From positions 1 to 34,679 of IMG/VR virus record IMGVR_UViG_3300044729_001332: DNA of 34,679 nucleotides. The stretch is one strand, 5' to 3'. This stretch comes from a virus. The notes under the pieces are model-generated. The model saw nothing but the letters and a program-made list of their open reading frames with translations, searched no databases and was not told the origin of the DNA. How positions within the stretch are numbered: the stretch's first letter is position 1; the number at the start of each line of letters is the position of its first letter. The translations under genes and the position numbers were made by a program. This document shows, one piece after another, positions 1 to 34,679 of this stretch.

Positions 1-30
1 GAAAGAAAATACAATTTCCCCAATGAAAAA
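1..30. repeat. Terminal direct repeat, left copy (circular overlap)
   Basis: The 30 bases are identical to positions 34650-34679. A gene starting at 34533 reads continuously across the join and stops at position 60, so the two ends are one place in a circular or circularly permuted molecule, duplicated by the assembly. This is an assembly overlap rather than a packaged terminal repeat as far as the sequence shows. Confidence 0.9.
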
Positions 31-60
31 GCAGGAAGCACCATCGCAGGCATGGCGTGA
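1..60 (+). CDS. C-terminal part of small basic protein that begins at 34533
   Basis: Position 1 is a codon start of the gene that begins at 34533. After the shared 30 bases it adds nine residues (AGSTIAGMA) and stops with TGA at 58-60. The complete product is 58 aa. It overlaps the start of the nuclease gene at 23 by 38 bases, so the two are probably translated from one transcript. See the entry at 34533 for the description of the protein. Confidence 0.75.
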   Translation, partial: ERKYNFPNEKAGSTIAGMA

Positions 61-469
61 TCTATACGCGCGCCTATACGTTAAGCACTACGAAAAGACC
101 TATCCATCCGTGGCATCTGATGGACTAATACCCAAGCCAAAGTTCCCAGATACGAAGAAAGCCAACGGCCTTACCCGGTTCGTGATCGATATGATTAACT
201 GGAGCGGTGGGTATGCTAACCGTATCAGCTCGGCTGGTAGGGTTGTGAACGGCAGATACATTCCCGGAACTACTCGTAAGGGTACCGCAGATATCCATGC
301 GATAATCAAGGGCCATCACTTCAGCATTGAAATCAAGGTGGGCCGCGACCGGATGAGCGAATGGCAGGAGGCAGAGCGCGAACGTGTGCGAAACGCCGGA
401 GGGAACTATCTTATTGTTGCTGATCCGGATTCTTTCTGCACGGCGTTGCAGTATATCTTGAAGAATTAA
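23..469 (+). CDS. PD-(D/E)XK nuclease, VRR-NUC-like
   Basis: 148 aa. The core reads like a VRR-NUC/Holliday-junction-resolvase-type fold: a glycine-rich strand with D90 (GTADI), then E103-I-K105 on the next strand, and Q115 on the following helix. This gives the D...ExK...Q pattern of PD-(D/E)XK nucleases. Residues 1-50 are a basic, aromatic N-terminal extension. Small VRR-NUC proteins in phages act on branched or flap DNA in replication and recombination; a structure-specific endonuclease role here is inferred from the fold and from the primase-helicase gene that follows 30 bases later. The ATG at 23 lies inside the end of the preceding 58-aa gene. A restriction-like role is an alternative but nothing supports it. 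Confidence 0.8.
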   Translation: MKKQEAPSQAWRDLYARLYVKHYEKTYPSVASDGLIPKPKFPDTKKANGLTRFVIDMINWSGGYANRISSAGRVVNGRYIPGTTRKGTADIHAIIKGHHFSIEIKVGRDRMSEWQEAERERVRNAGGNYLIVADPDSFCTALQYILKN

Positions 470-499
470 CTACTTTTATCCTCCTCCAACACCGAAAAC

Positions 500-2620
500 A
501 TGGTAAGCATTTACCCTCACATCTTCGACACTAAGAACGGCACCGACATCGAACTTATGGAAATCTTGCTCGGAATCAAATCAGGCAGGTGGGAAGATGA
601 CTGCTACCCTATAATGAAGGAAGAAGATAAGGTAAAGCGTAATGAACTCAAAAAGAAGGTTCCTTATTATACCGTATCCGGTACATTTGAAGTAAGAAGC
701 AATAACGGATTACGCAAGCATTCTGGATTCATATCCATAGACTTTGATAACGTCGAGAATCTTGAGGCCTGCATTGAAATAATAAAGAAAGACCCATACA
801 CATTCGCGGTATTCAAATCGGTTTCACATACTGGGTTCTGCGTTATCGTCAAGATAGACCCTGCACGGCATCTGGAATCATTCGAGGGCCTCGGAAACTA
901 TTATTTCAATATCCTACGCCATCCAATAGATCAGGCTTGCAAGGATGTGAGCAGGCCCAGATATGTATCCTTCGACCCTGACTGCTTTATAAATAGTAAG
1001 AGCAAGCAGTTCCGTGACTATCCAAAAAGAGAAACGAAAGAGGCAAAGCATCAGCGCACGCGTGTAGATTATCTGCATACAGCAAACAAGTTCAGCCGCA
1101 TCATCGCTTCCATAGATAAGGATATCACCGGAGATTATGCCCAGTGGCGAGATATAGGCTTCGCCATAGGTTCGGAATATAAGGAATCAGGGGAAGATTA
1201 CTTCCACCAGCTATCGCAGTTTTCACCGAAATACGACCGGGCAACTACTTCACGACAGTACAAGCTTTGCTGCAAGACTGGTGAAATAACTATCAGCACA
1301 TTTTACTATTATGCGAAGCTATACGGTTTTAAGGTTACGACCGATGATGAAAAGAAGACGGCGGAGATAGCTTACTATGCCAAAATATCAAACAAAAAAA
1401 AGGAGTTCGTTACACAAAAACTGAATGAAATCGGTATCAAACCGGATGACCAGATAATCGAAGCGGTCAACAAGTCCAATACCTACACTCCGATAGATAC
1501 CTCACCGAAGGCCAAGCTGGATTTGGATGCAGTCATTACATGGATTACTACAAACACCAGTATAAAAAAAAACGAGATATCCCGGTTCTACGAGCAGGAT
1601 GGCAAGGTGCTTGAAACGGAGGACTTTAACTCCATCTTCATTCAGGCTAAGAAAACCTTTGAAAAGCTAAATCGCGAGATATTCGATACCATCATATTCT
1701 CAGACAACACTCAATCTTATAACCCGATAAAGATATACATCGATAGTCTTGTCTGGGATGAGCGCGACCGGATTACAGAGCTTTGTCAATCCATTACATC
1801 CAATACCGGAGACTTCGATTACCGTAAGGTACTCCTGCAATCTTGGCTGCTTGGCATTATAGAATCCATATACACAGATGAGCCGAACATTCTTCAGCTG
1901 ATCCTTGCCGGGAAGCAGAACACCGGGAAATCTGTATTCTTCAAAAACCTACTGCCTGCTCCATTAAAGAAATACTTTGCCTTCAGCCAACTCGACAAGG
2001 GTAAGGATGACGAGCTACTCATGTGCCAGAAGCTTATAATTCTCGATGACGAATACTCCGGTAAATCGAAGCAGGATGCCAAGCTTATAAAGCGGCTTCT
2101 ATCTGCTCCGCTATTCGACCTGCGTGAGCCATACGGTAAAAAGAACATAACGCTAAAGCGGATGGCTTCGCTTTGCGCTACCTCCAACGAGACCCAGCTG
2201 CTTAACGACCCGACCGGGAACCGACGCAATATCATATTTGAAGTTACCGGGCAGTTCGATTATGAGAAATATAATGCCATAGACAAGGAGCAACTATTTG
2301 CACAAATCAAGTGGATGTTTGACAAAGGGTATAAGTCGGCACTAATGCCCAGAATGATTGAGGAAATCAACCTATACACCGGGCAGCACAATAGCGAAAT
2401 CTGCATCGAGGCGGAGCTGGTTAATATGTTCTACGAAGAGCCGGGCATACATGGACAGTATGACTTCCGCACGGCAACACAGATTAAGAACCACATTGAG
2501 AGCAATTCAGTTCAGAAAATATCCATTAAGAAGCTCGGCATGGAGCTAAAGCGACTCGGCTATGAGCGCGTAAAAGTGGAAGGAGTTTACGGATACTACA
2601 TCGGAGAGGTCAGCAGATAA
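500..2620 (+). CDS. Primase-helicase (BT4734/VirE N-terminal domain, PriCT-like, VirE SF3-like ATPase)
   Basis: 706 aa, three parts. Residues about 10-190 resemble the BT4734/VirE N-terminal primase-polymerase-like domain, including a stretch with FISIDFDN near 85-92 as the likely metal-binding acid cluster. Residues about 205-275 (WRDIGFAIGSEY...) look like PriCT-2, a linker domain of primases. Residues about 360-620 are a VirE-type P-loop ATPase with Walker A GKQNTGKS at 471-478, Walker B LIILDDE at 512-518, a sensor-1 stretch ending CATSNE and an arginine-rich GNRRN. The C-terminal 70 residues look like a winged helix. In phages and mobile elements this architecture initiates and unwinds DNA during replication. 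The gene stops directly before the iteron-like region, and its leader (ACACCGAAAACATG) resembles the motif used by minus-strand genes. Confidence 0.9.
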   Translation: MVSIYPHIFDTKNGTDIELMEILLGIKSGRWEDDCYPIMKEEDKVKRNELKKKVPYYTVSGTFEVRSNNGLRKHSGFISIDFDNVENLEACIEIIKKDPYTFAVFKSVSHTGFCVIVKIDPARHLESFEGLGNYYFNILRHPIDQACKDVSRPRYVSFDPDCFINSKSKQFRDYPKRETKEAKHQRTRVDYLHTANKFSRIIASIDKDITGDYAQWRDIGFAIGSEYKESGEDYFHQLSQFSPKYDRATTSRQYKLCCKTGEITISTFYYYAKLYGFKVTTDDEKKTAEIAYYAKISNKKKEFVTQKLNEIGIKPDDQIIEAVNKSNTYTPIDTSPKAKLDLDAVITWITTNTSIKKNEISRFYEQDGKVLETEDFNSIFIQAKKTFEKLNREIFDTIIFSDNTQSYNPIKIYIDSLVWDERDRITELCQSITSNTGDFDYRKVLLQSWLLGIIESIYTDEPNILQLILAGKQNTGKSVFFKNLLPAPLKKYFAFSQLDKGKDDELLMCQKLIILDDEYSGKSKQDAKLIKRLLSAPLFDLREPYGKKNITLKRMASLCATSNETQLLNDPTGNRRNIIFEVTGQFDYEKYNAIDKEQLFAQIKWMFDKGYKSALMPRMIEEINLYTGQHNSEICIEAELVNMFYEEPGIHGQYDFRTATQIKNHIESNSVQKISIKKLGMELKRLGYERVKVEGVYGYYIGEVSR

Positions 2621-2650
2621 TATTACAATCGGGTAACATGTAATGCAATT

Positions 2651-2679
2651 CGGGTAAGATAAAAAAACTATCTTACCCG
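2651..2679. repeat. Perfect hairpin of the GGGTAAGATA motif, copy 1
   Basis: CGGGTAAGATA, seven bases, then its exact reverse complement. The loop is AAAAAAC. It is followed by CTTGTATTTT, so it could also terminate the primase-helicase transcript, but the motif is shared with copies that do not form terminators. Confidence 0.75.
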
Positions 2680-2869
2680 CTTGTATTTTATTGATAATCA
2701 TAGTACTTATAAAGGTTGGGTAAGATAGGTAAGATAAAGTTATTAATTAGGAGAGAATATTATTATACACACAGTAATATTTTTTTTTTTCTCTGGTAGA
2801 CTTTTCAAGCATGATTTTACCTTTATCTTACCCAGCCTTGAAATTCAGTCTGGTATTGGTTTTTAGCTT

Positions 2870-2897
2870 GGGTAAGATAGAAAAAATTATCTTACCC
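2870..2897. repeat. Perfect hairpin of the GGGTAAGATA motif, copy 2
   Basis: GGGTAAGATA, loop GAAAAAAT, then the exact reverse complement. Same architecture and near-identical loop composition as the hairpin at 2651, with no downstream T run, which argues against a simple terminator. Confidence 0.75.
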
Positions 2898-2924
2898 GAA
2901 ATTCAACCCCTAAAATAGTACTCA

Positions 2925-2948
2925 ATTTGTAGTACTACATTTGTAGTA
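2925..2948 (+). promoter_or_regulatory. Short direct repeat and palindrome upstream of the sigma-like gene
   Basis: ATTTGTAGTA occurs at 2925-2934 and again at 2939-2948, and GTAGTACTAC at 2929-2938 is a perfect palindrome. TACATTTG at 2936-2943 matches the Bacteroidota -7 box TAnnTTTG, but I see no matching -33 TTTG at the usual distance. The stretch sits 40-60 bases before the GTG at 2988, so a promoter with an operator is plausible but weakly supported. Confidence 0.35.
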
Positions 2949-2987
2949 TAGTGATTTGATATGATAAAAAAGACATAACTTACACTT

Positions 2988-3500
2988 GTGCAACACACGC
3001 ACGCCATCATAACGAGCATATATCAATCGCAGGAACTCGCCGACCTGCTGGTCAGGATTCGTCCTGAAGCTATTAGAGACGATTTAAGGCAGGAAATAGC
3101 ATTGACCTTACTAACCCTACCGACAGATAAGATAATCGCTTTAAACGAACGTAATGAGCTTATACGATATGTGATGAAAATATGTTGGGTATTGGCAGTC
3201 TCTGATAGGTACATGCTATCCAGTAGATACAAGCAGAAGGAACTTGTCAATGCAATGGACTACCTCTACACACAAATGAACTACCCCGAAGTGCCTATTT
3301 CTTTAGCGGTCAATGCTAAAAATTTTATAAATAAAAAAAATAAGAATATTTTTGATGATCATGAGGCACGCATCTTCAATCGGTATGTGGAGCTGGGAAG
3401 TGCCAGAGCCGTAGCCAAATACTACGGCATCCCTTTAAATCATACGGTCAACGTTATCAATAAAGTTAAAAAAGAACTCAAATGTTTATTGCAGGAATAG
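2988..3500 (+). CDS. Sigma-70-like / HTH transcription regulator
   Basis: 170 aa from a GTG start; an in-frame TAA at 2976-2978 excludes a longer protein and no better ATG exists near the N-terminus. The N-terminal half is helical (about residues 10-75, a DLRQEIALTLL stretch) and resembles sigma region 2. Residues about 125-165 (LGSARAVAKYYGIPLNHTVNVINKVKKEL) read as a sigma region 4-type helix-turn-helix. Proteins of this shape are common in Bacteroidota phages and may redirect host RNA polymerase to later genes; that function is inferred. It overlaps the next gene by 19 bases. A general DNA-binding regulator is the alternative. Confidence 0.55.
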   Translation: MQHTHAIITSIYQSQELADLLVRIRPEAIRDDLRQEIALTLLTLPTDKIIALNERNELIRYVMKICWVLAVSDRYMLSSRYKQKELVNAMDYLYTQMNYPEVPISLAVNAKNFINKKNKNIFDDHEARIFNRYVELGSARAVAKYYGIPLNHTVNVINKVKKELKCLLQE

Positions 3501-3718
3501 CCGGACTACTCTTCGCGTACTTCTTTATCCATGTGGCAGGCTTTCACATGGTCATGAAACGCATCTTGAAACGGCCCGGAAGGCTAAAGCCGTTTGATTG
3601 TTTGCAATGCCTTACAGTGTGGTCAAGTCTTGCATTATATTTTCTACCGATAGAAATCAGTCAATGCATAGCCATCTGCCTTGGCGCAGGTTATTTTGCA
3701 ACAATGTTTCAAAAATGA
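3482..3718 (+). CDS. Small membrane protein with CxxC motif
   Basis: 78 aa, function not recognised. Two or three hydrophobic segments (about residues 2-20, 46-58 and 60-74) flank a short basic loop with FDCLQCLTVW, a CxxC pair that could bind metal or form a disulfide. It overlaps the sigma-like gene by 19 bases and the glycosyltransferase by an ATGA stop/start overlap. Its position at the head of the glycan cassette suggests a membrane partner of those enzymes, but that is only context. Confidence 0.6.
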   Translation: MFIAGIAGLLFAYFFIHVAGFHMVMKRILKRPGRLKPFDCLQCLTVWSSLALYFLPIEISQCIAICLGAGYFATMFQK

Positions 3719-4767
3719 TAGATATTTCAGTCATTGGCTTTACCGGAAAAGATAGCGGATGTGGCTATCATAGAGTACTGATGCCGCTCGCTTACATGTC
3801 TGATATTACCGGACATGTGACCAATGCCTTAACGCCGGAGCGCACGCACGACTGGGATATCTTGCTCTACAACCGGATCAGTCCTTTCGATGATGACTGG
3901 CAGTTTGTGCGCGATCAGTTGAATTGTAAAGTAGTGCTTGACTTGGATGACTGGTGGAAGCTACCGCCGAACCACATTCAGGCCGAGATGTATGACGAGT
4001 TTGCTGCAAGGATTGAAAGGAACATAGGCACGGCAGACTGGATAACGTGCAGCAGCCATGCGCTATACGATAAGCTCATAAAGTTATCGGACAAGGTAAC
4101 GCTTGTACCGAATGCGCTGCCTTACGGTCACAACCAGTTTATCGAAGACAAGGAGCCGTCAGCCGATGACCGGGTACGGTTGTTCTGGTGCGGCTCCATT
4201 ACTCACGAGCATGATGTGGCCATCTTGAAGAATCCACTGCGCAGGTTGTCCTTCCTAAAGAACAAGATTACCATGATGCTCGGAGGATACAACAATAGCG
4301 ACCCTTACTCGGAGTACCTATGGAAGCGTATACTGCACAACTTCACCGGCGGCGGCATGCTCGACTATCAAGTGCTGCCAAGCCAGCCGGTAAAAACATA
4401 CATGGACTTATATCAGTATGCCGATATCATGCTGATACCTTTGGAGGAAAGCGAGTGGCATGCGTGTAAGTCAAATCTTAAGATATTGGAGGCCGCTGCA
4501 AAGCGGATACCCTGCGTAGTCAGCAAGGTGCTACCTTACTCAAATGATGCCGATGCTCCGGTTCTATGGGTTGAAAAACAGAGCGACTGGTTCACACACT
4601 TAAACTATCTTATCAATAATGAAGAAGCGCGACAAGAATACGGCAACAGACTCTACGAATGGGCCAAAGCAAAGTACGACCTCATCGAAATCAACCAGCG
4701 AATCAGACGACCGCTTTTTGGAAGTCTTTGCGAGGCACGAACACATCTGGAAGCTTTTTGTGATTAG
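3715..4767 (+). CDS. Glycosyltransferase, GT4/GT-B-like
   Basis: 350 aa from the ATG at 3715, which overlaps the previous stop as ATGA; the longer open frame from 3598 is antagonised by that overlap and looks non-coding. The C-terminal half has the GT-B features: an FWCGS strand near residue 160, a nucleotide-sugar site around LIPLEESEWHACKSNLKILEAAA (about 242-264), followed by the PCVVS strand. A DLDDWW motif lies near residue 80. It should transfer a sugar from an activated donor to an unknown acceptor, either host surface glycan or a virion component. It begins a three-enzyme cassette with the acyltransferase and the second glycosyltransferase. The last 20 residues may be less reliable because the downstream gene overlaps them. 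Confidence 0.8.
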   Translation: MIDISVIGFTGKDSGCGYHRVLMPLAYMSDITGHVTNALTPERTHDWDILLYNRISPFDDDWQFVRDQLNCKVVLDLDDWWKLPPNHIQAEMYDEFAARIERNIGTADWITCSSHALYDKLIKLSDKVTLVPNALPYGHNQFIEDKEPSADDRVRLFWCGSITHEHDVAILKNPLRRLSFLKNKITMMLGGYNNSDPYSEYLWKRILHNFTGGGMLDYQVLPSQPVKTYMDLYQYADIMLIPLEESEWHACKSNLKILEAAAKRIPCVVSKVLPYSNDADAPVLWVEKQSDWFTHLNYLINNEEARQEYGNRLYEWAKAKYDLIEINQRIRRPLFGSLCEARTHLEAFCD

Positions 4768-4930
4768 TCAGGAGTTGGTGAACTTCCACCATCAGATACA
4801 AGCGGAGCTTCTGGTTGCCTACCGGGCAATGGTAGATCCGTTCTATTTCTATAACAATAACTGCCGGGAGTGCGTGCAGGAATTTATAACCAGATGCTAT
4901 ACATGGTATGAATCAAAGATTTCCAAATAA
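4718..4930 (+). CDS. Small conserved phage protein with a Cys pair
   Basis: About 70 aa if it starts at TTG 4718, or 56 aa from GTG 4760; a longer frame from ATG 4619 exists but its extra N-terminus is low-complexity and lies out of frame inside the glycosyltransferase, so I reject it. The recognisable part is helical and ends with AYRAMVDPFYFYNNNC, RECVQEFITRCYTWYES. Cysteines arranged CxxC plus one more suggest a metal site. Similar short proteins with a Cys pair near the C-terminus are frequent beside glycosyltransferases in Bacteroidota phages (from memory). The gene overlaps both neighbours, so it is probably translated by coupling. Function unknown. Confidence 0.5.
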   Translation: MEVFARHEHIWKLFVISQELVNFHHQIQAELLVAYRAMVDPFYFYNNNCRECVQEFITRCYTWYESKISK

Positions 4931-5405
4931 TGATATACATCCTACTGCTATTATCTATGAAGGAGTAGAGATAGGCGAGGAAAATATTATCGGGCCGTAC
5001 TGTATTATAGGCGCACCTGCGGAGTGGAAAGGGCATGACAAAGAAAGCGGCCGCGTGTACATAGGGAACGGCAATGTAATAACCGGACTTGTTACGATAG
5101 ATAGCGGAGTTAATCACCGTACTATAATCGGCAATAACTGCTATATCATGAAGCATGCTCATATCGGGCATGATGCTATAGTGCATAGCCATGTAACCAT
5201 ATCTTGCGGAGCCAAGATAGGAGGCCATGCTCTAATAGGAAATGAGGTGAATATCGGACTCAATGCGGTTATACATCAGAAGTGCGAGGTGCCAGAAGGC
5301 TGCATGATAGGAGCATCCGCTTTCGTTGGCAAAAAGTCTATATTGAAACGCAACCATAAATACGCAGGAGTTCCGGTTAGAGATTTAGGCTTAAATTTAA
5401 GATAA
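4908..5405 (+). CDS. LpxA-like left-handed beta-helix acyltransferase
   Basis: 165 aa made almost entirely of hexapeptide repeats ([IVL]-G-x4 pattern, residues about 12-142), which fold as a left-handed beta-helix trimer. The stretch MKHAHIGHDAIV at 81-92 matches the catalytic region of UDP-GlcNAc acyltransferase LpxA, with H85 and H88 in the places of the two conserved histidines, and NHRTIIG upstream fits too. It is much shorter than LpxA (about 260 aa) and lacks the C-terminal helical domain, so the acyl donor and acceptor are uncertain; O-acetylation of a sugar is an alternative. It overlaps the preceding gene by 23 bases and its stop shares a base with the next ATG, which places it firmly in the glycan cassette. 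Confidence 0.75.
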   Translation: MNQRFPNNDIHPTAIIYEGVEIGEENIIGPYCIIGAPAEWKGHDKESGRVYIGNGNVITGLVTIDSGVNHRTIIGNNCYIMKHAHIGHDAIVHSHVTISCGAKIGGHALIGNEVNIGLNAVIHQKCEVPEGCMIGASAFVGKKSILKRNHKYAGVPVRDLGLNLR

Positions 5406-6001
5406 TGAAAGTACTTGTCTGCTGCCTTACCTATGGAAACCGGCCATTAGATATAATACATTCCAACTTGGAGCGTGCAGGGTATCCTTTTAATTTGCGG
5501 TTCATAAATGTTGAAGGTATTGCCAACGCTTTGAATGATGGTATCTATGAGGTTGAAGGCTATGATGCCATCGCCTATCTTGCGAACGATATAAGAGAAC
5601 CGGACAACTGGCTTAAAAAGAAAGTGGAAGCATTGTTAAACTATCCAAATGCAGGCATTATCGCTTCCTCGCTTGGCTATGTTGAGAATCAAATAAGGTC
5701 GCAGCACATCATCAGCAACTGGCTTATAAGCAAAAGCCTTATAGATCGAATAGGCATCTTTAACGAGTCCATGTTTCCTTATGGCCCTATCGATTTAGAT
5801 TATTGCGAGCGTGCTAATGTAGCAGGCTTTTGTACTTATTACTGTGTAGACTGCATGGCCGAACACTTTACAAGTGAAAACAATAATACAGAATACGGAT
5901 ATAACAAGCAGGACATGATTGCCAAATATTGGAAACAACACGAAGAGGAATTGTTGCAATATCGAAACGGAACTAAAGATATAAGACATGGCAAACCATA
6001 A
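5405..6001 (+). CDS. Glycosyltransferase, GT2/GT-A-like
   Basis: 198 aa. The N-terminus KVLVCCLTYGNRP is the first strand and loop of a GT-A fold, and residues 60-66 (LANDIRE) sit where family 2 enzymes carry their DxD metal motif. The later FPYGPIDLDYCERA near 120-133 matches the conserved ED/acid helix region. It is short, a catalytic core without membrane segments. Starts one base after the last sense codon of the acyltransferase. Likely adds a sugar to the same glycan as the first glycosyltransferase, but acceptor and donor cannot be read from the sequence. Confidence 0.7.
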   Translation: MKVLVCCLTYGNRPLDIIHSNLERAGYPFNLRFINVEGIANALNDGIYEVEGYDAIAYLANDIREPDNWLKKKVEALLNYPNAGIIASSLGYVENQIRSQHIISNWLISKSLIDRIGIFNESMFPYGPIDLDYCERANVAGFCTYYCVDCMAEHFTSENNNTEYGYNKQDMIAKYWKQHEEELLQYRNGTKDIRHGKP

Positions 6002-6016
6002 GCAAATTTCAAAAGT

Positions 6017-7216
6017 ATGATTTACAGAAACATTACAGAAATAAAGCCAAACCCAAAGAATCCGCGCACCATCCGTGACGATAAATTCAAAAAATTGGTC
6101 AAGTCAATTCATGACTTTCCGCAAATGTTGGATAAACGGCCTTTGGTGTGCTTCACCGATACCGATGGCAAATTGGTTGTGTTAGGTGGTAATATGCGAT
6201 TAAAGGCGGCAAAGGAGGTTGGGTTGAAGGAATTGCCAGTTGTATTAGCGGACGATTGGACCGAGGAACAAAAGGCGCAATTTTTGATAAAGGATAATGT
6301 TGGATTCGGCGAGTGGAACTGGGATGAATTAAAAGCCGATTGGGATTTGGAAAAATTGGACGATTGGGGATTGGATGTGCCGGATTTTGAAAGTAAACAA
6401 CTTGAAGCACAGGATGATGACTACGAGATGCCGGATGAAATTAAAACAGATATCGTACTTGGTGATTTGTTTGAGATAGGAGAACACCGTTTAGTTTGTG
6501 GGGATAGTACAGATAGCGACCAAGTAGCAAAGTTAATGAATGGGGAAAAGGCTGATATGGTATTTACTGACCCTCCTTACTTAATGGATTTTGATGGTGG
6601 AATGACTACAAATAAAGAAGGTAATTGGACTAAATCTTTTAACGCATCTCACGGAGGAATTAAAAACGATAAAATGGATAAATCTAAAGAAGCTGATTTT
6701 TTAGATAGTATAAATGCAAACATTCAATTATTTACAAAAGGTGCTTTTTACATTTGTTTTTATAGATTAAAACTTGGTGATTATTTCAGTTCTTTGGATA
6801 GAACTGGATTAAAAACAAGAACTTTAATTACTTGGAATAAAGGTAACCATACAATGAGCAATTCAGATTATTGGAGTAAATGCGAACATATATTTTATGG
6901 TTGGATTGACGAGCATAATTGGTATGGAGGCAATGATTATGATATTTGGGATATTTCAAGAACACAAAAAAACGATTTGCACCCAACAATGAAACCTATT
7001 CCTTTATGCGAGAAAGCAATAAATAATTCAAGTAAAGAAAATAATATAGTATTTGATTTATTTTTAGGTTCAGGTTCTACAATGGTAGCATCACACCAAC
7101 TTAAACGCAAATGCTACGGCATGGAATTAGATCCAAAATATTGTCAGGTTATTATTGATCGTATGCGCAAACTTGATCCGACATTAACAATAAAAAAGAA
7201 CGGCAATGCCATTTAA
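6017..7216 (+). CDS. ParB-like domain fused to DNA (adenine-N6/cytosine-N4) methyltransferase
   Basis: 399 aa. Residues 1-100 are a ParB/Srx-like domain with the GGNMRLKAA motif at 58-66. Residues about 145-390 are an N4/N6 methyltransferase of the beta class: catalytic DPPY at 185-188 comes before the AdoMet-binding FLGSGS at 349-354, followed by YGMELDPKYC. Such fusions are widespread in phages; they methylate phage DNA, probably to block host restriction. Codon and base use differ from the neighbours: positions 6661-6720 have 13 G+C in 60, against 29 in 60 at 8041-8100, so at least the target-recognition stretch looks acquired. The gene overlaps the small terminase by 11 bases. No restriction enzyme is seen. 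Confidence 0.9.
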   Translation: MIYRNITEIKPNPKNPRTIRDDKFKKLVKSIHDFPQMLDKRPLVCFTDTDGKLVVLGGNMRLKAAKEVGLKELPVVLADDWTEEQKAQFLIKDNVGFGEWNWDELKADWDLEKLDDWGLDVPDFESKQLEAQDDDYEMPDEIKTDIVLGDLFEIGEHRLVCGDSTDSDQVAKLMNGEKADMVFTDPPYLMDFDGGMTTNKEGNWTKSFNASHGGIKNDKMDKSKEADFLDSINANIQLFTKGAFYICFYRLKLGDYFSSLDRTGLKTRTLITWNKGNHTMSNSDYWSKCEHIFYGWIDEHNWYGGNDYDIWDISRTQKNDLHPTMKPIPLCEKAINNSSKENNIVFDLFLGSGSTMVASHQLKRKCYGMELDPKYCQVIIDRMRKLDPTLTIKKNGNAI

Positions 7217-7604
7217 AAAAGGAGTTACACCACCGGGTGCAAAGCCATTTGTAAAAGGGCAAAGCGGAAACCCTAAAGGGCAGCCGCGAAAGTTAGTATC
7301 TCGGTTTGTAGATTTAGGCTATTCAAAGTCAGAGGTTAATTCTACGATTGCTGCTATGCTTGCAATGACGATGGATGAGCTTAAGAAGGTGGCGGAAAGC
7401 GCGGATAGTACTATACTCGAAAAAACTATTGCTTTCACATTAAAAAAGAATTTAGAAAAAGGAAGCTTGTATGCAGTCGATTTATTGCTGAATCGCAACC
7501 ACGGAAAACCTCAGGAGATGGTGGAAGTTAATGCAGATATTAAAAAGGTGATTGTTGTCCAATATGGAAACCCAGAAAATAATAATACAATTCAATCCGC
7601 ATAA
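7206..7604 (+). CDS. Terminase small subunit-like protein (DUF5681-type N-terminus)
   Basis: 132 aa. The N-terminus KGVTPPGAKPFVKGQSGNPK and then GQPRK is the KGQSGNPKG signature of DUF5681 proteins, often encoded upstream of large terminases. Residues 35-110 are predicted helical with a possible HTH near STIAAMLAMTMDEL. The small subunit binds phage DNA and directs the large subunit in packaging. It starts inside the end of the methyltransferase and its end overlaps the large-subunit ATG at 7564, the expected TerS-TerL order. Confidence 0.75.
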   Translation: MPFKKGVTPPGAKPFVKGQSGNPKGQPRKLVSRFVDLGYSKSEVNSTIAAMLAMTMDELKKVAESADSTILEKTIAFTLKKNLEKGSLYAVDLLLNRNHGKPQEMVEVNADIKKVIVVQYGNPENNNTIQSA

Positions 7605-8739
7605 GGCGCAACATAAAGTATTAACAAGTGCGGCTCGATTCCGCGTTCTTATGTGCGGAAGGCGTTTCGGGAAGTCTCTTATATCTCAAATCATATCAAT
7701 CGAGCAGGCAACCTTCGGTAATAGTATTGCCTATATTACTCCTACATATCAGCTGGCAAAAGTGTTCTTCGATGAAATGATAAAGAACCTTCCGCAGGAT
7801 TTGTACGAGTGCAATCGTTCCGACCTCGTTATCAAGTTCGATGGCGGCGGCAGCATCCGCTTTTTTACCGGTGAGCGGCTCGATGCGATGCGTGGCCTGC
7901 GCTTCCATCTGGTGATAATCGATGAGGCGAGCTATATCTCCGATCTCGAAACCGGATGGCTTAATAGCATACGGCCCACCTTGACAGATTATCAGGGCCG
8001 GGCCATCTTCCTATCTACTCCGAAGGGCCGGAACTACTTTTACTCCTTATTCCTGAAAGATGGCGAACCCGGATGGCAGTCGTTCAAGTTCACCACTTAC
8101 GATAATCCCCACATCAACCCGGCGGAGATAGACGATGCAAGGGCCTTACTGCCTACTGCGGTCTTCGAGCAAGAATACATGGCTAATGCAATGGAGAACG
8201 CGAGCAATCCGTTTGGGAGCAGCCATCTGGCGGAATGCGTTCGGCCTATCAGCAGCCGTCCTGCCATAGCTTATGGCATTGACCTTGCCAAGTCAGTTGA
8301 CTACACGGTTGTAGTCGGCTTGGATGATACCGGAACTGTCTGCCACTACGAGCGGTTCCAAAAGGACTGGAACCTTACGAAGGAGACCATTCGGCAACTG
8401 CCGAGAAATGTGCCTATGCTGATAGATAGCACCGGGAACGGAGACCCGATCACGGAGGACTTGCAGAAGCACTTCGGCAGGATGACCGGGTTCAAGTTTA
8501 CCAGTACCAGCAAGCAGCCGTTAATGGAGGGCCTTGCCTCGGCCATCCACCAGAGGAAGGTGTTCTTCCCAGATAACTACATAAAGACCGAGCTTGAGAT
8601 ATTCGAGTTCCAGTACACGGCTACCGGGGTAAAGTACGGCGCGCCGACTGGGTTCCACGATGACTGCGTTTGCGCTTTGGCTTTGGCATGGAAGTGCTAC
8701 AACGAGAACCGGAGTGCCGGGCAGTATTATTTCATCTAA
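7564..8739 (+). CDS. Terminase large subunit
   Basis: 391 aa from ATG 7564; an upstream TTG at 7552 would add four residues. ATPase: Walker A CGRRFGKS at 31-38, Walker B LVIIDEAS near 117-124 and coupling motif FLSTPKG near 155-161. Nuclease: GIDLAKSVDY near 234-243 (first acid), LIDSTGNGDP near 287-296 and FHDDCVCALALAW near 364-376 (last acids), the RNase H-like pattern. It translocates DNA into the prohead and cuts the concatemer. Length is slightly short of typical (400-500 aa) but every motif is present. The TerL type (cos or headful) cannot be decided from motifs alone. Confidence 0.95.
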   Translation: METQKIIIQFNPHKAQHKVLTSAARFRVLMCGRRFGKSLISQIISIEQATFGNSIAYITPTYQLAKVFFDEMIKNLPQDLYECNRSDLVIKFDGGGSIRFFTGERLDAMRGLRFHLVIIDEASYISDLETGWLNSIRPTLTDYQGRAIFLSTPKGRNYFYSLFLKDGEPGWQSFKFTTYDNPHINPAEIDDARALLPTAVFEQEYMANAMENASNPFGSSHLAECVRPISSRPAIAYGIDLAKSVDYTVVVGLDDTGTVCHYERFQKDWNLTKETIRQLPRNVPMLIDSTGNGDPITEDLQKHFGRMTGFKFTSTSKQPLMEGLASAIHQRKVFFPDNYIKTELEIFEFQYTATGVKYGAPTGFHDDCVCALALAWKCYNENRSAGQYYFI

Positions 8740-8754
8740 ACAAAACGACAAAAT

Positions 8755-9426
8755 ATGTCTTATTATAGTATGCGGATTAGTGTTAAGCAGTTTCAGGAGT
8801 TGTACTTTATCAGTGAAAGGTGGGAAGCCGACATCGATAAGAGCATTAAGCTTGTCGGCGTGATTACCGGAAAGACTCCGGAAGAGGTGGAGGCTATGAA
8901 GATAAGGCCGTTCAATAAGCTATGCGCCAAGATACAGAAGCAGTTCAGCCTGCTGGAGCGTGACTGGATGAAGTCGAAGCCGAGGAAGCTGGTACGGATA
9001 GGCAAGCGGTTCTACCGATTGCACTACGATATTACCCGGTTCCCGAACAATGCCGGTAAGTATATCGATGCGATGTCGTTCAGCAAAGAACTTGTGCCGA
9101 ATATCCACATAATCATGGCAACGATGGCGGAGCCGGTGAGTTGGTTGGGTAAGCCTTATAAACTTGAGCATAGCGAGATAGCGGCGGATATGGAGAAGAT
9201 GGACTTCGAGGTAGCGTATCATGCTGCGGTTTTTTTTTATCTTCTATTTCAAGCGTCAATGAGCGTTACCCGGCCTTATTTGGTAAGGGAAATAACGAAG
9301 CAGGGGATAAAGGAGGAAACGGCGGAACTGCTGCTGAACTATTCATCGAGACTTTTGGCTGGGTTGCAAATGCCAAGATGGTCGCTGAACATGAGGCAGT
9401 ACCTCTCGAATCGGTTTGGGGTTTAG
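8755..9426 (+). CDS. Tail assembly chaperone, unshifted product
   Basis: 223 aa. The globular part (FYRLHYDITRFPNNAGKYID, then AMSFSKELVPNIHIIM) and the IAADMEKMDFEVAYHAAVFFYLLFQASM helix resemble a family found in the tail modules of Bacteroidota siphophages. A run of nine T at 9230-9238 carries a perfect U UUU UUU slippery site in the reading frame. The -1 frame is open from 9174 to 9521 and encodes a protein-like extension, so the gene most likely makes two products, as lambda G and GT do. These chaperones coat the tape measure protein before tube polymerisation. Without the frameshift evidence I would have called it only a conserved phage protein. Confidence 0.65.
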   Translation: MSYYSMRISVKQFQELYFISERWEADIDKSIKLVGVITGKTPEEVEAMKIRPFNKLCAKIQKQFSLLERDWMKSKPRKLVRIGKRFYRLHYDITRFPNNAGKYIDAMSFSKELVPNIHIIMATMAEPVSWLGKPYKLEHSEIAADMEKMDFEVAYHAAVFFYLLFQASMSVTRPYLVREITKQGIKEETAELLLNYSSRLLAGLQMPRWSLNMRQYLSNRFGV

Positions 9427-9521
9427 GGGTTCTGCACTTTTTGAACGACCTACTTTATATTAAAATGAAAAGCGAGTACGATGTCGAACAATATAACCGG
9501 CAGTCAAAAGGAAAATATTGA
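9237..9521 (+). CDS. -1 frameshift extension of the tail assembly chaperone (GT-like)
   Basis: Reading shifted by -1 after residue 161 adds 94 residues, giving a 255-aa fusion that stops with TGA at 9519-9521. The extension has a glycine/glutamate-rich linker (GKGNNEAGDKGGNGG), then an ordered part with ETFGWVANAKMVAEHEAVPL and LHFLNDLLYIKMKSEYD. The pattern of W-G-W-like aromatic, amphipathic helices and basic tail resembles the second half of tail chaperones in related phages. There is no good start codon of its own in the upstream half of this frame. It overlaps the next gene's start at 9481 by 41 bases. The frameshift itself is inferred. Confidence 0.6.
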   Translation, partial: LSSISSVNERYPALFGKGNNEAGDKGGNGGTAAELFIETFGWVANAKMVAEHEAVPLESVWGLGVLHFLNDLLYIKMKSEYDVEQYNRQSKGKY

Positions 9522-10077
9522 TTTCATCAAGCAGCTCAATGAGGCTCCTGATGGTGAGGTTGTGCAGGATGCTCTGGTAACATCGGCGAACTATTTCCTT
9601 GATGTGTTGGTGAAGAAGGTTGAAAAATACAAGCTTGTAAATACCGGAGATTTAACAACAAAAGCCAAGATTGAGGAGATAGGAAAAAATCAGGTGGATG
9701 TCAAGCTTCCGTACTATTATGATTTTATAAATAAAGGTGTGCGCGGAGCCAAGAGCAAGCAGCCTGCCAGCTCGCCTTATAGCTTTAAGGATTCCTTCAG
9801 CATGAGTGAGGAAGGCCGGAAGAACATAAAGAGCCTGATTGATAACGGTAAGGCAAAGCTGCGAGTCGTTAAGCCGGGTAAAGAGGTAGGTTTAGAAAAA
9901 AAGCGGCGTAGCGTGGCAGACATCCAGCTCGATACCTTAATATTCAGAATCAAGTCCTACGGTATCAAGCGGCGGCCATACTTCGATGAGGCATTGAAAG
10001 AAAGCAAACAGAAGATAATTGATATAGTCGGAGAAGCATACGGAAAGGAAATAACTTTAAGCATTAAACCTAAATAA
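9481..10077 (+). CDS. Head-tail or tail completion protein (HK97 gp10-like)
   Basis: 198 aa. Residues about 15-80 show a helix followed by strands (VQDALVTSANYFLDVLVKKV, then a KLPYYYDFINKGVRG stretch) and residues 155-185 (IKSYGIKRRPYFDEAL) resemble the gp10-type neck/tail completion fold with the typical R-P-hydrophobic ending. I assign it by shape and position, not by a signature motif. Two bases separate its stop from the next gene. A tail tube-associated structural protein is the alternative. Confidence 0.5.
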   Translation: MSNNITGSQKENIDFIKQLNEAPDGEVVQDALVTSANYFLDVLVKKVEKYKLVNTGDLTTKAKIEEIGKNQVDVKLPYYYDFINKGVRGAKSKQPASSPYSFKDSFSMSEEGRKNIKSLIDNGKAKLRVVKPGKEVGLEKKRRSVADIQLDTLIFRIKSYGIKRRPYFDEALKESKQKIIDIVGEAYGKEITLSIKPK

Positions 10078-10078
10078 G

Positions 10079-11296
10079 ATGGCAGTAAGTGGATTTTTAG
10101 AAACAGCGCAAAGCTTTATGGATGACTTGTGGTTATCAGCCATTAGCAGTGCATCAGGACAAACCGACCTGAAATATATTATAGAATTATACAACGGAGC
10201 CAGCAAAATTTTTGAGGGGAAAGTATATCCTGAACCCACCAATAAATACATGTACTTTAATGTTGCACCGATAGTGCGCAACTCTTTTTCAGAAAACTTT
10301 TTCGAGTTTGATTTCTCAAATAATTATGATTTAAACGCATTAAATTACTCATTAAATTATAGAATTGGAACAGATTATTCTGGAATAACTACGCTAAATG
10401 AAGTAAGCGCAGCGGTACAAGTAGGGCATTTAACAATGCTTCGACCAAAATTCAAGAATAGAAGATATTTAAAAACTTCATTGTTTGATGATAGAACTAA
10501 TAAATGGCTAACCGATAGAAAACAAGTTTCTTCAATAAACCAAAATAGTGATAAATTCTATATTGGCTATAATGTTGATGCGGATAGCCCTTCGGATGAG
10601 ACAACCGCAATAAAATGGCAGTCTTATAATGAAGCAGGAACGCAGATATCATCATCATCTTACGTTGATATTGAAGCAGGAGATTTAGCACCACATCGGA
10701 TTTTGAATATTGGCCCTGATGGTCTTGATGATTTAACTGGAAGCAGCCCAGACATAACTACTTGTGCTTATTATATCGTAACACTTCGCTGGTATAATCC
10801 AGAAATATCGGCTTACCAATATATCACCTTTAGAATCAACAAAGCTTGCAATCCGAAATATCAATCGGTACCGATACACTTTTATAATAGGTTCCTTTCG
10901 GTAGATACCATGCGATTCGACCTTGTCAGCCGTACTACGGTAGACGTTGAACGCAAGTCATACAACCAGCGCGACTATCGATTCAGCGGAAGCAGCGTGC
11001 TTTATACAGATAGCTCGGCTTCCGGAACTACGGTCTATCGGGAGAACAAGATTAACTACAACGCAACGTACAACTACACGATGAAGCTTACCAGCGACTT
11101 TCTCGATGATCAGGACTGGGAATGGCTGGAGGACTTGATTGAATCCCCGAAGATATACATGGAGGAGGATGGCTATTTCTACCCAGTAACAATTAAGGCT
11201 ACTAATTACGAGATAAGCAAGTACATAAACAACCGCCTGCGGCCGCTTGAAATCGAAATAGAATTTAACTCACCAAGATTATCCAGCGCACGATGA
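10079..11296 (+). CDS. Phage structural protein, probably distal tail/baseplate component
   Basis: 405 aa, no classical motif recognised. It is rich in beta-type sequence throughout, with a C-terminal block (NYTMKLTSDFLDDQDWEWLE followed by LIESPKIYMEEDGYFYPVTI) common in Bacteroidota phage tail genes. The following gene overlaps by ATGA and looks like a baseplate partner, so a distal-tail hub role is plausible. Base composition is split: 10321-10380 has 12 G+C in 60 whereas 11041-11100 has 26 in 60, with the change near 10,860. The N-terminal two thirds may come from another phage. Confidence 0.55.
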   Translation: MAVSGFLETAQSFMDDLWLSAISSASGQTDLKYIIELYNGASKIFEGKVYPEPTNKYMYFNVAPIVRNSFSENFFEFDFSNNYDLNALNYSLNYRIGTDYSGITTLNEVSAAVQVGHLTMLRPKFKNRRYLKTSLFDDRTNKWLTDRKQVSSINQNSDKFYIGYNVDADSPSDETTAIKWQSYNEAGTQISSSSYVDIEAGDLAPHRILNIGPDGLDDLTGSSPDITTCAYYIVTLRWYNPEISAYQYITFRINKACNPKYQSVPIHFYNRFLSVDTMRFDLVSRTTVDVERKSYNQRDYRFSGSSVLYTDSSASGTTVYRENKINYNATYNYTMKLTSDFLDDQDWEWLEDLIESPKIYMEEDGYFYPVTIKATNYEISKYINNRLRPLEIEIEFNSPRLSSAR

Positions 11297-13317
11297 CAAG
11301 GCTATTCATAGAGGAGAAAGAGCTTGACCTTACCGCGTCCATATCGCAGCAGATAACCTATGCCATCGATGATATTCGGAACGTGGATAGCAAGGCAACT
11401 ACCTTCAGCCGGACGATAGTGCTTCCGGGAACTGCACGGAACAACAACCTCTTCGGGCAGATATTTGATTTCAATCAAGCAAACTTTACGAATGATTCCT
11501 TGCCTAATGTGGAATATAATTTCAACGCTTCGAAGTCTGCGAAGTGCAGATTAGAATCGGATGGAATGCTGGTTATGAAAGGCATCCTGCGTCTGCTACA
11601 AATAGTGAACGATGGCGGTCGCATCGAGTACGAGGTAAGCATCTTCGGAGAACTCGGCGGCTTCATTACGAAGCTCGGAGCCTTGAAGTTGCAGGATTTG
11701 GACTTTAGCGAGTACGACCATGACTATACGGCGGAGAATATAGAGGATAGCTGGGATAATGATAACGCAGGAGAGGGTTACTATTATCCGCACATCGATT
11801 ACGGCGATTACTCGGCAGGTTCTGAGAAATTAAGCTGGAATGTAGGCACGTTTAGACCTGCTTTGTTTGTGAAGCAATACATCGAAAAGATGGTAGCTGC
11901 GGCAGGGTATACGCTTGATTTCCCACTGATGGCAACCGACCGCTTCAAGCGGTTGATTATTCCGTACAATCGGAAGATACTAACTGCGAACAATACCAAG
12001 ATATTGAAGCAATACGGAGTCAACCAGACGTTCGATGATGGCACTTCGACTCCGCTTATACTATCAGGCGGAACCGGAACGCTTGGCTCGTTTACTTTGC
12101 TTGGCGATGGCGAATATAAATACACTGGAGCAACTACCGTATCCACAACGCTAAAGATAGTCGTTACCTACACATACACCGGATTCCCGGATACGCTTGT
12201 TTTCCGGATACGAAAGAACGGAGTCACTATCTACACGCAGGACTTGATTGCGAACGGAAGCATTAGTCATACCATGACGGTTGAACTGTCTACAAATGAT
12301 ATATTGTTCTTCCAGTTTATCAGCATCATAAACACGCAGACGGTCACCTATCTTGGAAAGCTGGACATAGATACTGACGTAGCTATTCCGACTCCGGTGC
12401 TTCTGGATGATGAGGTGAAGCTTAATGATACGATTCCGCAGAACATCTTGCAGAAGGATTTCTTCGTTTCTATTATCAAGCTTTTTAATCTATACGTCTA
12501 CGAAAATAGTCTGGTAGAAAAGAGGCTTGTCATTAAGCCTTATGTTGATTTCTACATAGACCAGACGGATGATTATAGCGACCGGGTAGACCGAAGCAAG
12601 CCGATAGTAATTAAGCCGATGAGCGAGTTGAACTCTCGCTACTATCAGTTCAAGTACAAGAGTGACACAGACTATTGGAATGAACTATACCGGAAGCGAT
12701 ATAACGAAGGGTACGGCGATAGGATTTTCGACAGTCAATACGAGTTCGCATCGGAGACACAGACCTCGGAGATAATCTTTGCCGGAACACCGATAGTAGG
12801 ATATGCGGATGAGGATAAGAAGTATAGCACCATCTTCAAGCGGAACGGCAATGAGCCGACAATAACCGAAGAGCAAATAGATAGCGTAATCAGGATATTG
12901 CAGGCGAAAAAGATTACTGGTATTACATCTTGGAGGCTATTCACGGAAGACGATAGCGGGGTACTTGGAGACTTTACGAAGTATGCCTATGCTGGGCACT
13001 TTAACGATCCGGACAACCCGACTAACGACTTGAACTTTGGCTCTACGAATGAGCTTTTCTTTACCGGGGAATCCACTGGCACGAATCAATTTAACGTGTA
13101 CTACTCGCCATACATGGCGGAGATTACGGACAAGGATAGCAGGCTGCTGACTTGCAACATCAAGTTTAACGGCTTGCAGATAGCGAACCTTGATTTCAGC
13201 AGGTACATCTGGATAGACGGAGGCTTATATCGGTTGATGCGAGTCATTGACTACACACCGGGAACTACGGATTCCTGCAAGGTGGAACTTTTACGAGTGA
13301 TAAATAAAACATATTAA
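11293..13317 (+). CDS. Large tail/baseplate structural protein
   Basis: 674 aa, not recognised by motif. The N-terminus (LFIEEKELDLTASISQQITY, AIDDIRNVDSKATTFSRTI, LPGTARNN) is a widely shared opening of Bacteroidota phage tail proteins. The middle (about 230-360) contains Thr/Gly-rich beta repeats, and the C-terminal third contains RYYQFKYKSDTDYWNELY-type strands that resemble hub or tail-associated proteins. It starts in an ATGA overlap with the previous gene and stops two bases before the tape measure start. Role as part of the tail tip or baseplate is inferred from position between tail genes. Confidence 0.55.
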   Translation: MTRLFIEEKELDLTASISQQITYAIDDIRNVDSKATTFSRTIVLPGTARNNNLFGQIFDFNQANFTNDSLPNVEYNFNASKSAKCRLESDGMLVMKGILRLLQIVNDGGRIEYEVSIFGELGGFITKLGALKLQDLDFSEYDHDYTAENIEDSWDNDNAGEGYYYPHIDYGDYSAGSEKLSWNVGTFRPALFVKQYIEKMVAAAGYTLDFPLMATDRFKRLIIPYNRKILTANNTKILKQYGVNQTFDDGTSTPLILSGGTGTLGSFTLLGDGEYKYTGATTVSTTLKIVVTYTYTGFPDTLVFRIRKNGVTIYTQDLIANGSISHTMTVELSTNDILFFQFISIINTQTVTYLGKLDIDTDVAIPTPVLLDDEVKLNDTIPQNILQKDFFVSIIKLFNLYVYENSLVEKRLVIKPYVDFYIDQTDDYSDRVDRSKPIVIKPMSELNSRYYQFKYKSDTDYWNELYRKRYNEGYGDRIFDSQYEFASETQTSEIIFAGTPIVGYADEDKKYSTIFKRNGNEPTITEEQIDSVIRILQAKKITGITSWRLFTEDDSGVLGDFTKYAYAGHFNDPDNPTNDLNFGSTNELFFTGESTGTNQFNVYYSPYMAEITDKDSRLLTCNIKFNGLQIANLDFSRYIWIDGGLYRLMRVIDYTPGTTDSCKVELLRVINKTY

Positions 13318-13318
13318 G

Positions 13319-15196
13319 ATGGCAGAAGAAGTTGCGTTATCGATAAAAGTAAATGCAGAACAAGCGAATCAGTCTGTCGGCAGCTTTAAGAAGCAGCTGC
13401 GTGAGGCAACGGCTGATCTTGTGAACATGTCGATGCAGTTCGGTGAGGCTTCTGCGGAGGCGCAGGCAGCAGCGAAGAAGGTGGCAGGATTGAAGGATGC
13501 CATCGGCGATGCGAAGGCTCTTGCTGATACGTTCAACCCGGATAAAAAGTTTGTTGCACTTGGCGGAGCATTGCAAGGAGCTACTGCCGGGTTCTCCGCG
13601 CTTCAAGGTGCTATGGGTTTGTTCGGAGGTGAGTCTAAGGATGTGGAAAAAGCACTGTTGAAGGTTCAGTCAGCTATGGCCTTGCAGCAGGGTATAAGCG
13701 GAATCGCCGGAGCTTTAGACTCTTTTAAACTTCTGAAGAATGAAATAGTCGGCGGAGTTACAAAGGCATTTAGCACATTACGCGGAGCCATTATTGCCAC
13801 TGGACTCGGTGCGCTTGCTGTTGGTATCGGTTTGCTGATAGCGAACTTCGAGAAGGTCAAGCAGGTTGTACTGAACTTCATACCCGGACTTGCTAAAGTA
13901 GGCGAGTTCGTAGGCAAGCTTATCAACAAGGTAACCGACTTCATTGGAGTAACCAGCGAAGCGCAAAGAGCGCAGGAGCGGTTTATAGCATCCAGCGAAA
14001 AGCAGTTAAAAGCTGCTAAGGATTTCCTTGATCAAGAGGGGTATAAATATGATGAGTTCACAAAGAGAAAGATTCAGGCTGATATCGATTATAAGGAGAA
14101 TGTACTGAAAGTAAATAAGGACACTACATTATCTGAAGCTGAAAAAAATAAAGCACTTAAAAACTTTGCCGATAAAAGGAACTTTGAATTAGATGAGGCA
14201 GACAAGGAAAGAAATAAGAAAGCACAAGATGCCGAAGATGAGAAGAATAAGAAGATAAAAGAGAAGCAGGATGCAGCGCATAAGGAGCGTATGCAGAAGG
14301 ACAAAGAAAGAGCCAAAGAGATAGCGGATGCAAATAAAGAGCAGGACAAAAGGCAGCTTGATTTGCAGCAAGAGATATATCTGCAAAGCATACAAGATGA
14401 AGATGCAAGAGCGCAGGAAAAACTACGCATCCAGCTTGAGAACAGTATAAAGGAAATAGAGCAGACAAAAGCAACAGAGAAAGAGAAGAATGAGACTATA
14501 AAGCTGCTGCGCGAAAAGTATAATCAAGATTTAAGCCAGCTGCAATTTGAACAAGTTGAAAAGCAGATAGCTGCTGATATTGAATTAACAGAAAAGCAAG
14601 CCGAAGCAAGAAGGCAGCAAGATGAGAAAGAATTAGAGGAAGCAAAAAAGAAAGCCGAAGAACAAAAGAAAATTGAAGAAGATTTCCTTAAAACACTTGC
14701 AGATATCAGGCAGAAGGATTTCGATAATAGAATGAAACTGCTTGATGCGGTAGGCAGTGGACTTACTGCATTGAGCGATATAGTAGGTAAGGAAACCGCA
14801 GCAGGAAAAGCTCTTGCCGTGGCATCTTCTTTGATTAATACCTATGCAGCAATAGCCGGGCAACTTAAAGCTTTCTCTGGAGTACCAGTTCCCGGTTATG
14901 CCATAGCGCAAGCAATAGTTACCGGACTTGTAGGATTTAAGGCAGTAAGAGACATCATAAAAACTCCGATACCCGGCGGCAAAGGTGGAGGCTCAACAAG
15001 TGGCAGCGTTCCAACTGGTGCAGGGGTAGCTCCTCCTCCTCCGCAGATTCAGTCAGTGCCACAAACTACCAGAATAGATCAGGGCCAAATCAACCAGATA
15101 GGCAATGCTGCGGTAAGGGCCTATGTAGTTGAAACAGAAGTAAACAGTCAGCAAGAGCGGCGCACACGGATTGAGCGTGCGGCTCGTATTGGATAA
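13319..15196 (+). CDS. Tape measure protein
   Basis: 625 aa. Organisation fits a tape measure: an N-terminal amphipathic region (SIKVNAEQANQSVGSFKKQL), a glycine/alanine-rich hydrophobic segment at about 155-180, a very long charged coiled coil at about 215-465 rich in Lys, Glu, Gln and Ala, a second hydrophobic stretch at about 475-540, and a Pro/Gly linker before a short basic C-terminus. Tape measure length sets tail length, so a siphovirus with a short-to-medium tail is expected. The coiled-coil part produces several long antisense open frames that are not genes. Confidence 0.85.
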   Translation: MAEEVALSIKVNAEQANQSVGSFKKQLREATADLVNMSMQFGEASAEAQAAAKKVAGLKDAIGDAKALADTFNPDKKFVALGGALQGATAGFSALQGAMGLFGGESKDVEKALLKVQSAMALQQGISGIAGALDSFKLLKNEIVGGVTKAFSTLRGAIIATGLGALAVGIGLLIANFEKVKQVVLNFIPGLAKVGEFVGKLINKVTDFIGVTSEAQRAQERFIASSEKQLKAAKDFLDQEGYKYDEFTKRKIQADIDYKENVLKVNKDTTLSEAEKNKALKNFADKRNFELDEADKERNKKAQDAEDEKNKKIKEKQDAAHKERMQKDKERAKEIADANKEQDKRQLDLQQEIYLQSIQDEDARAQEKLRIQLENSIKEIEQTKATEKEKNETIKLLREKYNQDLSQLQFEQVEKQIAADIELTEKQAEARRQQDEKELEEAKKKAEEQKKIEEDFLKTLADIRQKDFDNRMKLLDAVGSGLTALSDIVGKETAAGKALAVASSLINTYAAIAGQLKAFSGVPVPGYAIAQAIVTGLVGFKAVRDIIKTPIPGGKGGGSTSGSVPTGAGVAPPPPQIQSVPQTTRIDQGQINQIGNAAVRAYVVETEVNSQQERRTRIERAARIG

Positions 15197-15214
15197 CACA
15201 TAAAAATAAGAATC

Positions 15215-16249
15215 ATGAAAATTTATGAATTGGTAATAAACCCGGAAGAGAACAACGATGCCGAAGTATCCTACATCGCGCTGGTAGATGCTCCGGCGAT
15301 TAAGAAAGATTTTATCGCCTTCAACGAGCAGTTTGTAGAACCCGGAGAGAAAGAGACAGAGGACGAGTTCATTTCCCGGTGTATCCGCTATGTAGTTAAC
15401 GAAGGAAAGGATCAGGAGCAGGCGGCTGCTATCTGTTACTCGAAGTGGGATAACCGCTTTCAAAAGTTCCAGGATAGTTACGATGATTACCCGGAAGCAG
15501 CGAAAGAGGCGGCAAGGACCGCACTGCGCTACGCAGAGGAAAACGGCTGGGGAAGTTGCGGCACTCCGGTAGGAAAGGTAAGAGCCAACCAGTTAGCCAA
15601 AGGTGAGGCAATAACTCGTGAAACGATAGCACGGATGGCAGCATTCGACCGACATCGCGAGAACTCCGACAAACCGCTCGGAGACGGTTGCGGCAGGTTG
15701 ATGTGGTTAGCTTGGGGAGGAGATGCCGGGGTAGAGTGGGCCCAGCGTAAGCTTAAGCAGATTGATAAAGAAAAGCTGCATGCTTTCGCCATCCAGAACG
15801 AGGACGAGCGGATAATCACCGGGCCACTTATGATTCCGAATCAACTCATCTACCGGAACAATGAGCGATTCGGTGAGCATTACGTTAAGTTCTCGGCCGA
15901 GACCATTAGACAGATTGCCATCAAGTTTGCAAAGAAAGGTTATCAGAAGAATGTCAACCTGATGCATGATGCCGATATGCAGGTGAACGGAGCCACTATG
16001 TTCGAGTCTTTCATAAGCGATTCAAGCCGTGGAGTGAAGCCGATGGAGCAGTTCAGCGACCTACCAGATGGCACATGGTTCGGCTCGTTTTATGTCGAGA
16101 ATCCGGAGGTCTGGAAGCTTGTAAAGGAGGGCAACGTGAGAGGCTTTTCAGTCGAGGGAATGTTTGATTACGAGGTTCCGGAAAGCACGGAGGAAAAATA
16201 TAGCCGATTGATTGTCAACGAATTAGCAGAGATTTTTAAACACTTTTAG
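15215..16249 (+). CDS. Prohead protease, XkdF-like, with an inserted domain
   Basis: 344 aa. The start YIALVDAPAIKKDFIAFNE (20-38) and the segment RIITGPLMIPNQLIYR (199-214) are the two halves of an XkdF-like putative serine protease. Likely catalytic residues are H251 (NLMHD) and S312 (RGFSVEGMF). Between the halves sits a foreign module of about 140 residues (42-185) containing ISRCIRYVVNEGK, CGTPVGKVRANQLAKGEAI and RLMWLAWGGDAG. The protease trims scaffold and capsid proteins during head maturation. It is the first gene of the head module, directly followed by scaffold and major capsid genes. The function of the inserted module is unknown. Confidence 0.8.
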   Translation: MKIYELVINPEENNDAEVSYIALVDAPAIKKDFIAFNEQFVEPGEKETEDEFISRCIRYVVNEGKDQEQAAAICYSKWDNRFQKFQDSYDDYPEAAKEAARTALRYAEENGWGSCGTPVGKVRANQLAKGEAITRETIARMAAFDRHRENSDKPLGDGCGRLMWLAWGGDAGVEWAQRKLKQIDKEKLHAFAIQNEDERIITGPLMIPNQLIYRNNERFGEHYVKFSAETIRQIAIKFAKKGYQKNVNLMHDADMQVNGATMFESFISDSSRGVKPMEQFSDLPDGTWFGSFYVENPEVWKLVKEGNVRGFSVEGMFDYEVPESTEEKYSRLIVNELAEIFKHF

Positions 16250-16271
16250 ATTTCTTGTCTTATTAGATTGT

Positions 16272-16835
16272 ATGGAAGCAAAAGAATTACTTACAAAAAT
16301 ACGTCAGGTATTCGCCGAGTTCAATGCTCCGGTACCTGCACCTGCTGCTCCGGTTACCATGTCCGACTACGAACTCAAAATCGGCGGCATGGTTTCTATC
16401 GATAAGATGGAAGTCGGCGGAGTGGTTATGATTGACGGCAACCCTGCTATCCCCGGAGAACTGGAGCTTGCCGATGGCACTGTTCTGGTCATCGGTGATA
16501 ACGGAGTAATTACGGAAGTTAAGCCTGCGCAAGAGATGCCTGAAGCACCTGCTGCGCCTGCTGCTCCAGAAATGGATATGAGCAAGTTCGATGCTTTCGA
16601 GAGCCTGACGAATGAAAAGTTTGCAAGCTACGAGGCGAAATTCGCAGCCTATGAAGACCGTTTCGCTGCCTACGAAGAGAAGTTGAATCAGTCCAAGCAG
16701 ATGATTGAGCAACTGCTTCAGTTCGGAAAGATTATGGTTGAAAAGCCTATATCAGCTCCGGATGCTGCGGTTAAGACTTCCAATGCTTTTAAGGCAGAGA
16801 AACAAGACAGAAATTTCGATATCCTATTTTCATAA
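16272..16835 (+). CDS. Capsid scaffold/prohead core-like protein
   Basis: 187 aa, between protease and major capsid, the expected place for scaffold. Residues 1-100 combine an N-terminal helix, an Ala/Pro-rich linker and a small beta domain with GTVLVIGDNGVITEV. Residues about 112-140 contain three consecutive heptads of the form [KR]FA-[AS]-YE-x, then a coiled coil to about 160, and the C-terminus is charged. A Pro/Ala-rich spacer (EAPAAPAAPEMDMS) links the parts. Scaffold proteins shape the prohead and are removed by the protease. Identification is by position and coiled-coil shape. Confidence 0.7.
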   Translation: MEAKELLTKIRQVFAEFNAPVPAPAAPVTMSDYELKIGGMVSIDKMEVGGVVMIDGNPAIPGELELADGTVLVIGDNGVITEVKPAQEMPEAPAAPAAPEMDMSKFDAFESLTNEKFASYEAKFAAYEDRFAAYEEKLNQSKQMIEQLLQFGKIMVEKPISAPDAAVKTSNAFKAEKQDRNFDILFS

Positions 16836-16854
16836 AAAATAAAACAGACAAATA

Positions 16855-17814
16855 ATGGCACTTTCTTTCAGTGGATTATCCACATACACAAAACAAAACG
16901 TAAAGCCTCTGCTGACAAGCGCAGTGCTTGGAGCCACTACCCAGAAGATGATTGTGGACAATGGCATCGTGCTGACTGGCGTTAAAGGCCCTACGCAGAT
17001 TCCTTTGATGGATACCGATGCCTTCTTTCAGGTAGACGGTTGCGGGTATTCTCCATCAGGTACCACTACCTTCAGCGGCCGTGTGCTTACTCCCGGTAAG
17101 ATTCGCGTTGAAGAGACCATCTGCCCAAAGGATTTGGAAGCTTATTTCACAATGGAAGCTCTCCGCGCTGGTTCAACTTACGAGGATTTCGGAAGCGCAG
17201 ATTTTGCTGCTGCCTATCTCGCAAAGAAGAATGCTCGTATCGCTGCGCAGCTTGAAACCGCCATCTGGCAGGGTTCTACTGCAAGTGCTACCGCTAACCT
17301 GAACAAGTTTGATGGTCTGTCTACCTTGATAAACGCAGGATCTGCGGTTGATGCTAACGTGAGTGCTTTTACCGGAGTTGCTACTATCACAACCGTTACG
17401 CAGTCAAATGTAATTGCTGCTACCGAAGGTATCTACAAAGCGATTCCTGCTCAAGTCCTTTCTAAAGGAGATGCAAAAATCTTTGTAGGAGATGACTGGT
17501 TCCGCTTGCTGGTTATGGCTTACCGCGCAGAGAAATTGTTCTTGTATCAAGCCAACGAGACTGCCGAGCGCCGCTTCGTTCTGCCTGCCACTTCTGTTGA
17601 AGTTGTTGCCGCAAACGGTCTGAACACTACCGGAGACGCTTACGCAATGAGCTTGAGCAACATGGTTCTCGGTGTTGACCTGCAAGATGAAGACCAGAGC
17701 TATAAGCTTTGGTACTCTGAAGATCAGAACGAAATCCGCAGCCGTGTAGCGTTCAAGCTTGGTGTGAACGTAGCCTTTACCGCCGAGTGCGTGAAGTTTG
17801 TTGCTGCTATCTAA
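16855..17814 (+). CDS. Major capsid protein (HK97-fold-like)
   Basis: 319 aa. Placement after protease and scaffold, and the composition (short strands, NARIAAQLETAIWQG helix, GDDWFRLLVMAYRAEKLFLY near 220-240, RSRVAFKLGVNVAFTAECVK close to the C-terminus) fit the HK97-like major capsid proteins of Bacteroidota phages. The second half shows the P-domain-like strands before the conserved C-terminal strand. It should assemble the icosahedral head. Preceded by a very A-rich leader (AATAAAACAGACAAATAATG) that may support heavy translation. No cleavage site could be identified. Confidence 0.85.
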   Translation: MALSFSGLSTYTKQNVKPLLTSAVLGATTQKMIVDNGIVLTGVKGPTQIPLMDTDAFFQVDGCGYSPSGTTTFSGRVLTPGKIRVEETICPKDLEAYFTMEALRAGSTYEDFGSADFAAAYLAKKNARIAAQLETAIWQGSTASATANLNKFDGLSTLINAGSAVDANVSAFTGVATITTVTQSNVIAATEGIYKAIPAQVLSKGDAKIFVGDDWFRLLVMAYRAEKLFLYQANETAERRFVLPATSVEVVAANGLNTTGDAYAMSLSNMVLGVDLQDEDQSYKLWYSEDQNEIRSRVAFKLGVNVAFTAECVKFVAAI

Positions 17815-17835
17815 TAACAAAAAAAGTATCTTAAT

Positions 17836-18360
17836 ATGCCTTGCGCACTAATAGCCGGATATTCCATCGATTGTCGTGAAGCAGTCGGTGGTATTGATGC
17901 GGTCTTCTTCATCGAGCATGCGAATATTACCAGCTTTGGCGAGTCAAGCGGTACGATTACGGCCATGACAAAAGCTACCGGGAAGCGTTTCTGGAAGTTT
18001 GAAGTGCCGAGCAAATCGACTGCCACTGCATCCAGCAATCCGGTAGGATCAACCGAAAACGGTACACTTTTTTTTGAGCAGAATGTTACACTCCCGGTAA
18101 ACCAGCGTGACGCTACTACCCGGAACATTGTCACCGCTCTCGCAAAGAATAAGGTTATCGCCGTTACGAAGGACAAGGACGGTACATTCCGGATGTACTT
18201 CAAAGGGTACGGCGGTTTCCTCGAAGGTGGTACCGGGCAGACCGGAACTGTTGCAGGAGATGCCAACGGATATACTTTGCCTTTCGCCGGACAAGAGAAA
18301 GAAGATTTCTTCGTAGTAAGCGCATCTGTTGCCGCTGCTCTGGAGACTCCCGGAAGTTAA
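17836..18360 (+). CDS. Major tail tube protein candidate
   Basis: 174 aa. The opening IDCREAVGGIDAVFFIEHAN resembles the C-x4-GGI signature of tail tube proteins in Bacteroidota phages. Strands follow, ending with FFVVSASVAAALETPGS. It is directly downstream of the major capsid gene and upstream of a strong terminator, so both genes share one abundant transcript. A head decoration protein is a possible alternative, because tail genes otherwise lie upstream at 8755-15196. Confidence 0.65.
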   Translation: MPCALIAGYSIDCREAVGGIDAVFFIEHANITSFGESSGTITAMTKATGKRFWKFEVPSKSTATASSNPVGSTENGTLFFEQNVTLPVNQRDATTRNIVTALAKNKVIAVTKDKDGTFRMYFKGYGGFLEGGTGQTGTVAGDANGYTLPFAGQEKEDFFVVSASVAAALETPGS

Positions 18361-18381
18361 TAGTAAATAATAAAATGAAAG

Positions 18382-18413
18382 TCCCCGGCCGGTGAAACGC
18401 CGGGGATTTTTTT
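18382..18413 (+). terminator. Rho-independent terminator after the capsid/tail tube genes
   Basis: TCCCCGGC pairs perfectly with GCCGGGGA (8 bp, mostly G-C) around loop CGGTGAAAC, followed by seven T at 18407-18413. It follows the two most abundant virion proteins and probably lowers expression of downstream genes. The next start codon ATG 18414 directly follows the last T. Confidence 0.9.
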
Positions 18414-18788
18414 ATGAGTATGCTGCACCTGACTAAAGGCACGACCGTTACAATAAAATATACCGCAAGCGAGCTGGCAACGCTGACGGCTCCGCGATTT
18501 TTGTTTACATTTGTTCAGCGAGCCACGAAGAAAAAAGTAAGCATAAATCTGTTGAATAATAGCACGGCTCCGAGGTTTGATATGTCTGAAATAGTGGTGA
18601 ATGATTATTTCCTAAATGAGACGGAAGGCTTGTGGGATTACACGGTTCGGGAGAAGGAAGATACCAGCGTAACAGAAACCGGAACAATTTGCGAGACTGG
18701 CTACATGTATCTGCATCCGGAGAGCGAGTTCGCCTTCACAATATACGATGAACAAGTAAACACATTCGAGATTTACGATGCACAATAA
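18414..18788 (+). CDS. Conserved phage protein of unknown function
   Basis: 124 aa; alternative start at ATG 18420. All-beta looking sequence (TTVTIKYTASELATL, LWDYTVREKEDTSVTE) with a closing ESEFAFTIYDEQVNTFEIYD. A similar short protein is common next to portal or capsid genes in Bacteroidota phages, with no assigned function that I recall. It overlaps the portal start by 11 bases. The gene begins exactly at the end of the terminator's T tract, so it depends on read-through or on a second promoter. Confidence 0.55.
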   Translation: MSMLHLTKGTTVTIKYTASELATLTAPRFLFTFVQRATKKKVSINLLNNSTAPRFDMSEIVVNDYFLNETEGLWDYTVREKEDTSVTETGTICETGYMYLHPESEFAFTIYDEQVNTFEIYDAQ

Positions 18789-20799
18789 TTACAATAATCT
18801 CATCAGTATAAAGTTCGCGCGTGCGGAGCAGCCTATATTCAAGGAGAACAAATCCAAGAATATAGTGGAGTTCGGCATTGATAACGACTACCCTAATTAC
18901 CTGCTCGGCTTGTTCAATGAATCGCCGAAGCACGGAGCGATTGTAAAAAGCAAGGTCGGGTATATTTTCGGACATGGCTTCCAAGATGTTCCGGTTAAGG
19001 CTAATAGTGCAGGAGAGACTTGGAACCAGATCCTGAAGAAGTGCATAATGGACGATGAGTTGTATGGAGGTTATTATTTACAAGTCATCTACAACCTGCT
19101 CGGGCAGATTAAAGATGTTTTTCATATTGAGTACCATAAGGTAAGAAGTAATAAAGAACAGACCGAATACTATGTTAAGAATGACTGGCAAAGCTTCAAA
19201 GAAAAGGCACGGATGTATCCGAGTTTCAATCCGGCTGAACCAGTGGCTTCGCAGATACTCGCGGTTAAGCAGTACAATCCATTATCCGATGTTTATCCGT
19301 TACCGTCATATTATGCTTCATTAAATTATATCGACAGTGATGTGCAGGTTTCAAGGCATGTGCTTGGTAATGCGAAGGACGGTTTCGTAGCAAGCACTCT
19401 TATCAACTTGAATGGCGGAGAGCCTCAAGAGGAGCATAAGGCAGCTATTGAGAAAGGCATAAAGAAAAAGTTCACCGGAAGTGAAGGTGATCGTGTTGTA
19501 ATCATGTTCAACAAGTCGAGGGATAATGCGGCTGATATCGTTCCGCTTTCTACGACTATGCTCACGAAGGAGGACTTCACGAACATCAATAACCTGATTC
19601 AGCAGGAAATCTTTGCCGGGCATCAAATTGTATCTCCTGCGCTGATGGGGATTAAGACTGAAGGGCAGCTCGGAGGTAGGACCGAGCTTCGGGATGCCTA
19701 TGAGATTTTCAACAACACATATGTGCAGGAACGGCAGGAGACACACAACGAGAATTTCGGAGAGCTTTTCGCCATCATAGGAATACCCGGTGAATATAAG
19801 ATTGAGCCAGTCGAGCCGCTCAAGTTTGAGTTCAGCGAGACAATCATAGCCGCCAACCTCACGCAGAACGAAATCCGTGAGATTATGGGCAGGCAACCGC
19901 TTGAGGCAGGTCAAGTTACATCCGATGGGAAATCTGCCGTTAATGAGGCTCCTACGACCTTACAACCGCAGCCAACGGCAGCAGAGATTAATAGCAACCT
20001 CGCCGGGATGACCGGAAGGCAGTTCCAGCAGCTCGAAAGGATTAAGCGGAAGTATGAGAAAGGCAGCCTAACGCGAGAGCAGGCAGCTATGATGCTGCGC
20101 AATGGCTTCGGCTTGAACGATGGCGATATAGCCTTGCTGCTTGACCCGGAGCCTGCCCAGTTCGCTTCGCAGGTAGAAATAGATATGGAGCTTCTCGCAG
20201 CCTTTGAAAAGTTCAGCGAAGATTCCACAGATTACGAGGTTTTGGAGACGAAATCAGCATCGGAAGTAAACTACTTCGCCGAGCAGAAAGACCTGAACGA
20301 ACTGGAGAGCAATATCATTTTCTTGATTAAAAAAGACAAGGGTAAGGTTGACACGGAAGCCATCGCGAAGGCTTTGGATAAAAGTACCAAAGTAATCGAG
20401 ACCGCAATTACTGGACTCGTAAAGGCGGAAGTGCTGAAGATTAACACGCAGAAAATCGGAACGGATAAGATTCCGGTCTATGATGTGCAAGAAAGAAATG
20501 TGGCAGAATACAAACCAGAGGCCACAGAGCTTGTCATCCGATACACATACGCATGGCGCGATATTGTTCCGGTTTCGCAGCGCAATACTTCGACTCATCC
20601 TTCGCGCATGTTCTGCGTTGAAATGATGAAGCTTGCATCTACCAGGGTATGGAGCAGGTCAAACATTGAGCAGATGAGTTCAGTGCTAGGATATAGCGTA
20701 TGGGATAGGGTAGGTGGCTTCTGGAATCGTGGCACTTTTACCGATACGCAATGCAGGCATGAGTGGAAATCGCTAATAATTAGAAGGAAAAAGCAATGA
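18778..20799 (+). CDS. Portal protein with extra C-terminal winged-helix and Cys/His domain
   Basis: 673 aa. Residues 1-395 are a portal: NIVEFGIDNDYPNYLLGLF (about 29-47), GHQIVSPALMGI (about 280-291) and the ELRDAYEIFNNTYVQERQ helix (about 301-318) are typical of Bacteroidota phage portals, which form the dodecameric DNA gate. After a Gln/Pro/Thr linker come a helical stretch, then a winged-helix-like domain (about 505-560). The last 85 residues form a compact Trp/Arg-rich domain with RMFCVEMM (about 609-616), GYSVWDRVGGFW and TQCRHEW. The extension lies beyond the length of usual portals (about 450-500 aa). Confidence 0.85.
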   Translation: MHNNYNNLISIKFARAEQPIFKENKSKNIVEFGIDNDYPNYLLGLFNESPKHGAIVKSKVGYIFGHGFQDVPVKANSAGETWNQILKKCIMDDELYGGYYLQVIYNLLGQIKDVFHIEYHKVRSNKEQTEYYVKNDWQSFKEKARMYPSFNPAEPVASQILAVKQYNPLSDVYPLPSYYASLNYIDSDVQVSRHVLGNAKDGFVASTLINLNGGEPQEEHKAAIEKGIKKKFTGSEGDRVVIMFNKSRDNAADIVPLSTTMLTKEDFTNINNLIQQEIFAGHQIVSPALMGIKTEGQLGGRTELRDAYEIFNNTYVQERQETHNENFGELFAIIGIPGEYKIEPVEPLKFEFSETIIAANLTQNEIREIMGRQPLEAGQVTSDGKSAVNEAPTTLQPQPTAAEINSNLAGMTGRQFQQLERIKRKYEKGSLTREQAAMMLRNGFGLNDGDIALLLDPEPAQFASQVEIDMELLAAFEKFSEDSTDYEVLETKSASEVNYFAEQKDLNELESNIIFLIKKDKGKVDTEAIAKALDKSTKVIETAITGLVKAEVLKINTQKIGTDKIPVYDVQERNVAEYKPEATELVIRYTYAWRDIVPVSQRNTSTHPSRMFCVEMMKLASTRVWSRSNIEQMSSVLGYSVWDRVGGFWNRGTFTDTQCRHEWKSLIIRRKKQ

Positions 20800-21587
20800 G
20801 CGCAAACATACTTTTTATCGGCAGCGAGTTAATCAAGAGCCGCACCGGGATTTCCGATGCCATCGATGATAAGCAGATTAATCCGCATATCAAGGTAGCG
20901 CAGGACATGTTCATTCAGCCTGCGCTCGGCAGTACGCTTTACAAGCGATTACAGACCGGTAAAGAGGCTGGAAACCTTTCGGGCAACGAGACTACTCTCA
21001 TCGATGAATACCTCACAGATGCGCTTGTATGGTACACTATGAGCATGCTTCCGGTGGCACTTGGGTATCAATTCTTCAGTAAAGGTGTTCTGCAAAAAAC
21101 CGCCGAGGAGTCGCAGTCACCAAGCCGGGCAGACCTCGAGCTTCTTGGGAATCATTACAAGGCGCATGGTGAATACTACTGCCAGCGGATGATTCAATAC
21201 CTGCGCGAAAATTACCATCAATATTCCGAGTACATCAATACCGGGAACGGCCTCGATGTTATCTTCCCAGAGCTTCGAGCTTATACTTGTCCTATTTTCT
21301 TGGGCATGGAGTACGAGCTACCGACGATGCGCAATTTGAACATGAGCGGAACTGGAGCGGCTCCGCAGACTATCGAGGTGATACCATCTACCGGAGTAAG
21401 CACATTCACGGTTGCGCAGCTTTCTGGTAAAATGGTAATTAATGCCAGCAGGAGCGGTCTTGTGAAGGGAATTACGACCTTTGCAACCAGCAACACGGCC
21501 TACCTGCAAATAGTGGGAAGTCAGGTAACGCTACCGACCGGAGACGTTACCACCGCAGGCGAGCTATTTACGTTCACATATCGTTAA
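20796..21587 (+). CDS. Head-tail adaptor/connector protein (DUF6712-like)
   Basis: 263 aa, starting in an ATGA-type overlap with the portal gene. Helical N-terminal two thirds (residues about 20-150) with KVAQDMFIQPALGSTLYKRL (about 33-52) and LVWYTMSMLPVALGYQFFSK (about 76-95) resemble a family of connector proteins found beside portals in Bacteroidota phages. Residues about 190-263 are a small beta domain. It likely forms the ring below the portal. I recall the DUF6712 name for this kind of protein but cannot verify it here. Confidence 0.6.
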   Translation: MSANILFIGSELIKSRTGISDAIDDKQINPHIKVAQDMFIQPALGSTLYKRLQTGKEAGNLSGNETTLIDEYLTDALVWYTMSMLPVALGYQFFSKGVLQKTAEESQSPSRADLELLGNHYKAHGEYYCQRMIQYLRENYHQYSEYINTGNGLDVIFPELRAYTCPIFLGMEYELPTMRNLNMSGTGAAPQTIEVIPSTGVSTFTVAQLSGKMVINASRSGLVKGITTFATSNTAYLQIVGSQVTLPTGDVTTAGELFTFTYR

Positions 21588-21626
21588 ATATGTATAAAAG
21601 GAAGATTATTGAAAAGGTAAAATTTC

Positions 21627-22055
21627 ATGACTTACAACCAACTCATAAAGGAAATAGAGGCAATACTTGCAAGTCACGGAATGATAAAGACGGTGAAAAA
21701 CGTGTCTCCGACAGAGTGGCTCAAAAGAGATAGCGATCCTCCGCTTCCGGTTTGCTGCTTCGATATCACATCGGGAAGCCTTGCAACCGGAAGGCAGCAG
21801 GTTTACACGGTGCAGTTTTTTTTCCTTGATAAAGCCGGTCAGGAGCATGAGTTCGAGACCGATGTAATCAGCGACCAGTGGCAAGTTTCGGAGGACATTA
21901 TCCAAATGTTGAAAAGTACCCGGAGAGATTATTACATAGATGACCTGATAACAATCAACAAGATATCCGACAAGTACGAGGATTATCTTGCCGGAGTTTC
22001 AATGGTGATTAATTTTAACACACAAAGAGAATTTGACGCATGCGCTACGCCTTAA
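21627..22055 (+). CDS. Tail terminator/tail completion protein candidate
   Basis: 142 aa. Two-layer alpha/beta-looking protein with N-terminal helix (YNQLIKEIEAILASHG), strands around VCCFDITSGS and the YTVQFFFLDKAG strand, then DQWQVSEDIIQML. Size and arrangement fit the U-type tail terminators encoded after the connector genes. It overlaps the fibre gene at 22040 by 16 bases. Assignment is by size, shape and position only. Confidence 0.5.
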   Translation: MTYNQLIKEIEAILASHGMIKTVKNVSPTEWLKRDSDPPLPVCCFDITSGSLATGRQQVYTVQFFFLDKAGQEHEFETDVISDQWQVSEDIIQMLKSTRRDYYIDDLITINKISDKYEDYLAGVSMVINFNTQREFDACATP

Positions 22056-24259
22056 TCATAATCGCTTTCTTTTTCTGCACCATCAAAACGCAGGCGCAGG
22101 TTTACCAGGCTATGCCGCAGGCAGGCTATGGCCCGGTGAAGCGGATGCTGATAGATTCTGTGCTTACGATTCCGATCGGTATTTCGCAGCTTCGGAACAT
22201 TACCGGAGGCAGAGATACTGCACAGATACGCTACCAAAAATCCGATAGTTCGGTCTATGTTTATACTGGTTCGAGCTGGGTAAAGCTCGGAAGCGGCGGA
22301 GGTGGCGGAGGTGGTTCTGCTGATAGTACGGTGTTTTTCACAGTCTACCGGGCAGATACGATGCGTGCTAATATCTATGGCGCGATTCCTCAACCTGATA
22401 CTTTGTTCGCGATATACCCTATCAGAATAAGCAATGACTCTATCTATCTTGCGCAAAGCTTTGTGGATTCGGTAGGTACTGGAGGCGGCGGCGGCGGCGG
22501 TGGAGCAGGCACTATTAATTTTTATTTGAATGGCTCTATCAGTCAAGGAACCTTCGGCGGAACAACTTATTATCAATTAAGCCAGAATCCGATATTCGCA
22601 GCAGGAACAAACTTCACAAGAACTAATGCAGAAGGAAATGGATATATCGCATCGTTCATAACCGATGCAAACGATCCAAATGTATTAGGTATACCCGGTG
22701 GAAATTGGAATTTGGAGTTCTATTTTAATGCAAATAGTTCAGGCGGCAGTCCTCAATTTTACGCCGAGGTTTATAAATATGATGGTTCAACTTTTACTTT
22801 GATAGCATCGGGAAGTACCAATCCGGAAACAATCACAAACGGAACTACTGTTGACCAATATTTCACATCAATTCCAGTACCAACTGCCACACTTTTAGCA
22901 ACGGATAGAATCGCCGTTCGGGTTTATGTAATCACCGGCGGTAGAAATATTACTTTGCACACTGAAAATTCTAACCTCTCCGAAGTGCTGACAACATTAA
23001 CTATACCAGCATGGAAAACAAATGGTAACTCTGATGTAAATGCAGGTAAATTTCTCGGCAGTACGAACAATGCTTCGCTGCGCTTTAGGACGAACAACGT
23101 AGAGCGGATGGTGCTTGATTCCATAGGCGGATTGAAGATGGCATCGGTTGCTAATAACGGAACTTTAGCTAATGCCCTGCAATTAGCGAATACGGACAAC
23201 CGCAGTTTTTTCAATATAAGCACAAGCCAGACAGTAACGAATCTAACAATAAAAGCCAATAGCAATTCGGTTGATTCTATGATAATAGCAGATACCGGAT
23301 TAATTCAGCCAAGAGCAAATCAAAGTTTGTACTTGAAAACAAACGCAACTAATACGCTTAATGTAGTAGCAAACAGATGCTCTGCGTGCATAACTTCCGG
23401 AAGCATATTTGCAGCCAATACCGGAACAAGTGCGCCTATATTTAACGTGTTCGGAACTGGGCAAGTCTCTATCGGTGCAGCTAATCCGGATGCAACCGCT
23501 GCTCTTGATATCACATCTACAACAAGAGGCTTGCTTATTCCTCGGCTTTCATCATCCCAGCGCAATGCCATCAGCACTCCTGCAAGCCAGCTAATCGTGG
23601 CGAATACTACCGACAAGACCGTAGACATGTATAACGGAACGAGTTGGAATGCTATCGGAGGCGGATATAATAACGAGCTTGAAGCTATTCAGTTAATGGG
23701 TTCAACGATTAAGACTACACCTATCGGTCAGCCTCTGCTTCCAGTAACCGGTAGCGCAATGACTTCAGGAAGGTCTTTTTTTAGTGCGATACATTTAAAC
23801 AGAGAGGCAACTATAACCGGAGCGTCTTGGTATCAATCAACGCAAGGTGTTTACGTTGGAACTGGTGGCGGTTATAACGGCATCGGCTTATATCGTGATT
23901 CATTAGGTACGCTTCTGCTTGTAGATAGCACAACCAGAGATACTACGATTTGGAAGGCAACTACCAACACATGGAATCAGAAAGCTTTCGCAGGAGGCAC
24001 GCGGACATTGCAGCCGGGAGTATATTATTTGTGTGCTTTAGTTAACACTGTTTCAGGTGCTTTCCCTGCCGGCCAGACTGCGCCTTCCATCGGCAACTGG
24101 TCTGGGCCTTCTGGTAATAGCGGAACGCTTACACTATTGAGCAACTCTCGGAAGATATACGGAGGAGTGCAAACCGGAGTTACTTCCTTACCGACAAGTC
24201 AAGCCATGACCTCATGGAATAACCTCACTAACTTTTATTACTCATTATATTTATACTAA
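22040..24259 (+). CDS. Tail fibre/receptor-binding protein with signal peptide
   Basis: 739 aa. Residues 1-20 are a convincing Sec signal peptide (short basic start, hydrophobic IIIAFFF core, TQAQ cleavage end). Two glycine linkers follow (about 86-92 and 148-155). A beta-sandwich domain (about 158-330) precedes a fibre-type segment with LDITSTTRGLLIPRLSSSQR near 488-507 and NTTDKTVDMYNGTSWN, the recurring motif of Bacteroidota fibre proteins. The last 195 residues look like a jelly-roll binding domain. It probably binds the host surface. The 22510-23030 stretch is AT-richer than the flanks, suggesting domain exchange. A host-secreted function (from an infected or lysogenised cell) is an alternative because of the signal peptide. 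Confidence 0.7.
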   Translation: MRYALIIIAFFFCTIKTQAQVYQAMPQAGYGPVKRMLIDSVLTIPIGISQLRNITGGRDTAQIRYQKSDSSVYVYTGSSWVKLGSGGGGGGGSADSTVFFTVYRADTMRANIYGAIPQPDTLFAIYPIRISNDSIYLAQSFVDSVGTGGGGGGGGAGTINFYLNGSISQGTFGGTTYYQLSQNPIFAAGTNFTRTNAEGNGYIASFITDANDPNVLGIPGGNWNLEFYFNANSSGGSPQFYAEVYKYDGSTFTLIASGSTNPETITNGTTVDQYFTSIPVPTATLLATDRIAVRVYVITGGRNITLHTENSNLSEVLTTLTIPAWKTNGNSDVNAGKFLGSTNNASLRFRTNNVERMVLDSIGGLKMASVANNGTLANALQLANTDNRSFFNISTSQTVTNLTIKANSNSVDSMIIADTGLIQPRANQSLYLKTNATNTLNVVANRCSACITSGSIFAANTGTSAPIFNVFGTGQVSIGAANPDATAALDITSTTRGLLIPRLSSSQRNAISTPASQLIVANTTDKTVDMYNGTSWNAIGGGYNNELEAIQLMGSTIKTTPIGQPLLPVTGSAMTSGRSFFSAIHLNREATITGASWYQSTQGVYVGTGGGYNGIGLYRDSLGTLLLVDSTTRDTTIWKATTNTWNQKAFAGGTRTLQPGVYYLCALVNTVSGAFPAGQTAPSIGNWSGPSGNSGTLTLLSNSRKIYGGVQTGVTSLPTSQAMTSWNNLTNFYYSLYLY

Positions 24260-24261
24260 AT

Positions 24262-24726
24262 ATGCCGCAGTTACCAACTAATCCTATTGATATCGTACTT
24301 GAGATTCCTGATGTAGTTATCGACGCTACTACGCTGAAGCGCAAGGCAGTCGTGCATTCCATGATTTACAACCTATCTGCAAAGATGGTTTCTGTTTCGT
24401 GGATAGTAAAGCACTTTGCCAAGAACGATGACGGAACATACGGCGATGACTTGAGCGCAATTATTCCGCCATACACACGCGAGCAAATAGCTACGAATCA
24501 GGTACCAGTTAATCCGGTTACCGGTTTTCCGCTTGATCCTGAAGATATCAAGCCGACTATTGTTACAGACCCTATTACCGGAGAAGTTCTTGAGGTAATT
24601 CCTTCGCTTACTCCGTGGATAGGGCAGTACGATTTCTTCAATAACATGGGAGAGAACGTACCGGTAAAGGTTAATGACGTTATCCGTCAGTTCGGGCAGG
24701 GCCTTCAAGATTGGAGTAAACAATAA
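24262..24726 (+). CDS. Unknown protein between fibre and depolymerase genes
   Basis: 154 aa, not recognised. The N-terminal half contains MIYNLSAKMVSVSWIVKHFA, typical beta-type structure; the middle is Pro/Asp-rich (VNPVTGFPLDPEDIKPTIVT), and the last 30 residues include VKVNDVIRQFGQGLQDW. It follows the fibre gene by two bases and precedes the beta-helix gene by eight. A fibre chaperone or small virion protein fits the neighbourhood, but no motif supports either. Confidence 0.5.
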   Translation: MPQLPTNPIDIVLEIPDVVIDATTLKRKAVVHSMIYNLSAKMVSVSWIVKHFAKNDDGTYGDDLSAIIPPYTREQIATNQVPVNPVTGFPLDPEDIKPTIVTDPITGEVLEVIPSLTPWIGQYDFFNNMGENVPVKVNDVIRQFGQGLQDWSKQ

Positions 24727-24734
24727 AAAAAAAT

Positions 24735-27239
24735 ATGAAAAAATTACTTTGGCTTTTACTTTTACCGATTCAACTTTTTGCCACTAATTACTATGTGAGC
24801 AATTCAGGCAGCGATGCTGCTGCTGGTACTATCGCTGCGCCGTGGGCATCCATTGCAAAGGTTAACTCATCAATGGGTAGCTTCGTAGCTGGTGACTCTG
24901 TTTTGTTTCAACGTGGAGGTACTTTCACCGGAACGCTCACCATAAGTAAAGGCATCGTGTTCGGTGCATACGGAAGTGGAAGCCTTCCGGTACTTACGGG
25001 ATTCTACACCATTCCATCATGGACTGCGGCAGGCACTAACTTATGGACTGCTACGATTCCCTCCGGATTGAACAACGTGCGGCTTCTTACTATTAACGGA
25101 CAGATAACACGCGTAGGCAGATATCCTAATTATGTAGACGGATTCAGCGCATGGATTCGGTACACTAATAGCCTTGCGACTTCTTCTCCGGTCAATGTTT
25201 CTGCTGGATCATCTATTCCGACCTCTTTTGTAGGCGGTGAACTTGTTCTTTTTAAAAATAACTGGAACCTCGATATAATGCCTATCACCGGGCAGTCAGG
25301 CAATACATTCACCTGCACTAACCCTGCTGGGATGTTCGGTATTGCAGGCACTCCATACGGCGGATGTGGTTTCTTTATACAGAATAGCCTCGCTGCTTTG
25401 GATGTGCAGAACGAATGGCACTACAACAATACTACAAAGGTGGTTACTATTTATTCCACAAGCTCGCCTTCCGGAACTATAAAAATACCGAGGCAGACAA
25501 ACATCGTAACAATAGGATCTACCAGCAACGTAACTCTCGAAAATCTCGATATTCAAGGATGCACGGAGAAAGCGGTAACATCTACCGGAGGTTCAAATCA
25601 GACCATAAAAAACTGCGTTATCCGTTATGCGCAAGGTTGGGGAATCGATATGCGCGGAAGCTCGGCATTGATTCAAGGTAATACGATTCGTGACATAGGC
25701 TCCAATGGCGTGTGGTTTGGCAATAGCGGAACCTTTACCGGGAATACCTTGAAAAGTATTGGAGCATGGGAAGGCTTGCCCGGCTTGACAAATAGCGGAG
25801 CAGGAACGCAAAGCAACCAAGATGATCAGTACGAAGGCGTTTTGCTGCAATCTTCGAACGGAATTACCTGCTCTTTTAATGAGCTGGATTCTGTCGGTTA
25901 CAATGCCATCAAGCACTACGGAAGCAATATCACAATAGAGAAAAACTTTATCAAATTCCCCTGCATAACAAAGAGCGATGGCGCAGGTATCTACTGCTGG
26001 GATAATGACGGAACACTCGCAAGAACTAACCGCAGGGTAAAGAATAACATCATCGTAAACTCCGGAAAAATCCTTTACGGCACAAGCACGCCGGGCCTTA
26101 ATACACAATCTTACGGCATCTATTTTGATGGCGGTTCTAATGGTGCGCTTTGTGACAGTAACGTAATCGCTCCGGCTAATTTCAGCCAGAACTCAACTTG
26201 CAGCAATCCGACTAATACATCGGATGATGCAGGCATAATGCTGAACGGAGGAACAAATTTAACTATAAGAGGGAATATCGTTTACGGATGGCCTGATGCT
26301 TTGGAGATATGGAAGCCTGCTATTTGTTGCGTGCCTTCCAATAATAGGATAGTCGGCAACGCCTTGTATGTTAACGCTGGAGGTACTGACCTTTGCACAT
26401 GGAATCAATCGCTGCAATACCATATCGTGGACAATAGCACGATTGCACAAATCCAGACGCAAGTGCAGAACCTCGGCGTAATCGATAGCAACTATGTATC
26501 TGACTTTGCGCCTTCTCCTTTTACTTATAAAAGTCAAGCAGCTAATCCCGGTAGTGCGGTAAAGCTCGCAGCATGGAGAACTTATAGCGGTAAGGATGCC
26601 AATACGGTAACCTTCCCATCAACATCTCCGGAGTTCCAATACAACGCAACCGCAACACCTACTACATACACATTTACCGGCAGGCAAAAGAGGGATTTTC
26701 GTGGCACTGTGTATAACAATAGCGCAACCATTCCTGCCTACTACGGTAACATCTTTTTCGATAACGGCCCGGCTACTACTCCGGTCACGCTCACAGTTAC
26801 CGCTACGCCTACTGCCATCGCTTGTAATGGAGGCAGCAGCACGGTGACCGTGGCTGCATCTGGTGGCACGGCTCCTTATTCTGGTACCGGAACCTTCAGC
26901 AGAACCGCAGGAACCTATACCTTTAACGTCACAGATGCCGCAGCTAACAGTGGAAGCGCAACTATAACCATCACGCAACCAAGCGTGCTTGCAGTATCAG
27001 CAAGCGCAGGAACTATAACTACTCCCGGCGGAAGTGCTAACATTGTAATAACTGCGACCGGAGGCACGGCTCCTTATTCTGGTACTGGCACTTTCAGCAG
27101 AACCGCAGGAATACATACTTTTAGCGTGACAGATAATAACGGATGTGTAAGTACGGCGATAGTGAGCTTGAGCAATCCGGTAGTAGTACCAGCTCAATCT
27201 ATTATTTTGAATAATAAGAGAATAGTCAATGGCAATTAA
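24735..27239 (+). CDS. Pectate-lyase-like beta-helix protein with signal peptide and two SprB-like repeats
   Basis: 834 aa. Residues 1-16 are a Sec signal peptide (KKLLWLLLLPIQLFA). Residues 18-75 carry the N-terminal pattern of PL9-like pectate-lyase folds (YYVSNSGSDAAAGT, APW, GDSVLFQRGGTF); residues about 260-560 have repeated right-handed beta-helix turns (e.g. TIKNCVIRYAQGWGIDMRG, LIQGNTIRDIGSNGVWFGN). Residues about 690-815 are two SprB-like repeats (GGTAPYSGTGTFSRTAG, TVTVAASGGT, VTD). It resembles a depolymerase tailspike or a secreted polysaccharide-degrading enzyme of a Bacteroidota host. No catalytic residues could be assigned with confidence. Confidence 0.75.
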   Translation: MKKLLWLLLLPIQLFATNYYVSNSGSDAAAGTIAAPWASIAKVNSSMGSFVAGDSVLFQRGGTFTGTLTISKGIVFGAYGSGSLPVLTGFYTIPSWTAAGTNLWTATIPSGLNNVRLLTINGQITRVGRYPNYVDGFSAWIRYTNSLATSSPVNVSAGSSIPTSFVGGELVLFKNNWNLDIMPITGQSGNTFTCTNPAGMFGIAGTPYGGCGFFIQNSLAALDVQNEWHYNNTTKVVTIYSTSSPSGTIKIPRQTNIVTIGSTSNVTLENLDIQGCTEKAVTSTGGSNQTIKNCVIRYAQGWGIDMRGSSALIQGNTIRDIGSNGVWFGNSGTFTGNTLKSIGAWEGLPGLTNSGAGTQSNQDDQYEGVLLQSSNGITCSFNELDSVGYNAIKHYGSNITIEKNFIKFPCITKSDGAGIYCWDNDGTLARTNRRVKNNIIVNSGKILYGTSTPGLNTQSYGIYFDGGSNGALCDSNVIAPANFSQNSTCSNPTNTSDDAGIMLNGGTNLTIRGNIVYGWPDALEIWKPAICCVPSNNRIVGNALYVNAGGTDLCTWNQSLQYHIVDNSTIAQIQTQVQNLGVIDSNYVSDFAPSPFTYKSQAANPGSAVKLAAWRTYSGKDANTVTFPSTSPEFQYNATATPTTYTFTGRQKRDFRGTVYNNSATIPAYYGNIFFDNGPATTPVTLTVTATPTAIACNGGSSTVTVAASGGTAPYSGTGTFSRTAGTYTFNVTDAAANSGSATITITQPSVLAVSASAGTITTPGGSANIVITATGGTAPYSGTGTFSRTAGIHTFSVTDNNGCVSTAIVSLSNPVVVPAQSIILNNKRIVNGN
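26865..26936 (+). repeat. SprB-like repeat DNA, copy 1
   Basis: A 72-bp block that recurs at 27063-27134 with nine mismatches (about 87% identity), 198 bp downstream, i.e. 66 codons in frame. Begins GGCACGGCTCCTTATTCTGG in both copies. It encodes GTAPYSGTGTFSRTAG. The high DNA identity points to a recent tandem duplication within the gene. Confidence 0.85.
27063..27134 (+). repeat. SprB-like repeat DNA, copy 2
   Basis: Second copy of the 72-bp block at 26865. It is followed in frame by an extended VTDNNGCVSTAIVSLS end, which is the full SprB-type repeat termination that copy 1 lacks in part. Confidence 0.85.
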
Positions 27240-27480
27240 TGTAAAAAGGTCGGTGACACTCGGAGAGCTACTGACCGCAGGAATCGCAGTTATCGGATGC
27301 GTGCTTTCGTTCTGGTTGAATACCAACATGCGGCTCAATGCTCTTGAGCTGAACCAGAAGAACGCAGAAAAAAAGTATGAAGACTTGTCAAGTAGCTTGC
27401 AGAAGCTTGACGATAAGATGGACAAGATCAGCGAGAACCTGAACATATTAATAGGAGAGCTTCGTAATGAGCGTAAATAG
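27229..27480 (+). CDS. Membrane protein with cytoplasmic or periplasmic coiled coil
   Basis: 83 aa. One transmembrane segment (about 14-30, LLTAGIAVIGCVLSFWL) followed by a charged coiled coil (about 38-78). It overlaps the previous stop by 11 bases. Topology resembles phage lysis-accessory proteins of the XhlA type, though the order is reversed; role in lysis is inferred from location at the start of the lysis cassette. Confidence 0.55.
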   Translation: MAINVKRSVTLGELLTAGIAVIGCVLSFWLNTNMRLNALELNQKNAEKKYEDLSSSLQKLDDKMDKISENLNILIGELRNERK

Positions 27481-27559
27481 CATGATAGTATTGGCATTCG
27501 TAGGATGCATTGCTGCATTTATTTTGCTTGAATATATCATCCATAAATTAATGAAATGA
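27467..27559 (+). CDS. 30-aa membrane micropeptide
   Basis: A 30-codon gene: MSVNSMIVLAFVGCIAAFIL, then LEYIIHKLMK, a single transmembrane segment ending with positive charges. It starts 14 bases before the stop of the previous gene and stops in an ATGA overlap with the next. Translation coupling on both sides supports it. Small single-TM proteins in lysis cassettes can act as holins, antiholins or pinholins; no evidence chooses. Confidence 0.55.
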   Translation: MSVNSMIVLAFVGCIAAFILLEYIIHKLMK

Positions 27560-27828
27560 AACTCGGAATCCTTGTACAGATTGTATTCATCCTTGCAGTG
27601 ATGTTTCTGTTCCCTGCTTACGGAACAATGGACAGAACAGATTTACCGGTTCAGGTAGATGCTTCGTGGTATTCCTTCCAGATGCTGCTTGCCTTGTTGG
27701 TAGTTTTTCAACATATCTTTTTTGAGTGGCTTGAGCATCGTTCGGAAAGTAACCTTCGCGGCCTTGTTCTGGTATTTTACATTATGACTTTTGCACTTAC
27801 CATTGTTAATATTTCACGCTTTCAATAA
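27556..27828 (+). CDS. Three-TM membrane protein, lysis cassette
   Basis: 90 aa with hydrophobic segments at about 3-22, 42-60 and 68-84, separated by short polar loops (MDRTDLPVQVDASW and EHRSESNL). Starts in an ATGA overlap with the 30-aa gene. Size and topology fit a class I-type holin, but the following gene is also a holin candidate. Function not proven. Confidence 0.5.
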   Translation: MKLGILVQIVFILAVMFLFPAYGTMDRTDLPVQVDASWYSFQMLLALLVVFQHIFFEWLEHRSESNLRGLVLVFYIMTFALTIVNISRFQ

Positions 27829-27834
27829 TAACCT

Positions 27835-28080
27835 ATGAATATTCTCGACCGCATCAAATTACCGGAGCCGGAGTTCTTCAAGAAAGTAATACGCGTAAGC
27901 CTTGCATCAAGTACCGCAGCTGGAGTGATACTATCAGCCGAGACTATCGGGCAGCAGATTATCCCCGGATTTACATTTAGTGTACTTCCTTGGGTTAAGG
28001 TAATATGTAAGAATGTTGTCGTAGCTGGCCTCGCTATCGCAGCAATTAGTAAGACTACTACAATTAAATCGGAGGCATGA
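27835..28080 (+). CDS. Holin candidate (small membrane protein of Bacteroidota phages)
   Basis: 81 aa beginning NILDRIKLPEPEFFKKVIRV, a short polar and basic helix, then hydrophobic stretches at about 22-42 and 55-72 with AAISKTTTIK at the end. A family with this opening recurs beside the lysis enzymes in Bacteroidota phages, from memory. It overlaps the next start by four bases (ATGA). Would permeabilise the inner membrane for the lysozyme if it is the holin. Confidence 0.5.
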   Translation: MNILDRIKLPEPEFFKKVIRVSLASSTAAGVILSAETIGQQIIPGFTFSVLPWVKVICKNVVVAGLAIAAISKTTTIKSEA

Positions 28081-28469
28081 TTTGGCAGCTTTACCTTGCC
28101 GTGTTTATCATTGCCTCGGCTTTTCATGATGGCATGGCCGAGCTTCTCCGTAGTTCTACGGCAGGTAGTCCTGCATTAATCAATAGCCGAAATCGCTGGT
28201 GGCACTATGCAGGTTCAGCGTTGTATATTATCGCGGCAGTACCTCTGTTGATAAAGGTTGAATGGTGGCGAATTTTGATAGTAGGGGCACTTATCCGGTC
28301 TTGTTTATTTAACCCTATTCGCAACATTACCTGCATGGAACCAGTGTGGTATGTTGGGCATTCTGCACATACGGATGTGTTTTTACGCAGGATTGCAGGG
28401 CAAAATGGAGGTTGGGTATTATCAGCATTATCATTTTTATTGTTGCTTATTTACAATATTTTCCTATGA
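28077..28469 (+). CDS. Multi-TM membrane protein
   Basis: 130 aa, likely three hydrophobic segments (about 2-17, 43-60 and 113-129), with conserved-looking aromatic and His residues (SAFHDGMAE, NRWWHYAG, WYVGHSAHTD) on polar loops. Not recognised. Placed between holin candidate and u-spanin with ATGA overlaps on both sides. A membrane enzyme rather than a pore former is possible because of the His/Asp-rich loops. Confidence 0.5.
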   Translation: MIWQLYLAVFIIASAFHDGMAELLRSSTAGSPALINSRNRWWHYAGSALYIIAAVPLLIKVEWWRILIVGALIRSCLFNPIRNITCMEPVWYVGHSAHTDVFLRRIAGQNGGWVLSALSFLLLLIYNIFL

Positions 28470-28966
28470 AATACCTTTTACTTTTATTGCTTCTGGCAGG
28501 TTGCTACACCGAAAAGAAAGCCGCAAAGCAAGCCGACAAGGCTATGAAGGAATACCCGAAGGCTATCAACGAGCAGTTTCGCAACGAGTTCCCGTGCGTG
28601 ACTACCAGAGTAGATACACTTGTGGAGGCTTACGTTACCTACCGGGATACGGTTATAGAGATTCCAATAATGAAAAGCGACACGGTTACTTTGCACGATA
28701 CGGCTTTTTTCAATAATGTAATCGTGCGGAAAATACGGTTACCTCGAGAAGTAGTTACCATAACGAAAAGCATCAAGGATAGCGCGGAGGTATGGCAGTG
28801 CCAGCTGCTGCTGGAGGAATCAACGCAGCAGAAGAACCAGCTGCTTGAGGAAATAGAAAAGCGAGATAGCAAGATAGGCGGATTGAAAAAGTGGAAGCTT
28901 TGGCTCACGATTCCTTACCTAATATTCATAGGATTTTTTATTCTCGCACGAATATTCCGAAAATGA
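28466..28966 (+). CDS. u-spanin-like lipoprotein with C-terminal membrane anchor
   Basis: 166 aa from ATG 28466, which overlaps the previous stop. The N-terminus is a lipoprotein signal with a lipobox ending LAGC (C13), so the mature protein should be attached to the outer membrane. A basic/charged periplasmic region with coiled coil (about 105-140) follows, then a single transmembrane helix (about 144-163) in the inner membrane. Lipid anchor plus C-terminal TM is the architecture of u-spanins (e.g. T1 gp11), which fuse outer and inner membranes in the last step of lysis. No Rz/Rz1 pair is seen nearby. Confidence 0.65.
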   Translation: MKYLLLLLLLAGCYTEKKAAKQADKAMKEYPKAINEQFRNEFPCVTTRVDTLVEAYVTYRDTVIEIPIMKSDTVTLHDTAFFNNVIVRKIRLPREVVTITKSIKDSAEVWQCQLLLEESTQQKNQLLEEIEKRDSKIGGLKKWKLWLTIPYLIFIGFFILARIFRK

Positions 28967-29961
28967 CAAATAACGGAAACGCTGATATTGCAAGAATGTA
29001 TCGCAGGAAGCACGGCAATGATATGCCGACCAAATCTCTTGCGAAGATTATGTACGAAGAGAACAAGGCTAAATTCAAGGATGTAGAAAGAGCGAGGTAC
29101 TGGTTGAGATATATCGAAGGGAAGACCGGGAAAAGCAATAAGGCTACAAATAAAGAGGAGTTTGTAACAGAAGAAAGAAGCAAATCTCCATACACTATCC
29201 CGGCTCCAGACTCCGAAGACCTGAAGCCGTATGTACTTCCGCTTGCATTCAATAACTTCATCTTCGCATCAGATTTTCACGTTCCGAATCACCGGGTAGA
29301 ACCTATCGAGGCGATGGTTAAATATGCGAACGAGAACAATATCAAGCAGCTTATTATCGGCGGTGATTTACTTGACAATACTCCTTTTACCCGGTGGCTT
29401 TCTGATCCTATTAATCCAAAGGATGTTCCGCGCTGGTTCGACATGGCGAAGGAACTGCTGCGATATTTTACGCAGCACTTTACGGAAATCTACTGGATAG
29501 AGGGAAACCACGATTTTTGGTTCAAGCGGTATCTGATGGAGAAGGCTCCGATGCTTTTTCACGATACCTATTTCGAGCTGTCCGAAAGGCTCCAGCTGAA
29601 TGATCTCGGAATAAAATGGGTACCGCAGCACTATCTGGTGAAGGCTGGCAAGCTTAATATTCATCATGGCCATATTACTTTCCGAGGAGGAGGCTCCTAT
29701 GCCAATGCGGCCAGGATGCTATACATGAAAACAAAGAGCAGCATGCTTTGCGGCCATGTGCATGTGGAGTCCAGCCATACAGAGCCTGATGTGGACAACA
29801 AAATTAATACCTGCTTCACGGTGGGCAGCATGTGTACCCTATCGCCGGAGTACCAGCCTTTCGGTGGGAAGTCTTGTCATGGCTTTGCGCATATCTTGAC
29901 AAATCCTGACAAGTCATTTTCGGTCAAGAATTACCGTATCTATGAAGGGAAAATCCTATGA
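28963..29961 (+). CDS. Calcineurin-like metallophosphoesterase with N-terminal HTH-like domain
   Basis: 332 aa from ATG 28963 in an ATGA overlap; a longer frame from 28891 would run through the spanin's TM. The catalytic domain contains all metal motifs: D104xH106 (ASDFHVPN), GGD 133-135, GNHD 181-184, HGH 235-237 and GHVH 264-267. Residues 1-55 are a helical domain that resembles a HTH. The substrate is unknown; nucleic acid, nucleotide or peptidoglycan-linked phosphates are possible. Its place between u-spanin and lysozyme genes is unusual and may reflect only operon packing. Confidence 0.8.
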   Translation: MTNNGNADIARMYRRKHGNDMPTKSLAKIMYEENKAKFKDVERARYWLRYIEGKTGKSNKATNKEEFVTEERSKSPYTIPAPDSEDLKPYVLPLAFNNFIFASDFHVPNHRVEPIEAMVKYANENNIKQLIIGGDLLDNTPFTRWLSDPINPKDVPRWFDMAKELLRYFTQHFTEIYWIEGNHDFWFKRYLMEKAPMLFHDTYFELSERLQLNDLGIKWVPQHYLVKAGKLNIHHGHITFRGGGSYANAARMLYMKTKSSMLCGHVHVESSHTEPDVDNKINTCFTVGSMCTLSPEYQPFGGKSCHGFAHILTNPDKSFSVKNYRIYEGKIL

Positions 29962-30266
29962 ACGGAAGTATCCTCATACCGGAAAAATTCAAGCTCAACG
30001 GTAAGACTATCGAGGTCATTATCGATAATGAGTATTGCAAGCAGGAGAACCTGCTCGGAGAGGCTGATTTCACGGATAAGATTATCACGTTATGCGACCG
30101 GGCAAAAGGACATAAATTGTCCAAAATTGAAAAGGAGAAGGTTTATTACCATGAGCTGGTTCACATGATTCTGGATGCAATGGGCAGGGATGTGCTGAAG
30201 TATAACGAGGACTTTGTAGATAGATTTAGTTTGTTATTATGGGAGTTCGAAAAGAGCAAAAGATGA
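29958..30266 (+). CDS. Small zinc-metallopeptidase-like protein (HExxH)
   Basis: 102 aa. HELVH at 65-69 is an HExxH zinc motif, followed by a likely third ligand in YNEDFVDRFSLLLWEFE (E84 or E96), as in ImmA/IrrE- and SprT-like families. Residues 1-60 are beta-rich. ATGA overlaps on both sides. Could cleave a regulator or a cell-wall peptide; the family is more often linked to repressor cleavage or DNA repair, so lysis is not established. Confidence 0.65.
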   Translation: MNGSILIPEKFKLNGKTIEVIIDNEYCKQENLLGEADFTDKIITLCDRAKGHKLSKIEKEKVYYHELVHMILDAMGRDVLKYNEDFVDRFSLLLWEFEKSKR

Positions 30267-30709
30267 AGCCATCAAAACAATGCTTTGAGCTGATAAAAAA
30301 GTATGAAGGTTACTCTGGCATAGCATACCTATGCCCGGCAAAAGTTCCTACAATCGGCTGGGGAAGCACCATGTACGACAACGGCGAGCCGGTCAAGATA
30401 GGCGATGTTATCAGCAAGGCAAGAGCTGAAGACCTGCTAAACTATGAGGTAAGGCATTTCGCAGATAAGATTAACCGTCTGGAGTTGGGCCTGAATCAAA
30501 ACCAGTTCGATTCGATTGTTTCGCTTGTGTATAACATCGGTATAGGTGCTTTTAGGAAATCTACTATCTTGCGTCTGATTTCGCAGAATCCTAATAGTTT
30601 GGATATTGCGGTTCAGTTCGGCAGATGGATATACGGTGGCGGCAAGATGCTGCCGGGATTAGTTAAACGCAGAGCCGATGAGATGGAGTTGTATTACAAG
30701 CCTATTTAA
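30263..30709 (+). CDS. Endolysin, GH24 lysozyme (T4/P22-like)
   Basis: 148 aa from ATG 30263, overlapping the previous stop as ATGA. The catalytic pattern is E15-x8-C24-x5-T30, where the Asp of T4 lysozyme (D20) is replaced by Cys, a known GH24 variant. PTIGWGS, SIVSLVYNIGIGAFRKSTIL (about 89-108) and the C-terminal MLPGLVKRRADEMELY complete the fold. It cleaves the beta-1,4 bond of peptidoglycan. No signal peptide or SAR helix, so it should need a holin for release. Confidence 0.9.
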   Translation: MKPSKQCFELIKKYEGYSGIAYLCPAKVPTIGWGSTMYDNGEPVKIGDVISKARAEDLLNYEVRHFADKINRLELGLNQNQFDSIVSLVYNIGIGAFRKSTILRLISQNPNSLDIAVQFGRWIYGGGKMLPGLVKRRADEMELYYKPI

Positions 30710-30719
30710 ACGAAAAGCA

Positions 30720-30986
30720 ATGGAGCTACACATACACAACCATTCAAACAACGATTGTATCTCTTCACTATTAAAACAAATAATCATGAATCAAGAAGAA
30801 CTCAAAGCCGCTTTGGAAGCCGCTACCGTTCAGGCCGAAAAAAACAAAGCCGAACTGGTTGTAAAGCTGGATGAGCTGGCTGCTGCCATCGCTGCGCAAG
30901 GTCAGGTTTCACCGGAAGTTCAAGCTGCTTTAACGGCCCTGAACGACACGTTGAAGGCAACCGATGACCTCGTAGCCGATGCTTAA
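30720..30986 (+). CDS. Small coiled-coil phage protein
   Basis: 88 aa from ATG 30720, or 66 aa from ATG 30786. The 30720 start is preferred because its opening ELHIHNHSNNDC resembles the His-rich start of small coiled-coil proteins common in Bacteroidota phages. The rest is an Ala/Glu/Lys/Leu-rich amphipathic helix (LKAALEAATVQAEKNKAELV). Eleven bases after the lysozyme stop; a terminator follows. Possibly structural or lysis-related; unknown. Confidence 0.6.
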   Translation: MELHIHNHSNNDCISSLLKQIIMNQEELKAALEAATVQAEKNKAELVVKLDELAAAIAAQGQVSPEVQAALTALNDTLKATDDLVADA

Positions 30987-30990
30987 AAAT

Positions 30991-31006
30991 CTTGCCAATT
31001 GGCAAG
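30991..31006. promoter_or_regulatory. 16-bp perfect palindrome after the last plus-strand gene
   Basis: CTTGCCAATTGGCAAG, four bases after the TAA of the coiled-coil gene. It is perfectly symmetric with no loop, unlike the terminator 28 bases further, so it is a candidate protein-binding site rather than a terminator. Confidence 0.45.
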
Positions 31007-31033
31007 GGTTGTTAATAGTTTTCGGATAACAGT

Positions 31034-31060
31034 AACCCCAGCTTTTTTAGGCTGGGGTTT
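31034..31060 (+). terminator. Rho-independent terminator at the end of the lysis cassette
   Basis: AACCCCAGC pairs perfectly with GCTGGGGTT (9 bp) around TTTTTTAG, with a T-rich tail (TGTTCGTTTTG). It separates the plus-strand late genes from the convergent minus-strand block ending at 31083. Confidence 0.85.
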
Positions 31061-31082
31061 GTTCGTTTTGATGCTTTAGTTA

Positions 31083-31424
31083 TCACCACATAACGCAAGT
31101 GCAAATAGGAAAGCTTCCGCTTGTACTCATGTCCATCCAGATACTGAACTTGCCTATCTCGACAATTTCAACGGATTTAATCCATACCGGGTTTGATTCA
31201 TCAAAATGACAACTAACAATCGTGCGGCTGGATGCGCGAAAAGATAGCATTGTGTGCGGAAAGTTATCTTGATTGCCGAGAATCATAATGCCATCAAGAA
31301 CTACTTCTGAATGCTTAATCCGAAAGGTTTCGATAAACACTTCCGGTATCTGGGCCATCAGTTCATGTGCGTGGTCGTTCTCTTCATAGCGTGGGTTGCT
31401 GGTAATCGGTGACAGTGTGTTCAT
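31083..31424 (-). CDS. Unknown protein at the end of the minus-strand block
   Basis: 113 aa, not recognised. Charged and Ile/Val-rich with a Thr/Ser-rich C-terminal quarter (ending CTCVMW), no TM segment and no obvious HTH. Its ATG overlaps the stop of the MazG-like gene by four bases (ATGA), so it is the last gene of that transcript. Confidence 0.55.
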   Translation of the reverse strand: MNTLSPITSNPRYEENDHAHELMAQIPEVFIETFRIKHSEVVLDGIMILGNQDNFPHTMLSFRASSRTIVSCHFDESNPVWIKSVEIVEIGKFSIWMDMSTSGSFPICTCVMW

Positions 31425-31606
31425 GGTTTTAGTTGTTTAAGTTTTTGAATATAAAGTATTGCGTCCATAAGTTCTTCCTGAAGATGGTTCAGGAAATCAT
31501 CATCGTTGTTCTGCTCCAGCGTAGTGCCGTACTTCTTGATGCCGACCTCGCTGCGGTGCTTGAATTTCTCGATGACAAGCTCTACTATTTTGTCTTTCAA
31601 TTCCAT
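31421..31606 (-). CDS. MazG-like nucleotide pyrophosphohydrolase-type protein
   Basis: 61 aa from ATG at 31606; a longer frame reaching 31717 has an Arg/His-rich N-terminus that overlaps the winged-helix gene and is rejected. FKHRSEVGIKKYGTTLEQ, then FLNHLQEELMDAILYIQKL gives the EExxD metal motif and the helical layout of the short phage MazG-like (dATP/dGTP-type) proteins. Full MazG proteins are larger, so this is a minimal subunit. It may clean up nucleotide pools or block host signalling; substrate unknown. It starts ten bases inside the preceding gene's end. Confidence 0.65.
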   Translation of the reverse strand: MELKDKIVELVIEKFKHRSEVGIKKYGTTLEQNNDDDFLNHLQEELMDAILYIQKLKQLKP

Positions 31607-31977
31607 TGGTAACCTACTCCTTTTACTGTTTTGATTGATCCTTTCGGGAATACCTTGCGAATGGCTGCGATGTGTACGTCTATGGTACGCTCGCCTACGA
31701 TTACTTCGCTTCCCCATATCTCATCGAGTATCTCATCCCGGCGGACAATGCGGCCAGCGTTTGCTATCAGGTAGTAAGTCAGGTCAAGTACCTTTTTGGG
31801 CATGCGGATTTCATGTCCAGAAGCATTGATGGTATAAGTTTGCAAGTCTACCGTTATGCCGTTTACTTCCACTTGCGTAGGTTTCTTCGGCATTGTGGAT
31901 TCTATGAGCTGGATGATCTCGCCTTTCGTGTAGTAGGTTTTTTCGGAGTTCTGGATTCTTTGGAGGATTGAGTTCAT
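31597..31977 (-). CDS. Stand-alone OmpR/PhoB-type winged-helix regulator
   Basis: 126 aa. Residues about 38-126 are a complete Trans_reg_C winged helix: GITVDLQTYTI strands, the recognition region (MPKKVLDLTYYLIANAGRIV, RRDEILDEIWG, ERTIDVHIAAIRKV), and the wing GSIKTVKGVGYQW. There is no receiver domain, only a 35-residue N-terminal helix (LQRIQNSEKTYYTKGEIIQL). So it cannot respond to a kinase in the usual way and probably binds DNA constitutively. Its start overlaps the stop of the 54-aa gene as ATGA, and its leader has the shared AAACCGAAAGCC motif. Confidence 0.85.
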   Translation of the reverse strand: MNSILQRIQNSEKTYYTKGEIIQLIESTMPKKPTQVEVNGITVDLQTYTINASGHEIRMPKKVLDLTYYLIANAGRIVRRDEILDEIWGSEVIVGERTIDVHIAAIRKVFPKGSIKTVKGVGYQWN

Positions 31978-32138
31978 GGCTTTCGGTTTTTAAGGTTATC
32001 ATTATAGAAGCGCATAAGTTCACGCAGGTCGCTTTTCGTTAGCTGACCTTTTAACTCTTCTTCCCTCTCCTCCATCTCTATCGACCAGATTATAGCGGCC
32101 GCAGTGAGGACAACAACTACTATTAAAATGTAAATCAT
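31974..32138 (-). CDS. 54-aa single-TM peptide overlapping the DnaA-domain gene
   Basis: An ORF too short for normal listing: IYILIVVVVLTAAAIIWS membrane segment (2-19), an acidic turn (IEMEEREEE), and a charged amphipathic helix (about 29-54) ending NLKNRKP. It lies out of frame in the last 119 bases of the DnaA-IV gene. Its TGA overlaps the winged-helix ATG (ATGA), which suggests real coupled translation. The companion frame gives the cysteine-rich tail of the DnaA-IV protein, so one of the two frames may be the passenger. I consider the peptide real but not certain. Confidence 0.55.
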   Translation of the reverse strand: MIYILIVVVVLTAAAIIWSIEMEEREEELKGQLTKSDLRELMRFYNDNLKNRKP

Positions 32139-32436
32139 TGATATGTTTTTTAAGGTGATTGATTAATTCTTCGTATTCAAGTGAAAGCTCCGGGTAAACA
32201 TCCATAAGATTATTAAGCTTACTAATTCCGTGGATTATGGTAGTGTGATCCTTGTCAAATAGTCTACCTATCTGCTGAAAGGATATCATGCAATGCTGGC
32301 GCAATGCTTTGTATGTCATCTGCCGCATCTGGACACGAGTACGAGTGCGCTCATCTTTAAGAAGGAAAGACACATCTACATTGAAAAAGTTAGCAGCTTC
32401 CTTGATTATGTTTTCCGGTGTTCGTAATTTCTTCAT
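32020..32436 (-). CDS. Stand-alone DnaA domain IV-like DNA-binding protein with Cys-rich tail
   Basis: 138 aa. Residues about 5-95 match the C-terminal domain of DnaA: TRVQMRQMTYKALRQHCMIS (about 33-52), FQQIGRLFDKDHTTIIHGIS (about 53-72), the DHTT signature at 63-66 and the following helix. There is no AAA+ domain. Residues 107-116 (SCCPHCGRYN) may bind zinc. The protein could bind DnaA-like boxes at the phage origin, or compete with host DnaA. The tail from residue about 100 overlaps the 54-aa gene out of frame, so its status is uncertain. The terminator before it separates it from recT. Confidence 0.75.
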   Translation of the reverse strand: MKKLRTPENIIKEAANFFNVDVSFLLKDERTRTRVQMRQMTYKALRQHCMISFQQIGRLFDKDHTTIIHGISKLNNLMDVYPELSLEYEELINHLKKHINDLHFNSSCCPHCGRYNLVDRDGGEGRRVKRSANEKRPA

Positions 32437-32447
32437 TATGGAGATTT

Positions 32448-32473
32448 AAAAGCAGCCGACCGGAGCCGGCTGC
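32448..32473 (-). terminator. Terminator between recT and the DnaA-domain gene
   Basis: On the minus strand GCAGCCG pairs with CGGCTGC (7 bp) around eight bases, followed by TTTTAAAT. It lies between the RecT stop at 32493 and the DnaA-IV start at 32436, so the downstream block probably needs read-through or its own promoter. Confidence 0.65.
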
Positions 32474-32492
32474 ATGGTTAATCAAGGAGGGG

Positions 32493-33167
32493 TTACCGTG
32501 CGTTTTCTTCGTACCGGCTTGCTGCACTGTTCAACATGGTAAGCATATCGTCTGTCAAGCTATACTTTGAAGTAACGCGCTGGATGACATTAGGCTGACC
32601 GTCATTGATTGCGGCAATAGCCTTCAGGTACACATCATCCGGAATCATGGGCAGCTCCTTTACTTCAACATGCTGGATGTCTTCGGTTACAACCTGCTGC
32701 ATCTCTTCGGGTACATAGACCGGGCCTGCGAATACATCCGGTGTAAACCACTTCACGCCGTTACTGATGGCGCGTGCGAAGAGCATGTTCTTGGGGAACT
32801 TGTCGAGGTTCTTGGTACCTGCTTTCTTCGCATCTTCATAACTGAAGGAACTATTACCGATTTTCTCACTGCCCTCATAAAAGTCGATGGAGCAGTGCTT
32901 GTCGGTATTTTCCACTACCCTATAATTATACTTGCCAGATGACTTGACCGCTGAAGCGATAAGACCTGCGCCGATGACTGGCTTTCCGGCGATGATGTGG
33001 ATTCCGGAGATGGAGGCGAGCGGTGGCAGGCCCAGCTCGTTTCCTGCGCAAATCTTTACCATTGCCTGCGCAGCACTTTTAATGTCGGCGAATAAGCCGG
33101 ATTTGAAAAACTGGTCTGCGAGCATCATGGCATCGTTCGGAGCGATGCGTTGGATTTGATTGTTCAT
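32493..33167 (-). CDS. recT: RecT-like single-strand annealing protein
   Basis: 224 aa. The core ELGLPPLASISGIHIIAGKP, VIGAGLIASAVKSSGKYNYR and NLDKFPKNMLFARAISNGVK, followed by WFTPDVFAGPVYVPEEM, is the RecT/Redbeta-type pattern of Bacteroidota phages. RecT proteins bind single-stranded DNA and anneal complementary strands in phage recombination and repair. It has a basic/charged C-terminus typical of the family. I see no partner exonuclease of the RecE/Redalpha type, but the PD-(D/E)XK protein at 23 could be unrelated. The gene before it is a conserved neighbour. Confidence 0.9.
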   Translation of the reverse strand: MNNQIQRIAPNDAMMLADQFFKSGLFADIKSAAQAMVKICAGNELGLPPLASISGIHIIAGKPVIGAGLIASAVKSSGKYNYRVVENTDKHCSIDFYEGSEKIGNSSFSYEDAKKAGTKNLDKFPKNMLFARAISNGVKWFTPDVFAGPVYVPEEMQQVVTEDIQHVEVKELPMIPDDVYLKAIAAINDGQPNVIQRVTSKYSLTDDMLTMLNSAASRYEENAR

Positions 33168-33203
33168 TGTTGTTTATTTAGGTTGTTAATGAATGAAAGT
33201 TTA

Positions 33204-33235
33204 AAAAGACCCAGTGCGTGGAAACGCTCCGGGGT
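33204..33235 (-). terminator. Possible terminator after the recT-neighbour gene
   Basis: On the minus strand ACCC...GGGT with inner GCG/CGC pairs around a short loop and a bulge, then CTTTTT. The stem is imperfect, so it is weaker than the other terminators, but its position between 33167 and 33256 fits. Confidence 0.45.
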
Positions 33236-33255
33236 ATCTACTGAAAACCAAAAAA

Positions 33256-33735
33256 CTATGAGAGAGAAACTGTAACGGTAGTCGTGCTGGACTTGACCGG
33301 AGGATATATCTTGACAAGTTCGCCGTGTTCAGTAACGACATCAAGACCTGACTGCGGAACCGTCTTGAGGAATGTTTCGCGTGCCTTAATCTTTGAGTCC
33401 AACTCTGCCTTCTTCAGCAGCAGCTCATCCATATCCGGATCGCCGCACATGAGGTAATCGTACTTAACTCCTACCTCCTTGACACTGAACTTGCCATTAT
33501 ACCGCTCGAAGGTCTTGCCGTGCTTTGTGGACTCATCAAGCAGAGCATCGCGGTACTGCGGATCGCTGGTGATTTCCTTGATAATTTCCTCCATTGCCTT
33601 GACTTGGAGATGTACCTTGATTGGATCGGCATCGCCGACGAGGATGCGGTTGATTACATCGCGCACAAAGCTGAACCGCTGGGCCTTGTCTGTCTGGAAT
33701 AGGCTTAAAATGCTGGTGGTTGTTAATACGTCCAT
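33256..33735 (-). CDS. Conserved phage protein next to recT
   Basis: 159 aa from ATG at 33735; the frame extends upstream to 33786 but the leader motif AAACCGAAAACA lies immediately before this ATG. Residues 25-75 (RDVINRILVGDADPIKVHLQ, AMEEIIKEITSDPQYRDALL) and 76-110 (KFSVKEVGVKYDYLMCGDPD) resemble a protein usually encoded with RecT in Bacteroidota phages. The C-terminus ends in IYPPVKSSTTTVTVSL. Probable role in recombination or DNA-end protection is inferred from neighbourhood only. Confidence 0.65.
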   Translation of the reverse strand: MDVLTTTSILSLFQTDKAQRFSFVRDVINRILVGDADPIKVHLQVKAMEEIIKEITSDPQYRDALLDESTKHGKTFERYNGKFSVKEVGVKYDYLMCGDPDMDELLLKKAELDSKIKARETFLKTVPQSGLDVVTEHGELVKIYPPVKSSTTTVTVSLS

Positions 33736-33745
33736 TGTTTTCGGT

Positions 33746-33844
33746 TTAAATGTTTGAGAATAGGTATTCAATAAGAGATTCGCCAAAGAGGAAGATAGCC
33801 ACTATGATGGCTAAATAAAGGGCATTGCGTTGGTTGTACTTCAT
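33746..33844 (-). CDS. 32-aa membrane micropeptide
   Basis: MKYNQRNALYLAIIVAIFLF, then GESLIEYLFSNI, one TM segment. A longer frame to 33937 would run antisense across the tRNA-like element, so I start at ATG 33844, where the leader AAACCAAACAAC matches the shared motif. It stops ten bases before the neighbour's start. Function unknown; micropeptides of this size can regulate membrane proteins. Confidence 0.5.
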   Translation of the reverse strand: MKYNQRNALYLAIIVAIFLFGESLIEYLFSNI

Positions 33845-33864
33845 GTTGTTTGGTTTTTGGTTTG

Positions 33865-33952
33865 CAGCCGGTATCGGATTCGAACCGATATCTATCAGGA
33901 TTCCTGACACGTTACCCGAGGTGGTATTTATTCCCACTTACGACAACCGGCT
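33865..33952 (-). tRNA. tRNA-like element (pseudo-tRNA or tRNA-derived)
   Basis: 88 nt on the minus strand, the length of a class II tRNA. The ends pair over seven bases (AGCCGGT with ACCGGCT; eight if the flanking base is added), and the T-arm is textbook: ATCGG stem, TTCGAAT loop, CCGAT stem. A possible variable arm TCAGG-AAT-CCTGA is present. However no normal D-arm or seven-base anticodon loop could be folded; GTGG-GAATAAATA-CCAC is the nearest. So it may be decayed, use an unusual fold or be a tRNA mimic rather than a working tRNA. No amino-acid identity is assigned. Confidence 0.45.
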
Positions 33953-33960
33953 GGCATTTA

Positions 33961-34149
33961 TTAACTGTTTAAGAAATATTCGTTGCATTCTGTTTTTGCG
34001 GCATCGATGGCATCTTCTTCTTCATCGTATCCATCTACATAAATATCCGGATGATTAACAAGCGAAGCGATGGCGCGCCAGCCATCAGGATAGTTTATTG
34101 TTTTGATTGTCCAGTCACCGGAACCGTTGCGGAAGATTTTTGTTGTCAT
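33961..34149 (-). CDS. Small hypothetical protein
   Basis: 62 aa, MTTKIFRNGSGDWTIKTINY, PDGWRAIASLVNH, then an acidic helix (YVDGYDEEEDAIDAAKTECN). Not recognised. Its start shares the leader AAACCAAAAACC and the first codons ATGACAAC with the next gene upstream at 34405, which suggests gene or leader duplication. Likely early. Confidence 0.6.
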   Translation of the reverse strand: MTTKIFRNGSGDWTIKTINYPDGWRAIASLVNHPDIYVDGYDEEEDAIDAAKTECNEYFLNS

Positions 34150-34207
34150 GGTTTTTGGTTTTTGTAGTTATAAAAATGTGCAGTGTAGGATGCTGCTCCC
34201 CGGTTGG

Positions 34208-34405
34208 TTAAAATCTTAATTCGTGTCCTTCCCAAAAATTCTTGTTCTCATTGTAACTGCGAGGGTTTTCTATCTTTTCAATTTCGCGGTTAATCAAAAA
34301 TGCAGATTTGTTTCTTTGTTCTAACTGGAAGAATGATTGTGGCATTTCGGAGTAAATCATTTCCAATTGATTTTTCAATTCAGCAAGTTTTTTTTCTGTT
34401 GTCAT
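34208..34405 (-). CDS. Small charged helical protein, first gene of the minus-strand block
   Basis: 65 aa from ATG at 34405; the longer frame to 34456 starts inside the promoter-like region. Helical and charged (KKLAELKNQLEMIYSEMPQS, NKSAFLINREIEKIENPR). It shares the ATGACAAC start and AAACCAAAAGCC leader with 33961-34149. As the gene next to the divergent control region, a regulator or host-takeover protein is plausible but not demonstrated. Confidence 0.6.
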   Translation of the reverse strand: MTTEKKLAELKNQLEMIYSEMPQSFFQLEQRNKSAFLINREIEKIENPRSYNENKNFWEGHELRF

Positions 34406-34445
34406 GGCTTTTGGTTTTTTTGGTTTTTGTTTCAGTTTGACACAG

Positions 34446-34453
34446 CAAATATA
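34446..34453 (-). promoter_or_regulatory. Bacteroidota-type -7 promoter box
   Basis: TATATTTG on the minus strand matches TAnnTTTG exactly and points toward the gene at 34405, about 40 bases downstream. I do not see a clear -33 TTTG; the palindrome at 34457-34471 lies where it would be, so the promoter may be regulated at that place. Confidence 0.55.
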
Positions 34454-34456
34454 CAC

Positions 34457-34471
34457 TAATTTCGGAAATTA
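34457..34471. promoter_or_regulatory. Operator-like palindrome in the divergent region
   Basis: TAATTTC-G-GAAATTA, a 7+1+7 perfect inverted repeat just upstream of the TATATTTG box, placed between the minus-strand block and the plus-strand genes. It is a candidate site for one of the phage regulators (the 58-aa protein or the winged-helix protein). Confidence 0.5.
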
Positions 34472-34532
34472 AATTTTTTATTTTTATTCTTTTTTTATTA
34501 CCTTCGCAATATTCATAACTAAAAAAATTAGC
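34472..34532 (+). promoter_or_regulatory. AT-rich leader of the plus-strand early genes
   Basis: Long T and A runs lead to TACCTTCG (34500-34507), one mismatch from TAnnTTTG, then a 25-base leader to ATG 34533. No convincing -33 element could be found. It is the most likely place for the promoter of the nuclease and primase-helicase genes. Confidence 0.35.
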
Positions 34533-34679
34533 ATGGAAAAGAAAACGAGAGGCCGAAAGCCGCTGCCAGACAACGAAAAGCGGAAGGAACTGTCCATATT
34601 TGTTAAGGCTAAATATGCTCCAGAGGCCTACCTTGAAATCAAACGTATAGAAAGAAAATACAATTTCCCCAATGAAAAA
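34533..34679 (+). CDS. Small basic DNA-binding-like protein, N-terminal part (continues at position 1)
   Basis: Open to the end of the window (49 codons) and continued from position 31, complete length 58 aa. The opening KKTRGRKPLPDNEKRKELSI, then FVKAKYAPEAYLEIKRIERK, is basic then strand-then-helix, as in ribbon-helix-helix (Arc/CopG-like) proteins, which dimerise and bind operators. This suggests a repressor acting on the adjacent palindrome, an inference. The gene end and the nuclease start (23) overlap by 38 bases. Confidence 0.65.
   Translation, partial: MEKKTRGRKPLPDNEKRKELSIFVKAKYAPEAYLEIKRIERKYNFPNEK
34650..34679. repeat. Terminal direct repeat, right copy (circular overlap)
   Basis: Identical to positions 1-30. 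See the left copy. Removing one copy gives a 34,649-bp circle. Confidence 0.9.

Follow-up and report, generated by a model that had tools for sequence, protein, structure and literature searches.

A predicted programmed -1 frameshift at an invariant nine-T run, with alternative C-termini, in a probable tail assembly chaperone gene of uncultivated phages

The window analysed here is the whole of IMG/VR virus record IMGVR_UViG_3300044729_001332 (34,679 bases), and the features surrounding the gene of interest are collected in Table 1. For the gene that follows it, profile searches returned no family match. Further from the site, a nine-A run (1564-1572), likewise long enough for slippage, lies inside a VirE/primase-like gene (500-2620) and has no evident second frame, and a T11 run (2780-2790) falls in a non-coding gap between two genes. 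The region between the replication-type genes and the terminase (3598-6001) is perhaps a surface-modification cassette: it encodes a possible group 1 glycosyltransferase (a weak match, E 6e-4), a hexapeptide acyltransferase (Hexapep, E 1.8e-18) and a 198-aa protein, without a family match, whose sequence is suggestive of a glycosyltransferase. Positions 6017-7216 encode a protein in which an N6/N4 DNA methylase is joined to a ParB N-terminal domain.

Table 1. Features at and around the slip site (window coordinates).
Feature	Coordinates	Strand	Basis or remark
Terminase large subunit gene	7552..8739	+	immediately upstream; same neighbour in P12024S
Frame-0 gene, N-domain to F161 plus 62-aa frame-0 tail (proposed 'G-like' product)	8755..9426	+	ORF
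Nine-T run, heptamer T_TTT_TTT in register at 9231-9237	9230..9238	+	sequence
-1 frame extension, 94 aa plus TGA (T-like domain)	9237..9521	+	kept in all intact relatives
Dual-coding stretch, 62 frame-0 codons plus stop, also -1 coding	9238..9426	+	both frames open, conserved
Next gene, 198 aa; starts within the -1 ORF, overlapping its last 41 nt	9481..10077	+	ORF list
Probable tape measure protein, 625 aa, expected chaperone partner	13319..15196	+	phrog_1538, E 6.5e-9

The nine T are flanked by G9229 on the 5' side and A9239 on the 3' side, and frame 0 reads GTT (9229), TTT (9232), TTT (9235) and TAT (9238) across them. An earlier note on this DNA had placed an in-frame U_UUU_UUU in this run and had described a -1 frame, open from 9174 to 9521, that would add 94 residues and run into the next gene. 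Both descriptions were confirmed in the sequence: the run and heptamer lie where they had been placed, and the -1 frame extends to TGA 9519-9521 with 94 sense codons counted from 9237. The earlier note was silent on the continuation of frame 0, which runs for 62 further codons past the slip to a TAG at 9424-9426, 186 nt away. The two products have about 160 N-terminal residues in common and differ in their C-termini. With a start at 8755 the frame-0 product is 223 aa and the fusion 161 + 94 = 255 aa, the length originally proposed, but ATG 8770 is more likely to be the start, since relatives begin at the equivalent position, and would give products of 218 and 250 aa.

The -1 extension reads as a short helix and a Gly/Ser/Asp/Glu-rich linker followed by helices (FGW..NAKMVAE... 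and FLNDLLYIK). The AlphaFold model, in which residues 16-30 are disordered and residues 31-53, 57-60 and 65-92 are helical, agrees with the initial guess of a linker followed by ordered helices. In the model of the frame-0 protein the slip position falls within a long helix (residues 151-182). A search of solved structures with both AlphaFold models gave matches that were all below Z = 4 and uninformative.

Relatives were sought by scanning viral contigs with the N-terminal part, with the -1 extension and with alignments of each; several hundred loci were recovered, many of which are overlapping stretches of the same contigs. All of the first 43 distinct loci carry GTT TTT TTT T and the -1 arrangement. 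In the main survey each of the two domains, N and -1, was sought with its own HMM, and the count was restricted to distinct IMG/VR loci carrying both; here the -1 domain lies in the -1 frame and the run is exactly nine T in 114 of 114 loci, the preceding base being G or C. A further scan, starting from the most distant members, gave nine T and the -1 arrangement in 63 of 64 loci, so that conservation of the slippery site and of both frames among relatives, proposed at the outset as a check, held in both surveys. Overall, the nine-T run is kept in 177 loci. The sole exception, an apparent in-frame case, is on L296, an indel-ridden contig: many indels are spread across the gene (2071-2790), probably from error-prone assembly, and we do not regard its broken T run as biology.

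This constancy spans considerable divergence. Among loci compared directly with the window, amino acid identity of the frame-0 protein falls to about 35%, and in a tree of the N-domain (41 rows) the median end branch is 0.28 changes per column; at such divergence each synonymous site is expected to have changed repeatedly. The run also exceeds what chance would give: the 43 distinct loci, 301,575 nt in all, contain 43 T9 runs at the site but only 11 other A/T runs of at least nine elsewhere. Phase variation through replication slippage was considered and ruled out, as the length of the T run is constant among intact loci.

A cultured relative, Nonlabens phage P12024S, came to light solely when predicted viral proteins were searched by fold with the frame-0 model as query. 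Its homologue is a 175-aa protein, about 21% identical to that of the window, and its gene likewise adjoins the 3' side of terL. Comparison of our N-domain profile with this protein (hhalign) gave 95% probability and a pairwise E of 2.8e-8 over 144 columns that end at the slip, where P12024S carries C-TTTTTTTTT-A (C-T9-A) in the same register and at the same alignment position. A -1 ORF of 80 codons follows the nine T. P12024S differs from the window family in its frame-0 tail, which is 27 codons long, in its -1 domain, which could not be aligned with that of the family by profile comparison, and in its annotation, the record listing two separate hypothetical proteins (ORF38 and ORF39), one of them a 55-aa protein from an internal ATG. 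Frame-only annotation, against which the earlier note had warned, calls the gene as one or, as in P12024S, as two, and the true long protein is lost.

Protein R9VW65 of Flavobacterium phage 6H (fold match E 0.02) was set aside, having neither T9 nor a clean -1 ORF. The BFVD entry A0A6J7WJY4, a 243-aa protein from an uncultured Caudovirales phage, matches the models of both the N-domain and the -1 extension, with 36% identity to the latter; in that phage the two domains are possibly fused in frame. A tblastn search of cultured phage records with the window and two distant members as queries found no relative. Nor did two scans for prophages in 84,980 species genomes, and we therefore take these phages to be lytic for the most part, or seldom integrated. 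Judging from the known relatives of the tailed phage, the hosts are probably Bacteroidota. A literature search, of incomplete coverage, yielded no report on this phage group or on T9 in a tail chaperone.

Could the -1 domain be reached without a frameshift? If these were two separate overlapping genes, the -1 ORF would be translated from its own start, by internal initiation or coupling. Frame 0 does overlap the -1 ORF, and P12024S is annotated in this manner, with its 55-aa ORF from an internal ATG. However, only a few of the 43 loci have an ATG, GTG or TTG in the -1 frame from the upstream stop to +90 nt, and in these it is a TTG that serves as the slip codon. In nearly all loci the first such codon (+141 in the window) lies 90-141 nt inside the conserved domain. 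Independent initiation therefore cannot yield the conserved -1 domain, and two genes would also leave the invariant T9 unexplained. We accordingly consider a two-gene arrangement very improbable. Even less credible is that the run is a sequencing or assembly error in what is truly one continuous frame. Homopolymers are error-prone, as the indels of L296 illustrate, and A0A6J7WJY4 matches both domains, but the same nine T recur in 177 loci and in a cultured phage, and error does not explain why frame 0 is open and conserved past the site.

Because T9 and the -1 arrangement are kept across the relatives, P12024S included, the reality of the -1 frame and the programmed nature of the shift are strongly supported on comparative grounds. 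The same holds for the extended C-terminus that had been proposed, given that every intact relative has the site and the -1 frame, and that the latter lacks an ordinary start. A programmed -1 shift that gives rise to two alternative C-termini is, in our estimation, very probable.

In the main family, frame 0 overlaps the -1 frame for 48-85 codons past the slip, and none of the 40 clusters has a frame-0 stop before 48 codons, while the third (+1) frame meets a stop after 1-27 codons in 41 of 41. When codons were resampled with the -1 protein given, the chance of frame 0 staying open for 48 codons was 0.03-0.59 per cluster. Multiplied over the 40 clusters, this comes to 10^-28.8; the converse calculation, in which frame 0 is given and the -1 frame must stay open, comes to 10^-73. 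Both figures treat the clusters as independent, which, being related, they are not fully, and neither is an exact probability. Identity was also compared with expectations obtained by holding the -1 protein fixed and drawing synonymous codons at random: in most near relatives the frame-0 tail is 45-55% identical to that of the window, against an expected 23-28%. The reverse test, with frame 0 held fixed, gives the same picture for the -1 frame. Among codons for the same amino acid, codon identity in the -1 frame is 0.79-0.90 within the overlap versus 0.50-0.68 upstream, but at high identity a control region coding in the -1 frame only gives 0.86 versus 0.87-0.90 for the overlap, which is nearly equal.

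It may nevertheless be argued that the frame-0 tail is incidental, and that function resides solely in the N-domain and the -1 domain. Among the more distant half of the family, tails range in length from 48 to 85 codons and show no sequence match to that of the window. Part of the apparent motif MPKW follows of necessity from NAKMV in the -1 frame, and the tail of P12024S is short. Against this stand the open frame in all 40 main-family clusters, with early closure of the third frame, and the identity among near relatives in excess of that expected from the -1 protein. An incidental tail thus seems improbable to us, and comparison of the sequences shows selection on the site and its exact length as well as on the -1 frame and the frame-0 tail. 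Over long distances the -1 domain is better conserved than the frame-0 tail, and the latter looks like a younger, overprinted sequence.

What can be said of function? Weak matches to PF10109 (Phage_TAC_7), the family of the P2 gpE and Mu gp41 chaperones, were found in 21 of 32 members (best E 9.9e-5), and the window protein scores 16.4 bits against 25, under the Pfam cut-off. Similarly, 20 of the 32 members weakly match phrog_166, which P2 gpE itself also matches. Single-sequence profile comparison with P2 E and E' produced no match, and P2 gpE relatives from IMG/VR were all near-identical and did not improve the profile. As to placement, chaperone genes of the G/GT type usually sit directly before the tape measure gene, with the major tail protein gene on their other side. 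The window gene instead follows terL, and three genes separate it from the downstream tape measure gene, which is on the same strand. Taking together the sub-threshold matches to the P2 gpE family, the position and the architecture, we consider a role as a G/GT-like tail assembly chaperone likely, and the original assignment plausible. One usual, though not indispensable, trait of chaperones, a frame-0 stop close to the shift, is absent from the window.

Comparison with known systems sharpens these points. P2 E/E+E' (PF10109, -1 shift at T_TTT_TTG) resembles the window in having one N-domain, a -1 shift on a T run and a C-terminal extension that overlaps the next gene, in addition to the weak N-domain similarity through PF10109 and phrog_166. 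It differs in its run (T6G rather than T9) and in the E stop, which comes 20 nt after the shift rather than 186 nt; moreover, P2 E is 91 aa and directly upstream of the tape measure gene, whereas the window gene has an N-domain of about 160 aa and a conserved frame-0 tail. Lambda G/GT, compared by description, likewise combines a common N-terminal part with a T-like extension reached via a -1 shift. The lambda slip heptamer differs from that at the T9 site, and lambda G/GT is not known to have a long dual-coding tail. The earlier note's likening of the locus to the lambda arrangement therefore stands for the -1 shift and the extended product, but not for the distance to the stop or the conserved frame-0 tail. 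In lambda the shift lies near the 3' end of G (PMC5009743), and in annotated phage chaperones the average distance from the shift to the frame-0 stop or overlap is 26 nt (PMC10885494). A further parallel is found outside phage tail genes, in Thermus thermophilus dnaX and bacterial IS elements, where nine A or T in coding sequence (A9/T9 slippage) give two products; for dnaX polymerase slippage has been shown experimentally, while slippage in the window is predicted.

This parallel bears on which machine slips. Should RNA polymerase slip on T9, the mRNAs would be a mixture, and those with one additional U (or two fewer) would yield the -1 domain when translated conventionally; the same proteins would be made for the same function, and only the slipping machine would differ. 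Several observations are in keeping with this. First, the run is exactly nine in every intact locus. On nine A or T, bacterial RNA polymerase slips efficiently in vivo (PMC5009743), and it is at this length that selection against A/T runs becomes evident in many genomes (PMC1088944). Second, T9237 to C would be silent in both proteins (TTT/TTC for Phe; TTR/CTR for Leu), yet the base is always T. U_UUU_UUC would remain a legal heptamer, T7C slip sites have been reported in P2-like prophages (PMC3931495), and elsewhere in the frameshift-family genes Phe is encoded by TTC in 85 of 280 codons (30%); still, this variant is unused at the T9 site. Third, no conserved stimulatory RNA structure was found upstream or downstream: single folds of eight stretches were not better than shuffles (z -1.5 to +1.6), and RNAalifold gave nine weak pairs with no compensatory change.

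Other points speak for the ribosome. The site contains a perfect heptamer for it, U_UUU_UUU may slip better than U_UUU_UUC, and the need to encode Val/Leu and Leu accounts equally well for the outer two T. Polymerase slippage would also yield waste products in the third frame, and where phages are known to achieve this (lambda, P2 and others) it is the ribosome that slips. On account of this precedent we somewhat favour the ribosome, leaving polymerase slippage as a possibility of lesser probability. More tentative still is the combined reading in which a widespread group of uncultivated phages, probably of Bacteroidota, would make a tail chaperone pair via polymerase slippage on T9 and use a dual-coded stretch of 48-85 codons to give each product a functional but distinct C-terminal domain.

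In the mechanism that we infer, which includes the occurrence and efficiency of the shift, the chaperone role and the ribosome as slipping machine, most transcripts would be read in frame 0 to give the N-domain with its 62-aa tail (218-223 aa), and at the nine T a fraction would be re-read in the -1 frame to give the same N-domain with the 94-aa C-terminal domain (250-255 aa). On the model of lambda G/GT and P2 E/E+E', coating of the tape measure protein would fall to the short form, and recruitment of the tail tube protein to the long form. As predicted from the two reading frames, the pair is one of alternative C-termini and not, as in known chaperones, of truncated and extended forms.

If this is correct, a large phage family would be added to the users of recoding in tail assembly, and one that stands out both for its invariant nine-base homopolymer and for a dual-coding stretch that is under selection and far longer than the usual frameshift overlap of phage tail chaperones. 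The invariance of T9 makes the choice between ribosome and polymerase directly testable, and the alternative C-termini raise the question of whether the short chaperone's tail does something beyond what the usual truncated G protein does.

Follow-up and report, generated by a model that had tools for sequence, protein, structure and literature searches.

The window, by which we mean the whole 34,679-nucleotide viral record IMGVR_UViG_3300044729_001332, encodes a small protein that the original prediction described as DnaA domain IV without the AAA+ domain, raising the question of what a phage would do with the DNA-binding end of an initiator alone. The gene and its key codons lie at the following positions.

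32020–32436, minus strand: stand-alone gene for a DnaA domain IV (Bac_DnaA_C) protein, 138 aa, ATG start
32218–32418, minus strand: Bac_DnaA_C domain match (profile positions 1–68)
32347–32349, minus strand: codon of R30, equivalent by alignment to the minor-groove arginine R399 of E. coli; arginine in 26 of 30 non-redundant stand-alone proteins
32239–32250, minus strand: codons of D63-H64-T65-T66 in the recognition helix, equivalent by alignment to E. coli D433-H434-T435-T436

The 138-aa protein matched the Pfam profile PF08299 (Bac_DnaA_C) with 57.2 bits (E = 1.7e-15; gathering cut-off, 31.5 bits), residues 7–73 spanning the whole domain (profile positions 1–68/69), and was the only PF08299 match across the 34,679-base record. 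The NCBIfam DnaA family TIGR00362 aligned over approximately the last 94 of its 437 positions only, scoring 62 bits where the cut-off is 343.9; because this alignment is confined to the C-terminal end and the record holds a single PF08299 match, we conclude that the AAA+ part is absent, and the protein has neither the AAA+ domain nor the whole-protein score of a full-length DnaA initiator. Nor did it match NF004687 (PRK06030, a 140-aa hypothetical protein in NCBIfam), to which its homologue in contig L122 scored 22 bits against a cut-off of 181. In a phmmer search the protein matched domain IV of E. coli DnaA (1j1v) at 8.8e-08, and its AlphaFold2 model, with pLDDT of 95–98 across residues 11–100, returned as the two top Foldseek matches the M. 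tuberculosis DnaA-DBD in complex with box DNA (3pvp; TM 0.92 by target, rmsd 1.0 Å) and 1j1v (TM 0.90 by target, rmsd 1.2 Å), the predicted structure thereby showing a DnaA domain IV fold. The original prediction, which had proposed the Bac_DnaA_C profile comparison as a check, was thus borne out as to a domain IV lacking AAA+, and the DHTT signature that it had named is present at residues 63–66. Over 121 codons, the counterpart gene in the near-identical contig L002 differs by 13 synonymous and 7 non-synonymous substitutions (dN/dS 0.13); the reading frame is therefore a real gene and, as judged from these substitutions, is evolving under purifying selection. The C-terminal approximately 17 residues are not conserved, and the L002 gene stops at codon 122. 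We set aside a C-terminal zinc-hook dimerisation motif (CCPHCG; weak Rad50_zn_hook match, E = 0.06), because this stretch overlaps the start of another gene, is absent from L125 and was modelled with low confidence.

Isolated DnaA domain IV binds DnaA boxes, as seen in structures 1j1v and 3pvp. Alignment to E. coli DnaA paired R30 with R399, R32 with R401, R38 with R407, Q39 with Q408, R46 with K415, Q54 with P423, D63–T66 with D433–T436 and K73 with K443, residues whose DNA-contact roles we take to be those in the 1j1v complex. The equivalents of R399, R401, R407, Q408, D433, H434, T435 and T436 are identical in the window protein, in E. coli DnaA and in the DnaA of Chitinophagaceae hosts (31 host sequences). 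The contact changes are K415 to R and P423 to Q54 (a position at which host DnaA has lysine), and there is a one-residue deletion directly ahead of the recognition helix. Across the non-redundant set of 30 stand-alone proteins, 26 retain R399, 29 retain R407, 29 retain H434 and 29 have T or S at position 436, while positions 395–400 around R399 vary, which argues for selection on the grip on DNA. The base-reading positions are canonical in the window protein and vary in the wider family, where position 435 is T in 13, A in 10 and S in 6 of the 30 proteins and D433 is kept in 19 of 30, suggesting that many family members probably read another sequence.

Proteins of this kind are already widespread in phages. 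Up to an E of 0.001, a viral structure library yielded 23 matches, phage proteins of 92–200 aa named 'DnaA C-terminal', and the window protein, likewise a domain IV standing alone in a phage early region, belongs to this known, functionally uncharacterised kind; the literature searched yielded no functional test of stand-alone phage DnaA-IV proteins. The 'DnaA protein' of Cellulophaga phage phi19:3 and its counterparts in Tenacibaculum phage Gundel_1 and Flavobacterium phage tooticki6-1 share the Bac_DnaA_C-like fold and the lack of AAA+; named phage proteins of this type are 16–34% identical to that of the window, and several of the phages infect Bacteroidota. In the HTVC010P-type pelagiphages, HTVC204P gp23 and Skadi-4 gp30 (170–178 aa) have a QDHTT helix with the same one-residue deletion and keep the arginine equivalents, and the gene lies downstream of those for a nuclease and a single-strand annealing protein in one operon. 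Unlike the window protein, however, they carry an N-terminal extension of approximately 80 residues and come from phages of Alphaproteobacteria, and HTVC204P has no annotated primase-helicase or iteron module and no annotated helicase or polymerase. All HTVC010P-related genomes have been reported to encode DnaA (PMC6811365), and Skadi is reported to depend on the DNA polymerase of its host (PMC10504331). Bacterial DnaA (E. coli, Chitinophagaceae) shares the domain IV fold and box-contact residues with the window protein, which lacks domains I–III and hence ATP binding, oligomerisation, helicase loading and origin opening by itself. In REP-associated/TIRYT transposases, too, a Bac_DnaA_C domain occurs beyond DnaA and on a mobile element, but there it is fused to an HuH nuclease and the associated repeats are unlike DnaA boxes (PMC6006769).

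Within the window the gene follows a recombination gene in the same orientation and is adjoined by a second DNA-binding protein.

32493–33167, minus strand: RecT-like single-strand annealing protein (phrog_561, E = 3.4e-13), directly upstream of the DnaA-IV gene
32452–32473, minus strand: GC-rich 9-bp hairpin with a UCCG loop between the RecT stop and the DnaA-IV start; stem covarying with L122 and L125
31974–32138, minus strand: predicted 54-aa membrane protein, overlapping the 3′ end of the DnaA-IV gene
31597–31977, minus strand: OmpR/PhoB-type winged-helix (Trans_reg_C) protein without a receiver domain, by profile match

The hairpin recurs in the corresponding intergenic regions (window 32437–32492, minus strand; L122 7477–7531; L125 6013–6066) with UCCG or UUUG loops and a covarying stem (GCAGCCG/CGGCTGC versus GCACCCG/CGGGTGC), is preceded by a kept CCTTGAnnAACCA and had no Rfam match in the window; it is possibly an attenuator or a translational control element. 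The Trans_reg_C protein, a second case in the window of a DNA-binding domain without its regulatory domain, is kept in G002 and G003 and absent from L002.

Contig L002 is continuous across the junction of the window's end and start, which implies a circular or circularly permuted genome, and the DnaA-IV and primase-helicase genes are therefore close neighbours on its map. Searching genome contigs with the terminase found relatives in Pollutibacter soli only, a member of the Chitinophagaceae, and the host thus probably lies in or near this family of Bacteroidota. The window DnaA-IV protein had no relatives in the same genome contigs by alignment and no close relatives among annotated phages and plasmids by tblastn. 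The primase-helicase and iterons that the original prediction had linked to it are present.

500–2620, plus strand: primase-helicase (BT4734-like_N, PriCT_2, VapE-like; by domain matches), weighed as a partner of the DnaA-IV protein
2653–2896, plus strand: putative replication origin with seven GGTAAGATA iterons in both orientations, which go with the primase-helicase and not with the DnaA-IV gene
2763–2771, plus strand: lone canonical DnaA box, TTATACACA, within the AT-rich middle of the iteron region, shared only with the near-identical L002

The iterons sit in an AT-rich region after the primase-helicase gene; in simulated sequence the most repeated 9-mer reached at most two copies. The chance of at least one box in the iteron region is about 0.03 (0.029 under a dinucleotide model), and, with L002 the only other contig to share it, the single TTATACACA is a weak hint. 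DnaA boxes (TTATNCACA) were not significantly enriched in the window, with 4 found where 1.2 would be expected (P about 0.07), and no enrichment emerged among the DnaA-IV-bearing phages.

Relatives separate the DnaA-IV gene from this replication module. Every close relative is a contig that is metagenomic or lacks annotation, and several are fragmentary, so that only the long records allow an absence to be stated firmly; a simple script called the adjoining genes, and those E-values that come from small candidate sets are relative only. In the sister phage G003, most structural proteins are 74–99% and RecT 79% identical to those of the window, and the DnaA-IV protein, at 44%, is the least similar of the shared proteins. 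G003 keeps the RecT, DnaA-IV and Trans_reg_C series, yet its primase-helicase is an unrelated DUF3987 protein with no significant match to that of the window, its origin region has no GGTAAGATA iterons and no DnaA boxes were found in its non-coding DNA. Conversely, L022, L025 and L039, records of 44–68 kb searched whole, have no PF08299 match but encode the same kind of primase-helicase with 6–9 iterons directly downstream (CTTACCACA, CCTTACTAC). In the contigs that we call group C, the DnaA-IV gene, iterons and primase-helicase gene are consecutive and 15 of the 16 contigs share the same iterons (TACCCTTG core); in the exception, L018, the script made no DnaA-IV call and the spacer taken held no iteron. 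Across nine chosen group C contigs (eight with a DnaA-IV call), the primase-helicases are 80–97% and the DnaA-IV proteins 23–72% identical, and in most of them a terminator-like hairpin parts the DnaA-IV gene from the iterons and primase-helicase. In L031, L033, L034 and L040, also of group C, the DnaA-IV gene and a small upstream gene have been mosaically exchanged beside near-identical primase-helicases and iterons.

Putative origins also follow the DUF3987 primase-helicases of L126 (9583–9842, AAAGTTCG), L129 (1930–2217, AAGTTACA) and L133 (12094–12560, AAAGTCAA), with dense 7–10-bp iterons around an AT-rich core, the iteron sequence being unlike in each phage. A reading of ATCCAC repeats in G003 as DnaA-box-like (TATCCAC core) was dropped because the top 9-mer had only two exact copies, no more than in simulated sequence, and because related DUF3987 primase-helicases have these other iterons.

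Host chromosomes offered a further comparison. When 147 Pollutibacter-family genomes were surveyed with PF08299, 138 had a match, nearly all to full-length DnaA (frames of about 480–530 aa), and at least 12 listed genomes had an extra stand-alone frame of 144–172 aa. We read 14 of the stand-alone loci: most either belong to Mu-like early regions or remnants that encode a MuB-like ATPase, Mu Gam or both, or adjoin a divergent repressor. Transposition is how Mu-like elements replicate. Among these Chitinophagaceae loci (L170–L183), the DnaA-IV gene sits between MuB and Gam in early regions comprising transposase, MuB-like ATPase and Gam, and some resemble isolated remnants beside a divergent repressor.

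The original prediction had proposed that the DnaA-IV protein is the recognition part of a compact replicon, with the primase-helicase as motor and the iterons, as the phage's own origin repeats, among its possible targets. Both components do occur together in one phage, and genes and iterons are adjacent in group C; but where an iteron-binding initiator and its iterons would change together, the iterons instead track the primase-helicase, switching with it, persisting without any DnaA-IV gene and staying constant while the DnaA-IV protein changes, and GGTAAGATA is unlike the DnaA box expected from the DHTT/R399 set. The comparisons of G003, of L022, L025 and L039, of group C and of the Mu-like loci together argue strongly that the protein is not an iteron reader, a role that we now regard as very improbable, and at the level of gene content and sequence they show it to be independent of the phage iterons and primase-helicase. 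The replicon proposal is contradicted by all four, and its suggested check, whether relatives keep the gene with the same primase-helicase, is answered by G003, which swaps the primase-helicase, and by L022, L025 and L039, which lack the DnaA-IV gene. Alternatively, the protein might be an accessory origin factor that sits on the single TTATACACA and aids loading of the primase-helicase or host replisome. That this box falls inside the AT-rich centre between flanking iterons (chance probability about 0.03) would fit such a role, as would the group C gene lying immediately before the iterons and primase-helicase, and the 170–178-aa pelagiphage protein is a candidate initiator because HTVC204P has no annotated helicase or polymerase. 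The box, however, is common only to L002; no TTATNCACA occurs within 700 bases downstream of the relatives' primase-helicase genes, save one at +669 in L026, nor up to 1,500 bases upstream or in the corresponding region of G003; L022, L025 and L039 replicate without any DnaA-IV gene; and Mu-like prophages carry one while needing no such origin. We therefore consider an accessory origin role unlikely.

Our preferred reading, held tentatively, is that the protein binds DnaA boxes as a competitor or regulator, is made with the early recombination genes and acts separately from the iterons and primase-helicase. A single DnaA-type DNA-binding module, probably expressed early, would bind DnaA-box-like 9-mers (TTATNCACA or a close variant), inserting R30 into the minor groove and the DHTT helix into the major groove. 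Because AAA+ is absent, it would occupy the site without forming a DnaA filament or opening DNA, and could thus compete or regulate at boxes in host oriC, in DnaA-controlled promoters and possibly at the single box in the phage origin. The kept box-contact residues are compatible with exclusion or recruitment of host DnaA, and the gene recurs in early-operon settings, beside RecT, beside MuB/Gam in Mu-like prophages and, in pelagiphages, after the nuclease and annealing-protein genes. Against competition stand the P423-to-Q54 change, the residue missing before the recognition helix and the lack of significant box enrichment; moreover, a conserved host target would not obviously cause such wide divergence in the family. 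The main alternative, possible though rather doubtful in our estimate, is an early regulator of phage transcription whose DnaA-type helix–turn–helix has drifted from DnaA-box specificity and reads different sequences in related phages, as phage repressors and Cro-like proteins do. It would account for a DnaA-IV protein that diverges far faster than its neighbours, both in G003 and in group C, and for the variable base-reading positions; the gene is transcribed divergently from the RecT/replication genes in G040 and G024, adjoins divergent repressor genes in Chitinophagaceae chromosomes and is parted from the primase-helicase by the group C hairpin, and the REP-type transposases link the same domain to targets unlike DnaA boxes (PMC6006769). 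Yet the window protein keeps the canonical DHTT and R399/R407/Q408, so that drift is not evident, and no operator-like repeat was found near the gene.

If competition with host DnaA is what the protein does, it would provide a simple, ATPase-free means to stop or re-time host replication. Its carriers span VapE and DUF3987 primase-helicases, Mu-like transposition and host-replisome-dependent pelagiphages, and one speculative extension, which we hold with little confidence, is that stand-alone DnaA-IV proteins are fast-diversifying phage regulators or decoys that seize DnaA-box-type sites for control of host initiation or of the lytic programme across these unrelated replication modes. Annotations of 'DnaA' or 'replication initiation' made from a Bac_DnaA_C domain are common in phages, including the HTVC010P-type pelagiphages; in Bacteroidota phages, our comparisons suggest, the name misleads, the replication module and its iterons running independently.

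Elsewhere in the window, positions 6017–7216 encode a ParB_N domain fused to an N6/N4 DNA methylase. Methylase genes also lie at the boundary of the lysis genes and early operon in L002 (6507–7592, recognised by eye only) and L125 (3468–4562, C5-type by Pfam) and not at that place in the window, this boundary apparently being an insertion hot spot.
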